A stretch of 64,000 nucleotides of DNA from Phycisphaeraceae bacterium (lineage in GTDB: Bacteria; Planctomycetota; Phycisphaerae; Phycisphaerales; Phycisphaeraceae): positions 1 through 64,000 of the forward strand of contig PAIY01000123.1 in the NCBI GenBank assembly GCA_002704825.1, written 5' to 3'. This document shows positions 1 through 64,000 of the stretch, in pieces. Under the pieces are notes generated by a model. The model did not search any database, had not been told where the DNA came from, and saw nothing but the letters and a program-made list of their open reading frames with translations. How positions within the stretch are numbered: position 1 is the stretch's first letter; every line of letters begins with the position of its first letter. Made by a program: the position numbers and the translations under genes.

Positions 1-71
1 AGGCGGGAATCCAGTGGCATGCAGTAGAAAATTGCAAATTTCACTGGACTCCCGCCTGCGCGGGAGTGACG
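1..71. repeat. REP-like palindromic repeat, family A (copy 1, cut by window edge)
   Basis: An incomplete copy of a dispersed palindromic element whose ends read cattcccgcgcaggcggga and tcccgcctgcgcgggagtga. Full copies lie at 13542-13625, 34939-35023 and 47703-47787, and a half copy at 63507-63535. The short stretch that follows (about 72-105, ggagattaatt...) resembles the flank of the half copy at 63531-63565, so similarity runs past the palindrome. The left end lies outside the window. Confidence 0.85.
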
Positions 72-203
72 GAGTGGGAGATTAATTGTTTGCATTGCTT
101 TAATGATACCGCCACATGACCCTTGCATTCTCAAATGACATCACGCGTCTGTCAATATTCATTTTGACAGATGAGATGGCAGACGCAGCGAGTTTGTTTG
201 GCA

Positions 204-1250
204 TCACTGCTTGAGTTTGGAGATCAGATAAGCTGTCGTGTTCTTGTGCTTGGGAAGCTCGATACCTTTGTGAACCAACTCATATTCCAAACCCAGGGCT
301 TCGAGCTTCTCAGCAAGTAACGCACCGTAGTTGGCGCTATGTGTCGGGTCTTTTTGTGCTTGACCTTTGTCCGGTGTGTTGCCATAAAACAAGTACACTG
401 GCGGATCATCTTTCGTCACCAACTCGTATGGCGAATAGTCTTTGATCCAAGGCAAAACCGCATCGCGGTCCTTGAGAAAACTTCGGATTTCAACGGTGTG
501 ATCGCTGTGATCCCAGACATATCCAAAGGCATGCCCACCATAGGTGGCGTTGGGCATCCACGCCAAAATCTGAACCGGATCAAGCGAGGTCTGCGCCCCG
601 ATGGTTGCAACGCAGTAAGGTTTGGTCGATTGACGGGCAATCGGATCATCCGAGTTTGGATCAGCCAGGTCATCATGAAACGCAAGCCACAACGAGGAAC
701 AGGCCCCAGCAGAGCCACCGGTCACCGCAATGCGATCGGGATTGATGTTCCACTGCTTGGCATGATGTCGCACAAACTGCATTGCTCGTGCTGCATCATC
801 CAGTGGCACCTTCACCGGCGGTGTCGGGTAATCGCCACGCGGCAACGTTGGCCCAGTACCTCGGGTACTGCCTGAATTGATGATGGTCTGTTTGAGATAA
901 TGGTAGTTGATCGACACCATGGAGATGCCGTTTTGCAGTAATGCCTTGGGACCACCGGGTAATGAGAACCTGGTTTTGTCACCGCCTAACCAGCCACCGC
1001 CATGAATGTGCAGGACGCAGGGCGTGGGGGTGTCGCTTTGAGCCAGATAAACATCCATGACCTGTCGTTCGTCGTCACCGTAGGGCAGGTCCTTGATCGT
1101 CGGTTGATTGGCCATGATTTTTCTGCTGCTTTGTATCTTGCGGTCAGGTTGACCGGGTGTTTGTGCATGCACGGATGTCAACATGCCCAGCAGATAACCC
1201 ACAACCAGAATCGCCAATGGACAACGTGCTTGTTTCATGGTGTGATCCAA
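204..1250 (-). CDS. Exported alpha/beta hydrolase (esterase/lipase-like)
   Basis: A 348-residue protein with an N-terminal hydrophobic segment ending near VHAQ, a probable signal peptide, so it likely acts outside the cytoplasm. HGGGW (about residue 83) is the oxyanion-hole motif of the hormone-sensitive-lipase/BD-FAE class. GGSAGA (about residue 178) carries the nucleophile serine in a GxSxG elbow. A His in the C-terminal KHKN region may complete the triad. The substrate cannot be read from the sequence; small esters or acetylated sugars are usual for the family. It is the last gene of the minus-strand run from 9164, 16 bp after the thioesterase. A start at residue 5 (1238) is equally possible. 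Confidence 0.85.
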   Translation of the reverse strand: MDHTMKQARCPLAILVVGYLLGMLTSVHAQTPGQPDRKIQSSRKIMANQPTIKDLPYGDDERQVMDVYLAQSDTPTPCVLHIHGGGWLGGDKTRFSLPGGPKALLQNGISMVSINYHYLKQTIINSGSTRGTGPTLPRGDYPTPPVKVPLDDAARAMQFVRHHAKQWNINPDRIAVTGGSAGACSSLWLAFHDDLADPNSDDPIARQSTKPYCVATIGAQTSLDPVQILAWMPNATYGGHAFGYVWDHSDHTVEIRSFLKDRDAVLPWIKDYSPYELVTKDDPPVYLFYGNTPDKGQAQKDPTHSANYGALLAEKLEALGLEYELVHKGIELPKHKNTTAYLISKLKQ

Positions 1251-1266
1251 TGATTTTAAAGGTGTA

Positions 1267-1677
1267 TTAACTCACCGCGCCGCTTGGGATGGGCTGGATA
1301 TTGCCATGCTTGTTGACACAGACCAGCGTGGTTTCGGCGGTGGCGATGAGATCTTTACCACGCTTGATTTCATAAGCATGATCCAGCTTGGCGCCAGAGC
1401 AGGTGTCGATCCAGCAACGGACGGTCAGATCATCATCATACCGGGCGGGTTTGCGATAGCGGATACTCAAACGCGCGACCACGAAATAGGTGCCTGCCTC
1501 TTCGAGCCTGGCATAGGATGTCCCATCTCGGCGGAGCATATCCGTGCGGGCAATCTCCAGCCAGACGGCATAGGAACTGTGATGGGCAACATTCATCGGA
1601 TCGCATTCGCAGTAGCGGACGCGAATTGGAACTTCGATAACGTTTTTCGGGTCAGGTGCGGTTTGATTCTGGGCCAT
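1267..1677 (-). CDS. Acyl-CoA thioesterase, YbgC/4-hydroxybenzoyl-CoA thioesterase type
   Basis: 136 residues, the usual size for a single hot-dog-fold thioesterase. The segment RVRYCECDPMNVAHHSSY (residues 21-38) matches the family signature in which an Asp followed by a short loop and a His-containing strand builds the active site, then the ARTDMLR helix. The expected reaction is hydrolysis of short or aromatic acyl-CoA, in the cytoplasm. It lies 33 bp downstream of the HEAT-repeat gene and 16 bp upstream of the hydrolase gene on the same strand. YbgC proteins often sit beside Tol-Pal genes; that context is absent here. Confidence 0.85.
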   Translation of the reverse strand: MAQNQTAPDPKNVIEVPIRVRYCECDPMNVAHHSSYAVWLEIARTDMLRRDGTSYARLEEAGTYFVVARLSIRYRKPARYDDDLTVRCWIDTCSGAKLDHAYEIKRGKDLIATAETTLVCVNKHGNIQPIPSGAVS

Positions 1678-1710
1678 GGGTTGAACTTCTGGAACGTATT
1701 GTCAAAAATC

Positions 1711-3492
1711 TCAATCATTACTTGGCATTTTATCTGGTTGTAGATACCAGCCTGAGAGGATGGCCGGATCGGTCTTGGGGGCAACAAAGGTTTTGCCCGC
1801 TTCAAGGGACTCTGACCAGGCTTTACACATCTCCACGACATGAATATCCAACATCATCATGCTGTCCTGCGATGCGTTGAAAAGGCTTGAGAGTAGTCGG
1901 GCTTGACCCAGGCGAACCAGTGTGACCATGGCTGCGACCTGGACATCCGTACTCTCGGGATTCATCTCGTTGGCATCTTTGACACGTCCCATGAGTTTGT
2001 TGTTCAACTTTTTGGTCTTGTCATTGGGGCCGAGTTTGCCAATCGCCCAGACAGCAGCTTCGCGCGCTTGAGACGGGCAGATGTTCTTGGGGATGAACTC
2101 GATGAAAAAGTTGGTTGCCGGTTCGTATTGGATGTCACCCAACCACTGAATGAGTTGGGCCAACTCCAGGGCATGGGGGGACATCGTGTTCTTTTTCATG
2201 CCGGTAAACAGGGTTTGGCAGTATGTGAATATGGGGTCGCGCATGTCCGAGACATTCAGCCAGCGAATGGCAGTGGCGGCAGCGATGCGTGCTTCTTCAC
2301 GCTCTGCTGACTTGAGCACGTCAAACAGATCCGACACCGCGGTTTTGACATCCAGCTTGCCAAGCACGATGGCAGCCTGTTCCTGGCCTTCCCATGCGGA
2401 CTGCTTGAGAACGTTCAACACAGCCTGTTTGATCGGAGATGCCAAATTGTCCTGCCTGGCAAGTTCGATGAGGTCATTGCGAACCTGCACGCGTGTCTGC
2501 GGGTGAGCATCTGCAAGCAAGCTTGCCAGCGGGGTAACACGTGATGAGCTGATCTGCTTAACCAGACTTTGTGCAGCGACACGACGAATCGAGGCATCAC
2601 GACTTTTGATCAGCGTGTTGGCATGATTGGCGAGCTTTTCCGGATTGGCATCAAGCAGGTATTCGCAGGCAGCAAGCACCACTGCATGATCTTCATCACG
2701 ATTGGTGATCAAGCTGACGGCGACCGCAAAAGCATCGTCTGAGTCATGGGATTTCAGACATGCAACGGCCATCAACCGACTGGTCAGATCACCCTTGGCC
2801 AGGCGTTGAGCATCACCCACAAGACCGCGTTGAGCAATGTTACCCAGCGCCTTGGCGCTGGCGAGTTTAAGCAGGGGATCCAGTGACTTTTCACTCATCA
2901 ATTGACGCAATTGGCTTTGTGCTTTGTCCGGTGCGGTGATCGCAAGTTGTTCCAGAGCGGATTGGCGGACACTCCAGTTGATCGCAGGATTGGTCGCACG
3001 GCTGATCCACAAATCATCGGCAGCGGAGACTTTCCATCTTGCAAGTGTCGCATCAGTCAGAAGCACCCAATCCGTCTTGCCGGTCTTGTTATGCGTCAGC
3101 AGAATGTCCGCGGCTGCCTTGTCATCCAAAGCGATGAGTGTCTGCACGGTAGCCATTGCCAAAGGTTTGACGGTGTCTTTGTTTTGAGCCAGGCCGCGCA
3201 GTTGCGAACCGTAAATCTCGATCAGGCCTTTGACCTGTTTTTCTGCAGCATCCTTGATGGATTTGACCACTTGCAGACGCAATTCGAGTTCTGGTTGTTT
3301 CAGCGCCTTAAGCCAGAGATCGTGAACCTCCTGGGGTACGATTGCTTCAGGTTCGATCGGCGTGAGATTGGGATCCTCGCGCATCGGCCAATCAATGATC
3401 GGGTCGGTGTTGAAGGAGGCCTGCGCCATGGCAAAGCTGCTGCAGACAAGCAGCAGTAAGCTGGACAGGCAAACGGTCAAAAGGTGGCTTCT
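1711..3492 (-). CDS. Exported HEAT-repeat protein
   Basis: 593 residues from the chosen start MRSHLLTVCLSS; an upstream in-frame ATG at 3540 would overlap the permease gene and put 16 residues before the signal peptide. A hydrophobic leader ending at FAMAQ is followed by many helical repeats with alternating Ala/Leu patterns typical of HEAT/armadillo repeats (for example LLKLASAKALGNIAQRG and RRVAAQSLVKQI). Such solenoids bind partner proteins; no catalytic motif is visible. It lies 23 bp after the ABC permease, which suggests an extracytoplasmic partner of that transporter (inference). Confidence 0.8.
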   Translation of the reverse strand, partial: RSHLLTVCLSSLLLLVCSSFAMAQASFNTDPIIDWPMREDPNLTPIEPEAIVPQEVHDLWLKALKQPELELRLQVVKSIKDAAEKQVKGLIEIYGSQLRGLAQNKDTVKPLAMATVQTLIALDDKAAADILLTHNKTGKTDWVLLTDATLARWKVSAADDLWISRATNPAINWSVRQSALEQLAITAPDKAQSQLRQLMSEKSLDPLLKLASAKALGNIAQRGLVGDAQRLAKGDLTSRLMAVACLKSHDSDDAFAVAVSLITNRDEDHAVVLAACEYLLDANPEKLANHANTLIKSRDASIRRVAAQSLVKQISSSRVTPLASLLADAHPQTRVQVRNDLIELARQDNLASPIKQAVLNVLKQSAWEGQEQAAIVLGKLDVKTAVSDLFDVLKSAEREEARIAAATAIRWLNVSDMRDPIFTYCQTLFTGMKKNTMSPHALELAQLIQWLGDIQYEPATNFFIEFIPKNICPSQAREAAVWAIGKLGPNDKTKKLNNKLMGRVKDANEMNPESTDVQVAAMVTLVRLGQARLLSSLFNASQDSMMMLDIHVVEMCKAWSESLEAGKTFVAPKTDPAILSGWYLQPDKMPSND

Positions 3493-3515
3493 CATGTATA
3501 GCACGGTCCTGAAAA

Positions 3516-5183
3516 TTAACGCGGGCGTGAAAGCTGCCACGTACGAAACACCATAATCAAAAACGAAACAACGCTGATACCGCCAAGCAGATACCAGTTA
3601 AAAGGAATGATTGCAAAGTCCACAAACTGCGGCATCTCGATGAGTTTCAAAGCGCCAGCAAGGGGACTGATCATCAACGCCTTTTCGACGGTTGCATGCG
3701 TGAAGGGCGCATCCAATCCAAGCCAGACAAGCATCGGCAAGAGGAAGATGCCAACCAGCAAGGTGTAACTCACCGCAGTGGCGGTGGAGGTTTTACTCAC
3801 CAGTGAACTGATGCAGGCCGTGACCATCAATGCCATCACCGCAGTGAGCAGCAGACTTACAAGCGTGTTGGCGATCTGTGTCAGCAGCGACTCATCGATA
3901 AGGTAAAGCGTTGCGTAGGCAGGCATGGTTGCCATCAGCATCAGCATTAACGTCAACGCTGCAGAAGTGAGTTTACCTTTGACGATGGTGAATGTGGACA
4001 GCGGCGTTGCCTGAAGCAGTTGCCAACTGCGCGTTTCGATTTCACCGCAGATAATACCGCTGGCAAGAGACGGGGTGACCAACACGATCAACGCCATCTG
4101 CAGTAGCACGACAATTCCGCCAAGGGTTTGAGCGCCCCAGTTCATGGTGCTCATGGTGGTCATGAGAATCAGCCCCAGCGAAAGAATCAGACACACACCA
4201 AAGAGGCGTAGAATCCAGTGTGCACGACCGAATTTTCGCGTGCGAAATTCCTTGACGCGAACCGGATTGGTGAAGCGACCAATCAAACCGCTACGACGTT
4301 GCGGATCAAAGAACCACAGGTACATGATGCGGCGGTAAGCCTGTACACGGGCGCTCTGTTCGTCGGTGATTTTGCCTTGAGCGCGAGACTTGTCGAAAAT
4401 TTTCGAGCCAAATCGTGATGCGGTCCAGCAGGCTGCGATGATCGTGATCGCACCGGAAAGGATGGCAAATTGCATCACCCAGTTCACATCCGAGGTAATC
4501 CCCTGTGAGCCAACCGCACCATGTCCCATCAACTGCATCACAGCTGGTAGTGGTGACAAACTGCGGACCCAGACAATCAGATCAAGTAGCGGTCCGGTGA
4601 CGGTGCCCTGGAAAAATTGGTAGGGGCCCAAGGTGATCACCACCAGGAACAACACCACGCCGTAAGTTAAACGCAACGCCGAATCAGGCGTCGCTGCAAA
4701 GCTGCTGACCAGCAGTCCGATGGCAGCATACTCAAGCGCAAGCAGCAGCAGGATGCCATAGAGACTGAGCATTTGAGATGGGTTGACCCCACCCATGGCA
4801 ATACACGCAGCCGCAGCAGGTGTGCTGAGCACAATGAGCATGATCACAAAGCCAGCCACGCCGACGAGTTTGCCGAAGAAGATCGACCAACTGCTCATTG
4901 GTGAGTTAAGCAGCAGCGCCAGTGTCCCGGCTTTCTTTTCCTTGACGATGCTTGTTGCCGGGAAGACCGGCGCAAGCAGGACCAGGCTGACCATCAGGCC
5001 GTAACCAAAAAGTTGGAGAATCTGCTGAGCCTGCATGCCGGAGTGATCGGCCATGGCATCAGTTGGCCAACGGAAGATGACCAATGCTGCCAGCACCGCC
5101 ACGACCAGAAGCTGAATCATCACAGCCTTGCGGGTTCGGAGCATGCCAAGCAGTTCGCGTTGAATGATGGGGTTTGAAATCAT
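3516..5183 (-). CDS. ABC-2 type transporter permease
   Basis: 555 residues with about twelve hydrophobic segments in two halves. The N-terminal NPIIQRELLGMLRTRK is the cytoplasmic lead-in seen in ABC-2/NatB/GldF-type permeases, and a second similar lead-in (NPVRVKEFRTRKFGR) begins near residue 288, so the protein looks like two permease half-domains in one chain. It lies 86 bp downstream of the ATPase gene and presumably forms the channel for it. The substrate is not evident. The upstream GATase-like membrane protein makes the set resemble a gliding-type (GldA/F/G-like) transporter. Confidence 0.88.
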   Translation of the reverse strand: MISNPIIQRELLGMLRTRKAVMIQLLVVAVLAALVIFRWPTDAMADHSGMQAQQILQLFGYGLMVSLVLLAPVFPATSIVKEKKAGTLALLLNSPMSSWSIFFGKLVGVAGFVIMLIVLSTPAAAACIAMGGVNPSQMLSLYGILLLLALEYAAIGLLVSSFAATPDSALRLTYGVVLFLVVITLGPYQFFQGTVTGPLLDLIVWVRSLSPLPAVMQLMGHGAVGSQGITSDVNWVMQFAILSGAITIIAACWTASRFGSKIFDKSRAQGKITDEQSARVQAYRRIMYLWFFDPQRRSGLIGRFTNPVRVKEFRTRKFGRAHWILRLFGVCLILSLGLILMTTMSTMNWGAQTLGGIVVLLQMALIVLVTPSLASGIICGEIETRSWQLLQATPLSTFTIVKGKLTSAALTLMLMLMATMPAYATLYLIDESLLTQIANTLVSLLLTAVMALMVTACISSLVSKTSTATAVSYTLLVGIFLLPMLVWLGLDAPFTHATVEKALMISPLAGALKLIEMPQFVDFAIIPFNWYLLGGISVVSFLIMVFRTWQLSRPR

Positions 5184-5269
5184 TATTTTCAGGGATTGGT
5201 GATTAGGGAGTTGGGATTAGGGCAAGGCACAAAACGTTGAGCAGCGCATGTCAATGCGGTGCAGGCCTG

Positions 5270-6295
5270 TTACTCGGTTGCGGCGTCGGCCTTGGCGTAA
5301 TTCTGGACAGGGCTTGATGCCTTTTCCAAACCATGGGCACCCTTGCGGCCTGTGCCAGTGACAGTGAGGAAGGCGTCTTCAAGGTCCTGAACCACTTCGC
5401 GGAACTGGCAGATGCCCAGGTCCATCTTGGTCAACGCCTTGAGTAAACGTGTGAGGTCTTCGTCGCTGCGGGTGGTGGTGATACGCACCATGGCTTCGGC
5501 TTCATAGGCTTCGACTTCCGCTTCTTCACCAAGTCCTTGCTTGACCAGGGCGGTAACCTTGTCGACGTTTTCACCCTTGAGCAGTTGAATCTCAAACTGA
5601 CGTTTCTGGCTCAGATTCCGCATGATGTCGGTGAGTGTGCCAAAGGCCTGCAACTTACCCGAAGCGATGATCGCAACGGTGTCGCAAATGCGCGACAGTT
5701 CCGGCAGGATGTGGCTGGTCACAATCAACGTCTTACCCATGTCCGCCAGACGCAGGAGAATCTGACGCATGTCGATACGGGCGTTGGGGTCAAGACCGTT
5801 AGCCGGTTCGTCAAGAATGAGCACCTGCGGATCGTGGAGCATGGTTCGTGCGATGGCGCAACGCTGCTTCATGCCGTGAGAAAGCGCTTCGACGTAGCGG
5901 TCTTTCATGTACGTTGAACCAGTGATGTCCATGACTTCATCAATGCGTTTCATGCGCTGCTTGCGAGGGATTTTGAACGCTGCACCGAAGAAGTCCAGGT
6001 ATTCCCGCACACGCATGTTGTCGTATGCACCAAAGGTGTCGGGCATGTAGCCGACCAGATGTTTGATCTGCTTGGCGCCGGAGACACAATCCACGCCCGC
6101 GATGGACGCTGAGCCACTGGTGGGTTTGGAGAGTCCGACGAGGATTTTGATGGTGGTGGTTTTGCCTGCACCATTGGGGCCGATGAAGCCCAGGATGCTG
6201 CCGCGGGTGACGTTGATGGTCAACGCATCCAGCGGGGTGAAGTCACCATAGCGTTTGGTGAGGTTCTGGGTTTGCACAACAACTTCTGATGACAT
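5270..6295 (-). CDS. ABC transporter ATP-binding protein
   Basis: 341 residues. Walker A is GPNGAGKTT (about residue 39), the signature is LSHGMKQR (about 139) and Walker B is VLILDEPANGLDPN (about 158), followed by the H-loop in TSHILPEL. The C-terminal 100 residues form the extension common to CcmA/NatA/GldA-like ATPases. It energises the ABC-2 permease encoded next at 3516-5183. The gene starts 58 bp after the large membrane protein at 6354-9164. A 75-bp gap with GGGATTAGG-like words separates it from the permease. Confidence 0.93.
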   Translation of the reverse strand: MSSEVVVQTQNLTKRYGDFTPLDALTINVTRGSILGFIGPNGAGKTTTIKILVGLSKPTSGSASIAGVDCVSGAKQIKHLVGYMPDTFGAYDNMRVREYLDFFGAAFKIPRKQRMKRIDEVMDITGSTYMKDRYVEALSHGMKQRCAIARTMLHDPQVLILDEPANGLDPNARIDMRQILLRLADMGKTLIVTSHILPELSRICDTVAIIASGKLQAFGTLTDIMRNLSQKRQFEIQLLKGENVDKVTALVKQGLGEEAEVEAYEAEAMVRITTTRSDEDLTRLLKALTKMDLGICQFREVVQDLEDAFLTVTGTGRKGAHGLEKASSPVQNYAKADAATE

Positions 6296-6353
6296 GTTGA
6301 TCTCCTGCGAGTGCAGACAAAGGCTGTGAGTCTTGTCTGATGAGTCGATTCGT

Positions 6354-9164
6354 TTATTCGGTTACGGCTGTGAGTTGAAGTCGGATACCGCCGGACGCGT
6401 CCCACATGTGTGCGTTGACCGGATCCTGATGCATGGTCACTTCAAACTCAAGCACAATTTCCCCGTTGCGATTGATCACCAGATTCTCAGCTTTGACTGG
6501 AATCTGAATGCGGTTGGCCAGGTCTTTGCGTGTTGCAATTTCCTGACGTCGGTTGTCACGAATGATCAGGCTACGCCCGGGGGTTTTAAAGTCGATATCC
6601 AGAACACCATCCACCGGTTTCAGAGGCAGTAACGCCTTGGGGACGGTGAATGTCAGCTTGAACTTGGCTTCCTGGGAAATGGTCGATGTCCAGCGACCGG
6701 TCATCGGGTTAAGCACCGTGCTCATCCCACGATCCCCGTCACGGAAGATGTCCGTCTGCAAGACCGGGGAGGGGATCACAAACGTGGTCCCCGGTGCAGG
6801 ACGTTCATACGTCAACGGTACACAGACCAACGCTTGTTGCTGTTGACGTGCTTCGTCGGAGGCCTGTTTGAATCCCATGTCCATGGCTCTGGCCCACCAC
6901 AGCGCGGAAGGCTCGGTGGGGTACGCACTGACATCCAGTGCATCGGAGTTGGGATAAATGAGATTGCGGTAGATTTCCTGACGCTGAATGTCCTGTGCCG
7001 TCATCGTTGAAGTGGTGACGAACTGATCCAGGCCCAGCGTGGTGTCAGGGATGATGGAGAAATTGTCATGCCCGGTGAGTTTGCCCACCGCATGATTGTT
7101 CAAGCTGGCAATGATCGGATGGGCAACACCTGCAAACGGGCCGGAACTGATCGTGCAGATCATCCCTTCCTTGTTGAAACTGGCGACGGCTTTGACCTTC
7201 TGCTGTAGCGGAATCACGCGATCAATGGCATGCTTACGCAACGTTGCCTCGGGTAACTCCAGGTTGTCCCACTGCCACTTGTCCAGGTCCGTCCAACGCA
7301 TGCGCAGGAGCTTGCCAGTCGAACCGGAGAGGTCCGGCCAGATCACGCCGCCATTGGTTGCCTGCAAAGGTGAGGTCAACCGTGATGGACTGTAGGTACA
7401 GACCACGGCATTGGTGATTGCATAATCCGAAATCGGGTCGATCTGAACCAGTTGCACGGAAGCAACCGTCAACGGTGTCTGGCGGTGATGGGTCATGCCC
7501 ATAAACCAGATCACACCCGCAACGACAACTGCCAGCACAACACTCACAGGTGCCAGTAACTCGGGGCGACCTTTTTTCCCAAACACAATCGCAGCGATGA
7601 TCATGATGACAAGCAAAGCAAGCAGACTTGCCATCACCGGCGTGCGTGAGAGGACTTCGTAACCAATCTGCTGGGTTCCAGCTTGAGCGAGAATCTCCGG
7701 CTTGACCAGGTGCTCGGACTGATTGAAGCGACTGTGTGTGCGGAAGGCTTCGTCAATCACGCGGCTTCCAGCTTTACTTGCTGCATTCCAGTAGGCCGAA
7801 CCCAGCGTCAGCACCGTCACCCGGCCGCGCCCCATCTGACCGCGATACATCATCGGCCAGCCGTCCATCATCATCTTTTCGTCAGTCTCCATACTTGGAG
7901 CCAGAACGCGCCAGAAGTCAACGGGTTGTTCAAATCGCATCCCCGCGGGAATCACCTGGATACCTGAAGCCCAGAATGTGCCTTTGGTGTTTTCCAGACC
8001 GACTTCGATTTTCAATTGTGTCGCACCGCTGGGGATATCAATATTCTTTTCATAATCCCGCCAACCTGTACCCACGCGGTTGGTCAAATCCACAGCTTCA
8101 CCGATGGGATTTTCAGCTGCATCGAGAAACACGAATCGGAGCACTGCGCCGGACACCTGATTGTTGCTTTGAACACGCATGCGACCTTTGACCTGGATCG
8201 ATGCCCACTGCTGGGAAATGTTCAGTGTGTTATCAATGATGGATCGATCACTTGAACTGTCATTGCGAAAACGCGTGCCCCCGCCGTGAACGTCCACGGT
8301 GTCGTCTTTGAGGCCGTTGAGATTCCAATTCTTGGGTTGGCGAACTTTGTTGCTGATGCGTGTGGACATCGAGCCGTCGTTAAAGACATTGCTGCCGATC
8401 ATCGCCGCCTTGTTCTGGCTGGTCTGATCAACAAGCATCATCGGCAGGTGATCGCCGAGAATCGATCGGGTGACATCCATGCCCGTTTCAGGCAGCATGA
8501 CGATCAACTGGCCACCCTTGAGAATCCACTGACGGATGGCTTGGATCTGCAAGGGATCCAGATCAGGATCGTCATCGCCCAACAGCATCACCTTGATATT
8601 ATCGAGCATGCTGGCATCGCTGGGGATGTTGTCGGTCTTGAGTGTGAGATACGTATGGGAACTGCCGAGTTGTTCACGCAGATTCCCCGTCAGTTCATAG
8701 CCTGCGGTAGACTGCGGGGCAAGAATCTTGACGTTGATATCTGGTGTTTGTGAGGCGCGATATAATGCAACGTCACGACTTAAAAACACGTCGGATGTGC
8801 CGGTGGTGTCAAGCAGTTGCACCTGGGCGTCCACTGCCTTGGTATTGGGCGAGAAGTCCGGTGCACGGAATGGAATCTGAATCTCACGGACACTGCCAGC
8901 GGGGATCCAGAATTCCCGTGCAAACTGGATGTTGGACATGCGTGCGTCTTTGGTGAACGTCACCGCAGCCAGCAGTTTCTGATCTTGTGTCGATGGATTG
9001 ATGACGGTGGTCGTTGCGATGCCCCAGTCACCCTGTGTGACCACGCCAGGACCGGCGACCGTGCCGGAGGAGACAAGCCTGGGTTGCTGAGCATGCACAG
9101 ACGTGCTGACCAAACTCAGGAACATTGCCAGTAAGAACAAACACAAATTAATTCGTCGCGCCAC
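6354..9164 (-). CDS. Large exported/membrane protein with GATase-like domain (GldG-like ABC accessory)
   Basis: 936 residues: a signal peptide (1-26, ends VHAQ), a beta-rich region, a stretch around 188-222 (VMLLGDDDPDLDPLQIQ, then WILKGGQLIVMLP) like the class I glutamine-amidotransferase-type fold of GldG/DUF4350-like proteins, a long central beta-rich region, two membrane helices near 511-556, and a soluble C-terminal part. The catalytic Cys of true GATases is not apparent, so a structural or binding role is likely. It is the first gene of the minus-strand run that continues with ATPase and permease. Assignment to the GldG group is by gene order and fold pattern, not by clear identity. Confidence 0.7.
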   Translation of the reverse strand: MARRINLCLFLLAMFLSLVSTSVHAQQPRLVSSGTVAGPGVVTQGDWGIATTTVINPSTQDQKLLAAVTFTKDARMSNIQFAREFWIPAGSVREIQIPFRAPDFSPNTKAVDAQVQLLDTTGTSDVFLSRDVALYRASQTPDINVKILAPQSTAGYELTGNLREQLGSSHTYLTLKTDNIPSDASMLDNIKVMLLGDDDPDLDPLQIQAIRQWILKGGQLIVMLPETGMDVTRSILGDHLPMMLVDQTSQNKAAMIGSNVFNDGSMSTRISNKVRQPKNWNLNGLKDDTVDVHGGGTRFRNDSSSDRSIIDNTLNISQQWASIQVKGRMRVQSNNQVSGAVLRFVFLDAAENPIGEAVDLTNRVGTGWRDYEKNIDIPSGATQLKIEVGLENTKGTFWASGIQVIPAGMRFEQPVDFWRVLAPSMETDEKMMMDGWPMMYRGQMGRGRVTVLTLGSAYWNAASKAGSRVIDEAFRTHSRFNQSEHLVKPEILAQAGTQQIGYEVLSRTPVMASLLALLVIMIIAAIVFGKKGRPELLAPVSVVLAVVVAGVIWFMGMTHHRQTPLTVASVQLVQIDPISDYAITNAVVCTYSPSRLTSPLQATNGGVIWPDLSGSTGKLLRMRWTDLDKWQWDNLELPEATLRKHAIDRVIPLQQKVKAVASFNKEGMICTISSGPFAGVAHPIIASLNNHAVGKLTGHDNFSIIPDTTLGLDQFVTTSTMTAQDIQRQEIYRNLIYPNSDALDVSAYPTEPSALWWARAMDMGFKQASDEARQQQQALVCVPLTYERPAPGTTFVIPSPVLQTDIFRDGDRGMSTVLNPMTGRWTSTISQEAKFKLTFTVPKALLPLKPVDGVLDIDFKTPGRSLIIRDNRRQEIATRKDLANRIQIPVKAENLVINRNGEIVLEFEVTMHQDPVNAHMWDASGGIRLQLTAVTE

Positions 9165-9293
9165 GCACTACCCTTCCCATGAACAGTTGCTAGCGGAGAT
9201 GGAAGAATAGAATCATATAAGCCAGTGGGTCTTTTTTCCAATCGTTTGGTGAATGAATTTTGGCAATTGGACGATCAGATTGAATTTAGCTTG

Positions 9294-9299
9294 TACAAT
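9294..9299 (+). promoter_or_regulatory. Candidate -10 box for riboflavin synthase gene
   Basis: TACAAT ends 6 nt before the ATG at 9306, so a transcript would begin at or next to the start codon. No well-spaced -35 match is seen: TTGGAC at 9267 is 21 nt away. Confidence 0.4.
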
Positions 9300-9305
9300 A
9301 CGCCC

Positions 9306-9959
9306 ATGTTCACCGGACTTGTAGAAACCATCGGCCGTATTGAAATGATCTCCTCCGTCCCCGGCGGCAAGCGTTTAATCGTCAATGTCGGCGATTGGAA
9401 GCCGCGTAACGGCCAATTTGAACACGGCGACTCCATTTGCGTCAGCGGTGTCTGTTTAACCATGACACAGCAAAACGGCAATCAACTGAGTTTTGACGTG
9501 ATCACCGAAACACTCAGTAAATCACGCCTTGGCATGCTCAGTGTCGGGGATGCGGTGAATCTCGAATCCTCCCTCACCGCCAATACGGCCATGGGCGGGC
9601 ACATCGTCCAGGGGCATGTTGATGGTATGGGGCGCATCGTCAAAGTCGCTGCAACGCCACAGGAATTCCGCGTCACCGTCCAGCCACCCGCCGACCTGCT
9701 GGATGCGATCGTCCCCAAGGGCTCGGTTTGCATTGATGGTGTGAGTCTGACCTTGGCATCATTAACGTCGGATACGTTCGATGTGGCCTTGATTCCGACG
9801 ACGCTGTCTCTGACCACGCTCAAGGATGCTGCCGCAGGGCAGATGGTGAACCTGGAAACCGACATTGTTGCCAAGACCATCCTGCATTGGCTCACCCGTA
9901 ACAGATCCTCAGCAGACGGCATTACCATGGATAAACTCCGCGATGCCGGATTTATGTGA
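9306..9959 (+). CDS. ribE: Riboflavin synthase, alpha chain
   Basis: 217 residues from MFTGLVETIGRI, the near-invariant start of riboflavin synthase; the longer reading frame from 9225 adds 27 residues unlike the family. Two lumazine-binding beta-barrel repeats are visible, the first ending in VNLESSL with GGHIVQGHVDG between the halves, the second ending in VNLETDIV. It dismutates two molecules of 6,7-dimethyl-8-ribityllumazine to riboflavin. The other rib genes are not in the window. No Shine-Dalgarno sequence precedes the start; see the -10 box just upstream. Confidence 0.95.
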   Translation: MFTGLVETIGRIEMISSVPGGKRLIVNVGDWKPRNGQFEHGDSICVSGVCLTMTQQNGNQLSFDVITETLSKSRLGMLSVGDAVNLESSLTANTAMGGHIVQGHVDGMGRIVKVAATPQEFRVTVQPPADLLDAIVPKGSVCIDGVSLTLASLTSDTFDVALIPTTLSLTTLKDAAAGQMVNLETDIVAKTILHWLTRNRSSADGITMDKLRDAGFM

Positions 9960-9973
9960 TTCCAACCGCTATA

Positions 9974-9995
9974 AAAACCGCTTGCAGTTTAGCGC
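9974..9995. repeat. Short palindromic repeat, family B (aaaccgcttgcggtttagcgc), copy 1
   Basis: Reads aaaaccgcttgcagtttagc; one stem base differs from the other copies at 10536, 18156 and 18565. It sits between the convergent ends of ribE and tadA. Confidence 0.7.
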
Positions 9996-10016
9996 TCCCA
10001 TGAGATATCACGCAAA

Positions 10017-10511
10017 TCAATCGCGCGGCGCTCGCGGCTTGGGGGGGCGATTCTTCTTGCGTCGTTCCCGGAAAAAGTCCGTGAGAATCTGCCCGGTCTC
10101 TTTTGCCATGACACCGCCGACCACTTCCACACTGTGATTAAACCGGTTGTCATTGCACAGTTGATACAGCGTTTCCACGCAACCCATTTTCGGGTCCGTC
10201 GCGCCATAAACCAATCGTGGCAAGCGACAGTTCACCAGCGCACCAGCGCACATCGCACACGGCTCAAGCGTCACATACAATGTGCAGTCATCCAGCCGCC
10301 AACTGTCGAGCACTTTGGCAGCTTCACGGATCGCCAGAATCTCAGCGTGGCCGACCGGGTCCTGATCCAACTCACGTCGGTTGGACGCCTGGGCAATAAT
10401 TTTCTCGTGCTGGCAAACCAAAGCCCCAACCGGCACCTCGCCGATATCCGCAGCCTTTTGTGCCAGTTCCAAGGCGCGTTGCATCATCTGAATGTCGAAA
10501 TCGGTAATCAT
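10017..10511 (-). CDS. tadA: tRNA-specific adenosine deaminase
   Basis: 164 residues of the cytidine/deoxycytidylate deaminase fold. The zinc site is visible: HAEILAI (His ligand plus catalytic Glu) near residue 59 and EPCAMCAGAL (two Cys ligands) near 88. TadA converts A34 to inosine in tRNA-Arg(ACG). Length and the C-terminal basic tail (RERRKKNRPP) fit TadA better than guanine deaminase. It is transcribed toward ribE; the 78 bp before its start belong to the shared region with the glycerate kinase gene. Confidence 0.92.
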   Translation of the reverse strand: MITDFDIQMMQRALELAQKAADIGEVPVGALVCQHEKIIAQASNRRELDQDPVGHAEILAIREAAKVLDSWRLDDCTLYVTLEPCAMCAGALVNCRLPRLVYGATDPKMGCVETLYQLCNDNRFNHSVEVVGGVMAKETGQILTDFFRERRKKNRPPKPRAPRD

Positions 10512-10535
10512 GCCGACATTGTATTGACTTTCATC

Positions 10536-10557
10536 AAAACCGCTTGCGGTTTAGCGC
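10536..10557. repeat. Short palindromic repeat, family B, copy 2
   Basis: Reads aaaaccgcttgcggtttagc: AAACCGC, three-base loop TTG, CGGTTT, then the constant tail agcgc. It lies in the divergent region between tadA and glycerate kinase. Confidence 0.75.
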
Positions 10558-10563
10558 GATCTG

Positions 10564-10593
10564 TTGCATTGAATTCGATTGAGGTTGTAAACT
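10564..10593 (+). promoter_or_regulatory. Candidate promoter of glycerate kinase gene
   Basis: TTGCAT (10564), an 18-nt spacer, then TAAACT (10588). The -10 ends 7 nt before the ATG at 10601, pointing to a leaderless transcript. Confidence 0.45.
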
Positions 10594-10600
10594 ATCGGCA

Positions 10601-11731
10601 ATGAAAATCATCTGTGCACCTGACAGTTTCAAAGAATCGATCTCGGCATCCGACGCTGCCTTGGCCATGCAACGTGGGATTCAGCAGGTTTATCCCGAAG
10701 CGCATATCGAACGTTGTCCCATCGCGGACGGCGGAGAAGGCACTTTGCAGGCCATGGTCGATGCCACCGGCGGAACCTATCGTCAGGCATCTGTCACTGG
10801 CCCCCTTGGACGTCCTGTCACGGCAGTGTGGGGCTTACTTGGTGAACAGGAACACCAACCCTTAACCGCAGTCATTGAGATGGCCCAGGCTGCAGGTTTG
10901 CATCTGGTTCCCAAGGAAAAACGCAACCCATCACTGACCACCACCTACGGCGTAGGTGAACTGATTCGTGAAGCCTTATCCGCTGGTGCACATCGCATCG
11001 TCATGGGCATCGGCGGCAGTTGCACCAATGACGGCGGGGCAGGTATGGCTCAGGCGCTGGGTGTCCAGTTCTTTGACCGCACCGGAACGTTGATTGAAGA
11101 ACCGATGAACGGTTCGATGTTGCCCACCGTCGAACGTATCGACAAGTCGCACCTTGACCCACGTTTGGAATGGACACAGGTGATCGCAGCCTGTGATGTG
11201 AATAATCCACTCACCGGCGCGTTGGGGGCTTCCGTGGTGTATGGCCCGCAAAAAGGTGCCAGCCAATCGATGGTGGAGATGCTTGACGAAGCGTTGGTCT
11301 ACTTCGCGGAACTGGTTGGCGGTGACTTTGCAACGCATCCCGGTGCCGGTGCTGCGGGTGGTTTGGGCTTTGGTTTATTGGCATTTCTTGACGCTGGACT
11401 TCAACGTGGGATTGACCTGGTCCTCGACACCATTCAATTCGACGAACGTTGCATTGGTGCATCACTATGCTTGACCGGCGAAGGCAAACTCGATGGCCAA
11501 TCCCTGCAGGGCAAAGCCTGTCTGGGCGTAGCACGTCGGGCCAACATGCAAGGCATCCGCACGGTTGCCCTGGTCGGATGTATCGGCAAAGAAGCCGAAC
11601 GCACGCTCGATGCCGGTTTGGCGGAGTATCACATCATCGGCCCGGGTCTTCCCGCCGAAGTCTCCATGGCCAAGGCTGATGAGTTGATCGAACAAACCAC
11701 TGTTAAAGTCCTGCAAGCTGCGATGGTTTGA
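10601..11731 (+). CDS. Glycerate kinase (GarK/GlxK family)
   Basis: 376 residues, the usual length for class II-type glycerate kinases of the GarK/GlxK family. The start KIICAPDSFKESISA, the ADGGEGT motif (about residue 45), GIGGSCTNDGGAG (about 140) and the C-terminal TGEGKLDGQSLQGK (about 294) are family hallmarks. It phosphorylates D-glycerate, giving 2-phosphoglycerate in the characterised members. No glyoxylate or galactarate genes are adjacent, so the pathway it serves here is unknown. No Shine-Dalgarno sequence is seen before the ATG. Confidence 0.93.
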   Translation: MKIICAPDSFKESISASDAALAMQRGIQQVYPEAHIERCPIADGGEGTLQAMVDATGGTYRQASVTGPLGRPVTAVWGLLGEQEHQPLTAVIEMAQAAGLHLVPKEKRNPSLTTTYGVGELIREALSAGAHRIVMGIGGSCTNDGGAGMAQALGVQFFDRTGTLIEEPMNGSMLPTVERIDKSHLDPRLEWTQVIAACDVNNPLTGALGASVVYGPQKGASQSMVEMLDEALVYFAELVGGDFATHPGAGAAGGLGFGLLAFLDAGLQRGIDLVLDTIQFDERCIGASLCLTGEGKLDGQSLQGKACLGVARRANMQGIRTVALVGCIGKEAERTLDAGLAEYHIIGPGLPAEVSMAKADELIEQTTVKVLQAAMV

Positions 11732-11783
11732 GATGGGCGCTGGGGTGTTTTGCTGATAAGGTTTAGAGCAAAAGGACTGGACT

Positions 11784-13316
11784 ATGCGCGATTGGTTACC
11801 TCGAATCATCATCCTCGGCTTACTGGGCATTGTACTCGGTGTGCCGTTTATCTTCCGACCTGCCGATGCCTCGCATACAGCAGGCAATCCCGACGGTTCG
11901 GCACGTTTGGTGATCATCACGCCACACAACGAACAGATTCGCAGTGAAGTGGCCAACGCGTTTAACACCTACCGTCAGGCGCTGGGCAAAGAGGCCATCG
12001 GCTTTGACTGGCGGACCAGTGGGGGCACCAGTGACCTGCGCAAAATGGTCATCGCTGACTTCACCGCCAAAGCTGCAGAAGGCTATGTCTCCAAAGGTAT
12101 CGGCATTGACCTGTTTTTCGGCGGTGGTGACTATGAACACAACCAACTTGCCAAAGGTGTCGTGATTGATGGGCAGGACGAACGCGAAATGATCGTCGAA
12201 CCCATCATACTCCCCGAGGGCATGCTCAAGCAGGTTTATCCCAAGGACAACATCGGTGGCGAACCCCTGTATCATCCCAAGCTCTATTGGTGTGGCGTTG
12301 TCCTCTCAAGCTTTGGCATTGTCTATAACCGTGATGTCCTTGAGATGCGTCAACTGCCTGAACCCACCACGTGGGCCGACCTGGAAGATCCAAGCTATCA
12401 CGGTTGGTTAGCGCTTGCTGACCCCGCGCACTCCGGCTCGTTGGCTCAGACGTATAACACGATTCTCCGACGTGCCGGTTGGAACGAAGGTTGGGCGCAC
12501 CTGCGTCGGATCTTTGCCAACGCCCGCTATTTCACGTCCGGTTCCTCCAAGGTGCCCGTGGATGTCTCATCCGGTGAAGCGGCAGCAGGCATGTGCATCG
12601 ACTTCTACGGTCGATATCAAGCAGGAGCAGTCGGGGGCAATCGGGTTGGTTACATCGATCCGCCGTTTGTCACCGCTGTGACTGCTGACCCGATCTGTAT
12701 TCTCCGTGGTGCACCGCAGAAGGATTTGGCCAACGAATTTGTGGTTTGGATTCTCCAGAAAGACACGCAAAAACTCTGGCAGCGTCGCATAGGAACACCC
12801 AATGGTCCGACGACGTTTGAGCTTCGCCGCCAACCCATCCGACGTGATCTCTATACCGCAGAAGAAGCCAAGCACTGGACGGACCCACTGATCAAACCCT
12901 ACGAGATTGCACGCGATTTTCCCAAGGGAACACCCAACTATTATTCCTATGTCGCACCGATAGCCCACAGTCTGGCAATCGACATCCACGAGGAACTCGG
13001 CCAGGCATGGGCAGTGATCAACAAGGTCTCCGACAACGATCCAGTCAAAGGCAAAATGCTCGAACTCTTCGATGCGATGCCCGAGCCGTTGCAACTCAAA
13101 TGGGACTCACCGGACCTTGCCGCCAACTGGTTGACCATCATGCAATCCTCGGATCACCCGCAGCGCAAGCAGGTGGTCGACACGATCCAGGCCCATTATC
13201 AATCTCTGAAAAAACGTTGGAGCGATCACGATCAACAACTCAAAGATCGCCTGGATTGGACACTGTTCTTCCGCGAGAATTACCGCAAGATCGTGGCATT
13301 GGCAAAGGCGAAGTGA
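11784..13316 (+). CDS. Extracellular solute-binding protein (iron/spermidine-type), orphan
   Basis: 510 residues with an N-terminal membrane or signal segment (LPRIIILGLLGIVLGVPFIF) and a periplasmic-binding fold. The run SARLVIITPHNEQIRSEVA and later WCGVVLSSFGIVYNRD match the family 1/Fe3+-type substrate-binding proteins. It is longer than typical (about 340), with an extra C-terminal helical part (about 350-510). No ABC permease or ATPase lies beside it, so it may serve a transporter encoded elsewhere or act as a sensor. It begins 52 bp after glycerate kinase and could be cotranscribed. Confidence 0.82.
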   Translation: MRDWLPRIIILGLLGIVLGVPFIFRPADASHTAGNPDGSARLVIITPHNEQIRSEVANAFNTYRQALGKEAIGFDWRTSGGTSDLRKMVIADFTAKAAEGYVSKGIGIDLFFGGGDYEHNQLAKGVVIDGQDEREMIVEPIILPEGMLKQVYPKDNIGGEPLYHPKLYWCGVVLSSFGIVYNRDVLEMRQLPEPTTWADLEDPSYHGWLALADPAHSGSLAQTYNTILRRAGWNEGWAHLRRIFANARYFTSGSSKVPVDVSSGEAAAGMCIDFYGRYQAGAVGGNRVGYIDPPFVTAVTADPICILRGAPQKDLANEFVVWILQKDTQKLWQRRIGTPNGPTTFELRRQPIRRDLYTAEEAKHWTDPLIKPYEIARDFPKGTPNYYSYVAPIAHSLAIDIHEELGQAWAVINKVSDNDPVKGKMLELFDAMPEPLQLKWDSPDLAANWLTIMQSSDHPQRKQVVDTIQAHYQSLKKRWSDHDQQLKDRLDWTLFFRENYRKIVALAKAK

Positions 13317-13688
13317 CCGGTGACACATCGGGTTGTGTGATGAAGTCATCACACTTGTGTTCAAGGTAGTTTTTAGCCACAGATAAACACAGATTTCATG
13401 ACACGGTTATACCTATCCCGGTAATAACTCATGCTTGAATTGAGCACCGGGTTGACGCCCGGTACTCAATAAATTGGAACACACGAGCTATCTATAGGAT
13501 TGATATTAGAGCAGTAAGCGAAAATGAAATTCGTTTCGTCTCGTCATTCCCGCGCAGGCGGGAACCAGTGTCATGCTGTTGACGCTTGCACCTATCACTG
13601 GACTCCCGCCTGCGCGGGACTCACGGAAGTGAGCGATCGTTTATGCGAGTTGATATCGTGTTTGTGGATGCAGGGCTTTGATCAGAAC
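13317..13688. other. Gene-free stretch with a hairpin and one repeat
   Basis: 372 bp between convergent genes. It holds a hairpin with arms 13439-13451 (attgagcaccggg) and 13458-13470 (cccggtactcaat; one mismatch), a motif ccacagataaacacagat near 13378, and family A repeat copy 2. No plausible reading frame was found. Confidence 0.6.
13542..13625. repeat. REP-like palindromic repeat, family A, copy 2
   Basis: Ends cgtcattcccgcgcaggcgg and ctcccgcctgcgcgggactc form an inverted pair around a central part (catgctgttgacgcttgc) that is nearly shared with copy 4 at 47703. Confidence 0.9.
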
Positions 13689-15257
13689 TCAAAAGAGCAT
13701 CGGCGAATCGTCGTCATCCTCGTCGGACTTCTTTTTGTTGCTCTTGCTCTTCTTGGACTTGGGAGCAGGTTCAGGTTCGACTTCTTGCTCGTCCTCTGAT
13801 TCTTCGACATCTTGATCGTCTTCCGACTCTTGATCCTCATCGTCGTCCTCGGAATCATCTTCTTCCGATTCGTCGTCTTCTGTCACATCGTCGTCTTCAG
13901 AGTCGTCTTCTCCGGCTTCCGTTTCATCTTCATCTTCTGAATCGTCATCCGCAGATTCGTCTTCATCCTCCGAGACTTCTTCTTCGCCTACTTCTTGCTC
14001 CTCATCGGAGTCCTGGTCGGACTCTTCAAGTTCTTCAGCGTCGGGTTCTTCGACGTATTCGTATTCTGTTTCTTCGTCGTCCTCGTCGGTCACATCGTCA
14101 TCTTCGTCTGTATCCGATTCGTCTTCTACCGCTTGTGATTCTTCAGCGTCTTCATCATCATCCGATTCATTTTCGTCGTCGTCTTCATCTTCTTCTGATG
14201 CCTCGTCATCAGATGCTGACACTTCTTCGCCTTCGGAGACGACATCTTCAGCTGGATCGACCTCAATGGGTTGGGGTTTCTCGACGGGTTTGTCGTAGTC
14301 GATGGCATCCAATTCGTCGGTCGCTTCGTTGTCTTCCTGCTGTTCTTCCTCGTCGGTTGATTCGTCTGCAAGATCAACTGCATCTGCCACAACAGTCGCA
14401 GTGGCGACGACGGAAGCAGCGGTCAAGGCTGCCTGGGTGTCCGACGATTCCTGCTCGGATATTTGTGTTGATTCGGATACTTGGGGTTGTTGCTCCGCGA
14501 CGGTGGCAGCAGGTTCGCCTTCGTAGTCTTCTTCACCTTCGCGAGCTGGGCCGAGGTTGATGTTGGCAAGGATGGTGGTCCCGCCGTAGACATATTGGCC
14601 TTGCTCGACGGTGACCTGCGGGTTGAAGCGGGCAGGGATGTAGAGTTCGGTGGTGGAACCGAGTTTGATAATGCCGATGCGTTGACCACGTTGGACGACA
14701 GCGCCTGTGCCGACAGTGCAGCAGATGGTTCGGGCGCAAAGTCCTGCGACCTGGCGGATGGCTGCGATGGTGTCGCGTCGGACGGGGTGTGCCAGGATGA
14801 TAAGGTTGGACTCATTGACCTCAGCGGACTCAGGATTGAGGACGTTAAGGTGTTCACCGGGTTTATGGGTGATAGATGTCACCACGCCGTGGATAGGCGA
14901 GCGGTTGACGTGGACATCAAAGACACTGAGGAAGATGCGAACACAGGTAGCAGGGCCGTTGAAGGGTTCGAAGAATTCGACTTCGTGAATGGAGGAGACT
15001 TTGCCATCTGCAGGGGCGACCATGATTCCGCGTTGGGTTGGAATCGGCCGATCCGGGTCACGGAAGAAGAGCATCAGGCAGAGGGTTGCGATGAAAAGCG
15101 GGATCGACAACCACCAGAGACCTGCAATGATGGCGGTGACTGAAAGCAGGATGCCGATGGCGAAGATGGTCATCCATTCTGATTTGGCGTGCGGGCTGAG
15201 CATGGGGTCTATTATAGAGAAAAGGGACCGCAGAGCAGGGAATATTAAAAAAGACAT
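13689..15257 (-). CDS. Phosphatidylserine decarboxylase-family protein with long acidic tail
   Basis: 522 residues from the first ATG; a start at residue 19 (15203) is favoured if the TATAAT at 15211-15216 is the promoter. Two membrane segments (about 28-65) are followed by the decarboxylase domain with FLSVFDVHVNRSP (catalytic Asp/His region) and LGST (Ser about 201), the self-cleavage site that becomes the pyruvoyl group. This would decarboxylate phosphatidylserine to phosphatidylethanolamine at the membrane. After about residue 240 comes a 270-residue tail made mostly of Glu, Asp and Ser, ending in a Lys/Ser-rich patch. Ordinary PSD enzymes lack this tail. The tail's function is unknown. 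Confidence 0.85.
   Translation of the reverse strand: MSFLIFPALRSLFSIIDPMLSPHAKSEWMTIFAIGILLSVTAIIAGLWWLSIPLFIATLCLMLFFRDPDRPIPTQRGIMVAPADGKVSSIHEVEFFEPFNGPATCVRIFLSVFDVHVNRSPIHGVVTSITHKPGEHLNVLNPESAEVNESNLIILAHPVRRDTIAAIRQVAGLCARTICCTVGTGAVVQRGQRIGIIKLGSTTELYIPARFNPQVTVEQGQYVYGGTTILANINLGPAREGEEDYEGEPAATVAEQQPQVSESTQISEQESSDTQAALTAASVVATATVVADAVDLADESTDEEEQQEDNEATDELDAIDYDKPVEKPQPIEVDPAEDVVSEGEEVSASDDEASEEDEDDDENESDDDEDAEESQAVEDESDTDEDDDVTDEDDEETEYEYVEEPDAEELEESDQDSDEEQEVGEEEVSEDEDESADDDSEDEDETEAGEDDSEDDDVTEDDESEEDDSEDDDEDQESEDDQDVEESEDEQEVEPEPAPKSKKSKSNKKKSDEDDDDSPMLF
15211..15216 (-). promoter_or_regulatory. Candidate -10 box (TATAAT) before the PSD-family gene
   Basis: A perfect TATAAT on the minus strand lies 7 nt before an in-frame ATG at 15203 (residue 19 of the long frame). 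This supports the shorter start and a leaderless mRNA. The -35 region (CCTGCT at 15239-15234) is weak. Confidence 0.5.
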
Positions 15258-15362
15258 TGAAGCTGACGTTGCACTGACAAATGTCTAATTCAATCCCTGT
15301 ACAGCGGTCCCTGTTCCTTTTCCAGTTATGGTTTGAGATTCAATTGGTGTTTGGCGGGATGT

Positions 15363-16946
15363 TTACTTGGCGAGTTTGGGGCCGACAATCATGCCGATGA
15401 TCCCGAAGATGATGCCCACACCCAGTAAGCCACCAGTATAGGTGTAGAGGGTGGTGGCATCTTTAGCCAGCAATGGAACCAGAAGGCTGGTGCCCCCGGC
15501 CAGTGTTGCACCCAGGACCATCATCAGGCCAACGAGGGTGATAAAGGCGACCAGGAGCATACCCGCGGAAAACCCACTCCATGCCGGGTCGAACGGTTCT
15601 GCGGGGACAAGGTTTGCACCTGCCGGGGCCGTGGGCGTGGTACGTTTTTCAACGGGTGCTGCTTCGATCACGGTTTCGGTGGCTTCGACGGTTTCATCCA
15701 TGACTTCGGCTGCGGCAATGGCGGTGCCTTCACCGGTATCCATACCCGTTTCACCAACACCTGTACTCTGGGCGGTCCCTGTTGCCGATGCGTCGGCATG
15801 GGAGGCTTCCAGTGTCACTGCACCATCAAACACACCAGAACTGCCAGCAGCCGTATCCATGCGTGAATCGGAGATGCTTTCGCCAGCCGCACTGCCACCG
15901 GTGGGATAGATTTCATCAAGCAGTTCTGCACCCAGGGAGGTGTCATCACTTTCACGGGTCAGGTCAAGCAGACCACTGCCTGATCCGACGGAGTCCAGCG
16001 AGAGATCATCATCGTCGGAGATACCACCGGCGTCGGTGACGATGGTTGCTGCCATGGGATCGGCTTCGTCGACTTCGCCAGCATCAAAGACGCTGATACC
16101 CGTGGATTGCTTGGCATCTTCCTTTTCATTCTGACCTACGCCCGTGTCTTCAAGATTCAATGAATCAGCGCCAGCAGCAGAACCGCCAAGATCATCCAGC
16201 GCCAGTCCCAGACCACTGGAACCTTCCTTGGGATCCAGGTCCATGCTGTCTTCGTCGCTGTTGGTGTCGGTGAGTTTGATGTCGTTATCACCGGTGTCAT
16301 CCAGCTTGAGGCTGATACCCGAACCTGCGGAGTTGGCATCAAGACCACTACCCGGTTCGCTTAAACCGATGTCTTCAAGGCCGGTTCCTGTGCCGGTGGC
16401 ATCAAGTCCAAGACCGCTTTCACCAAGCCCGGTTGCAGACAATCCAATGTCAGAACCATCACCTGATTTACCGGTGTCAGAGAGGGGAACGCTGGTGTTA
16501 CCCGCTGTTGAGAAGTCGCTGGTTTCACCCAGGCCGGTGTCCGCCAGGGGAAGGACGCCCGTGCCGCCGGAGTCATCAAGGCTGATTGAACCGGTGTCGC
16601 CGGAGTCAGAGAGGGGGATAATGCCAGTGTCACCTGAGTCATCCAGTGAGATCATGCCGGTGTCATCACCACCAGCGATGGACAGGTCACCGGTTTCACC
16701 GAGGCTGAGGTTACCCAGCGTGCCGGTTTCGTCCAATGCGCCATCGCCACCCGAAAGTCCGATGGAGTCGCCCATGGATTCGTCACGTGCTGCCAGGGCA
16801 TCGACCTGTTGGCGTTTGAACAGCAGCTTATCGCGATCGCGAAACGGCTGGAGTTCACCGCGTGTTACCATTTGCTTAAGACCAGCTTCATCAACACCGA
16901 GTTTTTCGGCAGCTTCATCCTGGTTGTAAAATTCCATTTTGGCCAT
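15363..16946 (-). CDS. Helix-turn-helix / low-complexity repeat / membrane-anchor protein
   Basis: 527 residues. The start MAKMEFYNQ is chosen because AGGAGGT lies 5 nt upstream on the minus strand; an ATG 18 codons earlier has no such site. Residues 3-55 (YNQDEAAEKLGVDEAGLKQM) look like a MerR/excisionase-type winged HTH. Residues about 60-390 are repeats of the type DSGDTGxISL and GLGETG, rich in Gly, Asp, Ser and Thr. The last 80 residues hold two or three membrane helices. Similar architectures are known as uncharacterised planctomycete proteins. Membrane-tethered DNA binding is possible, but the HTH may also bind protein. Confidence 0.75.
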   Translation of the reverse strand: MAKMEFYNQDEAAEKLGVDEAGLKQMVTRGELQPFRDRDKLLFKRQQVDALAARDESMGDSIGLSGGDGALDETGTLGNLSLGETGDLSIAGGDDTGMISLDDSGDTGIIPLSDSGDTGSISLDDSGGTGVLPLADTGLGETSDFSTAGNTSVPLSDTGKSGDGSDIGLSATGLGESGLGLDATGTGTGLEDIGLSEPGSGLDANSAGSGISLKLDDTGDNDIKLTDTNSDEDSMDLDPKEGSSGLGLALDDLGGSAAGADSLNLEDTGVGQNEKEDAKQSTGISVFDAGEVDEADPMAATIVTDAGGISDDDDLSLDSVGSGSGLLDLTRESDDTSLGAELLDEIYPTGGSAAGESISDSRMDTAAGSSGVFDGAVTLEASHADASATGTAQSTGVGETGMDTGEGTAIAAAEVMDETVEATETVIEAAPVEKRTTPTAPAGANLVPAEPFDPAWSGFSAGMLLVAFITLVGLMMVLGATLAGGTSLLVPLLAKDATTLYTYTGGLLGVGIIFGIIGMIVGPKLAK

Positions 16947-17003
16947 TGTGGACCTCCTGCCTGTGATGTGCGGCAAGAAAATGTGTCTCTGAGAGTTCAA
17001 TCT

Positions 17004-17021
17004 GATCAGGTGACCCTGATC
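17004..17021. promoter_or_regulatory. Inverted repeat gatcagg-tgac-cctgatc
   Basis: Perfect 7-bp arms with a 4-nt spacer, 58 bp upstream of the HTH-protein gene on the minus strand and 400 bp upstream of pduL. It has the form of an operator; no regulator can be named. Confidence 0.35.
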
Positions 17022-17393
17022 GTCGCGTTAAAGTCAGTTGCGTTCAATCGACTTAACCTGTGTACTTTAAATCAATTCTAACATCTGTACAAGCCAGTAG
17101 GCCAGTTTGTGATAACTTTTCAGAGTGTGATTGCTTAATACGGTTAAACAGGCATGTGAATTTCTTAAATCACATTCTTGAGGAGAGTCTGCTTGATCCG
17201 GGTGATCCTGTTTTTTTGAGTAACTTGATGTGCGGATATGGACTGAATATTTCTGACATAAAGCTGGTTGACAGGGGGCAGCCACATGGCGCAGACACTT
17301 TGATCACCAGGCTACTCCAGCAAGGTAAATCAGACGTACACAAACCGGACTTTTCCACCCAATGATAATTTTCTGTCAAAATCTTCCAAAAGA

Positions 17394-17422
17394 TTGCAAA
17401 ATGTTCCTCGGGTTGCTATGAT
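17394..17422 (+). promoter_or_regulatory. Candidate promoter of the microcompartment operon
   Basis: TTGCAA (17394), 17-nt spacer, TATGAT (17417). The -10 ends 6 nt before the pduL ATG at 17429, so the predicted transcript starts at or beside the initiation codon. No Shine-Dalgarno sequence is present. Confidence 0.6.
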
Positions 17423-17428
17423 TCTGGC

Positions 17429-18127
17429 ATGAGCACGGTAAATAGCAATATCGATCGGTCCCAAATTGAAGCACTTGTCCGCGAGGCTCTGCGAGCACGA
17501 CTGGGCAATAGTGCTGACAAAATCTACAAGCCAGAGTCCCACAACGGCGGTCCCAACCCGCTGGTGGTCAACGTCTCTGCCCGTCATATTCATGTGACGC
17601 AGGAAGACCTTGAAAAGCTCTTTGGCCCCGGTGCCCAACTCACCAAACTCAAGGACCTGTATCAGGAAGGCGAGTTCGCTTCCGAGCAGCAGGTCAACAT
17701 CATCGGTCCCCGCAACCGCATGATTCCCAATGTCCGAATCCTCGGACCCACCCGCAAGTACACCCAGGTCGAACTATCCTACACCGACGGCATGTACCTG
17801 GGCATCAAACTCCCGCTTAAGACATCCGGCGATCATGAAGGTACCGCAGGCTGCTCACTCGTCGGACCCTATGGCTCGGTCACACTTCAGCAGGGCGTCA
17901 TCCGTGCAGAACGTCACGTGCACATGCACCCCGACGATCTGGCACACTTTGGTGTCAAGGATGGCGATTACATGAAGCTCAAAATCGACGGTCCGTGTGG
18001 CCTGGTGTTTGACAACATGCTCGTCCGCGAGCATCCGAAGGTCAAACTCGAAGTACACATCGATACCGACGAAGGCAATGCCTGTGACCTGGGCAGTGCA
18101 ACGCGGATGGAATTACTCAAAAAATGA
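17429..18127 (+). CDS. pduL: Phosphate acyltransferase PduL, microcompartment-associated
   Basis: 232 residues. Two PduL domains carry the metal-binding histidine motifs NVSARHIHVT (about 50) and AERHVHMHPDDL (about 159). The enzyme swaps CoA for phosphate on an acyl-CoA; in this pathway that would be lactyl-CoA (or propionyl-CoA), with CoA recycled inside the shell. The first 20 residues (DRSQIEALVREALRARL) form an amphipathic helix like the encapsulation peptides that bind shell proteins, joined by a polar linker. It is the first gene of the cluster, before two shell genes. Confidence 0.93.
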   Translation: MSTVNSNIDRSQIEALVREALRARLGNSADKIYKPESHNGGPNPLVVNVSARHIHVTQEDLEKLFGPGAQLTKLKDLYQEGEFASEQQVNIIGPRNRMIPNVRILGPTRKYTQVELSYTDGMYLGIKLPLKTSGDHEGTAGCSLVGPYGSVTLQQGVIRAERHVHMHPDDLAHFGVKDGDYMKLKIDGPCGLVFDNMLVREHPKVKLEVHIDTDEGNACDLGSATRMELLKK

Positions 18128-18155
18128 TAACCGTACCCCGGGATTGCTTCCCGGG

Positions 18156-18175
18156 GCCGCTTGCGGTTTAGCGCT
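18156..18175. repeat. Short palindromic repeat, family B, copy 3
   Basis: Reads ggccgcttgcggtttagcgc in the spacer between pduL and the first BMC-H gene, just after a ccccgggattgcttcccgggg hairpin (18137-18156). Confidence 0.7.
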
Positions 18176-18272
18176 CCCCATAACCTTTAAAAACACGTTT
18201 ATTACCGCGAGTTTTTCAGCACATTCGACTGAAAGACGTCCATGCCAGGCTCGGTAATCAGGAGAAATCAAA

Positions 18273-18566
18273 ATGGCACAACAAGCAATCGGAATGGTCG
18301 AAACCAAGGGTTTAGTCTCCTTGATCGAAGCCAGTGACGCCATGCTCAAAGCCGCCAATGTCCAGTTTGTTGGCTGGGACAAGGTTGGCAGCGGTCTGGT
18401 CACGGGCTTTGTCACAGGTGATGTCGCAGCAGTCAAGGCAGCCGTCGAAGCCGGCGCAGCCGCAGCAGGTCGCGTTGGCGACGTCGTTGGCGTTCACGTC
18501 ATCGCACGCCCGCATGATGAACTGCCTGCGGTACTCCCCAAAGCCAAGAAGGCCGCATCCAAGTAA
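18273..18566 (+). CDS. BMC-H shell hexamer protein (1)
   Basis: 97 residues, a single BMC (PF00936) domain. [20 protein letters not shown] is the typical start, KVGSG the central-pore loop, [13 protein letters not shown] the helix and [10 protein letters not shown] the last strand. The C-terminus carries a basic extension (KAKKAASK). It assembles into hexagonal tiles forming shell facets. An AGGAG site lies 9 nt before the ATG. It differs in sequence from the BMC-H copies at 18673 and 20414, so facets may be mixed. Confidence 0.95.
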
Positions 18567-18586
18567 AACCGCTTACGGTTTAGCGC
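18565..18586. repeat. Short palindromic repeat, family B, copy 4
   Basis: Reads aaaaccgcttacggtttagc, directly after the BMC-H stop codon, and abuts the family C palindrome at 18588. Confidence 0.7.
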
Positions 18587-18587
18587 A

Positions 18588-18611
18588 TCAGCGACACGCA
18601 GTGTCGCAGCT
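18588..18611 (-). repeat. Covarying palindrome, family C, copy 1
   Basis: On the minus strand it reads agct-GCGACAC-TGC-GTGTCGC-tga. The stem differs from the other copies (22610, 23092, 24972, 25954) by paired changes that keep the hairpin, while the flanks agct and tga are constant. Confidence 0.75.
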
Positions 18612-18672
18612 CTTTCCAAACAGATATTAACTCAAAAATTCGCATCGAAATGATGCCTTAGGAGAAATTGCC

Positions 18673-18933
18673 ATGGACGCACTTGGCATGATTGAAACGC
18701 GTGGCCAGACCCCGCTGGTCGAAGCAACCGACGCCATGCTCAAAGCAGCTAACGTCACTCTTGTGAAAACCGTTCCCATCGGCGGTGCTTATGTCACTGT
18801 CATGGTCAAAGGCGATGTCGGTAGCGTGAAGGCTGCCGTCGACGCCGGCGCTGAAGCTGCCGCCCGTGTGGGTGAGCTGGTTTCCGCCCATGTGATCGCT
18901 CGCCCGCACGATTCGCTCGTTGACGGCTTTTGA
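18673..18933 (+). CDS. BMC-H shell hexamer protein (2)
   Basis: 86 residues, one BMC domain: [18 protein letters not shown], pore loop PIGGA in place of the more usual [18 protein letters not shown], then [10 protein letters not shown]. The different pore loop may change metabolite selectivity. AGGAG precedes the ATG by 8 nt. It has no C-terminal extension, unlike the copy just upstream. Confidence 0.95.
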
Positions 18934-19024
18934 TCACTTTTGAAAAGTCGCCCAAACGTCTCAATTTGGGGTTTTGTACCTCAATTGAACTCTTTTTTAC
19001 CCCTTTTTGGAACCTGAGACACCT

Positions 19025-20221
19025 ATGTTGATTCTCGTTGCCAATCTCGGTTCGACCAGCTTCAAGTACAAGCTCTATGACCTTGTGCCCGGCGATCATG
19101 AAACGGCTCTCGCTGAGGGTGCGGCTGATCGGTTGGGACTCGGCGCGAGCAACTGGTCGATCAAGACGGACAGCGATTCGAGCAAGGGTGTTGTCGACCT
19201 GGCGGACCATGCTGCAGCCATCGATTTTCACTTTAGTCAGCTCATTGAGCTTGGCGTGATTGATTCGATTGACGCGGTTGATGCCATCGGTTTCAAAGCG
19301 GTTCACGGCGGACCGATCAGTGGCGCGGTGAAAGTGGATGATCAGGTGATCGACACCATGCAGGACTTTGCAGATGTCGCGCCCGCTCACAACCCACCGT
19401 ACATCGCTGCCATGAAAGCCTTCGCCAAGCAGTTGCCAACCATCCCACAGGTGGCTGCGTTCGAGACGGCATTCCACCAGTCGATTCCAATGTCTCGCCA
19501 GGTCTACGGCATTCCATACGAATGGACGACCGACCTGGGTATCCGACGTTACGGTTTCCATGGTGCATCGCATCGTTACATTGCCACACGTATGCCACAG
19601 CTTGATAGCTCGATCTCCAAGGTGATTAACTGTCACCTGGGTGGGAGTTGCTCGATCTGTGCCATCGAGAACGGCAAGTCCGTTGCCAACAGCTTCGGCA
19701 TGACGGCCCAGTCGGGTACGTTCCATGCTTCACGCGTTGGCGACTTTGATGCCTTTGCACTCATGAAGCTTCTCACGCCGGAGTCAGGTCTTGACCTGGA
19801 GACCATCTGGAAAAAGCTGGGTAAGGAATCGGGCCTGCTTGGGATCAGTGGGGTAAGCAGTGACATGCGTGAAGTCATCGAAGCAGCGGATGCCGGCAAT
19901 GACCGGGCCAAGCTTGCCTTCGATGCGTTCGTCGAAACCTGTCGGCACTATGTCGGGTCCTACCTGGCGGTTCTCAACGGTGCTGACGCGCTGGTCTTTA
20001 CCGGTGGTATCGGCCAACACTCCAAGGTCCTTCGCAAAGCCGTTTGCGCCAATCTCGATTTTGCAGGCATCAAACTGGATGAATCCAAAAATGATTCGGC
20101 TAACGGAAACGAAGAGTCGGCGATTCACGCAGCGGACAGCAAGACGCAAATTTGGGTCGTCCCAACCAACGAAGAACTCATCGTCGCTCGTCAGACATTT
20201 GATGTCTTAAACGAAGCGTGA
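19025..20221 (+). CDS. ackA: Acetate kinase family protein
   Basis: 398 residues from MLILVANLGSTSFKYKLYD; a TTG at 19007 could extend it by six residues but the ATG fits the family. RRYGFHGASHRYIA (about 183) and VFTGGIGQHS (about 325) are acetate-kinase signatures, with the ASKHA fold. It transfers phosphate from the PduL product to ADP, giving ATP plus a short acid (lactate or acetate or propionate). It normally acts outside the shell; no encapsulation helix is seen at either end. It is placed between shell genes, as expected for this locus type. Confidence 0.94.
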   Translation: MLILVANLGSTSFKYKLYDLVPGDHETALAEGAADRLGLGASNWSIKTDSDSSKGVVDLADHAAAIDFHFSQLIELGVIDSIDAVDAIGFKAVHGGPISGAVKVDDQVIDTMQDFADVAPAHNPPYIAAMKAFAKQLPTIPQVAAFETAFHQSIPMSRQVYGIPYEWTTDLGIRRYGFHGASHRYIATRMPQLDSSISKVINCHLGGSCSICAIENGKSVANSFGMTAQSGTFHASRVGDFDAFALMKLLTPESGLDLETIWKKLGKESGLLGISGVSSDMREVIEAADAGNDRAKLAFDAFVETCRHYVGSYLAVLNGADALVFTGGIGQHSKVLRKAVCANLDFAGIKLDESKNDSANGNEESAIHAADSKTQIWVVPTNEELIVARQTFDVLNEA

Positions 20222-20413
20222 AAACGAAACGAATAACCATGCAAAACCACATGGAAAACAATACGTCCCCATGAATCTCAGGGTGGCCTGGAAGAACGCT
20301 TAAGGGTTTTCATCCTTTTGGTCTTAAGCCCTCATCAGGTCATCTTGAGGTTCTGGTTTTGCAGAAAACTTTTTCAACCAACCAACAAGCTCTAAAACAG
20401 CAGGAGTCTAACA

Positions 20414-20677
20414 ATGGCACAACAAGCACTCGGCATGATCGAAACCAAGGGTCTGATCCCCGCGATCGAAGGTCTGGACGCAGCACTCAAGGCTGCCAAC
20501 GTCAAGTTCGTTTCACAAAACAAAGTCGGTAGCGGTATGTGCTGCATGACCATCGAAGGTGATGTCGCAGCCGTCAAGGCAGGCGTCGATGCTGGTGCAG
20601 AAGCGGCCCGTCGCGTCGGTGAAGTGCTCAGCGTTCACGTGATCGCCCGCCCTCACGATGACGTCGCCAAGGTCTGA
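20414..20677 (+). CDS. BMC-H shell hexamer protein (3)
   Basis: 87 residues, one BMC domain, starting [20 protein letters not shown] like copy 1, with pore loop KVGSG followed by MCCMTIEGD, and ending [13 protein letters not shown]. Two adjacent cysteines lie right after the pore loop, which copies 1 and 2 do not have. AGGAG lies 9 nt before the ATG. It lies 193 bp after acetate kinase and 55 bp before a BMC-P gene. Confidence 0.95.
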
Positions 20678-20732
20678 TTCGCCTTTTACTGACGTCTTGA
20701 ATTTCCCACGTTTCTCGTAACTGGAACTTGCC

Positions 20733-21062
20733 ATGTTTCTCGGACGCATCAAAGGACACGTTGTTTCATCCGTCAAGGACAAGACCATCAATGGCCAACG
20801 CCTGTTGATTGTTGAACCCTTGAAGGTGATCTATTCCGATGCCAACGATGGGGCAAACGGTGACGGCGGCGCAGGAGGATTCGAGCCAACCGGTCGTGCG
20901 ATCGTGGCCATGGACCCGTTGGGATGCGGCACGGGGCAACTCGTCCTCATCTCCCAGGGCTCCAGCGCCCGCATGGCAGACGGGATGAAACAAGTCCCCA
21001 CAGACGCAGTCATCGTCGGCATTGTCGATGAAGCAGTCGTTGGGGAAGTGAAACTCAAGTAA
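20733..21062 (+). CDS. BMC-P shell vertex protein, EutN/CcmL type (1)
   Basis: 109 residues, PF03319 fold: MFLGRIKGHVVSSVKDKTIN, then GQRLLIVEPL, a GC-rich insert (NDGANGDGGAGG), and MDPLGCGTGQLVLISQGSSA. Pentamers of this protein cap the shell vertices. It is the longest of the three BMC-P proteins because of the glycine-rich loop. No clear Shine-Dalgarno sequence is seen. Confidence 0.93.
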   Translation: MFLGRIKGHVVSSVKDKTINGQRLLIVEPLKVIYSDANDGANGDGGAGGFEPTGRAIVAMDPLGCGTGQLVLISQGSSARMADGMKQVPTDAVIVGIVDEAVVGEVKLK

Positions 21063-21064
21063 TG

Positions 21065-21172
21065 ATTTTTTGATTTCGGATTTCGGATTTCGGATTTGTT
21101 TTTCAAAACAATGAAGAGGTCCTGTGCAACAAGCAATCCGAAATCCAAAATCCCAAATCCGAAATTGGATTT
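21065..21172. repeat. Inverted array of gatttcgg words
   Basis: The left part repeats gatttcggatttcggattt; the right part (about 21138-21170) carries complementary aatccgaaatccaaaatc words, so the spacer can fold into a long imperfect hairpin. It lies between the BMC-P and aldehyde dehydrogenase genes. Confidence 0.6.
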
Positions 21173-21178
21173 TTTCCC

Positions 21179-22594
21179 ATGGATGACAAAGCACTCATCG
21201 CCAATGTAGTCAGCGAAGTCCTCAAACGGATGGCCACGCCCGGCAGTCCGATTGGGGCCGCTGCACGTCCTGCGACTTCCTCCAACGGTTTGCATGACAA
21301 CGTCGACGCAGCTGTCGAACAAGCGACCGTCGCTCAACAGCAACTTGCCAAAGCTGGCATGGAAACCCGTGACGGTATCTGCAAACTGCTCAAAGCGATG
21401 GCCCAGGAAAACGCCAACGAGTGGGGACGCATTGAACTGGAAGAAACCAAGGTCGGTCGTCTTGATCACAAGATTGCCAAGCTCGGTTTGCTTCAGGGCA
21501 TCCCCGGTGTTGAGTTTCTCAAGACTGCTGCCAAGTCTGGTGACAAAGGGATTTGCCTCGATGAGATGGCGCCCTGGGGCGTGATCGGTGTGATCACCCC
21601 GGTGACGCACTCGATCCCGACGGTCACCGCCAACGCCATTGCGATGATCGCTTCGGGGAACAGCCTGGTCATCAACCCGCACCCGTCGGGCGCCAAGTGT
21701 CTGTGCATGGCTGTGGAAGCCTACAACAAAGCGATCAAAGCTCAGTTTGGTATTGATGCATTGATCAATGCAATGCACACGCCGACGCTCGAATCGGCGG
21801 ATCAGATTTTCAAACACCCGCGCATCCCGATGCTCGTGGTCACCGGCGGACCTGCTGTCGCCCGTGCTGCGATGCAGACACCCAAGCGTGCGGTCGTTGC
21901 CGGCCCCGGTAACCCGCCGGTGGTTGTGGATGAAACCGCGGATCTCAAACGTGCAGCCGAAGGCATTATTTTCGGTGCTGCATTCGACAACAACCTGCTG
22001 TGCATCGGTGAAAAGGAAGTCTTCGTCGTCGACAGTGTGTTCGACAAGATGATGGCTGCGATGCGTCAAGCCGGTGCGGTGGAACTCTCTGCAGGTGGTG
22101 TTGAAAAACTCACCAAGGCAGCCATCACCTGGAAAGATGATCACTGGGTGGCCGGCAAGGATTTCATTGGTAAAGACCCAAGTGTCCTGGCTGCTGCTGC
22201 TGGCGTGAAGCTGCGTGACGGCGTGGATTTACTCTTTGGTGAAACGTCTGAAGACAACCCGTTCGTACCTGTGGAACAGATGATGCCGTTTGTGCCGTTC
22301 GTCCGCGTGCGTGACTTTGATCAGGCCCTTGAACTGGCACTCAAACACGAACACGGTTTTGGTCACACCGCCATCATTCACTCTAACAATTTGAACAACA
22401 TCACCCGCATGGGACAGGCCGTCAACACCACACTGTTCGCAGTCAATGGCCCGTCGACCGGTTGCCTCGGTGCCAACGGTGAAGGTTTCCCCAGTTACTC
22501 GATTGCAACCCCATCCGGTGAAGGCGTGACCAGCCCGTTGACGTTCACACGTTTCCGTCGCATGACCGTGACCGATTCGTTACGCATCGTGTGA
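21179..22594 (+). CDS. CoA-acylating aldehyde dehydrogenase, PduP/EutE-like
   Basis: 471 residues of the aldehyde dehydrogenase superfamily. The catalytic Cys is at about residue 275 in NNLLCIGEK; GGPAVARAAM and GPGNPPVVVD are typical of the EutE/PduP clade. It oxidises a short aldehyde (lactaldehyde in the known PVM pathway) with NAD+ and CoA to the acyl-CoA. The first 18 residues (MDDKALIANVVSEVLKRM) form an encapsulation-type helix followed by a Gly/Pro/Ala linker, so it should be lumenal. No Shine-Dalgarno sequence before the ATG. Confidence 0.95.
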   Translation: MDDKALIANVVSEVLKRMATPGSPIGAAARPATSSNGLHDNVDAAVEQATVAQQQLAKAGMETRDGICKLLKAMAQENANEWGRIELEETKVGRLDHKIAKLGLLQGIPGVEFLKTAAKSGDKGICLDEMAPWGVIGVITPVTHSIPTVTANAIAMIASGNSLVINPHPSGAKCLCMAVEAYNKAIKAQFGIDALINAMHTPTLESADQIFKHPRIPMLVVTGGPAVARAAMQTPKRAVVAGPGNPPVVVDETADLKRAAEGIIFGAAFDNNLLCIGEKEVFVVDSVFDKMMAAMRQAGAVELSAGGVEKLTKAAITWKDDHWVAGKDFIGKDPSVLAAAAGVKLRDGVDLLFGETSEDNPFVPVEQMMPFVPFVRVRDFDQALELALKHEHGFGHTAIIHSNNLNNITRMGQAVNTTLFAVNGPSTGCLGANGEGFPSYSIATPSGEGVTSPLTFTRFRRMTVTDSLRIV

Positions 22595-22609
22595 TAGATG
22601 AGAACAATC

Positions 22610-22631
22610 GCTGCGATGCGACGCATCGCTG
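22610..22631 (+). repeat. Covarying palindrome, family C, copy 2
   Basis: Reads gct-GCGATGC-GAC-GCATCGC-tg in the 65-bp gap between the aldehyde dehydrogenase and BMC-P genes; stem differs from other copies but pairing is kept. Confidence 0.65.
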
Positions 22632-22659
22632 TCAAAACGAAGCTTTGAAAGTTTGAAAC

Positions 22660-22914
22660 ATGCAGTTAGCCCAGGTCATTGGCAGAGCCACCACCACCGT
22701 CCGACATGAATCCATGTCCGGCGTGAAGCTGCTGGTCTGCGAATTTCTGGGTAACGAAAATCAAACTGTTGGTGATCCGGTGTTGGTCGTCGATCAACTC
22801 GGTGCAGGCTTCGGTGACAAAGTCATGCTCACCAGTGACGGCAAGGGACTGGGCGAAATGCTCAAGAGTGACAACACACCACTGCGTTGGTGGACACTGG
22901 GAATTATAGACTGA
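22660..22914 (+). CDS. BMC-P shell vertex protein, EutN/CcmL type (2)
   Basis: 84 residues, the standard length: MQLAQVIGRATTTVRHESMS, then VKLLVCEFLG, VLVVDQLGAGFGDKVMLTSD and a C-terminal WWTLGIID in the position of the usual GIID ending. It is a vertex pentamer. It starts 65 bp after the dehydrogenase and ends 31 bp before the RpiB-like gene. Confidence 0.94.
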   Translation: MQLAQVIGRATTTVRHESMSGVKLLVCEFLGNENQTVGDPVLVVDQLGAGFGDKVMLTSDGKGLGEMLKSDNTPLRWWTLGIID

Positions 22915-22945
22915 CCCCCGGAAGTTAAGACAGGCAAATTAAAAC

Positions 22946-23755
22946 ATGGCAGGCATGGATGAAAATTTGATCAAGGCCATCACCGAGCAGGTGATCAAGG
23001 CCATGCAACAGGGACGCGAGTTACCTGCTGCGATCAATCCACCTGCAGGCACGTGTGATGGGACTTTCAAACCCGAGTCGTCGAGTTCACAAACTGTAGC
23101 TGAATCACTGCGTGATGCTGATGCCTCGAAAACAACCGATATCCCCTTAACCGGCATCATCACCGCCAACCAACTCGAACAAGCTGTCAAAGACAAAGGC
23201 TACGCACTTGTCGCCCAGGACGCACGCTTGACACCTTTGGCAAATGACTTCGCCCGTCAGCATAAAGATAAAATTCGCCGTGCCAATCCGGTTGCAGGCA
23301 CTGCATCGACCAACCCGACACGCGTGGCAAATAACCGCTGGTACTGGTGGATCGATGGCACATGCCCGGTGGTCAAAAAAGTCACCGCAGAACGCCAGGC
23401 GGTTCTGACGCCGATGGCCAATCCCCGCAAGTCCGAGGCAGTGTTAAGCGTCGTGCGCGACTTGGCATCCGCGGTGAAGTCCGGACATGTCTCCGGTGGT
23501 GTGCTCTTTGTCCCGATCGCAGCCAAGGCAGCATGCTATGTCAATCGCACACAATCGCTACGCGGTGTCGTGGGGACAAGCATCAAAGCCGTCGAGGAAG
23601 CTGTCAGTGAGATTGGTGCAAACGTGCTGATCGTCGAATATCTCCAGCACGGCAGCGCTTCGGTCAATGCCATGCTTGATGTGTTCCTGGCAGCGAAGCC
23701 TGATGTGAATACTTTGATCCAACGTGCTCTGGCGGAATGTCACCGTCTGAGTTAA
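22946..23755 (+). CDS. Microcompartment-associated RpiB/LacAB-like protein
   Basis: 269 residues. Residues 4-22 (MDENLIKAITEQVIKAMQQ) look like an encapsulation helix. A linker follows (about 30-64); residues 49-61 (QTVAESLRDADAS) are encoded by a copy of palindrome family C. The C-terminal part (about 180-260: GGVLFVPIAAKAACYVNR, then GVVGTSIKAVEEAV and GANVLIVEY) resembles ribose-5-phosphate isomerase B / LacAB, where the same positions bind substrate; the classical active-site Cys position reads differently here. A lumenal sugar-phosphate isomerase or a structural relative is possible; function is not established. No homologous enzyme name is asserted. Confidence 0.7.
   Translation: MAGMDENLIKAITEQVIKAMQQGRELPAAINPPAGTCDGTFKPESSSSQTVAESLRDADASKTTDIPLTGIITANQLEQAVKDKGYALVAQDARLTPLANDFARQHKDKIRRANPVAGTASTNPTRVANNRWYWWIDGTCPVVKKVTAERQAVLTPMANPRKSEAVLSVVRDLASAVKSGHVSGGVLFVPIAAKAACYVNRTQSLRGVVGTSIKAVEEAVSEIGANVLIVEYLQHGSASVNAMLDVFLAAKPDVNTLIQRALAECHRLS
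23092..23128 (+). repeat. Covarying palindrome, family C, copy 3, inside a coding region
   Basis: A 37-bp segment (aactgtagctgaatcactgc onward, to gatgcctcg) equal, with one mismatch, to the reverse complement of 25954-25990. It is in frame within the RpiB-like gene and encodes residues 49-61 in the linker. Confidence 0.85.
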
Positions 23756-23793
23756 CAACGATAAACACTGTTTTTTTACAACCACAAACAACC

Positions 23794-24096
23794 ATGAGAA
23801 TCGCAAAAGTCATCGGCAAAGTCACACTCAGTAACCGCGAGGCCAACATGCCTGCCGGTTCATTGTTGATTGCTGAAGTGCTCGATCGCTCGATGCTCGG
23901 GGACAACCCGGCAAAGCAGCGCAAGAGTCCGATGCCTGAATCCCTGGTCGTATTCGATCACCTCGGTGCAGGTGTCGGCCAGACGATTGCGGTCAGTGAA
24001 GGTGCCGAAGCAACCATGCCGTTTCGCCCCCGATCTGTGCCGCTGGATGCCTATTGTGCTGCGATTCTCGACACGATTCAGATTTTGGAGAACTAA
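23794..24096 (+). CDS. BMC-P shell vertex protein, EutN/CcmL type (3)
   Basis: 100 residues from MRIAKVIGKVTLSNREANMP; an upstream ATG at 23737 would overlap the previous gene and add residues foreign to the family. The fold continues with SLLIAEVLD, VVFDHLGAGVGQTIAVSEGA and ends VPLDAYCAAILDTIQ. It is the third vertex-protein paralogue of the cluster, and its stop is separated from the aldolase start by 2 nt, so the two are likely translationally coupled. Confidence 0.93.
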   Translation: MRIAKVIGKVTLSNREANMPAGSLLIAEVLDRSMLGDNPAKQRKSPMPESLVVFDHLGAGVGQTIAVSEGAEATMPFRPRSVPLDAYCAAILDTIQILEN

Positions 24097-24098
24097 TA

Positions 24099-24947
24099 AT
24101 GGACACACCCCTGTGGCAACTCAAAAAGCAGATGGCTCAAATTGGTCATCGCATTTGGCAAAAAGGCTTCTGTGCAGGTAACGAAGGGAATCACTCCGTT
24201 CGCATTTCCGAAGACCGCGTTCTCTGCACACCCACCGGTATCAGCAAGGGTTTCCTTGAAGCCGATGACATGTGTATCGTCGACATGGACGGTAACCAGG
24301 TCGAGCCCAATCCCAAGGGTCGCAAGCGCACCAGCGAAGTGCTCGTTCACCTGGCTGTGTACAAGAAACGCCCGGACGTCAAGGCTGTGATCCATTCGCA
24401 CCCGCCGCATGCCACCGCCTTTGCCATTGCCCAGATTCCACTGCCTGAAGGCATCCATCCTGAAGCCGAAGTGTTCCTGGGTAAAGTCCGCACGGCTCCC
24501 TATGCAACTCCCAGCAAGCCTGAACTTCCCGATAGCATCGTCCCGCTGATCGGCCCTGAGACCAACACGGTTCTTATGGCCAACCACGGTTCGCTGAGTT
24601 TCAGCTTTGATCTGACCGACACGTACTACAAGCTGGAAATTCTCGATGCCTACTGTCGCGTCCTGCTACTCACCAAGCAGCTTGGCAGTGTCAACCAGTT
24701 GGATCAGAAACAGATGACCGACCTGCTGGAAGTCAAGAAGAACTTCGGTCTGCCAGACGAGCGTTTAAGCTGTGCACCGACGGGTTGCGTGGGTTCGGAA
24801 AATCAACCGTTCCTTGCCAGCTTCCCCGTGCATCCGACGACTGCCAGCTGTGATTGTGACGGCGGTGTGACCAGCACCAGCGAAGGCAACTTCGAAGCCA
24901 TGGTCCAGGCGATTACTGATCAGATCGTCACGTCGATGGGTAAGTAA
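24099..24947 (+). CDS. Class II aldolase (fuculose/rhamnulose-phosphate type) with C-terminal encapsulation helix
   Basis: 282 residues; GGAG lies 8 nt before the ATG. The aldolase/adducin fold shows GNEGNHSVR (phosphate binding, about 28), the zinc ligands in VIHSHPPHA (His 99 and 101) and the third ligand in NHGSL. The family splits fuculose-1-phosphate or rhamnulose-1-phosphate into DHAP and lactaldehyde. After the catalytic domain (about 220 residues) a Ser/Thr/Gly linker leads to NFEAMVQAITDQIVTSM, an amphipathic encapsulation-type helix at the C-terminus. It is the expected entry enzyme of the compartment. Confidence 0.93.
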   Translation: MDTPLWQLKKQMAQIGHRIWQKGFCAGNEGNHSVRISEDRVLCTPTGISKGFLEADDMCIVDMDGNQVEPNPKGRKRTSEVLVHLAVYKKRPDVKAVIHSHPPHATAFAIAQIPLPEGIHPEAEVFLGKVRTAPYATPSKPELPDSIVPLIGPETNTVLMANHGSLSFSFDLTDTYYKLEILDAYCRVLLLTKQLGSVNQLDQKQMTDLLEVKKNFGLPDERLSCAPTGCVGSENQPFLASFPVHPTTASCDCDGGVTSTSEGNFEAMVQAITDQIVTSMGK

Positions 24948-24967
24948 GTTAACGCTTGAGATTTCAA

Positions 24968-25001
24968 AGATAGCTGCATCACTGTGTGATGCTGACGCCT
25001 T
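24968..25001 (+). repeat. Covarying palindrome, family C, copy 4
   Basis: agct-GCATCAC-TGT-GTGATGC-tga in the aldolase / dehydrogenase gap, with flanking similarity to copies 3 and 5. Confidence 0.7.
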
Positions 25002-25018
25002 GATAGAAAGATTGAATC

Positions 25019-25942
25019 ATGCCTTTGAAAGTTGCGATAATTGGTGGTGGCGGACGTGTGGGTTCCAATGCAGCCTTTGCCCTGCAGTGTGCTGGCATTG
25101 TCCGTGAGATTGCATTGCTCGACGTGAATCAGGATTTGGCGGAAGGTGAAGCACTGGACTTACTCCACGGTGCGCATTTCTGCGGTGATCAGGACATTTA
25201 TGCTGCGACCACGCCGGAGATTGCCGATGCGGATGTGGTGTGCATCACCGCCGGTTCCCGTCGCAAGCCTGACGAGTCGCGTTTGGATCTGATCAATCGC
25301 AATGTGTCGATTTTCAAGGGCATTCTTGAAGACCTGCGCAGTGCGAATCTCAAGAAAGATGCGATCATCTTTGTGGTCTCCAACCCGGTGGACGTGCTGA
25401 CACGTTTGGCGATTGAGCATTTGAATTGGGACCCGACGAAGGTGATGGGCTTGGGCACGATGCTCGACACCACGCGTTTCTGTTCACTGATTGCCCAGGC
25501 CAAGCAATTGCCCCCGACGCAGGTGCGTGCGTTGATGTTGGGTGAGCATGGTGACACGATGACGCCGATCTGGTCGTCAGCGACCGTTGCCGGTATCCCG
25601 CTTGCGACGATCATGTCACCCAACGAACAGAACCAACTTGCCAAGCGTGCAGCCGGTTCCGGTGCGGAGGTGATCCGTCGCAAGGGCGGTGCAGGCTATG
25701 CCGTTGGTGTTGCCATTGCCGAAGTCATCCACGCCATTGCGATGGACAAGAAGACGATTCTCCCGGTCAGCGCCAAGGTCACCGGCCAGTACGGCATGCG
25801 TGATGTGTGTCTGAGTCTGCCCACCGTCGTCGGACGCCAGGGTGTGATCAAGGCGATGGAAGTGGACCTGTGGCCCAAGGAAGTGGCGGGCATTCAAGGC
25901 TCTGCCAAGGCGTTGGCGGACACCTGGCGTAAACTCTCGTAA
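25019..25942 (+). CDS. Malate/lactate dehydrogenase family protein of the microcompartment
   Basis: 307 residues. The Rossmann motif is GGGGRVGSNAAF (about 9), and GEHGDT carries the catalytic His. At the specificity loop it reads SRRKPDESRLDL: the RKP matches the Arg of malate dehydrogenases, where lactate dehydrogenases usually have Gln. The family is NAD-dependent. In the model for this compartment type it regenerates NAD+ for the aldehyde dehydrogenase; its real substrate (lactaldehyde, a 2-oxo acid) cannot be decided from sequence. No encapsulation helix is obvious. Confidence 0.9.
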   Translation: MPLKVAIIGGGGRVGSNAAFALQCAGIVREIALLDVNQDLAEGEALDLLHGAHFCGDQDIYAATTPEIADADVVCITAGSRRKPDESRLDLINRNVSIFKGILEDLRSANLKKDAIIFVVSNPVDVLTRLAIEHLNWDPTKVMGLGTMLDTTRFCSLIAQAKQLPPTQVRALMLGEHGDTMTPIWSSATVAGIPLATIMSPNEQNQLAKRAAGSGAEVIRRKGGAGYAVGVAIAEVIHAIAMDKKTILPVSAKVTGQYGMRDVCLSLPTVVGRQGVIKAMEVDLWPKEVAGIQGSAKALADTWRKLS

Positions 25943-25953
25943 ACAAACACGCG

Positions 25954-25990
25954 CGAGGCATCAGCATCACGCAGTGATGCAGCTACAGTT
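25954..25990 (-). repeat. Covarying palindrome, family C, copy 5
   Basis: Reverse complement of copy 3 with one mismatch across 37 bp; lies between the dehydrogenase and deoR-type genes, just before the regulator's leader. Confidence 0.85.
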
Positions 25991-26031
25991 TCAAGCATCA
26001 TTGAAAAGCAAAAGGCGTCATTCTCCATAGC

Positions 26032-26817
26032 ATGCTTATTGTCGAACGACAACAGAAGATTCTGGAACTGCTCCAGCAACGCTTGACCGTGCAGCTTGAA
26101 GACCTGTCACGCGAGTTGGATGTCAGTACGTCGACAATCCGCCGTGACCTTGAGGTACTTGAAGAACAGGGCTTTGCCAAGCGGACACATGGTGGGGCGA
26201 TCTACACCGGCAGTGAATCCCAGTCCCCGCATGGTATCTCCGGCCAGACGCTCACCGAGCGCATGAACGAGTCGATTCAAGCGAAGATGGCCATCGGCGC
26301 CTTGGCGGCATCACTGGTCAAACCGCACATGACCGTGCTCATGGATGGTGGATCCACCGTCATCTATGCTGCTCGTCAGATCACGGCAAGACCGATTCAG
26401 GTTGTCACCGATTCACTTGCCATTGCCATGCATTTTCACGATGACGATCAGGTCGAAACGCTCATCATCGGCGGCAGTCTCTACCCACGCACCGGCATCA
26501 CCATCGGCCCGATTGCCACCGGTACCCTTGCTGAACTCCACGCGGACTTACTGCTGTTTTCGCTGTTTGGCATCCTGGGTGATTCAGTCTACAACGTGAA
26601 CATCGGCATGGCGGAAGTCGAGCAGGCCATGATGCGCCAGGCAACCCGCTGTGCGCTATTGATGGACTCCTCCAAGTTCGGTCGAAAATCCCTGGCGCGC
26701 GTCTGCGGCGTTAACGAACTGGATCACATCATCACCGACGCAGGTATCGACCCATCCTGGCAGACGCAACTCGGTGACCGTCTGGTCATTGCTCAGCAGG
26801 ATGATCATCTCGATTGA
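26032..26817 (+). CDS. DeoR-family transcriptional regulator
   Basis: 261 residues. Residues 18-56 (LEDLSRELDVSTSTIRRDL) are the DeoR winged HTH, followed by KRTHGGA, the family marker. The C-terminal DeoRC sensor domain shows MDGGSTVIYAA and TDSLAIA, where sugar phosphates bind. As the last gene of the cluster it probably controls it, responding to a phosphorylated sugar intermediate (inference from family and position). No obvious repeated operator was identified near 17394. Confidence 0.92.
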   Translation: MLIVERQQKILELLQQRLTVQLEDLSRELDVSTSTIRRDLEVLEEQGFAKRTHGGAIYTGSESQSPHGISGQTLTERMNESIQAKMAIGALAASLVKPHMTVLMDGGSTVIYAARQITARPIQVVTDSLAIAMHFHDDDQVETLIIGGSLYPRTGITIGPIATGTLAELHADLLLFSLFGILGDSVYNVNIGMAEVEQAMMRQATRCALLMDSSKFGRKSLARVCGVNELDHIITDAGIDPSWQTQLGDRLVIAQQDDHLD

Positions 26818-26959
26818 TCCCACCTTATTGCCAATACGTGGTATAGTTTTCGCATCGTGAATGTTCAGATGGTTGTCATCCATTAACTCGGGGGTGACAT
26901 TTGTAAAAACATTGCGTTGGACATGCGAATATCGCGTGTTGATCACAAGAAATGGTTTA

Positions 26960-27895
26960 ATGAATTCAACCACACCGCCAACTGAGTTGATTCATGTAGC
27001 ACTGTCGACGGATCGCAACTATCTGCAACATGCTGGTGTCATGATTGCGTCGTTGTTGTGTAACGCGTCTGAATCAGATCAGTTGATGATTCATGTGATT
27101 CATACGGATTTAACGGATGCGGATATTACCCAGCTTCAAAGTCTGACGCATCTGAGCAAAGGGCCTGTTGAAATTGCCTCCCGGAAAATCGATGGTTCAG
27201 CGTTTGAAGTCTTCCCGTCCTTGGCACGCGTGTCGATTGCCACGTATTACCGTTTGATGCTCCATGACATATTTCCGCAATGCTCGCGCCTGATTTATCT
27301 GGATGTCGACATACTGGTTCTCACGTCATTGTCGACCCTTTGGAAGACGAACCTTTCGGGCAAGGTGCTGGGCGCGGTTGAGATGGATGATCAGATATCC
27401 GCCGAGTACGACGGTTATGGCTTGGCGCCGGGCGTGCGCTTCAACGCGGGGGTGATGCTTTTGGACCTTGCTGCCATGCGACAGTTGCCGTTAGCCAAGG
27501 CCTACGACGAAACCATGGCCATGCTCGCGCCGAAAACCGTTGCTGATGATCAGAAAATTCTCAACCATGTGTTTGCGGGTAAAGTGCATATCCTGCCTTA
27601 CGCATGGAATCAGGACACCACGGTGTATCGCGAGAACGTTCGGTTCACGCAGTACGATGCAACCCAGATCAGCAATGCCATCAAGCATCCGGCGATTGTG
27701 CATTTCACCGGCCGACGCAAGCCCTGGAAGCTGGAAAAGGATCGACATGTGTATGCCCATGAATACTGGCCATACCTTGCCAAGACGCCCTGGCGACATC
27801 GCCGGTGGGCAGGCTATATCAAACGCATTTTCTTTCCCAATCTCAAGAAAACCCCCAATTCGACCTACCACAAGCAACAAACTCAAGGGCTTTAG
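26960..27895 (+). CDS. Glycosyltransferase family 8 protein (LgtC/glycogenin-like)
   Basis: 311 residues from MNSTTPPTEL; the frame is open upstream to 26861 but that part has no family features. HVALSTDRNYLQHAGVMIAS binds nucleotide sugar, and LIYLDVDILVL contains the metal-binding DxD. ARVSIATYYRLMLHDIFP is also typical. The family transfers galactose or glucose, with retention, to lipopolysaccharide cores or proteins. The C-terminus is basic and may contact the membrane. It follows deoR on the same strand but a 140-bp gap suggests its own promoter. Confidence 0.87.
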   Translation: MNSTTPPTELIHVALSTDRNYLQHAGVMIASLLCNASESDQLMIHVIHTDLTDADITQLQSLTHLSKGPVEIASRKIDGSAFEVFPSLARVSIATYYRLMLHDIFPQCSRLIYLDVDILVLTSLSTLWKTNLSGKVLGAVEMDDQISAEYDGYGLAPGVRFNAGVMLLDLAAMRQLPLAKAYDETMAMLAPKTVADDQKILNHVFAGKVHILPYAWNQDTTVYRENVRFTQYDATQISNAIKHPAIVHFTGRRKPWKLEKDRHVYAHEYWPYLAKTPWRHRRWAGYIKRIFFPNLKKTPNSTYHKQQTQGL

Positions 27896-27907
27896 GACGC
27901 GCATTGA

Positions 27908-28993
<1,086 letters not shown>

Positions 28994-28995
28994 AC

Positions 28996-29763
28996 ATGAA
29001 TCTCTTACTTATCAACATTGGCAATACGCGCACGCAGGTTGGCACCTTCCGTGACGATAAAATTCATAACCCCGAATCCATCTGTCACTCGGCTCCCGAG
29101 CGTGACCTGGAACATCTGCTCTCCGAGAGTTTCGCGGAAGTCAGTAACAAGGCCAATGTCATGGTTCTGATTTCATCGGTCAACTCGCGTGCCAAGCAGA
29201 ATGTCACCCAACTGCTTCGCCGAATTGAGGCAGGGCCTGTCGTGGTGATGGAAGAGGATCTCAGCGTCCCGGTCGGCCGACAGCTTGACCCTGAGACCAT
29301 TGTCGGAACCGATCGGCTGCTCAATGCTGCTGCCGCGTTCGGGCATCTGAGTCAGGCCTGTGTCGTCGTCGATGCGGGGACCGCCATCACCGTGGACTAC
29401 GTCGACGGGCAAGGCACTTTCCACGGCGGGGCGATTGGACCGGGCGCTAAGACCATGCTTCAGAGTATGCATCAACATGCAGAGCAGTTACCCGATGTCG
29501 AATTCAAAAAGCCCGACGAACCTATCGGCCACAACACTGCCCAGGCGATGCTCTCCGCAGTGTTCTATGGCATCCGTGGCATGGTGCGTGAACTCGTCGA
29601 ACAATATGCCGAACACGCCGGTGCGTATCCCGTCGTCGTTGCCACAGGCGGTGATGCCGATGTGCTGTTCAAGGACTATGAACTCGTCGAACACATCGTC
29701 CCCGAACTGACGATGCTGGGCATGGTGCAAGCGATCAAGACCCAGATGAAGTCGGATGATTGA
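28996..29763 (+). CDS. coaX: Type III pantothenate kinase
   Basis: 255 residues from MNLLLINIGNTRT; an ATG at 28984, overlapping obgE, is an alternative. Family motifs are GTDRLLNA (about 98), DAGTAITVDYVDG (about 124) and HGGAIGPG. It phosphorylates pantothenate in the first step of CoA synthesis. Odd point: the first ATP-site motif reads NIGNT where most CoaX proteins have DxGNT, so the usual Asp is Asn. Position directly after obgE suggests coexpression. Confidence 0.9.
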   Translation: MNLLLINIGNTRTQVGTFRDDKIHNPESICHSAPERDLEHLLSESFAEVSNKANVMVLISSVNSRAKQNVTQLLRRIEAGPVVVMEEDLSVPVGRQLDPETIVGTDRLLNAAAAFGHLSQACVVVDAGTAITVDYVDGQGTFHGGAIGPGAKTMLQSMHQHAEQLPDVEFKKPDEPIGHNTAQAMLSAVFYGIRGMVRELVEQYAEHAGAYPVVVATGGDADVLFKDYELVEHIVPELTMLGMVQAIKTQMKSDD

Positions 29764-29814
29764 TTGACATTTTCAAAATAAACCTGTGACGAAACCGAAC
29801 TGCGAAAGGTTGCA

Positions 29815-30297
29815 ATGAACCAGAACCAACAGATTCAGACGCCCGAGCAAGCAGCCAAAATTCTCCGTTTAATCTGGGGCATGATGCTTCTTGGACAACT
29901 GGCCTTTTTTGCGGTTGCATTGGTTGTGAGCTTTAACGGTGAACCTGCGACGTTTGAATCGGTGAAGATTTTTTACATTATTGCCGTGGTTCTTGGCCTG
30001 ATGTCTGTGCCGATGGGTTCGTTCATTCGGATGCAGATTTACAAGAAACACTGGGTGAACAATGCCGTCACACCGCAGGGCTATTTCATCGGCTCACTGC
30101 TGTCGATGGCAATCATTGAAGGCGCTGCGCTGTTCTCCATTGTGGTGCTTTTTCTGCATGGGCAGATCGGCCCGACACTGGCGCTGCCGATTGCGTTGAT
30201 GGGTGTCTTTGCGATGAACTACCCCAACGGCAAACCCATGCAGCCTTCCAATCCTGACTTCATCAACAACCAACCCCCGGACCTGCTCAAAAAGTGA
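29815..30297 (+). CDS. Four-helix membrane protein, unknown
   Basis: 160 residues with four hydrophobic segments (about 20-40, 53-72, 90-112, 118-138) and a polar, Pro/Asn-rich C-terminal tail. I do not recognise the family. The stop codon overlaps the GTG start of the next gene (gtga at 30294), so it is translationally coupled to the MnmE-like GTPase. Confidence 0.75.
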   Translation: MNQNQQIQTPEQAAKILRLIWGMMLLGQLAFFAVALVVSFNGEPATFESVKIFYIIAVVLGLMSVPMGSFIRMQIYKKHWVNNAVTPQGYFIGSLLSMAIIEGAALFSIVVLFLHGQIGPTLALPIALMGVFAMNYPNGKPMQPSNPDFINNQPPDLLKK

Positions 30298-31310
30298 TCA
30301 CGCTGAGTCTGACAACTCCGTCCAACGCGGCTGGCGCGGTGGCATTGGTCCAATTGCATGGTCAAGGTGTCAAATCACTTCTTGCTGAACTCTGTGACCG
30401 ACAAAGCTGGGACGATGGCTGCGTTTATCTCTGCGACTTTGCAGGGATCGACGAAGGCTTGGCTGTGTGTCTGAATGACCAATGGGCGCAGCTCATGCCT
30501 CACGGTGGACTGCGTGTCATTGAACTGCTGACCGATAAACTCATCAGCATGAATTGTCATCTCAAACCGCCATCCAATCGCGAGCTTTACCCCGAAGCAG
30601 CAAGCGACTTTGAAGCGGACATGTTGGCAACCCTCGCTTTATCTCCAAGCCCCGCAGCAGTTGATCTGCTATTGGCACAGTCGGAAAACTGGTCGCGTGA
30701 TGACTTGGACTTTTCGCATATCGCTACGGATACCCAGCAACTGGATCAACTCTGTCACATGCCCTCGGTTGTCCTTGTCGGCCCAGCCAATGTCGGTAAG
30801 AGCACGCTCACCAATCGGATTCTCGGCTACGCAGCAAGCATCGTCGCGGACCTGCCGGGCACCACGCGAGACTGGGTTGGTGGGATGACGCAACTCCGCG
30901 GGGTGGCAGTGCGTTGGATGGACACGCCGGGCATACGCATCAGTGATGATGATGTCGAACAACAAGCTATCGGTTTGGCAAAACAGGTCATCGATGAGGC
31001 TGACGTTTTGGTTTACATGTCTGATCTGCAAAACGGTTTTGAAGCAGCCAATCTCACAAATCGCAAGCCCGACATATTGACTTTAAACAAGGTCGATGCG
31101 TTGACCGATGACGATGCAGCGCAGTTGCCCAAGCAACTCCTGCCGATCAGCTCAACCACCGGTCAGGGATTGGGTGAATTGGTTGAAGCGATTCTCAAAC
31201 AACTGGGTTTGCATCAAATCGACGCGCAAACGCCGTGGGCGTTTTCCGATCGTCTTAAACGAATCGTAAGCCAACGCGATACCGTCACGCTGCAACAATA
31301 CATGCAATAA
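30294..31310 (+). CDS. MnmE-like GTPase, shortened
   Basis: 338 residues starting with GTG. The N-terminal 100 residues (NAAGAVALVQLHG) resemble a reduced TrmE domain. The G domain is clear: GPANVGKSTL, PGTTRD, DTPGIRIS, LNKVD and SSTTG. True MnmE (about 450 residues) ends with a C-x-G-K motif needed for uridine-34 modification; here the chain ends TLQQYMQ with no such Cys. It may be a divergent MnmE relative with another role, or a lineage form. It overlaps the upstream membrane protein gene by 4 nt. Confidence 0.78.
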   Translation: MITLSLTTPSNAAGAVALVQLHGQGVKSLLAELCDRQSWDDGCVYLCDFAGIDEGLAVCLNDQWAQLMPHGGLRVIELLTDKLISMNCHLKPPSNRELYPEAASDFEADMLATLALSPSPAAVDLLLAQSENWSRDDLDFSHIATDTQQLDQLCHMPSVVLVGPANVGKSTLTNRILGYAASIVADLPGTTRDWVGGMTQLRGVAVRWMDTPGIRISDDDVEQQAIGLAKQVIDEADVLVYMSDLQNGFEAANLTNRKPDILTLNKVDALTDDDAAQLPKQLLPISSTTGQGLGELVEAILKQLGLHQIDAQTPWAFSDRLKRIVSQRDTVTLQQYMQ

Positions 31311-31314
31311 ACAC

Positions 31315-31413
31315 AAGACATCGGCTCGACACGAGCCGGCTCGCCAAGGCATGAAAATGTTTGTCTCCGCGACACTGTCTTCGCGAGCCGGATCGTATCG
31401 ATCCGGTGCCTTG
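31315..31413. repeat. Palindromic repeat family D, two copies in inverted orientation
   Basis: Hairpins CGGCTCG-ACA-CGAGCCG (31322-31338) and CCGGATCG-TAT-CGATCCGG (31388-31406), each with flank gcgagcc and ccaagg/ccttg, face each other in the gap between convergent genes. A third copy lies at 58295-58331. The paired arrangement resembles a REP/BIME unit. Confidence 0.75.
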
Positions 31414-31422
31414 AAAAACGTG

Positions 31423-32256
31423 TTACGCACGTTGTGTTTCTCGGTATTCCGTCGGTGACATGCCATGGGTGGTTTGCATCTGGCGGATGAGGGTGTGTGA
31501 AGTGCCGAAGCCGGATTGATCGGCGACTTGTGCGACGGAGAGATTGGTTTCCTTGAGCAGGATCAGTGCACGTTGGAGTTTTTGTTGAATGAGAAACTGA
31601 CCGGGACTGATACCGATTTTCTCGACGAATCTTCGGGTGAGATGTTCGCGGCTGACATCGAATCTTGCTGCAATGGATTTAAGTGACAACGTGCCGGTGG
31701 GGTGTTGGAGCAGTTGTTCGATGGCCTGGTCGACCGGGGATTCGGTTTTCTGCCAACGGGCGCGCATGTCATCGGCGATTTGCATGACCAGTCGATAGAT
31801 CGCCGTCGCCATGTCGTAGGGATCGGTGTTGTGCTTGGGTGCTGCCATGTCATAAATCTGGTGGATGGTTCGCATCGTGGTGGACTTGGGATCGATGGTC
31901 AGAATCGACCCGAATTGTTGTCGCAGGTAATGCCAGTGTTCGCGCAATCCAGCACCACTGAGATTCAGCCAGATACACTCGTATATCTCATCACGATCCG
32001 GGTCCAGATAATAGCTGCTGTCTTCCATGTAGCTGAACACAAAGGCCTGTTGTGGCTTGACGATGAATTTCTGGCCGCGTTCGACATAGACACTTGAGCC
32101 CCGGATGTTGTACTGGATACTCACGCAGTGATGCGGACCGCGATCATGATTGCGCCAGTGGTAATGTTCGTTGGGCGTACGGACATCGTGGCCGTAGGTC
32201 CAGACGGACCAGAAGGGCGGGGTGGAACTGGGTTCGTGGACAGCAAGTTGCGCCAT
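31423..32256 (-). CDS. AraC-family transcriptional regulator
   Basis: 277 residues. A cupin-like sensor domain (about 1-160, with PNEHYHWRNHDRGPHHCVS) precedes the C-terminal double HTH: SLKSIAARFDVSREHLTRRF (about 180-200) and VAQVADQSGFGTSHTLIRQM (about 230-250), then PTEYRE. It is divergent from the GH4 glycosidase at 32361 with a 104-bp shared region, so it likely controls that gene in response to a sugar. Two tatcacaa direct repeats lie 21 bp apart near its start. Confidence 0.92.
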   Translation of the reverse strand: MAQLAVHEPSSTPPFWSVWTYGHDVRTPNEHYHWRNHDRGPHHCVSIQYNIRGSSVYVERGQKFIVKPQQAFVFSYMEDSSYYLDPDRDEIYECIWLNLSGAGLREHWHYLRQQFGSILTIDPKSTTMRTIHQIYDMAAPKHNTDPYDMATAIYRLVMQIADDMRARWQKTESPVDQAIEQLLQHPTGTLSLKSIAARFDVSREHLTRRFVEKIGISPGQFLIQQKLQRALILLKETNLSVAQVADQSGFGTSHTLIRQMQTTHGMSPTEYRETQRA

Positions 32257-32284
32257 ATCACAAAATATACATTAACTATCACAA
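32256..32284 (+). promoter_or_regulatory. Possible AraC-type half-sites (tatcacaa direct repeats)
   Basis: tatcacaa at 32256-32263 and at 32277-32284, start-to-start 21 bp, the two-turn spacing usual for AraC-type dimers. The first overlaps the start codon of the araC-type gene. Confidence 0.4.
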
Positions 32285-32360
32285 TATTGTCGTTGAAATT
32301 CCTGAATTTTGGGTAACAATAATCAAAGTTTGTCACACGCTGTTAATCAGGAGCAAAACA

Positions 32361-33872
32361 ATGGCCACAGCCACCATCGACAAAGAAGCCAAGAAGGGCC
32401 ACGAAGCCCACATGCAGACCGCAGAAAACCAGAAGGGTCTTCCCGGTAAATTCACCCGTCCGATCAAGATCACTTTCCTGGGAGCCGGTTCGGCTTTCTG
32501 CCCGCGTCTGTGCAATGACGTGCTGCAGATGCCCGGTGCCGACAAGGGCGAAATCTTCCTCGTCGACATTGACGAAGAACGCCTCAACACCATGCACCAG
32601 CTCATCGAAAAGCTCATCGGTGTCAAGGGTCGCAGCGAAGGTTGGACCGTCAAGTCCTCGACCAATCGTCTCGAAGCCCTGCCAGGCAGCACCTATGTTG
32701 TCAGCTGCATCGAAGTGTCCGGCACCGACTGCGTCAAGTTCGATAACGACATTCCGCTGAAGTACGGCATCGACCAATGCATCGGCGACACCATCGGTCC
32801 CGGTGGTCTGTTCAAAGCCCTGCGTACCGTCCCGGTCTTCCTGGATGTGCTGCGTGACATGCGTGACATCTGCCCCGATGCATGGATGCTCAACTACACC
32901 AACCCGATGAACATCATGTGTCTGGCAGCCGCCCGCGCGGTTCCTGAAATCAAAGTCGTTGGCCTTTGTCACTCCGTGCAGGGCACCAGTCACTTGCTGG
33001 CCAAGTATGCCGACGTCCCCTACGAAGAGATGGAATGGGAATGTGCCGGCATCAACCACCTGGCATGGTTCACCACGCTCAAGCACAAGGGTGAAAACCT
33101 CTACGAAAAGACACTGTACAAGAAGTTCGCAGACGAAATTGCTGAAGGTCACGCCGAGTATGATCGCGGTGAAGCCCTTGCCGACGCCACCGATGCCGGT
33201 CGCATCAAGGACTACGAATTCCCGTACAAGATGAAGGACCTTGTCCGCAAGGATATGTGCGTGAACTTCGGCGCGTTCATCACTGAATCCTCCGGTCACC
33301 TTTCTGAATACCTGCCGTACTATCGCAAGAGTGAAGAAGGCAAGAAACTCTGGCGTCTGACCTATGACGGCGGTTCACGTTTCTATGCCACCAACTGGCC
33401 CAACTGGCGCAAGGAAGCTGATAAGGATCGCATGGCCATGGTCAACGGTGAAAAGGAATGCGGCTGGGAACGCAGTTGGGAATACGCTTCCTGGATCATC
33501 GAAGGTCGTGAAAAGGATCAGCCGTTCCGCATCCATGGCAACATCGCCAACTTTGATGCCACCGGTCGCGGTCCGGTCATCACCAACCTGCCTTCGGATG
33601 GCTGTGTTGAAGTGGCCTGTATGGTTGATCGCAACGGCATCCACCCGACGCGTTACGGTGCACTTCCCCCGCAGATGGCTGCCATTTGCCGCCTGAACAT
33701 GAACATGTTCGACCTGGCTGCCAAGGCCTGTATCGAGAAGTCCAAGGAAGCAGCGATTCACGCGTTGATGCTTGACCCCCTGTGTGCCGCCGTGCTCACG
33801 CCGGGTGAAATCCGCAAGATGACCAACGAAATGTTCGACGCCGAAGCCGCGTTTTTGCCCGGTTTTGAATAA
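32361..33872 (+). CDS. Glycoside hydrolase family 4 (alpha-galactosidase/alpha-galacturonidase-like)
   Basis: 503 residues; AGGAG lies 9 nt before the ATG. GH4 enzymes use NAD+ and a divalent metal. Visible: the dinucleotide site ITFLGAGSAFCPRL (about 38), GDTIGPGGLFKALRT (about 145), the metal site GLCHSVQGTSH (about 200) and GINHLAWF (about 230). The CHSVQGT form is like MelA-type alpha-galactosidases. A 25-residue polar N-terminal extension is extra. Cytoplasmic; substrate is an alpha-linked galactoside or uronide. A terminator follows at 33905. Confidence 0.92.
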   Translation: MATATIDKEAKKGHEAHMQTAENQKGLPGKFTRPIKITFLGAGSAFCPRLCNDVLQMPGADKGEIFLVDIDEERLNTMHQLIEKLIGVKGRSEGWTVKSSTNRLEALPGSTYVVSCIEVSGTDCVKFDNDIPLKYGIDQCIGDTIGPGGLFKALRTVPVFLDVLRDMRDICPDAWMLNYTNPMNIMCLAAARAVPEIKVVGLCHSVQGTSHLLAKYADVPYEEMEWECAGINHLAWFTTLKHKGENLYEKTLYKKFADEIAEGHAEYDRGEALADATDAGRIKDYEFPYKMKDLVRKDMCVNFGAFITESSGHLSEYLPYYRKSEEGKKLWRLTYDGGSRFYATNWPNWRKEADKDRMAMVNGEKECGWERSWEYASWIIEGREKDQPFRIHGNIANFDATGRGPVITNLPSDGCVEVACMVDRNGIHPTRYGALPPQMAAICRLNMNMFDLAAKACIEKSKEAAIHALMLDPLCAAVLTPGEIRKMTNEMFDAEAAFLPGFE

Positions 33873-33904
33873 GTTCGAATATCACAGATTGTGATTGCAA
33901 ATAA

Positions 33905-33944
33905 AAAACGGGCTGGCCATGGATGTGGTCAGCCCGTTTTGTTA
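33905..33944 (+). terminator. Rho-independent terminator after the GH4 gene
   Basis: Stem aaaacgggctg / cagcccgtttt with a 14-nt loop and a T-rich exit, 33 bp after the stop codon. Confidence 0.85.
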
Positions 33945-33981
33945 TTGATTTAATGTCTCGTCAAAGCCGTGTCACTCAAAG

Positions 33982-34003
33982 CCGTGTCGCTCCCGCGGCA
34001 CGG
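33982..34003. repeat. GC-rich hairpin
   Basis: CCGTGTCGC-tccc-GCGGCACGG, preceded by the direct repeat caaagccgtgtc (33962 and 33977). It lies between the GH4 terminator and the PEGA-lipoprotein stop; no T-run, so not a clear terminator. Confidence 0.4.
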
Positions 34004-34024
34004 GTTGCCTTGTCGCCTTGCGTT

Positions 34025-34435
34025 TTACTCTGACTCGTTATTTTGTGCACCCACTTGCGACTTAAGCTCCGCAGCACGCTGCACCACTTCGGCATCACTG
34101 ACTGCCAACTTGGGTTCAAGATCAAAATGCCAATCCTGAATCACGTGAGCATCAGAGATCGCTTCAGCAATGATGTCCGGGCCGGGCGCTTCCCACCACG
34201 GTGCCTTGGCTTCTTCCTGGGTCCATAGTGGCTTGTATCCGTCGAGTTCCAGACGCACGTCGTACACGCCGTAGAACTTGTAAGGTACGGAGACGGGGGT
34301 GCGGCCGACTTCCTGATCATTGAGATGAACCAATGCGCCCTGGGGCGTGGAGTCGATCTTGATCGTACGCTGGACACAGCCGGTGGTCATGACCGCCAAA
34401 GCGATCAACAGGAAAAATTTGCGTGCTTGCTTCAT
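34025..34435 (-). CDS. PEGA-domain lipoprotein
   Basis: 136 residues. The signal peptide ends in a lipobox MTTGC (Cys 20), so it should be lipid-anchored. Residues 26-72 (IDSTPQGALVHLNDQEVGRT, then VRLELDGYKP) form a PEGA domain, a small beta-sandwich common in surface proteins. The C-terminal half is polar and unassigned. It is divergent from moaC. Confidence 0.88.
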   Translation of the reverse strand: MKQARKFFLLIALAVMTTGCVQRTIKIDSTPQGALVHLNDQEVGRTPVSVPYKFYGVYDVRLELDGYKPLWTQEEAKAPWWEAPGPDIIAEAISDAHVIQDWHFDLEPKLAVSDAEVVQRAAELKSQVGAQNNESE

Positions 34436-34447
34436 GATCCGTATAGA
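34419..34447 (+). promoter_or_regulatory. Candidate promoter of moaC
   Basis: TTGCGT (34419), 17-nt spacer, TATAGA (34442); the start codon is 11 nt beyond the -10, leaving a leader of only a few bases. It overlaps the first codons of the divergent lipoprotein gene. Confidence 0.35.
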
Positions 34448-34458
34448 ATACCAAAACC

Positions 34459-34920
34459 ATGGACACAGGAAAGCTCACTCATATCGATGATGCCGGCAAA
34501 GCTCAGATGGTCAACGTCTCAGCCAAACCCCCAATGCACCGCAAAGCTGTCGCACAAGGCGATTTCGTCGCTTCACCACAGACCCTCGACCGCCTGATGG
34601 CAGGGGATTTACCCAAAGGTGAAGCCCTTGCAGTCGCCCGCATCGCAGGCATTCAGGCAGCCAAACGCACCGATGAACTCATCCCGCTCTGTCATTCGCT
34701 ACCGTTGGATGTGGTCACCGTGGACTTCACCCGCCATGCTGCTGACACCGTCCGCGTCACTGCCTCCGCATCGCTGACCGCCAAGACCGGCGTGGAGATG
34801 GAAGCGCTGGTTGCTGTGTCCGCAGCCTGTCTGACGTTGTATGACATGACCAAGGCTATCGACAAGCAGTTGAAGATTCAGAATGTCGAACTGGTGGAAA
34901 AGACAAAGACACCGGTGTGA
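34459..34920 (+). CDS. moaC: Cyclic pyranopterin monophosphate synthase
   Basis: 153 residues, typical MoaC size. It shows LTHIDDAGKAQMVNVS at the start, LIPLCHSLPLD (about 75) with the conserved His, and GVEMEALVAVSAACLTLYDM (about 112), which holds active-site Glu/Met/Lys positions. It rearranges 3',8-cyclo-7,8-dihydro-GTP to cPMP in molybdenum cofactor synthesis. No other moa gene is adjacent. No Shine-Dalgarno sequence. Confidence 0.95.
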   Translation: MDTGKLTHIDDAGKAQMVNVSAKPPMHRKAVAQGDFVASPQTLDRLMAGDLPKGEALAVARIAGIQAAKRTDELIPLCHSLPLDVVTVDFTRHAADTVRVTASASLTAKTGVEMEALVAVSAACLTLYDMTKAIDKQLKIQNVELVEKTKTPV

Positions 34921-34938
34921 CAAAGCGAAAAATGATTC

Positions 34939-35023
34939 CGTCACTCCCGCGCAGGCGGGAGTCCAGTGGAACTTGCAAGTGCGCACAGAATGCCACTGGA
35001 TTCCCGCCTGCGCGGGAATGACG
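34939..35023. repeat. REP-like palindromic repeat, family A, copy 3
   Basis: cgtcactcccgcgcaggcgg at the left end and ttcccgcctgcgcgggaatg at the right end; the 35-bp centre differs from copies 2 and 4. Confidence 0.9.
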
Positions 35024-35074
35024 ATAAAGATATTTGTCGGCGGCAAACACATCAACAAAAATGACTTGATTCAA

Positions 35075-35120
35075 CCGAGTCAAGATGACTCGGCTATATA
35101 GCCCGGTCAGCTTGACCGGG
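35075..35120. repeat. Two adjacent triloop hairpins
   Basis: CCGAGTCA-AGA-TGACTCGG (35075-35093) and CCCGGTCA-GCT-TGACCGGG (35102-35120). The two are variants of one pattern with paired stem changes. They lie 33 bp past the stop of the sigma-like gene at 35153 (minus strand). Confidence 0.7.
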
Positions 35121-35152
35121 ATGAATCATGTTGCGTGGTGATGTAAGTCGAA

Positions 35153-36643
35153 TCACACTTCAATCATCTCTGGCAACTTGATTCCGAACGGGATCGCTTG
35201 CGAGCGGATCCGACGGATCACTTCCTGGGGTGTCATGCGCTTGACCGCGCGTTTGGCACGGTGTTGATCGCTGAGCCATGTTGCAAAGCTGCGTTGGAGT
35301 CGCCATGAAATAAACGTGTCAAAGGCATGTTTGCGATACGGATCGAATAAATCCAACTCACCAAAAAGAATCTGACAGCCAAGGATCAACAGGTCCTGGA
35401 GAATGTATACCGACTGTTCATCAAGATGATCCATGTGATGTCGCGCAACCGACATCACCACGGGAAGGCTACATGCAGCAAGCAAATCTTTGAGTTGACC
35501 TGCCTGTTTGATGTCCGTGGTGATGGCTTTGATTTGCGTTGCAGTACACGTATTGGGTTGAAGCTGATCAATCGCTTGCTTGGCGGAATAGCGTAGATAC
35601 TGATACTGCTCAAAGGCCTGGAGCTTGGCAGCGGGTTTTAGCTGCATCATCGAAAACCATTCGTGTAATTCAACAGGCAAATCACTGCTGGCATGGGTGT
35701 CGGGCGACTGCCAATCGGTGTCGCGGATTTTAAACTGCCGATACCGTTTGACCTTCGCCGGGTCGGTGTAACTTTCCTGAAACCTGGCGGGATCGATTCT
35801 CAGACGCTTAAAGACCTGAAGCTTTGCATTGAGAATGGCGCGACGGATGGTCGAAGGCGTTTTACCGAATTGTTTTGCTAATTGACTGGTGGACATACCA
35901 CGCTGCTGCAGTCGCGCGATCTGTCTTGCCTGTCGATCCGTTAACGGGCCGTGATGATCGGGAAACAACGGATGATCCGGGTTGGTTTGGTCGTGTTTTT
36001 GCAGTTGCAGTCGGATGGTCTGCAGCGGACGGCCGGTCTGTTTTGAAAGTACGGATGCCACCTGATTCAAACTCAAAGTCGGATCATCGCTTGCGAGTAG
36101 GCGTGCATCGGCAATGAGGTGATCGACATCATTGGCCGACATCTTTTCCCGATCAGTTGCCTGCTTGATCTTGCCCGGATGACGTTTGTCGAAGCTGTCA
36201 AGGGCAGAGGGCGTGAACCCGAGAATCATACGCTTTTGACCGGGCGGTTTGTACCAGCGACTTCGCAGGCCCATGTCGCGCCATCGGTGAATGGTTTTGG
36301 TACTGACGTTGAGCTGCTTGGCCAGGGTTGCCAGGTCGGTCATCGGTTCTTTGCCAGGCAGGACGTCGGTGTTCAAGCAGAGTTCTTCAATGGCGGTTCG
36401 CAGGTCGGGCAAGAGCGCTTCACCGACAAGGATGGTGGCTTCGTCGAATTCCGATTCACTGTGATAGCCGGTGATGCGGTAATTGATGAAATCGAAGGGG
36501 TAATTCTGATCCGGGTCGATCAGGTCATGCAACACCTCGGCACGGGCGATTTGTTCGGGGCGTTTACTCTTGGGGGTGTAGAGCAGTTGCCGGACAAAAT
36601 CCGCGATGGTTTGATTGCGATAACGGGCGTGCTTGATATCCAT
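35153..36643 (-). CDS. Sigma70-region-2-like protein with three HTH motifs
   Basis: 496 residues. Near the C-terminus (about 388-458) SLPVVMSVARHHMD, ILQDLLILGCQILF, LDLFDPYRKHAFDTFISW and RLQRSFATWL follow the order and spacing of sigma70 region 2 (core binding and -10 recognition). Upstream are three helix-turn-helix motifs: LATLAKQLNVSTKTIHRWRD (about 103), LNQVASVLSKQTGRPLQTI (about 188) and MSTSQLAKQFGKTPSTIRRA (about 248). No region 4 follows region 2. It likely acts on transcription, as an unusual sigma factor or a derived regulator. The gene starts 1 bp after the mqnA stop, so the two are in one operon. Confidence 0.72.
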   Translation of the reverse strand: MDIKHARYRNQTIADFVRQLLYTPKSKRPEQIARAEVLHDLIDPDQNYPFDFINYRITGYHSESEFDEATILVGEALLPDLRTAIEELCLNTDVLPGKEPMTDLATLAKQLNVSTKTIHRWRDMGLRSRWYKPPGQKRMILGFTPSALDSFDKRHPGKIKQATDREKMSANDVDHLIADARLLASDDPTLSLNQVASVLSKQTGRPLQTIRLQLQKHDQTNPDHPLFPDHHGPLTDRQARQIARLQQRGMSTSQLAKQFGKTPSTIRRAILNAKLQVFKRLRIDPARFQESYTDPAKVKRYRQFKIRDTDWQSPDTHASSDLPVELHEWFSMMQLKPAAKLQAFEQYQYLRYSAKQAIDQLQPNTCTATQIKAITTDIKQAGQLKDLLAACSLPVVMSVARHHMDHLDEQSVYILQDLLILGCQILFGELDLFDPYRKHAFDTFISWRLQRSFATWLSDQHRAKRAVKRMTPQEVIRRIRSQAIPFGIKLPEMIEV

Positions 36644-36644
36644 A

Positions 36645-37460
36645 TCACAAGGTGACGGGGCGAGGCGATTCTATGAGTTTCAGTTCGTGCATGTATTTTC
36701 CAAACAGTTCCATGGCAGCCAGTTCGTCTTTGCCCACTTCGTAATGCAGGTTTTTCGTCATGTACTCATGCGCCAACGCCTGGGGCCAACCATGTCGCTG
36801 AGCAAACTCCGCAGCAATCGCTTCGCGGCGGGACATGTTGTATTCAAGAATCTCATTCATCCAATGCGACAACTGCCCAAGGTCCTTCTCTTCTTTGGCA
36901 AGCCATGTCGCGAACATGAACGGTAAACCCGTCATCCTTGCCCACGCGGCACCGAGGTCCAATTGGTATGGATACTCCACGGCCTTGGGCGATTCGGTGA
37001 CCACCTTGTCACCAATGAGCAGCATTGCATTGGGACTCAGGTCGGCTTCCTTATGTCGATTAAACGGCACGATGTTGACCGACTGTAAATACTGTTTGGC
37101 CATGATCACCCGCAGCAGGTTCACACTGGTATGACTGTCCGTATCCGCGTGAATCTCCGTGAGTTCCTCAATCGGTGTTCGGCTGAAGAGGCAAACCGTC
37201 AGCGTGTGATCCCGACTGCATATCCCGCCACAGGGCACCAGCTTCAACGGCGTCGGACTGGTGAAATAATCCACCACCGGACACAGCGCAACATCCACTT
37301 TGTCATCAAGCAGATCAGCCAACAGGTGACTGGGCACGTCATAACGGACATGCACGGATGGATAAGCAGTCGTAAGCCCCGCGATCAACGGCTTGGAGTT
37401 TAGAAAACTCACACAACCAACCCGGTAATCGTGTTCCGTCTGAGAAGATGTGTCGGTCAT
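36645..37460 (-). CDS. mqnA: Chorismate dehydratase, futalosine menaquinone pathway
   Basis: 271 residues of the periplasmic-binding-like MqnA/MqnD fold. RVGCVSFLNSKPL (about 13) is the hallmark MqnA start; PSHLLADLLDDKVDVALCPV and DLGAAWARMTGLPFMFATW are also typical. It dehydrates chorismate to 3-[(1-carboxyvinyl)oxy]benzoate, the first step of the futalosine route to menaquinone. Other mqn genes are not in the window, except perhaps the UbiD-like gene at 45160. It is upstream of, and nearly touching, the sigma-like gene. Confidence 0.92.
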   Translation of the reverse strand: MTDTSSQTEHDYRVGCVSFLNSKPLIAGLTTAYPSVHVRYDVPSHLLADLLDDKVDVALCPVVDYFTSPTPLKLVPCGGICSRDHTLTVCLFSRTPIEELTEIHADTDSHTSVNLLRVIMAKQYLQSVNIVPFNRHKEADLSPNAMLLIGDKVVTESPKAVEYPYQLDLGAAWARMTGLPFMFATWLAKEEKDLGQLSHWMNEILEYNMSRREAIAAEFAQRHGWPQALAHEYMTKNLHYEVGKDELAAMELFGKYMHELKLIESPRPVTL

Positions 37461-37474
37461 GTGGATAGTATACA

Positions 37475-37576
37475 GCGCTGCGCGAGAGAGTAGACAGGAG
37501 AATAGTAGATCAGGAGATCAAGGCATGAAAGTTCCCCTGTTCTCCTGTTCTCCTGCTCTCCTCTCTCGCGCAGCGC
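37475..37576. repeat. Long inverted repeat with ttctcctg minisatellite
   Basis: Arms gcgctgcgcgagagag (37475-37490) and ctctctcgcgcagcgc (37561-37576) are perfect complements. The right half contains tandem gttctcct units. It fills the divergent region between mqnA and the NtrC-type gene. Confidence 0.75.
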
Positions 37577-37618
37577 GCTTGACCATTTCGTCCGACTTCT
37601 AGACAATGCTTCTCTGCT

Positions 37619-39001
37619 ATGAAAAGCGAACAGAACGACATTCCGACTGCACAGATACTCATCGTCGATGACGAGGACTCCCATGCTGAAGTGATGGCAG
37701 AGGCCCTGCGTCGACTGGGGCATGTGTGTACCGTGGTTCATGACCTGCCGTCTGCCAAGGATGAGCTGGAACACGGGCGATTTGACCTGGTGGTCACCGA
37801 CCTGGTGATGGATGATGAAGATGATGGTCAGCAGGTTTTAGCCTGTGCCCGTCAGACACAGGAAAATGCGCAGACGATCATGGTCACCGCGCATGGCGAT
37901 GTCCCCACCGCCAAGCAGGCCATCCGTGGCGGGGCGTATGACTTCATCGAAAAACCGCTGGACCTGGATAACTTCCGCACGCTCTGTTCCAACGCGTTAC
38001 GTGAGGTGATGCTCCGCAGCCAGAATGCGACCCTCCATGAACGCCTTGACGAACAGTACGGCCTGGAAGGCATCGTGGGCAAGTCGCCTGCGATCCGTGA
38101 CCTGTTGGTGAAAATCAAGCAGGTTGCCAACAGCAATATCCCCGTGCTCATCACCGGCGAATCGGGGACCGGTAAGGAACTCATCGCCCAGGCGATCCAT
38201 CAAAACTCACCGCGAGCCAAGCGGACTTTCAAGCCCGTGAACTGTGCAGGTTTGTCCGAAGGCATTCTGGAAAGTGAACTCTTCGGCCATGTCCGCGGCG
38301 CGTTCACCAATGCCGAACGCGATCGTCAAGGCGTCTTTGAGTTTGCTGACAAAGGCACGTTGTTCCTCGACGAAATCGGTGACATGCCTTCTGCCATGCA
38401 GGCCAAGTTGCTGCGTGTTCTGGAGAGTGGCGAAGTGGTGCGTGTTGGTGCCAACGAACCCAAACATGTGGATGTCAGACTGGTTTCAGCAACGAATCAT
38501 GACCTTGCCCAACGCGTCGAGGAAAAAGAATTCCGTGGTGACTTGTACTTCCGCATCCGTGGTGTGGAGTTGCATCTGCCAGCCTTGCGTGAACGCACCG
38601 AAGACATCCCGCTGCTCGTTGCCCATTACATCCCCAGGTTTGCAGCCCAGGCCAACATGGAGCCGCCCACCGTGGACCAGGACACGATGCTGGCGCTACA
38701 AGCCTACGATTGGCCTGGCAATGTCCGACAACTCATCAACACCATTCAGCAGATGGTGGTGGTCTGTGATGGTGATCGACTTGAGCCGCGACATTTGCCC
38801 ATGGAAATCCGTCCGACAGCAGGGGCGTCCACCGGTTCGGTCGCTGAGATCAAGAGTGGCATGAGTCTGGACCAACTGGAAAAACAAGCCATCCGCGAAG
38901 CCCTGCGAATCCATGCAGGTAACCGTGAAGCCGCTGCCAAAATGCTTGGGATCGGCGAACGCACACTCTATCGAAAACTCAAGGAATACGGGCTCAAATA
39001 A
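37619..39001 (+). CDS. NtrC-type sigma54-dependent response regulator
   Basis: 460 residues. Receiver domain (about 12-130) with phospho-acceptor Asp 61 in VVTDLVMDD and Lys in FIEKPL. AAA+ domain with Walker A GESGTGKE (about 179) and Walker B LFLDEIGD. The sigma54-contact loop reads GAFTNA, not GAFTGA. The C-terminal Fis-type HTH is GNREAAAKMLGIGERTLYRK. It would activate sigma54 promoters on phosphorylation. No sensor kinase is adjacent. Confidence 0.94.
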   Translation: MKSEQNDIPTAQILIVDDEDSHAEVMAEALRRLGHVCTVVHDLPSAKDELEHGRFDLVVTDLVMDDEDDGQQVLACARQTQENAQTIMVTAHGDVPTAKQAIRGGAYDFIEKPLDLDNFRTLCSNALREVMLRSQNATLHERLDEQYGLEGIVGKSPAIRDLLVKIKQVANSNIPVLITGESGTGKELIAQAIHQNSPRAKRTFKPVNCAGLSEGILESELFGHVRGAFTNAERDRQGVFEFADKGTLFLDEIGDMPSAMQAKLLRVLESGEVVRVGANEPKHVDVRLVSATNHDLAQRVEEKEFRGDLYFRIRGVELHLPALRERTEDIPLLVAHYIPRFAAQANMEPPTVDQDTMLALQAYDWPGNVRQLINTIQQMVVVCDGDRLEPRHLPMEIRPTAGASTGSVAEIKSGMSLDQLEKQAIREALRIHAGNREAAAKMLGIGERTLYRKLKEYGLK

Positions 39002-39074
39002 CCAAGCCCAATCAACCGCACGGGGTCTTAGGCAGCCATTGCCAACATCTCATGACAACCCTTTAGGAGCCTTC

Positions 39075-40034
39075 ATGACTTCAAAACAAAAACAAAACGT
39101 CAACCAGCATAACCACGGCATGTCCAATGCAGCGGTCCTGATCATCGGTGTTCTCGTCGGACTCCTGGGCGCTGGGGCGTTTATCTATGTCGCCAAACAA
39201 TCCGAATCCAAGAAGTCCAATCCGGTCACAACTGCGGAGCAGACAGCACCTGTTGCAAATCAGGGGCAGACGGCTCAAGCAACGGATAAGGTGATCGAAC
39301 AGGTGTCTGATTCACAGGATGCCACCGCGCAAACCGTCAAGGAAGAAAAACAGGCCACCCCGTTGACTCCTGAAGAAGTCAAGCAGGTTCAGCAGGTCAA
39401 GAAGATTCTCGATCAAGCCATTGCCAACGAAACCCAGAAGGTCGTCGCTGCTGTCAAGGCCACCAACGAAATCTCGGCAGGCAAGAATATCATGGCTTTG
39501 GATCAGGCCAAGCTTCAGGAGCTTTCCTCCAAGGTCAAACTCGTCATTGATGCGGAAACCAACTTCATCAATGCTCTGCAGAATGTCGATGACGCTTTGG
39601 TCAAGCTGGTGAACAAGACCTCGCTTTCCGGTCAGAACAAATTGCGTGTCGCTCGCGGGTACATGTACAACCTGTCGATGGAGACCGCTTTGCCGTTCCG
39701 CAAGGCCAATCTTCAGCGTTGGATGGCATACCAGAAATTCGTCGATTTCCTGGCCAACAACTTCGGCAAGTGGGAGTTTGATGCAGAGAAAAACAACACC
39801 AAGTTGAACGATGAATCGCTCAACGATGAACTCAAATCCACGGTCGCCAATCTGAACACCGCAAGCAAGGCACTCAAGGAAGCCGAAACCAAGCATGTCC
39901 AGATTATCCGTTCCCGCATCAATCAACTTCAACAAGCCCGTCAGTCTGCTCAACAGGTTGGTAGTTCCGCCACACCCGATGCTGCAGATACTCCCGCTGC
40001 GGATCAACCCGCCGAATCGAATAAGGCCGAGTAA
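39075..40034 (+). CDS. Membrane-anchored coiled-coil protein, unknown
   Basis: 319 residues from MTSKQKQNVNQ; TAGGAG lies 9 nt before this ATG, and the frame is open further upstream only because it overlaps the previous gene. One membrane helix (about 17-40, AAVLIIGVLVGLLGAGAF), then a polar Gln/Thr/Val-rich region and long helices with heptad-like patterns (about 95-285). The tail is Ala/Pro/Asp-rich. No family recognised. It ends exactly at the ispF start (taatg). Confidence 0.75.
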   Translation: MTSKQKQNVNQHNHGMSNAAVLIIGVLVGLLGAGAFIYVAKQSESKKSNPVTTAEQTAPVANQGQTAQATDKVIEQVSDSQDATAQTVKEEKQATPLTPEEVKQVQQVKKILDQAIANETQKVVAAVKATNEISAGKNIMALDQAKLQELSSKVKLVIDAETNFINALQNVDDALVKLVNKTSLSGQNKLRVARGYMYNLSMETALPFRKANLQRWMAYQKFVDFLANNFGKWEFDAEKNNTKLNDESLNDELKSTVANLNTASKALKEAETKHVQIIRSRINQLQQARQSAQQVGSSATPDAADTPAADQPAESNKAE

Positions 40035-40525
40035 TGAGTTTCGATCTTCCCTATCGCATCGGCCACGGCTTTGACCTGCATCGTCTTGAACAAGGCTACG
40101 ACCTGATTGTCGGTGGCTGTAAACTCGAACACGACAAAGGCTGCGTCGCGCACTCCGACGGTGATGTGGTACTGCATTCGGTCACCGATGCGATTCTCGG
40201 CGCACTGGGCATGGACGACATCGGCCAACTCTTCCCGGACAACGATCCCAAATGGAAGGGTGCTGACTCGGTGATCTTCGTCGAAGAAGCCGTCAAACGC
40301 ATGCAGCAAGTCGGCTATGAAGTCGGCAACATGGACATCACCGTCATCCTCCAACGCCCCAAGCTCTCACCACACAAGCAAGCGATGAAAGAGAAGATCG
40401 CCAAGCTTTTGCAATGTGATTTGTCCCGCGTGAACATCAAAGGCAAGACCCATGAGAAAGTCGATGCCATTGGAGAAGGTCGCGCCATTGGCTGTCATGT
40501 GGTCACACTATTAATCAAAAAATAA
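40034..40525 (+). CDS. ispF: 2-C-methyl-D-erythritol 2,4-cyclodiphosphate synthase
   Basis: 163 residues. RIGHGFDLHRL (about 7) and HSDGDVVLHSVTDAILGAL (about 40) hold the zinc-binding Asp/His residues; FPDNDPKWKGADS and the late KTHEKVDAIGEGRAIG are typical. It cyclises CDP-ME 2-phosphate in the MEP isoprenoid pathway. Its ATG overlaps the upstream TAA by one base. No ispD fusion or neighbour. Confidence 0.96.
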   Translation: MSFDLPYRIGHGFDLHRLEQGYDLIVGGCKLEHDKGCVAHSDGDVVLHSVTDAILGALGMDDIGQLFPDNDPKWKGADSVIFVEEAVKRMQQVGYEVGNMDITVILQRPKLSPHKQAMKEKIAKLLQCDLSRVNIKGKTHEKVDAIGEGRAIGCHVVTLLIKK

Positions 40526-40571
40526 ATCAACCATACATCTGACAATCCGTTTTGCGTTAAGGATCCACCTC

Positions 40572-41120
40572 ATGAACCCACCGCAACCCGAAACGACTGA
40601 TCAGACGACCTCGCAAGCTGAACCTGCGCCCAAGCGATCGAGATTGATGGGCATTGGTTTGGCTTTGATTTTTCTTGTGGGTTCGTCGGTGTTCTTTGCC
40701 AAAAGACTCGACCAGATTTCGCTGGCATTCAAATCCAGTAGTTGGCCAACCGTCGAGGGCGTCATCACCGAATCCAAGGTGGTGCATCATGCGGGGCATC
40801 ACGAATATAAGAAAGATGATCGGTATAACCCCGTCGTCCAATACGCCTTCACGGTGAATCAAACCGAGTTTGTCAGTGATCGCATCGGCTACCGCACGTA
40901 TAAGTCTTACCGTGATCAGCAAGACGCCCAGGCGATTGTCGATCAGTATCCCAAGGGCAAGATGGTGACAGTAAGTTACCTGCCAGAAGATCCGACGGAG
41001 TGTGCTTTGGAAACGGGCTTTGCGATGTCCATGCTGGTTAGATTGCTGATGTGCAGCATGTTCTTTTGCTTTGGCCTGATCGTGCTTCTGTCATCCTGTT
41101 TGAGCAGGAAGCCAGGTTAA
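40572..41120 (+). CDS. DUF3592-type membrane protein (1)
   Basis: 182 residues: a Pro/Gln-rich cytoplasmic start, a membrane helix (about 27-45), an extracytoplasmic region (SSSWPTVEGVITES, then VQYAFTVNQ, YPKGKMVTVSYLPEDP) and a second membrane helix near the end. The order matches DUF3592 proteins, whose role is unknown. The next gene (41212) is a paralogue. Confidence 0.85.
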   Translation: MNPPQPETTDQTTSQAEPAPKRSRLMGIGLALIFLVGSSVFFAKRLDQISLAFKSSSWPTVEGVITESKVVHHAGHHEYKKDDRYNPVVQYAFTVNQTEFVSDRIGYRTYKSYRDQQDAQAIVDQYPKGKMVTVSYLPEDPTECALETGFAMSMLVRLLMCSMFFCFGLIVLLSSCLSRKPG

Positions 41121-41211
41121 GTTTGTGGTGATGGGTGGCATGGGATGGTCAGGCTGATTAAGATGATTTCATGATCAAAGCGACTTGAGTTGAGCAACAA
41201 GGGGGAGTGCC

Positions 41212-41727
41212 ATGGCAGAAGATCATGCAGATGAAACCACTCAAAAGAAGACCAAAAACCGATTTCTCAAATACATCTTCCCATGGGTTTTCATCCTTAT
41301 TGGATTGGTAACGTGCTGGATTGGTTTTCGTGGTGTTTACTTGGGGTATGTCAGCAGCAGTTGGCCGACTGCAACTGGCCAAGTGGTGTCTTCAGAAGTC
41401 AAAAGTTCAACCAGTCGTTCCAATGGAAAATCCACAACAACCTATTTTGCTGATATTCAGTACATCTTTGTCGTGGACAACGTTTCACATTCCGGGACAA
41501 GAGTGGCGATAGGCGATTATGGTTCAAGTTCCTCGTCACATGCACGTGGTATTGTCAATCGCTATCCCAAAGGCAAGCAAGTGCAAGTCGTCTACATGCC
41601 TGACAATCCTTCGGAGTGTATGCTTGAAACGGGACTACACCTTCAGGCAGCATTTCTGCCTGTCTTTGGGCTCATTTTTTTAGGCGTAGGGGTATTGATC
41701 AAAGTGCGACCACCCAAAGAGTCGTAG
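41212..41727 (+). CDS. DUF3592-type membrane protein (2)
   Basis: 171 residues with the same plan as the preceding gene: charged N-terminus, membrane helix (about 22-42), SSSWPTATGQVVSS, IQYIFVVDN, YPKGKQVQVVYMPDNPSE and a terminal helix. The shared words SSSWPT and YPKGK show recent common origin; the middle (about 65-95) is diverged and Ser-rich. GGGGGAG before the ATG can serve as ribosome site. Confidence 0.85.
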   Translation: MAEDHADETTQKKTKNRFLKYIFPWVFILIGLVTCWIGFRGVYLGYVSSSWPTATGQVVSSEVKSSTSRSNGKSTTTYFADIQYIFVVDNVSHSGTRVAIGDYGSSSSSHARGIVNRYPKGKQVQVVYMPDNPSECMLETGLHLQAAFLPVFGLIFLGVGVLIKVRPPKES

Positions 41728-41731
41728 TCAC

Positions 41732-41824
41732 GTAGGGTGGGTAGAGCAAAGCGAAACCCACCATTTTAAAATCGTTGATTTGATGATATATGTGGTGGGT
41801 TTCGCTTTGCTCTACCCACCCTAC
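41732..41824. repeat. Inverted repeat with perfect 31-bp arms
   Basis: Left arm 41732-41762 (gtagggtgggtagagcaaag onward) and right arm 41794-41824 are exact reverse complements around a 31-bp AT-rich loop. It lies between convergent ends of the DUF3592 gene and accA. Its form is that of a small MITE or REP pair; no T-run for a classical terminator. Confidence 0.9.
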
Positions 41825-41841
41825 AAGAAGACTGTTTAAAC

Positions 41842-42816
41842 TCACTCTTCCGCGTACTGCCCAATGACGCGGAGGCGGTCGTAGCGTTTACTCACGAGAT
41901 TTTCTACTTTGAATCGTTTGAGTTCGCGCAGGTTTTGTACGATCCATTTCTGGACGCGATCACCCATCAGTTCCTTGTTGCGGTGTGCACCACCCAAAGG
42001 TTCGTCGATGATGTCATCAATCACGCCAACCTTCTTGTTGGCATCGGCGGTGATCTTCAGCGCTTCAGCCGCTTCGGGAGCTTTGTCGCCGGTCTTCCAT
42101 AAAATCGACGAACAACCCTCGGGACTGATCACCGAATACCATGCATACTGGAGCATGGCAACGCGGTCGGCAACGCCAATACCCAAGGCACCGCCACTGC
42201 CACCTTCACCGATGACAATGCTCACCACGGGAACCTTCAGCCGACTCATTTCCTGGAGATTGTAGGCAATGGCTTCAGCTTGGCCGCGTTCCTCAGCACC
42301 CACGCCGGGATACGCACCAGGCGTGTCCACGAGCGTGACGATCGGCAGGTTGTACTTCTCAGCAAGCTTCATCTTGAGCATGGCTTTGCGATAGCCCTCA
42401 GGATGCGGCATGCCGAAGTTGCATTTGATGCGTTCCTTGACATCCTTGCCCTTGGCCTGAGCGACCACCATGCACTTGTACGGACCCACGCGGGCAAAGC
42501 CGGTGATAATCGCATTGTCATCTGAATAGCGACGATCGCCATGCAGTTCACAAAAATCCTTGAAACACATGCGGATATAGTCCACCGACTGCGGGCGGTC
42601 CGGGTGACGGGCGACTTTGACGGTGTTCCAGGCGCTGAGCTTGCCATAGATTTTCTTGAGCATGGCCGTGTGACTGGATCGCAGCTTGCGCAACTCGGCA
42701 TTGATGTTCACGCCGGTTTCATCTGCGTGGTTCTCCAACTCCGAAAGCTGGTTTTCCAACTGGATCAGGGGGCGTTCGAAATCCAACTCAAACGTGCTAC
42801 TGGTTGCGGTGCTCAT
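41842..42816 (-). CDS. accA: Acetyl-CoA carboxylase carboxyltransferase subunit alpha
   Basis: 324 residues from MSTATSSTFELDFERPL; the open frame runs on upstream to 43371 but that part is antisense to tyrA. The protein shows ELHGDRRYSDDNAIITGFAR, NFGMPHPEGYRKA, LVDTPGAYPGVGAEERGQ and IGEGGSGGALGIGVAD, all AccA signatures. With AccD it moves the carboxyl group from biotin to acetyl-CoA for fatty acid synthesis. AccD is not in the window. Confidence 0.96.
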   Translation of the reverse strand: MSTATSSTFELDFERPLIQLENQLSELENHADETGVNINAELRKLRSSHTAMLKKIYGKLSAWNTVKVARHPDRPQSVDYIRMCFKDFCELHGDRRYSDDNAIITGFARVGPYKCMVVAQAKGKDVKERIKCNFGMPHPEGYRKAMLKMKLAEKYNLPIVTLVDTPGAYPGVGAEERGQAEAIAYNLQEMSRLKVPVVSIVIGEGGSGGALGIGVADRVAMLQYAWYSVISPEGCSSILWKTGDKAPEAAEALKITADANKKVGVIDDIIDEPLGGAHRNKELMGDRVQKWIVQNLRELKRFKVENLVSKRYDRLRVIGQYAEE

Positions 42817-42930
42817 CTGTCTGACAATCCTTTGTGGGTACAAGTCACGATATAAGGTCTCTTTATCGTTTTTTACCGTGAAACGCTCTGATGATGAAGC
42901 ATCGCGGTAAAGATGGTATTGTACTGGACA

Positions 42931-43845
42931 ATGCCAACAGATACGAACCCGATTTTCAATCTCGACACCATCGTCATCGTCGGCCCCGGACTCCTGGGCG
43001 GTAGCGTGGCGCTGGGACTCAAAGCCGCAGGACACACCGGCAAGGTCATCGGTGTGGCACGAAGTCAGTCCACCCTCGACATCGCCATCCAGGTCGGCTG
43101 TATTGACCAAGGCACAACTGACCTCGTCGAAGCTGCCAAACAAGCGGACCTGATCCTCCTGGCAACCCCGCTCAAAACTTTCCGCGATGTCATGGGGCAA
43201 ATCGCGGACCACCTCAAACCCGGCTGCATCATCACCGACGTCGGCTCCACCAAGTCCTCCGTGCTGATTGATGCACACGAACAACTCAAACCCGAGCAAC
43301 TCAAATATCTCGTCCCATCGCATCCCATGGCAGGTTCCGAAACGCAAGGTCCAGCGGGTGCCTCGGCTCAAATGCTACAAACCCGGCCCTGCATCGTGAC
43401 ACCGCTGGATCAAAGCGATCCCAAAACGGTGGCAGAAATCAAGGACATGTGGGACCGCATCGGCATGCAGGTCATTGAGATGACCCCGCAGCAGCACGAC
43501 GAACACAGCGCAGTGATCTCCCACTTGCCGCATCTGCTTAACGTCATGCTCGTGCAGACGGCCATGGAGATGGGGGGCATGGAGATGGCGTCCACCGGCT
43601 TCAAGGGCGCAACACGCCTGGCAAGTTCCAACCCGACCATCCGCAGCGACATTCTCACCTGCAACCGCACCGCGATCCTGCGTGTGATCGAAGGGTTCGA
43701 GAAGGTGTTAGCTAAGATGAAAAACAAAATTGACAAAGACGACCGTCAAGGCCTGCTTGATGATCTGAATCAGGCGATGGACTTTCGCAATCACTGGGTG
43801 AATCAGTTTGACCACCGTGGTGAATCAGGCAAGACGGACATGTAA
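42931..43845 (+). CDS. tyrA: Prephenate dehydrogenase
   Basis: 304 residues from MPTDTNPIFNL; an ATG six codons earlier is possible. The NAD site is IVGPGLLGGSVALGLK (about 17), followed by ATPLKTF and GSTKSSV, then PSHPMAGSETQGP (about 128) with the active-site His. HDEHSAVISHLPHLLNVML is also family-typical. It oxidatively decarboxylates prephenate to 4-hydroxyphenylpyruvate for tyrosine. It is divergent from accA and 18 bp before proC. Confidence 0.93.
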   Translation: MPTDTNPIFNLDTIVIVGPGLLGGSVALGLKAAGHTGKVIGVARSQSTLDIAIQVGCIDQGTTDLVEAAKQADLILLATPLKTFRDVMGQIADHLKPGCIITDVGSTKSSVLIDAHEQLKPEQLKYLVPSHPMAGSETQGPAGASAQMLQTRPCIVTPLDQSDPKTVAEIKDMWDRIGMQVIEMTPQQHDEHSAVISHLPHLLNVMLVQTAMEMGGMEMASTGFKGATRLASSNPTIRSDILTCNRTAILRVIEGFEKVLAKMKNKIDKDDRQGLLDDLNQAMDFRNHWVNQFDHRGESGKTDM

Positions 43846-43863
43846 GAAACGGAGCACGGTGAT

Positions 43864-44664
43864 ATGAAATACAAACTCGGATTGATCGGCGCAGGCAATA
43901 TGGCAGAAGCCGTCGCCAAAGCTGCCATCGAACAGGGACTGGTCACAGCAGACAAGATCATCGCTTCGGATACCAACCCCGAGCGTCGTGATCTTTTTGC
44001 ATCACTGGGGATCAATGTCACCGAAGACAATGACCTGATCGTCACTGAAGCCCGCCAGATCATGCTCGCGGTCAAGCCGCAGGTCTTCCCCGATGTCGCT
44101 GGCTTGCTTGGTAAAGTTGATGCTCAACGTCAGATCATCATCTCCATCATGGCAGGCATCACCACCGCCAAAATCGAAGAATTGGCAGGTCAACCGCTGC
44201 GTGTGATTCGTGTCATGCCCAACACCCCGATGATGGTCATGCAAGGCATGGCAGGCGTCGCGTGTGGCGAAAGTTGCCAGCCCGGTGATGATGCATTTGC
44301 CATGCAACTCTTCGGCGCAGCAGGCAAGGCCGTGAGCGTCAGTGAGTCTGACATTGATGCGATCACCGCGATCTCCGGTTCGGGGCCAGCGTACATTTTC
44401 TATCTTGCAGAAGCGATGGAAGAAGCTGCCAAACAAATGGGACTTGGTGATGACGGTGCAGTGCTCGCTCAGCAGACCATTCTCGGTGCAGCATTGCTGC
44501 TTGGGCGCAGCCCCGATACCGCCGGTGAACTCCGCCGCAAGGTGACCAGCCCCGGCGGGACCACGCAGGCAGCGCTGGAGTACATGGAACAGCACAACGT
44601 CCGACAAGCCATCACCGATGGCATCCTCAAAGCCCAGGCACGTAGTATTGAATTGGGTAAATAA
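43864..44664 (+). CDS. proC: Pyrroline-5-carboxylate reductase
   Basis: 266 residues. GLIGAGNMAEAVAKAAIEQG (about 5) is the NADPH-binding start; VMPNTPMMVMQGMAG (about 118) and the C-terminal signature ending SPGGTTQAALEYME (about 230) mark ProC. It makes proline from 1-pyrroline-5-carboxylate. It lies 18 bp after tyrA and 24 bp before the DoxX gene, so an operon is likely. Confidence 0.95.
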   Translation: MKYKLGLIGAGNMAEAVAKAAIEQGLVTADKIIASDTNPERRDLFASLGINVTEDNDLIVTEARQIMLAVKPQVFPDVAGLLGKVDAQRQIIISIMAGITTAKIEELAGQPLRVIRVMPNTPMMVMQGMAGVACGESCQPGDDAFAMQLFGAAGKAVSVSESDIDAITAISGSGPAYIFYLAEAMEEAAKQMGLGDDGAVLAQQTILGAALLLGRSPDTAGELRRKVTSPGGTTQAALEYMEQHNVRQAITDGILKAQARSIELGK

Positions 44665-44688
44665 GTAACCGACGCATGGAGTTGAACC

Positions 44689-45150
44689 ATGGCTCCGAGA
44701 CATCAAACTTCTGACCCGTTAACCAACGTGATGATTCTCATCAACCGTCTTGCGTTGGGGTTTTATTTCACCTTTGCAGGCATCAGCAAGTTCCAGATGG
44801 GGTTGGAGCAGTACTACAACATCAAATTCCTGAGCTTGGCCCCCAGTTGGTTGCCCGACTTTTTCATGCGACCCTACGGCTATGCACTGCCTTATGCCGA
44901 AGTGCTTTTTGGGGTGCTGTTGATGCTCGGACTTTTCGGCCGGACCACCGCCACGTTCATTGGCTTGATGCTCCTGTCGATCATCATCGCCCAGATCAAC
45001 TTCGGCGGATTCTTCCATGGCACGGCTGTCCCCGGACCGTATCATGCCAACCTGTTGTTTTTCACGTTAACCCTCTGGCTCATCGCAACAGGCTCCGGCG
45101 CGATCAGTCTGGATGGCATCATCTTCAAACGAAACAAAAAGCGACGTTGA
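44689..45150 (+). CDS. DoxX-family membrane protein
   Basis: 153 residues with four hydrophobic segments. NRLALGFYFTFAGISKFQMG is the DoxX-type first helix, followed by a loop (PSWLPDFFMRPYGYALPYAE) and GVLLMLGLFGRTTA. DoxX-like proteins are linked to quinone or sulfur redox functions in some species, but the role here is unknown. It is 9 bp before the UbiD-like gene. Confidence 0.83.
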   Translation: MAPRHQTSDPLTNVMILINRLALGFYFTFAGISKFQMGLEQYYNIKFLSLAPSWLPDFFMRPYGYALPYAEVLFGVLLMLGLFGRTTATFIGLMLLSIIIAQINFGGFFHGTAVPGPYHANLLFFTLTLWLIATGSGAISLDGIIFKRNKKRR

Positions 45151-45159
45151 GGAGCTTGC

Positions 45160-46803
45160 ATGTATCCCAGTCTTCAGGAATTTTTAAAAGCACTCGACCA
45201 AAAGGGTGAACTCAAACGCATCGCCGCAGCCGTCTCGCCACTGCTGGAGATCACCGAGATTGTCGATCGCGTGAGTAAATCTGCTGCCTGCAAAGTCAGC
45301 GAAAACGCCCGCACGTTTGACCCACTGCATGCAGACCTTGGTGGCCATGCATTACTGTTTGAGAATGTCGACGGTGCCAAGTTCCCCCTGGCAATCAACA
45401 CGCTGGGCAGTTATCACCGTATGGAGATGGCCCTGGGTTGCACCGATGGCGGCTTTGAAGCACTCGCCCAAACCATTGGCAATCTCGTCAAACCCGAGCC
45501 ACCCACCGGACTCATGGCCAAGATGAAAAAAGGCCTGGAGCTTGCCAAGATCGCATCCTTCACGCCCAAGTATGTCCGCAGCGGTGCCTGCCAGGAAGTC
45601 GTCATCACCGGTGATGATGTGAACCTCTTCGACCTGCCGATTCTCAAATGCTGGCCGCATGACGGTAACCCCCGCAAGGTGGGCTATCCCGTTGACACTC
45701 CGGCTGGTGGTGGGGACGGTCGGTTCATCACGCTGGCAGGCATGTACACCATTCATCCAGATGATGCAGACAAGCCCGCTGGCGAACCGCGACAGTCGCG
45801 CAACATCGGCATGTACCGCGCCCAACTCATCGACAAGAATCACACCGCCATGCATTGGCATATGCATCACGACGGTGCACGTCATTGGCGAGCCTGGAAG
45901 AAGCTCGGCAAACCCATGCCGTTGGCGATCGTACTCGGCGGTGAATCCGTCTTACCCTACGCTGCCACCGCGCCACTTCCGCCGGGAATCAGCGAGTTAC
46001 TTTTTGCCGGTTTTCTCAACGGCAAGGGGATCGAGTTGGTGCAGTGCAAGACTATCGACATGCAGGTTCCCGCCAACGCCGAAATCGTCCTCGAAGGTTA
46101 CGTGAACACCGATGCCGGCTTTATTGGCTATGACCCGCGCACGGATGGTGATGTCGGCGAAGGTGCTGTGTTTGAAGGGCCATTCGGTGATCACACTGGA
46201 TTCTATTCCTTGCCTGATCGGTATCCGCTCTTTGAAGTCACCGCGATGACGCATCGCAAAAATGCGGTTTACCCGACTACGGTCGTCGGACTCCCGCCGC
46301 AGGAAGATTATTACATGGGTAAGGCGACGGAGCGTTTGTTTTTGCCGTTACTCAAGACGTTGATTCATGACATCATTGATTACGATTTGCCGATGTTCGG
46401 CGCGTTTCACAATTGCGCGTTTATCAAGATCAAAAAAGAGTATCCGTTGCAGGCAAGACGTGTGATGCACGCGGTCTGGGGTGCGGGGCAGATGGCATGG
46501 ACGAAGATGATTGTCGTGGTCGATGAAGACGTGAACGTGCATGATTACGAGGAAGTGATGTTCCATGTTTGTGCTAACGCCGACCCCGGCCGTGACATTG
46601 AAATCGTCAATGGCCCATTGGATATTCTCGATCATGCATCACCGAGATTGGGTGCAGGTCACAAGATGGGCATTGATGCCACGCGCAAGATCAAGGGCGA
46701 GGAAGTCAACGGAGAGCCCGTGCGCGATTGGCCACCCATTCTGGAAATGTCCGACAATATCGTCGCCAGGGTAACGCAACGCTGGAAAGAATACGGCCTG
46801 TAA
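45160..46803 (+). CDS. UbiD-family decarboxylase
   Basis: 547 residues. GACQEVVITGDDVNLFDLPI (about 144), RNIGMYRAQLIDKNHTAMHW (about 209, prenylated-FMN/metal region with Arg/His/Lys) and GPFGDHTGFYSLPD (about 340, with catalytic Glu upstream) mark UbiD. These enzymes use prenylated flavin from UbiX to (de)carboxylate aromatic acids. Given mqnA in the same window, a role in the late futalosine menaquinone pathway (MqnL-like) is reasonable; other substrates cannot be excluded. AGGAG lies 8 nt before the ATG. Confidence 0.9.
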   Translation: MYPSLQEFLKALDQKGELKRIAAAVSPLLEITEIVDRVSKSAACKVSENARTFDPLHADLGGHALLFENVDGAKFPLAINTLGSYHRMEMALGCTDGGFEALAQTIGNLVKPEPPTGLMAKMKKGLELAKIASFTPKYVRSGACQEVVITGDDVNLFDLPILKCWPHDGNPRKVGYPVDTPAGGGDGRFITLAGMYTIHPDDADKPAGEPRQSRNIGMYRAQLIDKNHTAMHWHMHHDGARHWRAWKKLGKPMPLAIVLGGESVLPYAATAPLPPGISELLFAGFLNGKGIELVQCKTIDMQVPANAEIVLEGYVNTDAGFIGYDPRTDGDVGEGAVFEGPFGDHTGFYSLPDRYPLFEVTAMTHRKNAVYPTTVVGLPPQEDYYMGKATERLFLPLLKTLIHDIIDYDLPMFGAFHNCAFIKIKKEYPLQARRVMHAVWGAGQMAWTKMIVVVDEDVNVHDYEEVMFHVCANADPGRDIEIVNGPLDILDHASPRLGAGHKMGIDATRKIKGEEVNGEPVRDWPPILEMSDNIVARVTQRWKEYGL

Positions 46804-46821
46804 ACACAGGGGGAAATACAC

Positions 46822-47631
46822 ATGCCAACCATACAACAAATCATTGACCACACTTTGGCGCAGGTGCAGAATCCGCAGTTGGAAAACACTGTGGATACCA
46901 TCAAAATCGGAGATCCTTCCGCTGAGTGTACCGGTCTTGTCAGTTGCTTTACCGTCACCATGGAGGTGATCAAGCTGGCGATTGATAAAGGCGCCAACTT
47001 CATCGTGACCCATGAACCGACGTTCTATGCCCATCGCGATAACATCACCGACGATGTTGCAACGTCCGAGGTGTATCATACCAAACGCAAGATGCTCGAA
47101 GACAACAATCTCACCGTCTGGCGGTTTCATGACAATTGGCATCGCATCTCACCCGACGGCATTGTCACCGGCATGATTCAGAAGTTCGGATGGGAATCAC
47201 ATCTTCGCCATGAACTCAAAAGCCTGCGTGAACACCCGGTGATATTTGATTTGCCCAAAACCAAACTTGGCGTACTCATCGATTCACTGCGCGATCAGTT
47301 CGACTTGCAATACATGCGATATATGGGTGACCCCGATATGTCCGTCTCCTCCGTCGGGTTGGCGGTTGGTGCCATCGGCGGGGAGTATCAAATGGGCCTG
47401 CTGATCAATCACAATGTCGATGTCATCATCGTCGGCGAAACCTGCGAATGGATGGTTGGTGAATACATCCGTGATGCAATTGATCAAGGCAAAACGTGCA
47501 GCATGATTGTCCTGGGCCATGTCATGAGTGAACAGGAAGGCATGCGCTATTACATGGATTGGCTTAAGCCGGCGTTCAAGGATGTACCAATGTTCTACGC
47601 GGAGTTGCCGGAGTTGTTTAGCGTTCGGTGA
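46822..47631 (+). CDS. Nif3-like dinuclear metal centre protein
   Basis: 269 residues. NFIVTHEPTFYAHRDN (about 64) provides metal-binding His residues; a second metal motif GETCEWMVGEYIRDA lies near 210. GGGGGA precedes the ATG. Nif3/GTP-cyclohydrolase-I type 2 proteins bind two metals; function in the cell is poorly known. It follows the UbiD-like gene by 18 bp. Confidence 0.85.
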   Translation: MPTIQQIIDHTLAQVQNPQLENTVDTIKIGDPSAECTGLVSCFTVTMEVIKLAIDKGANFIVTHEPTFYAHRDNITDDVATSEVYHTKRKMLEDNNLTVWRFHDNWHRISPDGIVTGMIQKFGWESHLRHELKSLREHPVIFDLPKTKLGVLIDSLRDQFDLQYMRYMGDPDMSVSSVGLAVGAIGGEYQMGLLINHNVDVIIVGETCEWMVGEYIRDAIDQGKTCSMIVLGHVMSEQEGMRYYMDWLKPAFKDVPMFYAELPELFSVR

Positions 47632-47702
47632 TTTGGTGGCTTGATTTTGACGTATGGTTGACAAGAAAAATGAGCTGCAGATGAACACTGATAAGAACAT
47701 TG

Positions 47703-47787
47703 CGTCATTCCCGCGCAGGCGGGAATCCAGTGGCATTCTGTTGACGCTTGCACAAATCACTGGACTCCCGCCTGCGCGGGAGTGACG
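47703..47787. repeat. REP-like palindromic repeat, family A, copy 4
   Basis: Ends cgtcattcccgcgcaggcgg and ctcccgcctgcgcgggagtg; centre cattctgttgacgcttgcac is nearly that of copy 2. Confidence 0.92.
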
Positions 47788-47835
47788 AACATAAAAGGTC
47801 TCAACGATGTGACTCTGTGGAAAAAGCCATGGATG

Positions 47836-48516
47836 TTACTCCCACGGATCAACCGCATCGCCATCAGCCCAGTTGTCCCAATCCAGATTTTCCATGACCT
47901 GTGAAACGGTGTCATACTCAAAGCCGCGGCGGGTGAGTTGGCCGTAGAGGCGTTGGCGGGCTTTCTGAACAGGCAGTCGCTTGAGACTGTTGACTTTCTT
48001 TTTGGCCATGCTCATTGCAGCATCAAAGTCATCTCGATCAGCAGCAGTTTCCTTGATGAGTTGTTCGATCAGTTTGCTGTTAAGACCCTTTTGCATGAGC
48101 TTGGTTTGCAGCAGGCGTGGACCGGCAGGGCGGCGGAGTTGGATGTCACGGATCAAGGCCCTGCCATAGGCTTCGTCATCGAGCAGGTTTTTAGCCAGCA
48201 GTTTTTCGATGACTTCATCAACAATTTCCGGGGGTGGTTGGTGCTTGCTCATCCGCAGCTTGCGTTTGAGATCCGCAATGGCATACATCCGTTTTGACAG
48301 TCGGAACGTCGCGGATCGGTAAATTTTGTCCACGGATGTGCTATGCGTGATGCGGCTGGCGAGGTCAGGTGTCCAAAGCGTGCCGACGACGAGGCCCAGT
48401 TCTTCGATCTCGGATTGGGGGAGCGTGCCCATGTACTTGCGGCCGACCTTGATCGACCAGCGGGTCGGGTCTTTGGCGGTGGGCTTGAGCGCGGTGATGG
48501 TGGGGGCGTCAGTCAT
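47836..48516 (-). CDS. recX: Regulatory protein RecX
   Basis: 226 residues built of three-helix RecX repeats: AIADLKRKLRMSKHQPPPEI (about 77), LIRDIQLRRPAGPRLLQTKL (about 122) and AVQKARQRLYGQLTRRGFEY (about 185, approximate). RecX restrains RecA filaments. An N-terminal region (about 1-60) with a WSIKVGRKYMGTLPQSEIEE strand pattern is usual in longer RecX. recA is not in the window. Divergent from the thiC riboswitch. Confidence 0.87.
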   Translation of the reverse strand: MTDAPTITALKPTAKDPTRWSIKVGRKYMGTLPQSEIEELGLVVGTLWTPDLASRITHSTSVDKIYRSATFRLSKRMYAIADLKRKLRMSKHQPPPEIVDEVIEKLLAKNLLDDEAYGRALIRDIQLRRPAGPRLLQTKLMQKGLNSKLIEQLIKETAADRDDFDAAMSMAKKKVNSLKRLPVQKARQRLYGQLTRRGFEYDTVSQVMENLDWDNWADGDAVDPWE

Positions 48517-48552
48517 TGTGATTCCAGTGTATCTAGTTTATACTCAATCTCA

Positions 48553-48688
48553 CGCTAGGGGTGTCCCTCCCCGGAAGTTTCCAATGACACGAATCATCTG
48601 TCATGGGGAAATGGAAAGGATGGGGGGCTGAGAGTAAACCCTTTGCACCTGATCAGTCACCGCCTCATGGCGTGCTGCGTAGGGAAGC
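48553..48688 (+). ncRNA. TPP riboswitch (THI element)
   Basis: Conserved blocks are seen in order: aggggtgtcc (48557), ggctgagag (48626), accctttgcacctgatca (48638) and tgcgtagggaagc (48676). The P3 arm is enlarged to about 60 nt and P5 forms cgcctcatggcg. It lies directly before thiC and should lower thiC expression when thiamine pyrophosphate is bound. Confidence 0.95.
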
Positions 48689-48758
48689 GACCATTTAGCC
48701 GATGGCCGACCTTGCACAAACACGTCATGTCCAACAAGCAAGGAGCCTTGGCACCATG

Positions 48759-50618
48759 ATTACTCCCGGAAACAACACGGAAAACAGCCACCGCGAATGG
48801 ACCTATCCTGCCATCGGTGGGAACCCCGGCAACACCCCGGCCACCACCCCCGGCAGTTTCGCCAACCCCGCCAATATCGGTGGGCCGTTAACCTACTCAA
48901 GCCCTGATACACCGGGCATGCCTGCACCCTCCACCAAGACCGCGTGGGACTTTCTGCCACAAGGCTGGGAGACCCAATTGATCACCGATGGCAAAGTTGG
49001 TGAGGTGGTTGAAGGTAACACCAGGACGGTCACTTTTGAACAAAACGATGGCATGCTCCGCAGCATGACCTTTCCTGCAGATTTCAAACCCATCACGCAA
49101 CTTGAGTCCGCACGGCTGGGCATCATCACCGAGCAGATGACACGCGTTGCTGAACGTGAAGGCCATCTCACGCCGATCCAGGTCCGAGATGAAATTGGTG
49201 CAGGCCGCATGGTCATTCCCGCCAACGTCAAACATTTGCAATACAAGCTCGATCCCATGGCCATTGGTCGTGCCTCCAAAACCAAGATCAATGCCAACAT
49301 GGGCGCATCACCGGTGAGCAGCGGCACTGAAGAAGAAGTCGAAAAGCTCAAGTGGGCTGAACGCTGGGGTGCCGACACCGTCATGGACCTGTCCACCGGC
49401 GGTGATCTGGATGCCTGTCGTCAGGCGATCATTGAGAACTCGACCACGCCGATTGGCACGGTTCCGATTTACTCCATGATCATCGGCAAGAAAATTGAAG
49501 ACCTCGACGAAACAACTATTCTCGAAACGATTGAACACCAGGCCAACCAGGGTGTGGACTATTTCACCGTCCATGCCGGTTTGCTTCAAGCCCACTTGCC
49601 TTTCGCCAAGAATCGTTTGATCGGTTTGGTTTCACGCGGCGGATCACTCCTTGCCAAGTGGATGATCACGCACAAGAAGGAAAATCCGACCAACACCTGC
49701 TGGGAAAAAATCTGTGACATTCTCCGCAGCTATGACGTGACGTTCTCCATCGGTGATGGCTGTCGTCCTGGTGGTCTGGCTGATGCGACGGATGATTTGC
49801 AATTGCTCGAACTCGCTGAAATCGGTCGCCTCACCGAACGTGCCTGGCGTAAGGGGGTTCAGGTCATGGTTGAAGGTCCGGGGCATGTCCCGTTTGACCA
49901 GATCGAATACAACATGAAACTCCAGCGAACACTTTGCCACGGTGCGCCGTTCTATGTCCTGGGCCCATTGGTCACCGACATTTTCCCCGGCTATGACCAT
50001 ATCACCAGTTGCATCGGCGCCACCTCCGCTGCATATCACGGTGCTTCCATGCTCTGTTACGTGACTCCCAAGGAACACCTCGGACTTCCCAAAAAGGATG
50101 ACGTGAAGCAAGGCTGTATTGCTTACAAGATTGCTGCACACGCAGCAGATGTCGCGCTGGGCATCCCCGGTTCGCGTGATCGTGATGATGAACTGACCAA
50201 GGCTCGCGCTGCACTGAACTGGGAGAAACATTTCGAACTCTCCTTTGATCCGGATGTCGCCCGTGCGTATCACGATGAAGACCTGGATGTCGATACCGAC
50301 TTCTGTGCGATGTGTGGCCACGATTGGTGTTCGGTCCGCATCAGCAAGGAAATCAACGAGTTCTTCTCCGGCAAGGATGAGTCCTACGCCTGGGAAAAAG
50401 CCACCAAGTCCGGCGCCTTGACCGAAGAACAGGTCGAGATTCTCAAACAGCGTGGACACCTTTCACCTGAGGAGATTCACAAACTCGCTTCCAAGACCAA
50501 GCAGGGCGTTGGGGCGGATCAAGCCAAGGCAGCCTGTCACAGCGATTACGTCGAAGATGACGAGCAAGCCAAGGTGATCCAGCAAGCCAAGCTCGTACAG
50601 GTCAACGTCAGCCGCTGA
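48759..50618 (+). CDS. thiC: Phosphomethylpyrimidine synthase
   Basis: 619 residues from MITPGNNTENSHREWTY; AGGAG lies 10 nt before this ATG. An ATG at 48702, 13 nt after the riboswitch and without a Shine-Dalgarno site, would give 638. ThiC features: GADTVMDLSTGGDL (about 210), EGPGHVPFDQIEYNM (about 390) and the C-terminal radical-SAM cluster CAMCGHDWCSVR (about 535). It converts aminoimidazole ribotide to HMP-P in thiamine synthesis. Confidence 0.95.
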   Translation: MTPGNNTENSHREWTYPAIGGNPGNTPATTPGSFANPANIGGPLTYSSPDTPGMPAPSTKTAWDFLPQGWETQLITDGKVGEVVEGNTRTVTFEQNDGMLRSMTFPADFKPITQLESARLGIITEQMTRVAEREGHLTPIQVRDEIGAGRMVIPANVKHLQYKLDPMAIGRASKTKINANMGASPVSSGTEEEVEKLKWAERWGADTVMDLSTGGDLDACRQAIIENSTTPIGTVPIYSMIIGKKIEDLDETTILETIEHQANQGVDYFTVHAGLLQAHLPFAKNRLIGLVSRGGSLLAKWMITHKKENPTNTCWEKICDILRSYDVTFSIGDGCRPGGLADATDDLQLLELAEIGRLTERAWRKGVQVMVEGPGHVPFDQIEYNMKLQRTLCHGAPFYVLGPLVTDIFPGYDHITSCIGATSAAYHGASMLCYVTPKEHLGLPKKDDVKQGCIAYKIAAHAADVALGIPGSRDRDDELTKARAALNWEKHFELSFDPDVARAYHDEDLDVDTDFCAMCGHDWCSVRISKEINEFFSGKDESYAWEKATKSGALTEEQVEILKQRGHLSPEEIHKLASKTKQGVGADQAKAACHSDYVEDDEQAKVIQQAKLVQVNVSR

Positions 50619-50638
50619 TCAGTAAGGGAGACAGAACC

Positions 50639-50899
50639 ATGGCAGATATCAACGAAGAACAACTCAAGCAGGTGGAAGAACTGCTCTTTGCCGGTCGCAA
50701 AATCGAAGCCATTAAATTGGTGCGCGAGATCACCGGCATGGGACTCAAGGATGCCAAGGAGTTCGTCGACCAACATACCGCGCATTTGCGTGAGGCATAC
50801 CCGGATAAAATGCCTCAGAGCAAAGCGGGATGCGGTAGTGCTGCCATGTTTTTTCTGGCAACGACCATGGGATTGATCACATGGTACTTGTCTCAATGA
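50639..50899 (+). CDS. Small L7/L12 C-terminal-like protein with membrane tail
   Basis: 86 residues. GRKIEAIKLVREITGMGLKD (about 19-38) and AKEFVDQH match the core of the ribosomal protein L7/L12 C-terminal domain. After a Pro/Lys/Gly stretch the chain ends in a hydrophobic segment (AAMFFLATTMGLITWYLSQ). AAGGGAG precedes the ATG. The domain alone, tied to a membrane, is not ribosomal L7/L12; it may bind GTPase factors or have been reused. It is 20 bp after thiC. Confidence 0.8.
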   Translation: MADINEEQLKQVEELLFAGRKIEAIKLVREITGMGLKDAKEFVDQHTAHLREAYPDKMPQSKAGCGSAAMFFLATTMGLITWYLSQ

Positions 50900-51022
50900 G
50901 CAGATAATCAATCATATTCTCAAGCCATCAGCATCAAGCATATTTTTTACAAATACGGTGAAACGCTTCATGAAAAAATTGTGTTAAGTTCATGTAATAA
51001 TGTTTGACTCTCGCGAAAACCT

Positions 51023-51035
51023 GTTAATAATTAAC
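51023..51035. promoter_or_regulatory. Possible operator (gttaat-a-attaac)
   Basis: Perfect 13-bp palindrome in the AT-rich region, 55 bp upstream of the LacI-type gene; may be a self-operator. Confidence 0.35.
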
Positions 51036-51089
51036 TTGTGTTAGCAAAAAAACGGTTCATGAAATAATTTTGTAAAAAATGAGTTTCTC

Positions 51090-52154
51090 ATGACACAAAA
51101 CGTGACTATCAAGCAAGTTGCCGACTATGCAGGTGTTTCCATCGGGACAGTCAGTCGCGTGATTAACAGCAACAACACGGTCGGGCGTGATCATGCTCAG
51201 CGTGTTCAAGAAGCGATTAAAGCGTTGGGATATCGTCGTAACAGTGCTGCACAGATACTTGGTGGGCGTAATCGTGTCGGGGGTGCTCGGACCGGGAATA
51301 TCGGTGTGTTGTTTCATGGGTGCAAACCCCAATGGCGTCGGTATACGATGGTATCGGCATACTGTGATGGTATTGAGCATGAGTGTGCTGGCCAGAATTA
51401 CCATGCCATTGTCGAGATGGACTACGGCCTGGATTATGTGCGATGCGTCGAGGATGGGAAGGTTGACGGTTTGTTGGTTAAATCGCTTGGCCCGCTTCCA
51501 GATTTTGTTCTTGAGATTGCAAAGCGAATCCCTGTGATTGGGTTGGGGATGTCGATGCCTGACCTGCCGATTCATCAGGTGACCCCGGACAACCGTGTTG
51601 CCGGTTGGTCGGTGACGCAGTCGCTTTGGGAAAAGGGGCATCGTCGCATTGGCTTTCTCGTCGCCAATCATCATCCGATGTTCATCACGCGTTGGCAGGG
51701 ATATGATGAATTCCTGCGCACGCATGGGCGGGTCAACGAGCAATGGGTGCAATGGTTTACCGATCCCAGTGATCAGAGACACATGGATTTGTCAAAAGCA
51801 CCGGTGGATATGAGTCCGTCTCTGCTGAAGATGCTTGCCTTGCCCGAAGATCAACGTCCCACAGCGATCATCGTCTCCGATGATCACACCGCAGTGGCAT
51901 TGCTTAACAAACTCATTTCACTGGACGTGAAAGTTCCTGATCAGGTGAGTATTGTCAGTTTCGATAATGTTGTTGATATCTGCAGGTCGTGTCGTCCGAC
52001 ACTCAGCAGCTACGAGATTCCGCTGCATCAGGTTGGCCGTGAAGCAACGAGGCTCCTGCTTGAGCTGATTCGCAATCCGCAGGAAAGCTCCATGCCGTTA
52101 ACGCATAACGTTCCGGGCAAGCTGTTTCTTCGAGAATCGGTGCTTGAAATTTAA
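51090..52154 (+). CDS. LacI-family transcriptional regulator
   Basis: 354 residues. The HTH VTIKQVADYAGVSIGTVSRV (about 3-23) and hinge RNSAAQILGG are canonical. The periplasmic-binding-like core shows GHRRIGFLVANHHP and TAIIVSDDHTAVALL, ending SYEIPLHQVGREATRLL. It should bind a sugar and control nearby genes; the secreted glycosidase at 52238 is the likely target. The upstream region is AT-rich with palindromes. Confidence 0.93.
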   Translation: MTQNVTIKQVADYAGVSIGTVSRVINSNNTVGRDHAQRVQEAIKALGYRRNSAAQILGGRNRVGGARTGNIGVLFHGCKPQWRRYTMVSAYCDGIEHECAGQNYHAIVEMDYGLDYVRCVEDGKVDGLLVKSLGPLPDFVLEIAKRIPVIGLGMSMPDLPIHQVTPDNRVAGWSVTQSLWEKGHRRIGFLVANHHPMFITRWQGYDEFLRTHGRVNEQWVQWFTDPSDQRHMDLSKAPVDMSPSLLKMLALPEDQRPTAIIVSDDHTAVALLNKLISLDVKVPDQVSIVSFDNVVDICRSCRPTLSSYEIPLHQVGREATRLLLELIRNPQESSMPLTHNVPGKLFLRESVLEI

Positions 52155-52237
52155 CTTGGTTTGCTGAGAGACATACCAGTGTGATGCAACCGTGCACGAC
52201 ATTGGCTTGCTATTGAAAACTTGAAGGTGTTTTACAA

Positions 52238-54307
52238 ATGAAACGTATGGTGATCCAATTCAAACAATTGGTGGCGGTCGTTGCGCTCGTCACTGCATGT
52301 GGTTTAGCAAGTGCTCAAAGCCCAGGCTCTGCAGACGCATCCTCAGGCACACAAGCACCCGTGTCGCATTTTGGTATCTGTGGATTGAACCTGCGATGGC
52401 TTGCCAACCAGGAGCACGATCACTGGGTCCAGGCCGCCAAAGCAACAGGTGTGGGATGGGTGCGTGAAGACCTGCGTTGGGACATGATCCAAAACAGCGA
52501 GGGGGGCTGGGATTTCAGTGTCCCCGATCACTATATCGACACGATGTTGGCCAATGGGATTGAACCACTGATCATTCTCAATCACAATCACACAAGACAT
52601 TGGTCAAAATCGCATGTCACCGACAATCTGCCACGTTGGCTTGATTTCGTCAGTAAAGTGGTTTCGCGTTACAAGGACAAGGTGACTTATTGGGAAGTAC
52701 TCAACGAGCCGGATCTTGAGGAAATGTGGTTAGCCAAACCATCACCGGATCAATACGCACGGGTGTTCACTGCGACATCACAGGTGATTCGCCAGGCTGA
52801 TCCGAACGCAAAAATTCTCACCGCCGGTCTGGCATGTGGTGCCTGGACCGAACAGAAACTTGAGTATATCCGGGCGCTGTATCAACAAGCCGGTGCCGAT
52901 GCGTTTGATGTGATTTCCATGCACCGTTACACGCATGGCGCCTTGCCTGAGGAAGCGGACTTCCTCGGTGAGATGCAGCGTCTGCGTCAATTGATGGGTG
53001 AGTATTCAGATGCTGAGAAACCCATCTGGATCACCGAAGTCGGCGTGGAGGTGCTCAAGGATGCGATTGATGATCAACTCTATGAACACTGGTTTAAACA
53101 GGCAGCCAAGCAAATTCTAAAGTCCAGGGCTCATCAGCCAAAGGTGGTTGTTTTCCATGACACGACATTCCCAGGTTGCAAGCAGTTGACCAGACATTGG
53201 ACGATACAGCGTTGCAACGCGCTGGGTTGGATTGCCGATACACGCGACGCCGATGCACTGATGAAACTCACTTTCGATCAGACGCAGATTCTGATCATGC
53301 CCCAGGGTGAACAGTTCCCCGCCCAAACGTTTCCCGTCATCGAACAATTCATCCGCGATGGTGGCCTTGTCATCACACTCACGCGACTGCCGTTTTACTA
53401 CGGACTCTCGCGCAAGAACAACACATGGCAAGTTTCCGATGGGCCATCAGGTGGTCGCAATGAAGCTTACTACAAAAAACTTCATGCCCGCTTCACTTGC
53501 TCCTGGCGTAATGACAAGATGCCCGGCAGCGTGTCGGCATTCAAGATCGCCCAATGGGACGAAAACAAATCACAATGGCAATATACCGATCAAACCGTCA
53601 ACACCTCGTGCAATCGCTTCTTCACCGATGCCTATCTCAAAGGCAATGATCGTCTTGAACTTCTGCTGTCCAATCAACGATTGATTGACAAGACAGGCGA
53701 ACGCTTTGGGCCTGTGGTTTTGTACGATTATGATTCGGATCTGACGGGTGGCTTACTTGTTCTGACCAACAATGCAGGTCTGTCCATTTCAGAACCATAT
53801 CAAGCGATGGCCATCCCGCGCAACATGGTGATGTATCGTGCTGCCGGAGCTCAGAAAGTGTTCCTCTTTGAGTTGGTTGATCGTCAAGCCGATCAGAGCA
53901 CGGCCGACAGTTGGATGCACCATCTGGGGGTGATGACCCATGATCAGAAGCCCAGGGAATCTCACCGGACATTGCGAACGATGTGTGAGCAAATCGCAGA
54001 TGCCTCGTTTGTCTGCATGTATCAAACGCCGAGTAATCACAGGATTGCACTGTTTCAAAAGCCTGACAAGTCATTTACCGCTGCTCTTTGGGCGGTCGAT
54101 GAGCCTGGGATGCTCAATCTCAATGTGACCGGGCAATCACTGCAACATATTGATGAAAATGGCGAAAAACTCGCACTTCCGACGCATGCAAACGGCAAAC
54201 GATCCGTGCAGATCACGTCGGCAATTCACTGGATCACACACATCCAACAACTCACGCCTGACAGCGATTGGCAGTGTCTGTCTCAAGGGATTCAAATCAA
54301 CAGATAA
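52238..54307 (+). CDS. Secreted clan GH-A glycoside hydrolase (GH39/GH5-like)
   Basis: 689 residues with a signal peptide ending near GLASAQS. The (beta/alpha)8 part (about 45-300) shows LNEPDLEEMW (acid/base Glu 157) and ITEVGVEV (nucleophile Glu 267), the Glu pair of clan GH-A. The C-terminal 380 residues are beta-rich with a GATase-like patch (QILIMPQGEQ, then IEQFIRDGGLVITLT), probably accessory domains. The substrate is unknown. It follows the LacI regulator by 83 bp and precedes the pseudopilin-like gene by 34 bp. Confidence 0.82.
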   Translation: MKRMVIQFKQLVAVVALVTACGLASAQSPGSADASSGTQAPVSHFGICGLNLRWLANQEHDHWVQAAKATGVGWVREDLRWDMIQNSEGGWDFSVPDHYIDTMLANGIEPLIILNHNHTRHWSKSHVTDNLPRWLDFVSKVVSRYKDKVTYWEVLNEPDLEEMWLAKPSPDQYARVFTATSQVIRQADPNAKILTAGLACGAWTEQKLEYIRALYQQAGADAFDVISMHRYTHGALPEEADFLGEMQRLRQLMGEYSDAEKPIWITEVGVEVLKDAIDDQLYEHWFKQAAKQILKSRAHQPKVVVFHDTTFPGCKQLTRHWTIQRCNALGWIADTRDADALMKLTFDQTQILIMPQGEQFPAQTFPVIEQFIRDGGLVITLTRLPFYYGLSRKNNTWQVSDGPSGGRNEAYYKKLHARFTCSWRNDKMPGSVSAFKIAQWDENKSQWQYTDQTVNTSCNRFFTDAYLKGNDRLELLLSNQRLIDKTGERFGPVVLYDYDSDLTGGLLVLTNNAGLSISEPYQAMAIPRNMVMYRAAGAQKVFLFELVDRQADQSTADSWMHHLGVMTHDQKPRESHRTLRTMCEQIADASFVCMYQTPSNHRIALFQKPDKSFTAALWAVDEPGMLNLNVTGQSLQHIDENGEKLALPTHANGKRSVQITSAIHWITHIQQLTPDSDWQCLSQGIQINR

Positions 54308-54341
54308 GCATCGGGCTTAAACCAGCGTCCAGGAGGACATC

Positions 54342-55064
54342 ATGCAACACGTTCGTCGCACACTAGATCAAAAAGGTTTTACGCTCATTGAGCTATTGGT
54401 GGTTATCTCCATCATCTCATTACTCATCAGCATCCTGCTTCCAGCTTTGGGGGCTGCACGCAAAGCTGCCCAGACAAGTCAGTGTCTGTCCAATCTTAAA
54501 CACATTGGCGTGGGACATTACATCTATCAGCAGGACTTCAAAAACAATCTTGCCATGCCGCGATTCCCAAACGCATACAAAGATAACCAGGGGGATAAGC
54601 TTGAATGGTTTGATGTCGTTGATGACTACATGCATAACGCCGGCAAGGATAGCGCCAAAGATTTGGCCGAAGTGTTCTATGAACCCACGTGGCGAAAACA
54701 GTTTGCCGGGACATCTCATTTCCCATGGCGTTTTGGGTACGGCATGAGTGGGCATCTGTTGACACCCGACAATACCAAGGACATGTGGTGGATGGCTGCG
54801 AACAACGTGACACTCAAATGGGATGACATCACCCGTCAAAGCAAACGCTATCTCGTGGGAGACAGTGCCAATTGGTTTACTCAGATTCAGGGCGTGGCAA
54901 CCACCCCGGATTGGATCACCACCGTCCCCGTTTCCTCGCCGCAGATTGGTTATGAAAATTCAGATCCCAAGCGACATAATGGTTCGAGCGCTGTGGTATT
55001 TTTCGACAATCACGCAGCCGTCCTGACGCCTGATGCTGCCTTGGAATCGCTGGCACAAAAATAA
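54342..55064 (+). CDS. Type IV pilin-like N-terminus protein (planctomycete pseudopilin type)
   Basis: 240 residues. [20 protein letters not shown] (about 11-30) is the type III signal with prepilin peptidase site at Gly, followed by [20 protein letters not shown], the form abundant in planctomycetes (DUF1559-like). The C-terminal part is soluble with [15 protein letters not shown] near the end. Planctomycetes carry many such proteins, often beside glycosidases; their role is unclear. AGGAGG lies 8 nt before the ATG. Confidence 0.88.
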
Positions 55065-55186
55065 TTCTTCAATTCCCTCTGGATGCCGAATTTACATAAA
55101 TACATGTTTGTAAAGCCTTGAAAACATACCCGGTGATCGGAGTGCCAAAAAAGTTGGAAAATGATGCCCAAAACAGGCCAGTGAAC

Positions 55187-55214
55187 TTGACAAAAGATTT
55201 GAAATCAGTAAATT
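55187..55214 (+). promoter_or_regulatory. Promoter of tRNA-Asp
   Basis: TTGACA (55187), 16-nt spacer, TAAATT (55209); predicted start about 32 nt before the tRNA. Confidence 0.6.
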
Positions 55215-55252
55215 ATCGCATCTCCCAACTGCTTAGCGGTTAGCGAGGCAAA

Positions 55253-55326
55253 GGGGGTGTAGCTCAATTGGTTAGAGCACTGGACTGTCGATCCAGAGGT
55301 TGCGGGTTCGAGCCCCGTCACCCTCG
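55253..55326 (+). tRNA. tRNA-Asp (GTC)
   Basis: Cloverleaf of 74 nt: acceptor gggggtg / caccctc (one G-U), D arm agctcaattggttagagc, anticodon stem ctgga/tccag with loop ctgtcga (anticodon GTC), T arm gcgggttcgagccccgt. The 3' CCA is not encoded. Confidence 0.97.
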
Positions 55327-55337
55327 TTTAACGAGAC

Positions 55338-55372
55338 AAAGCCCTGAGATATTTCTCGGGGCTTTTTTTTGT
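55338..55372 (+). terminator. Rho-independent terminator after tRNA-Asp
   Basis: aaagccctgaga / tctcggggcttt stem with a 4-nt loop followed by eight T. Located 11 nt after the tRNA. Confidence 0.93.
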
Positions 55373-55404
55373 CCATCTCTATTGCGTGCAGAATCCAATC
55401 CGCA

Positions 55405-56904
55405 TCACGTCGCATCCGTTTCATGTTCCTTACGGCGCGGCAGGATGCGTGTGAGTTGCTGGTAAGGGAAGTACGTCAAGCTTCGCAAGCCGGATACGGT
55501 GGATATATGCTGAACGACCTTCCGCGTTTCGACGATCAACTCGCGGAACACGACGCGCTCCTCTGCTTCGCCTTCCTCGCTGACACTGAGCAACCGATGC
55601 AGGGCGTAGAAGCCCATCAGCACTGCCAGGATAAACAGGAAGTCCAAACCCTTGATGTCGATGGCAGGCAGCGTGCTGCGCACTCCCTCGGAGATCCAGC
55701 TTAAGTCCACCGTCATCTGCTTGGTGGCAAACCAGTCGGCACCAAAACCGGCAATAATCGGCGCAATCGTCGCTGCAATCCCGCACACCAGTGAGTTGAC
55801 CGCAAGGAAAGAAGTCGCCCGACCTTTGGGAGCAGCCTTGAGTGCGAGATTACCCGCACACAGGTTCACACCCGCTGTGGAGATGCCGGCTAAAACGTGG
55901 ATCGCAATGAGCAGTGGGATCGTGAGCATGTGTCGATCCGGCATCGTCGTGAACGGCCAGATCATGATACTCACGATAAACAAAGGCCCGGACACCGTCA
56001 GCACACTCTTGTTGGAAAAGCGATCTGCCAACTTCCCCCAGATGCGAAAGAAAACCACGTTGACCAACTGACTGAGCACGCTCAAGCCGATGACCCAGGT
56101 CATGTTCAAACCAATACGCTGAAGCAGGTAGACCGTGAAAAACGGTGCAGCCAGATTAATCGCAAAACTCCATAGCCCCATGAAAATCAACAGGTGTCTG
56201 AAATTGCCTGCTCGGAATGGTTCAGCCAATACGCTCAGCAAGCCTTTATCATCCACCTTTGCCATCACCGGCTCGGGGATACGCATCTGAAAGAAGCAGC
56301 CGATCAAACCGGCAACACCGCCCGTTGCCAGGAGAATGGTGTAGGCCATCAACTCCGGGCCCAGTTGCGTTTTGAAGTAGTCCACACCAAAACCCGCTGC
56401 CATGCTCAGCACCGCGCCCAATGCCGTGGAGATCGCCAAACGCTTGGCAAAGTAGCCACCCATGATCGACTCAGGCACAAAGTCACGCATCCATGAGTTC
56501 CACGCACAGCCCGCAACCGCGCCTAGGCCGAAGTAAACCGCAATGGCAAACAGCAACACCGGCACACGCATCCCCTGGGGCAGGAACCACGGGATCGCTG
56601 CAGCAACCAACCAGAAACACCGGCCGATGATGCAGCAGGCGCAAACCAATGCCTTGCGTAATCGCAGTCGGTCGACTAGATAAATCGCAGGGATTTGCAG
56701 GATCTGCGTTGCTGGTCCCACCGCAGCCAACAGGCCGATGGTTTTGTTGGACGCACCAATGAGTAAGGCAAACGCGACAAGAAACGCACCGCCGGTAAAC
56801 ACACCCATCACCTGGCTGCACATGCCATCCATCAGCAGTGCATTGAGCCCGGACTTAACCTGCTTTTCGGTGATTTGCGTTTGGGGTTTGAACCAATGGC
56901 CCAC
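55405..56904 (-). CDS. MFS transporter
   Basis: 499 residues with about twelve membrane helices. VDRLRLRKALVCACCI fits the loop 2-3 region and LADRFSNKSVL the equivalent loop 8-9 motif of the major facilitator superfamily. The stretch WNSWMRDFVPESIMGGYFAK is characteristic of a planctomycete/verrucomicrobial MFS clade. Substrate unknown. The C-terminal 60 residues are charged and cytoplasmic. Confidence 0.9.
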   Translation of the reverse strand: MGHWFKPQTQITEKQVKSGLNALLMDGMCSQVMGVFTGGAFLVAFALLIGASNKTIGLLAAVGPATQILQIPAIYLVDRLRLRKALVCACCIIGRCFWLVAAAIPWFLPQGMRVPVLLFAIAVYFGLGAVAGCAWNSWMRDFVPESIMGGYFAKRLAISTALGAVLSMAAGFGVDYFKTQLGPELMAYTILLATGGVAGLIGCFFQMRIPEPVMAKVDDKGLLSVLAEPFRAGNFRHLLIFMGLWSFAINLAAPFFTVYLLQRIGLNMTWVIGLSVLSQLVNVVFFRIWGKLADRFSNKSVLTVSGPLFIVSIMIWPFTTMPDRHMLTIPLLIAIHVLAGISTAGVNLCAGNLALKAAPKGRATSFLAVNSLVCGIAATIAPIIAGFGADWFATKQMTVDLSWISEGVRSTLPAIDIKGLDFLFILAVLMGFYALHRLLSVSEEGEAEERVVFRELIVETRKVVQHISTVSGLRSLTYFPYQQLTRILPRRKEHETDAT

Positions 56905-56999
56905 GTTCGACCTCGACTTCCATGACGAAAAATCTCAAGCAACTGCTCAATGTTCCCAGGCATCGAGAAACGCCGTGAAGTGTTCTGTGGACAGTGACA

Positions 57000-58175
57000 T
57001 CATAAAGCAGATGAGGCAGGTTGTGGGATACCTTTGAGTACGAATTTTCGAAACAGCATGATCCATGGCGGGCTCAGCAGCAAAGACAACGCGATCACCG
57101 CCATGGCCATTTGATAACCGTATTCAGAAATGATCTTTGTCTGATACCCCACCGCAGCAAGCACGAAACTGAACTCACCAATCTGGGCAAGCAAGGCACC
57201 TGCATACAGACTCTGACGCCAACCCTGTTTTAACATGCGGATCGCAATCGCGTTGATCCCCGTGTTGGTCAGGAAGGTTGCAAGCAGCAACAGTCCGATG
57301 GCCTGCCAATTGGCAAGCAGAAAACGCAGATCAATGAGTAAGCCAACCGAGATGAAAAACAGTCCCATGAACACAATGCGAAACGGTTCAACGCTGCTCT
57401 TGACCCAATCCGTCTGACGTGAGGCAGTAATCAGGACACCTGCTGCAAAGGCGCCCAATGCTGCGGATAAATTCATCAACCCCGTGAGAAATGACAGGCC
57501 AAAGCAAACAGTCAACGCGGTGAACACCTGCATCTCACGGTCATCTTCCAACGTCTTGGCACCGGGGAATGCAATCTGCCCACGCCGGATCACAGCGATC
57601 AAGGCCAGAAGGATCGCACACCCGCCAACAAGTTGAATCAGGAATTGACCGATGGCAGGCGTGTCCCCGTTGAGTAAACCCAGAACGATGAACATGGGGA
57701 TCACCGCCAAGTCCTGCGTGATGGTAATGCCTGCAACGTCGCGTCCCAACGGTTGGTCCAGTTCACCGGTTTCACGCAGAACATTGAGCAACACCGCGGT
57801 ACTGCTCATGCTGATGACAAAACCCAGGAAAACAATCCGACGCATCGGCCAATCCAGGACTGCCCCTATGGCCCAGACGCATAGGACACTAAAGCCGATC
57901 TGTAATGCCGTACCGATGATCGGGACACGCCAGTTGGCCATCAGACTTTTGACAGGCAGTTCCATCCCGACAAAAAACATCAGTAGCAACACACCCAATG
58001 CGCCAGCCCGCGAGGCAAAGCCCGCATCCGTGATCACCCCCAGGCCATACTGACCAAGCAGTACCCCAGCCAACACGTAGGCAATCACATAAGGCTGGTG
58101 AAAACGCTTGAGGGTCAATCCAATCATCAGGATAACCAAACCAACACCAGCAAACACGGGAATCAGCGGGTCCAT
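57000..58175 (-). CDS. Cation:proton antiporter, CPA2/Kef type
   Basis: 391 residues from MDPLIPVFAGVGLVILM; an upstream ATG at 58217 adds 14 residues before the first helix. About 12 membrane helices; the N-terminal VIAYVLAGVLLGQYGLGVI and the later TITQDLAVIPMF (ion-binding Asp in helix 5-like position) match Kef/Nha CPA2 exchangers. No KTN/RCK nucleotide domain follows, so it is a membrane-only form. It exchanges Na+ or K+ for H+. Confidence 0.9.
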   Translation of the reverse strand: MDPLIPVFAGVGLVILMIGLTLKRFHQPYVIAYVLAGVLLGQYGLGVITDAGFASRAGALGVLLLMFFVGMELPVKSLMANWRVPIIGTALQIGFSVLCVWAIGAVLDWPMRRIVFLGFVISMSSTAVLLNVLRETGELDQPLGRDVAGITITQDLAVIPMFIVLGLLNGDTPAIGQFLIQLVGGCAILLALIAVIRRGQIAFPGAKTLEDDREMQVFTALTVCFGLSFLTGLMNLSAALGAFAAGVLITASRQTDWVKSSVEPFRIVFMGLFFISVGLLIDLRFLLANWQAIGLLLLATFLTNTGINAIAIRMLKQGWRQSLYAGALLAQIGEFSFVLAAVGYQTKIISEYGYQMAMAVIALSLLLSPPWIMLFRKFVLKGIPQPASSAL

Positions 58176-58294
58176 ATGCATGAGACCGATTATCCAGATT
58201 GCACAAATCACATGCAAGAACGCATCGTCAACGAACAGAATTTCACCGGGAATTCATACAGCGTGACGTGTCATGTATTGTTGATCGGTCCCTG

Positions 58295-58331
58295 CCTTTG
58301 CGAGCTGGCTCGTGTCGAGCCGGTGCATCTT
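58295..58331 (+). repeat. Palindromic repeat family D, copy 3
   Basis: cctttgcgagctggctcgtg followed by tcgagccggtgcatctt; same element as the pair at 31315-31413. Confidence 0.75.
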
Positions 58332-58533
58332 ACATGTGTAGCTGGTGCGTTCAGAACAAGGGTTTAAACCGCACCAGCCTGATGTTAAAGACATCATGTG
58401 ATTCTTGGGTAATCACCAATGATGATATTGTCTCAAAAATGAAGATTACTTTGCCCCATTTCCCAAGATTGACAGCCACAAAGTGGTTACAATGTGTCCG
58501 CACAGTACACACGGTAACAGGGGGCACCGGTCC

Positions 58534-59157
58534 ATGAACCTGCTCAAAAACATCTTCGACTGGTCAGCATTCTGGGGCGATCTCAACGAAGCCGGCATCG
58601 ACGCGGTCTTCTATTTCTTCTTTGCATTCATGGGGACATTCCTCTTTCTGATCAAGCTCGCCTTGAGTATTTTCTTTGGTGGTGATGCAGATGTGGATTT
58701 GGGGCTGGATGGTGCAGACCTTGATGCCGATTTTGATGCATCCGAAAGTTTCAATTTACTATCCATCCAATCATTTCTTGCCTTCTTCATGGGGACTGGC
58801 TGGATGGGACTCATAGCCCGTTTTGACTGGGAATTGTCACGTATTGCTACAGGTATTGCTGCCGCATTGTTTGGCTTTGGATTAATGAGTTTGTCAGCAT
58901 GGCTGATGATGATGATGAAGAAACTGGAACAAACCAGTGAGTATGATCTTAAGACCGCCATAGGCCATACAGGTCGCGTGTATATGAACATTCCTGAGAA
59001 AGGGCAGGGGGCAGGACAGGTTGAAGTGTCTGTGTCGGGACGCAAGAAAATATTAAATGCCATCTCCGATGGCCCTGCCGTTGCATCTTTTACCAGCGTT
59101 AAAGTGATCGACGTACGTGATGACGAAACTCTGATTATTTCAGTGAATCAGGATTAA
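58534..59157 (+). CDS. NfeD-like membrane protein
   Basis: 207 residues from MNLLKNIFDWSAFWGDL. Three to four membrane helices (about 20-45, 75-95, 105-130) separated by an Asp-rich loop (DADVDLGLDGADLDADFDA). The C-terminal 70 residues (AIGHTGRVYMNIPEKGQG, then VKVIDVRDDETLII) look like the OB-fold of NfeD proteins. NfeD proteins pair with flotillins; the flotillin gene follows at 59277. Confidence 0.85.
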   Translation: MNLLKNIFDWSAFWGDLNEAGIDAVFYFFFAFMGTFLFLIKLALSIFFGGDADVDLGLDGADLDADFDASESFNLLSIQSFLAFFMGTGWMGLIARFDWELSRIATGIAAALFGFGLMSLSAWLMMMMKKLEQTSEYDLKTAIGHTGRVYMNIPEKGQGAGQVEVSVSGRKKILNAISDGPAVASFTSVKVIDVRDDETLIISVNQD

Positions 59158-59276
59158 TCAGTAAAGTTAAAACGACGAGCTCGAATTTCAGGGGACGGGG
59201 GACGTCCGGTTTGCCAAGTGCGAATATCTTCCCGTCAAACATTTCAAAATCTCTTTTGAGGGAGGATTCAATACAG

Positions 59277-60935
59277 ATGATGCACTTACCAACTCTTGCC
59301 ACAATGTTGTTGTTGGCTCAGTCCAAAAGCCCATTACAAGGACTGGCGATTCCGTTCTTGAGTGGTCTTGTTTTGCTGACCATCTTTGCGGTCCTGATCG
59401 TCGCGATTAAGCAGTACAAACGCTGTCCTTCTAACCGCGTGCTTGTTATCTACGGGAGCCGTATCAAAGGCAATCGTACGGCACGTTGTATGCACGGTGG
59501 CGGTGTCTTCGTCTGGCCTTTGATCCAGGATTACCAATACCTTTCCCTCGAACCGATCACCATTGACATTGAATTGTCCAGTGCGTTGTCCAAGAAGAAC
59601 ATTCGTGTGAATGTGCCTTCGACGTTCACGATTGGTATCTCCACACAGCCGGACATCATGAACAATGCTGCCGAGCGTTTGCTGGGGTTAGCCGAACGCG
59701 ACATTGCCACGCAATCCCGGGACATTATTCTTGGCCAGATGCGTTTGGTCATTGCAACGCTTTCGATTGAAGAAATCAACCAGGACCGTGAAAAGTTTCT
59801 TGATCTTGTGAACAAGAACGTGAACTTTGAACTGAATAAAATCGGTCTTGAAATGATCAACGTGAACATTCGTGACATCACGGATGAGTCTGGTTACATC
59901 GAAGCGTTGGGTCAGAAAGCCGCTGCCGAAGCCATCAACCAGGCCGAGATTGATAAGTCCAACGCGTTACGTGAAGGTGCCATCGGTACCGCGACCGCCA
60001 ACCGTGAGAAGAATGTCCGCGTTGCCGAGCAGACCGCACAGGGTGCTATTGGTGAGAAGGAAGCCGAACGTGATCGCCGCATCAAGGTTGCCCAGTTGGA
60101 AGCTGCTGGCGTTGCTGGTGAAGCTTCCGCCGCTCGTGAGCGTGAGATCGCCGTTGCCGAGCAGACTGCCTTGGCGGTTCAGGGTAAGAAGGAAGCCGAG
60201 TCCAATCAGCGTGTGAAGGTTGCATCACTGGAAGCCAGCGCTGTGTCGGGCGAAAACGAATCCAAAGCATCCATTGCGGACTATGAAGCCACGCTGGAAG
60301 AACGTCGCGCCATCGCCAAACGCCGCGGTGAAGTTGCCATGGCTAATGCACAACGTGATGTGCTGCTTGCTGAACGTGAACGTGAGCAGGCACGATTGGA
60401 GAAGGAACAGATCGTTCTCCAGGAAATCGAGAAGAAGAAAATCGAGATCGATGCCGAAGCCGAAGCCGATCGTATTCGTCGCATTGCTCAGGGTGAAGCC
60501 GACGCCACGTTGGCCAGGTACAAAGCCGAAGCAGAAGGTATCCAGCAGGTCCTCATGTCCAAGGCACACGGTTACGAAAACCTGCTACGCATCTGTGGCG
60601 ATCGCAAGGACATTGCCCCGTCCCTGCTGATCATCGAACAGTTACCGCAACTGGTCTCCGAACAGGTCAAGGCCATCCAGAATCTCAAGATCGACAAGAT
60701 CACCGTCTGGGACTCCGGTGCCAACGGCAGCGAAGCCAACGGTATGGGGGGCTCAACCTCCAACTTCCTCAAGGGACTCATCGGCTCACTGCCACCTATC
60801 CATGAGTTGGCTCAGCAGGCTGGCATCGAACTGCCCGAATACATGGGCAAAGTCTCACAGGCCAAGGAAGAAAAGTCAGCCAAGAACAAACCAACGATGA
60901 CGAAACCCAATCCCGAATCGGATAAGTCTGCGTAA
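59277..60935 (+). CDS. Flotillin-family (SPFH) protein
   Basis: 552 residues; GGAGG lies about 12 nt before the ATG pair (59277, 59280). One membrane helix (about 23-45) is followed by the SPFH domain (CPSNRVLVIYG, DIELSSALSKKNIRVNV, GLEMINVNIRDITDESGYIE) and a long helical region with EKEAERDRR / EAAGVAGEASAARERE repeats typical of flotillin. It builds membrane microdomain scaffolds. Pairs with the NfeD-like gene upstream. Confidence 0.94.
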   Translation: MMHLPTLATMLLLAQSKSPLQGLAIPFLSGLVLLTIFAVLIVAIKQYKRCPSNRVLVIYGSRIKGNRTARCMHGGGVFVWPLIQDYQYLSLEPITIDIELSSALSKKNIRVNVPSTFTIGISTQPDIMNNAAERLLGLAERDIATQSRDIILGQMRLVIATLSIEEINQDREKFLDLVNKNVNFELNKIGLEMINVNIRDITDESGYIEALGQKAAAEAINQAEIDKSNALREGAIGTATANREKNVRVAEQTAQGAIGEKEAERDRRIKVAQLEAAGVAGEASAAREREIAVAEQTALAVQGKKEAESNQRVKVASLEASAVSGENESKASIADYEATLEERRAIAKRRGEVAMANAQRDVLLAEREREQARLEKEQIVLQEIEKKKIEIDAEAEADRIRRIAQGEADATLARYKAEAEGIQQVLMSKAHGYENLLRICGDRKDIAPSLLIIEQLPQLVSEQVKAIQNLKIDKITVWDSGANGSEANGMGGSTSNFLKGLIGSLPPIHELAQQAGIELPEYMGKVSQAKEEKSAKNKPTMTKPNPESDKSA

Positions 60936-60966
60936 CGTGCAAGTCCAGATGTAATGAATACACGAC

Positions 60967-61013
60967 GAATCTGACGGGTTGGTAAGTTTCATACTTATTG
61001 ATCCGTCAGATTC
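60967..61013. terminator. Two-stem hairpin after the flotillin gene
   Basis: Outer stem GAATCTGACGG / CCGTCAGATTC (perfect, 11 bp), inner stem TAAGT-ttcat-ACTTA. It lies 32 bp after the stop; the exit ctctgtttc is only weakly T-rich, so termination is likely but not certain. Confidence 0.6.
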
Positions 61014-61060
61014 TCTGTTTCAATACCGCGATAACTTGAAACACAAAGTGGGTGGCAGAA

Positions 61061-61570
61061 ATGAACATGCAACATAACAACCCGGAAATTGATCAGCCAT
61101 ACGACGAAGATCAGTTGCCCGAAACACTGCAACACAATGTCATCTGTCCGCATTGTGCGCACCCGATGACGGAGCTGGATCACCTTTGCCCCAACTGCGG
61201 CGGCCCCGTCACCGCAACAGCCATGATCGATCCCATGGCGCGAATCTATAGCATGGGATTCTGCGCCCGACGCCTGACGCCGGAGATCACCAGCAAGCCC
61301 ATCTTTGTCATGGCCGCATGGCTCATCCTCGGGCCCATCATGTTGTTTTCCGGCCTGCTATCAGTGATCGCACTGGATCAATTTCTGACAATATTCGGAT
61401 GGGAATTTCTTGGCAATACCACGATTGTGATCAACGCACATTCAAGAATGCAGTATGTGTTCCAATTGGCACTCTACGCATTGATTTTCACCGGATCACT
61501 TGCCTACTTGTTCAAGATGACCAAGGCAGCGATTGCCAGACGTCAATCTACATCCATCAGTCCTGAGTAA
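61061..61570 (+). CDS. Zinc-ribbon membrane protein, unknown
   Basis: 169 residues from MNMQHNNPEI; a GTG three codons earlier (61052) is possible. Two CxxC pairs (CPHCAHPMTELDHLCPNCGG, about 29-48) form a zinc ribbon. Two membrane helices follow (about 85-110 and 135-155). Family not recognised. Confidence 0.78.
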   Translation: MNMQHNNPEIDQPYDEDQLPETLQHNVICPHCAHPMTELDHLCPNCGGPVTATAMIDPMARIYSMGFCARRLTPEITSKPIFVMAAWLILGPIMLFSGLLSVIALDQFLTIFGWEFLGNTTIVINAHSRMQYVFQLALYALIFTGSLAYLFKMTKAAIARRQSTSISPE

Positions 61571-61630
61571 TACGCCTTTCTCATCAATTTCAGCAAGGCC
61601 TTAATGGTTTAAAACAACCATTTGTATTGC

Positions 61631-62401
61631 TTACTCGTGGATTGGTCGAAGGGTTAACTGTTTGCCTGCCATGATGCGCATGCTGTTTTGATCCTGCAGC
61701 AGACCAATGATCCGACAGTGACCGCGCTTGGCATCTTGCGGAATCGTGATCATAGCCTTGCCTTGCGTGTTGATGAGTTTGATCGTCTGCATGTTCCGTA
61801 CGACACCATCATGGTGAAGCTGCCTTCCCGAATTTTCACCGCGTCGGACTTGGGTTTTGAGATGGTCTTCTGCAAGAACCAGATGCAATTGAGCGTTGGG
61901 GGGCAGGGGGTGAATCTGCCAATGCACGGTATCTAATTCTGCTGCTTCGTCACTTTGTTGTGAGAAACCCAGTTCCAGATTCACGGCTGGTTTTTTCGCC
62001 AGTTCCGATGTGATGTGTTTTTCTGCTGTTGCTTTGCGTGATCCGACAAAAGCATGTTGGCCGTTGATGATCATCTGTGGCGTGTAGACCTGCCGACTGC
62101 GCATCGCTTGAGCGTATTGGTATTGTCGCTGTGTCCATTGCTCGCTGGAAAAGCGATCTTCCCAACCCAGGCGGTCCCAGTAGTCCACGTGATAGGCCAG
62201 TGTGTAGACTGGCGATTGCGCTTTGGCTGCCTCTTGGCGTAACTGCGATAAAACACGATCCGCTGGCGGGCAACTGGAGCAGCCTTCTGAGGTGAACAGT
62301 TCGACCACCACAAAGCTGTTGACAGGATGGTCTGCTGCTTGAACCATGTCTGATAGAGAAAGCGTGAAGAATCCAAGAACGATAAGCAGGCGCGTGATCA
62401 T
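61631..62401 (-). CDS. DUF1223 secreted protein (thioredoxin-like)
   Basis: 256 residues from MITRLLIVLGFFTLSLS, a signal peptide; the frame is open upstream to 62482. VVVELFTSEGCSSCPPADRV (about 27-46) carries the CxxC pair of the DUF1223 family, and YTPQMIINGQHAFVGSR is also conserved. Likely an extracytoplasmic redox protein; substrate unknown. Confidence 0.88.
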   Translation of the reverse strand: MITRLLIVLGFFTLSLSDMVQAADHPVNSFVVVELFTSEGCSSCPPADRVLSQLRQEAAKAQSPVYTLAYHVDYWDRLGWEDRFSSEQWTQRQYQYAQAMRSRQVYTPQMIINGQHAFVGSRKATAEKHITSELAKKPAVNLELGFSQQSDEAAELDTVHWQIHPLPPNAQLHLVLAEDHLKTQVRRGENSGRQLHHDGVVRNMQTIKLINTQGKAMITIPQDAKRGHCRIIGLLQDQNSMRIMAGKQLTLRPIHE

Positions 62402-62538
62402 GTTGAGTGATACTAACAGGTCCTCAGAAGTATTCCCATCGCATGCAACGTTTTTCTTGACCCTGCTGTATCGGTCGATCACAATGCAGTAACCCCACTG
62501 ATGAATTTTACGCTGATGGTTGAAGTCCGGAGTCTGCC

Positions 62539-63141
62539 ATGACAGTTGAAGAATATTTCAGTCAATCCGTTGGCGATTTTCCCAAGCCCAATATTTCAGG
62601 CGTGTCCGGCCCATGGATGCCGCTGGGGAGCATGAACGTACCCTATGGCAAGCTCTGGGCAGGTGACCCTTGGATTGTCACCGAAGAGGACGGCGTGGTG
62701 GTCAATGTCAAACCCGGTTTATGTCACGTTGAAATTCAAGGCATGGATTTTGAGGGGCATCGCCGGATAGCGCGCGTGAGGGTGTATTGCGATGAGGTGA
62801 CGGATTTACAAATCAAACCGATGAACAAAACAGTTTGCATTGATGTGGGTGAACTTGGGGTTTCAGACATGGTAGCGATCTCCCAGGCCATCGAGCCGGA
62901 TCACTACGAAGACTACATGGAAGACCTTAATGCGGCATCCTCCGGCGGGTTGGAGTATGTTGCGTTTGATTACGAAGGCAAATCGTTTGAGATGATCCTG
63001 ATTCCCGGTGGCTTGGGGGATGGTGAATATGACGTGTTTGAACTGGTGTCCAACGGGAAGACGGTGGGTTTGGAGATAGAATTTCTGCCAGCAGATTTTG
63101 TTCTGGATACTGAGGTTCAGACACGCGACAATGAATCATGA
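62539..63141 (+). CDS. DUF4241-like protein
   Basis: 200 residues. MNVPYGKLWAGDPWIV, LCHVEIQG and GLGDGEYDVFELVSNGK follow the order of DUF4241 proteins (turn, strand, GDG-Y-V motif), but identity is modest. No signal peptide. It overlaps the next gene by 4 nt (atga at 63138). Confidence 0.7.
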   Translation: MTVEEYFSQSVGDFPKPNISGVSGPWMPLGSMNVPYGKLWAGDPWIVTEEDGVVVNVKPGLCHVEIQGMDFEGHRRIARVRVYCDEVTDLQIKPMNKTVCIDVGELGVSDMVAISQAIEPDHYEDYMEDLNAASSGGLEYVAFDYEGKSFEMILIPGGLGDGEYDVFELVSNGKTVGLEIEFLPADFVLDTEVQTRDNES

Positions 63142-63467
63142 TGCATCAAGCCGATGACAATTCCCAGGCCTTTTGTTTCAGTGCGGATACCGCTGCGGTG
63201 TTTGCCTTTTTCATTGGCGGATTTCTGGGGCTGGGTTGGCCGTTTCTGATTTGGGGTTTGGTGAACATGATGGACTCGGGGCATCCGGATGCGCTAACCA
63301 ACCCGGTGAACAATGCTGACGCGGTGTTGCAGGCTTATGACGGGCTGGGACAACTTGGGCCTTTGCGGATCCTGGTGTGGCTCTTTGCCATGCTCATGAC
63401 TGCCGTGGTCAGTGGTTTTATCAGCGCCCTGGTGGTCTTCATGTGCAAGCATCGCTGGCGGGGTTAA
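63138..63467 (+). CDS. Small two-helix membrane protein, unknown
   Basis: 109 residues; start overlaps the previous stop (atga). Two hydrophobic segments (about 17-42 and 80-103). Likely coexpressed with the DUF4241-like protein. No family recognised. Confidence 0.7.
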   Translation: MMHQADDNSQAFCFSADTAAVFAFFIGGFLGLGWPFLIWGLVNMMDSGHPDALTNPVNNADAVLQAYDGLGQLGPLRILVWLFAMLMTAVVSGFISALVVFMCKHRWRG

Positions 63468-63506
63468 AGCAGTTCAGGCAATTAATCTCAATATCTTCTT
63501 TGATTT

Positions 63507-63535
63507 CGTCATTCCCGCCTGCGCGGGAGTGATGG
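63507..63535. repeat. REP-like palindrome, family A, half copy
   Basis: cgtcattcccgcctgcgcgg plus agtgatgg: only one hairpin of the element; flank ggagattaatt matches that of copy 1 at 80-90. Confidence 0.85.
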
Positions 63536-63602
63536 ATGGTGGAGATTAATTCATTGTAATGATCTAACGCGCTTTTACTTGATCATGCACTGCGAGTGCC
63601 TG

Positions 63603-63980
63603 TCACCGTTCCATGAACTTTAATTCATAAAGTTTATTGTCGTGATCAAAGGTGATGACGAGGTTGGCAATGTCCCTGGGCTCAAGGGCGTGTTGCGCAT
63701 TGTCCGGGTCGTAGTACCACCATGTTTCAAGATCATCAATAATCTGCCGTGCATTGGGTGGGCCGATGTGTTGCTGGATTTGGGCAGCGGTCATGCCTTT
63801 TTGGAGATTGGCCACGGCAGCAGGTGTCGCACTTGGACGCGTTGACTGATACACCACGTAATAAACGATACACAGAAGCAGCACGGCGATTGCAAAGGCA
63901 ACGAGCAGACGTCCCACTGCGGTGCACATTGAACATTGACAACGCGTGCATGGCGAGTCGGTTTGAGATGCATCGGACAT
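63603..63980 (-). CDS. SmpA/BamE-like small membrane protein
   Basis: 125 residues from MSDASQTDSPCTRCQCSMC; GAGGGGG lies 6 nt upstream. A Cys cluster (CTRCQCSMC, about 10-18) precedes one membrane helix (about 25-47). The C-terminal part LQKGMTAAQIQQHIGPPN, then ETWWYY, resembles the SmpA/OmlA/BamE fold. It is anchored as a transmembrane protein, not a lipoprotein. Function unknown. Confidence 0.75.
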   Translation of the reverse strand: MSDASQTDSPCTRCQCSMCTAVGRLLVAFAIAVLLLCIVYYVVYQSTRPSATPAAVANLQKGMTAAQIQQHIGPPNARQIIDDLETWWYYDPDNAQHALEPRDIANLVITFDHDNKLYELKFMER

Positions 63981-64000
63981 AGCAACCCCCTCGTGCATTC

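Follow-up and report, generated by a model that had tools for sequence, protein, structure and literature searches.

The window, i.e., the whole 64,000-nucleotide stretch of DNA analyzed here, carries a multi-HTH protein gene of the sigma family on its reverse strand, directly downstream of mqnA. The encoded protein is built by an N-terminal domain (N1), an array of three HTHs, a sigma region 1.2-like and region 2 module, and a short C-terminal tail (Table 1).

Table 1. Positions in the window of the sigma-family gene, its domains, and the elements of its operon
Feature	Coordinates	Strand	Basis
Multi-HTH sigma-family protein, whole gene	35153..36643	(-)	ORF, 496 aa, ATG start
N1 domain, residues 1-95	36359..36643	(-)	Alignments; E36, Y48, T58, G74, D80 conserved
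HTH1, residues 100-160, MerR/HTH_17-like plus wing (VSTKTIHRWRDMGLR)	36164..36346	(-)	Pfam; AF2
HTH2, residues 161-222 (SLNQVASVLSKQTGRPLQTIRLQL)	35978..36163	(-)	AF2 helices; conserved R205, T209, R211
HTH3, residues 230-285, NarL/sigma4-like HTH	35789..35956	(-)	HTH_23 E=8.5e-8; structural neighbors
Sigma region 1.2-like + region 2 module, residues 320-462	35258..35686	(-)	VIA-align; family profile
Sigma region 2 core, residues 386-456	35276..35488	(-)	Sigma70_r2 E=0.013; hhalign to RpoD; dN/dS
Short C-terminal tail, 34 residues + stop	35153..35257	(-)	Alignment; region 4 position in relatives
mqnA, futalosine-pathway menaquinone biosynthesis, upstream partner	36645..37460	(-)	PF02621 E=5.6e-41
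TATACT, -10-like box, candidate leaderless operon promoter	37467..37472	(-)	6 nt upstream of mqnA ATG

The three HTH motifs that the initial annotation placed ahead of the sigma region are borne out by Pfam and by predicted secondary structure. Pfam matches in the array cover residues 102-125 (MerR/HTH_17-like) and 234-276 (HTH_23/sigma4-like), and the predicted secondary structure outlines HTHs at residues 104-124 with a wing, 192-220, and 236-280. In the AF2 model, HTH1 consists of helices 104-111 and 115-124 plus strands, and HTH2 of helices 192-203 and 207-220. The match of HTH3 (residues 234-276) to Sigma70_r4_2 is weak in the window protein (E=0.0021), while in family members Pfam matches of HTH3 to Sigma70_r4/r4_2 reach 4.4e-5, with a best value of 4.3e-6 (r4). 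LuxR-type and sigma4 domains are among its structural neighbors, with Z ~6.5-7.5, which is weak. Judged from these matches, the likeness of HTH3 to sigma4 is weak and generic. The Pfam scan matched no receiver domain in the window protein.

Sigma Region 2 and the C-Terminal End

Region 2 and region 4 together define a sigma factor. The initial annotation had described a region 2-like domain with region 4 missing, and both parts of this description hold. The DP-R-FDTFISW block that it quoted is present at residues 434-447 (DPYRKHAFDTFISW), and the domain itself is real by two measures, the family profile (down to 1.3e-8) and the predicted fold (Z ~12). The profile check proposed with it, of the PF04542 type, has a split outcome. 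With the single sequence it is negative, as the Pfam search returned Sigma70_r2 at E=0.013, below the curated cutoff; TIGR02937 matched at 3.9e-8, also under its cutoff. The check is positive for L052, a protein from the same genus that is 67% identical and scores above the Pfam cutoff (28.1 vs 24 bits, E=1.8e-6), and for a 27-member family profile, which matched SigA, RpoD, and RpoS among the PDB sigma factors with E down to 1.3e-8. Profile-profile alignment with hhalign to planctomycete RpoD covered residues 383-459 (E=1.4e-4, probability 53%). An RpoD profile searched against whole genomes did not retrieve the window protein at E<=0.001 and retrieved its canonical relatives through both regions.

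The AF2 model of the window protein has a pLDDT of 85.9. In VIA-align, its residues 320-462 superpose on primary sigma factors with Z ~11-12 over ~130-140 residues (rmsd mostly 2.4-3.6), a range in which values below ~13 are possibly non-specific for helical bundles, though here the sequence profiles concur. Sigma factors make up all of the listed top 50 structural matches from VIA-align. Since the superposition spans residues 320-462, the module takes in a region 1.2-like part too. With the whole AF2 model as query, Foldseek found nothing at E <= 0.001, and the sigma match rests on VIA-align. Profile and structure evidence together rule out a chance match: on the aligned profiles and the modeled fold, region 2 is homologous to that of sigma-70, and the protein is a member of the sigma-70 family by structure and evolution.

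No region 4 is present after residue 462, where 34 residues are left, as opposed to ~100 more in relatives with a clear Sigma70_r4. The window protein thus ends 34 residues past region 2 and, with region 4 absent, lacks the minimal pair of region 2 and region 4 that marks ECF (group 4) sigma factors.

Relatives and Direction of Change

Relatives were compared within Planctomycetota. The family profile has matches in 198 of 198 sampled Phycisphaerae genomes, so that the HTH-array sigma is represented in every one; the best match is full-length in most listed genomes, often in a reading frame of ~550-600 aa, and weaker in some. Some other Planctomycetota families have full-length members too, and many families have ordinary sigma factors alone. 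The canonical multi-HTH sigma-70 relatives (the L096-L134 set) share with the window protein the N-terminal domain, the three HTHs, the region 1.2-like part, and region 2, with a full-length profile-profile match over residues 6-460 (probability 100%, E=8e-104). Unlike the window protein, they keep the motifs S-[DE]-G-N and F-S-T-Y-A-S-W and a C-terminal region 4.

In Pfam searches, Sigma70_r2 and Sigma70_r4 are both found in all 35 sampled relatives outside the window's order. Within the order, family f6 has r2 in 5/5 and r4 in 4/5 members. In the window's own family (f1), r2 reaches E<0.01 in just 5 of 27 members, the C-terminus stops shortly past region 2, and those r4 matches that were located individually fall on internal HTHs. 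For families f2-f5, four others of the same order, the matched-family table lists r2 in 0/18 members and an r4-like end in 13/18. The f2-f5 members (L033-L050, L124, L129) retain N1 and the HTHs, with region 2 beyond Pfam recognition and often a region 4-like C-terminus. Because they keep the HTH array without a recognizable region 2, the HTH part should have a role independent of region 2. Thus, one orthologous gene exists in three forms, i.e., a complete sigma factor, a form lacking region 4, and a form without recognizable region 2, with the HTH array constant. With the three forms, one could test where in the protein the function resides and if a sigma factor is able to become an ordinary regulator, and the region 4 loss in the window's family is a natural test of the minimal requirements of a sigma factor.

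Family f33 has short relatives of ~370 aa (L112, 7419-6279, -; L113, 6587-7733, +) with no HTH array: N1 runs straight into sigma region 2, and a region 4-like end follows. These two proteins suggest that the HTH array and N1 are separable modules.

In a tree built from N-terminal columns only, a single branch separates each group from the rest. The window's order lies opposite the canonical outgroup, and f1 is placed with the other members of the order. This position makes the combination of HTH array, region 2, and region 4 the likely ancestral form. The branching order of f1, f6, and the f2-f5 clade has 28% support, and one or two erosions of region 2 both fit. As read from the tree and the domain counts, the window protein is descended from full sigma factors, and the loss of region 4 is the derived state of its family. 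The idea of a new domain arrangement is not upheld: the HTH array is ancestral, and all 35 relatives outside the order, as well as 4/5 of f6, have it together with region 4. It had also been proposed that the HTHs replace region 4 in -35 recognition. As the array is older than the loss, it could not have been recruited for this purpose; the part of the proposal that stands is that HTH3 could act as a substitute. Similarly, HTH3 as a relocated region 4 is ruled out by the canonical relatives, which carry HTH3 and a C-terminal region 4 together. The HTH array could have rendered region 4 dispensable.

Erosion has been uneven along the protein. Among 20 region 2 positions conserved in at least 90% of canonical relatives, f1 keeps 49%, f6 86%, and f2-f5 23-28%, and among 21 conserved positions of the N-terminal half, f1 keeps 91% and f2-f5 76-95% (group means); both sets were picked on the canonical relatives, so that the absolute values are biased and the contrast between the halves is not. 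An acid at the position of sigma-70 E407 is found in 34/35 canonical relatives, 4/5 of f6, 2/28 of f1, and 0/18 of f2-f5. Within-group mean pairwise identity is 61% in region 2 vs 33% in N1 for canonical relatives, and 35% vs 48% for the window's family.

Nonetheless, region 2 as dead sequence is unsupported, given a region 2 dN/dS of 0.027 between the window protein and that of G001, from the same genus. Against G003, region 2 has the lowest dN of all domains, in a pair with synonymous sites near saturation. In other f1 pairs, region 2 shows a constraint similar to that of the other domains and evolves no slower than they do, and pairwise domain rates in canonical relatives find it almost frozen. 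These substitution rates indicate purifying selection on region 2 within the window's genus. The clamp signature reads I-L-G-C in the window protein, compared to S-[DE]-G-N in canonical relatives. The region 2.2 helix has 2.4 acidic residues in f1 vs 2.3 in canonical relatives, which leaves RNA polymerase (RNAP) binding possible despite the altered signature; acidity is also what T4 gp55 uses to bind the clamp (PMC7892883). Of the aromatics that read the -10 element, the window protein has F441, F444 (Y in relatives), and W447, positions that vary across f1; the W433 equivalent is present in 15/28 f1 members and the T429 equivalent in 5/28, and the -10 block of canonical relatives is F-S-T-Y-A-S-W. 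Taken together, the constraint on region 2, the kept aromatics, and the kept region 2.2 acidity make a contact with RNAP plausible but remodeled. From substitution rates, the model, and comparison with known sigma factors, we consider the chance that the window protein still contacts RNAP slightly better than even.

The mqnA Operon and Its Promoter

The ORF coordinates agree with the earlier statement that 1 bp separates the mqnA stop from the start of the sigma-family ORF downstream, and the proposed operon exists and is a conserved feature of the order. Of 42 loci in the order, f6 with its canonical sigma included, 36 have the two genes side by side on one strand, compared to 0 of 37 loci outside it. 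A functional tie to menaquinone synthesis was considered and is opposed by this order-only linkage, whose confinement probably reflects operon hitch-hiking or shared expression. Judged by gene order, the mqnA link does not account for the origin of the sigma-family protein.

No -35 element was found at normal spacing from the TATACT box. Nearly all f1 relatives (L052, L056-L067, L084-L095) have TATAAT or TATACT 6-9 nt before the mqnA ATG, a distance that implies a leaderless mRNA. Genome-wide, the -10-only leaderless pattern is enriched in the related genome G012 (47 vs 13 in the control), where it precedes 19 further genes whose -35 scores are those expected by chance, and shows no excess in the window's own genome, G000 (139 vs 141). 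The wider class in G012 and the lack of excess in G000 led us to reject this promoter type as a signature of the window protein and to treat it as no more than a lead.

A divergent gene for an NtrC-like response regulator (37619-39001, +) is preceded by TTGACC-N17-GACAAT, likewise in L052, so that a promoter with a -35 element adjoins the -35-less mqnA promoter. Upstream of mqnA, positions 37475-37576 form an imperfect inverted repeat of ~100 bp with 20-nt arms (GCGCTGCGCGAGAGAGTAGA, 95% complementary), which is single copy in the assembly and missing at the same place in relatives; L051 has a different repeat-like insertion in its mqnA upstream region. At the other end of the operon, an inverted repeat of the CATTCCCGCGCAGGCGGGAATCC type (34939-35023; 31-nt arms, 94%) sits between a moaC-like gene (34459-34920) and the sigma-family gene.

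Possible Roles of the Protein

The reading we prefer, to which we give an even chance, is that the window protein is a DNA-binding regulator derived from the sigma-70 family, anchored by its HTHs and probably still touching RNAP. By outgroup comparison, its ancestor was an alternative sigma of Planctomycetota in which an HTH array at the N-terminus was followed by a region 1.2-like part and by regions 2 and 4; the window's family then lost region 4. The HTH array would bind specific DNA, and the region 1.2-2 module would dock on RNAP, perhaps weakly, and possibly on -10 DNA. Since region 4 is no longer there to engage the -35 element and the beta flap, anchoring to the promoter would come from the HTH array. 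The protein may thus be a partial sigma tethered to promoters, or a regulator that contacts RNAP, and not a stand-alone housekeeping sigma; housekeeping initiation would presumably fall to the separate canonical RpoD of the same genome (G000, C114:58571-59281). A bolder version, rather unlikely in our judgment, is a region 4-independent sigma whose HTH array anchors RNAP while the remodeled region 2 opens the -10 element, with several steps from sigma factor to HTH regulator surviving in one order.

The protein may instead be a plain DNA-binding regulator, a repressor or an architectural factor, whose function rests with the HTH array, the sigma region being an inherited scaffold for folding or dimerization that makes no contact with RNAP. 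The order-wide retention of HTH and N-terminal positions (76-95%), against 49% for region 2 in f1 and 23-28% in f2-f5, speaks for this, as do the loss of the E407-equivalent acid in 26/28 f1 members and the deletion of region 4 in the window's family. We regard it as somewhat doubtful, however, because no other domain is as constrained in the window's genus as region 2, the window protein keeps the predicted fold and the -10 aromatics, and f1 keeps the region 2.2 acidity. The opposite possibility, that the protein is a fully active, stand-alone sigma in which the sigma4-like HTH3 reads the -35 element in place of region 4, seems improbable. HTH3 does match Sigma70_r4/r4_2 and has sigma4 structures among its neighbors, and the operon's own promoter is a strong -10-like box without a -35 at normal spacing, but such boxes belong to a wider class in G012, HTH3 and a genuine region 4 occur together in canonical relatives, a position ahead of region 2 is a different topology, and the clamp motif is lost. 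Finally, the degenerate sigma region could bind an anti-sigma factor or a partner of RNAP and free another sigma, a mimicry for which PhyR, whose sigma-like domain has degenerate RNAP and promoter contacts, is the precedent (PMC8103513). Paralogous sigma factors are indeed present in G000, but the Pfam scan gave no receiver domain, a non-exhaustive look at recurrent neighbors recognized no anti-sigma gene, and the three conserved HTHs suggest DNA binding, which makes this explanation very improbable.

Diverged and incomplete sigma proteins offer points of comparison for the preferred reading of an HTH-anchored, sigma-derived regulator. PhyR resembles the window protein in combining a sigma fold with degenerate contacts to RNAP and the promoter, but carries a receiver domain and titrates NepR, whereas the window protein has an HTH array and no receiver (PMC8103513). 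Region 2-only or split sigma proteins are known already. For instance, in SigO-RsoA of Bacillus subtilis, the region 2 and region 4 functions are on separate polypeptides, and RsoA is region 2-only (PMC8103513); unlike the window protein, RsoA is small and without an HTH array. The late sigma of phage T4, gp55, binds the clamp helices via three acidic residues of its region 2 homology domain and, a diverged sigma like the window protein, reads a -10-like element; however, it is a phage protein that lacks an HTH array and depends on the sliding clamp for anchoring, with help from gp33 (PMC7892883).

The HTH-array sigma family appears to be undescribed in the literature examined, which leaves out the likeliest planctomycete papers. 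The planctomycete ECF sigma factors ECF87-89 (old groups) were reportedly first described in Wiegand 2020. They likewise have N-terminal extensions of unknown mechanism (PMC8103513) but differ in that the window member is without region 4. ECF sigma factors are reported to be partly without region 1.2 (PMC4598750), and the window's family has a region 1.2-like segment.
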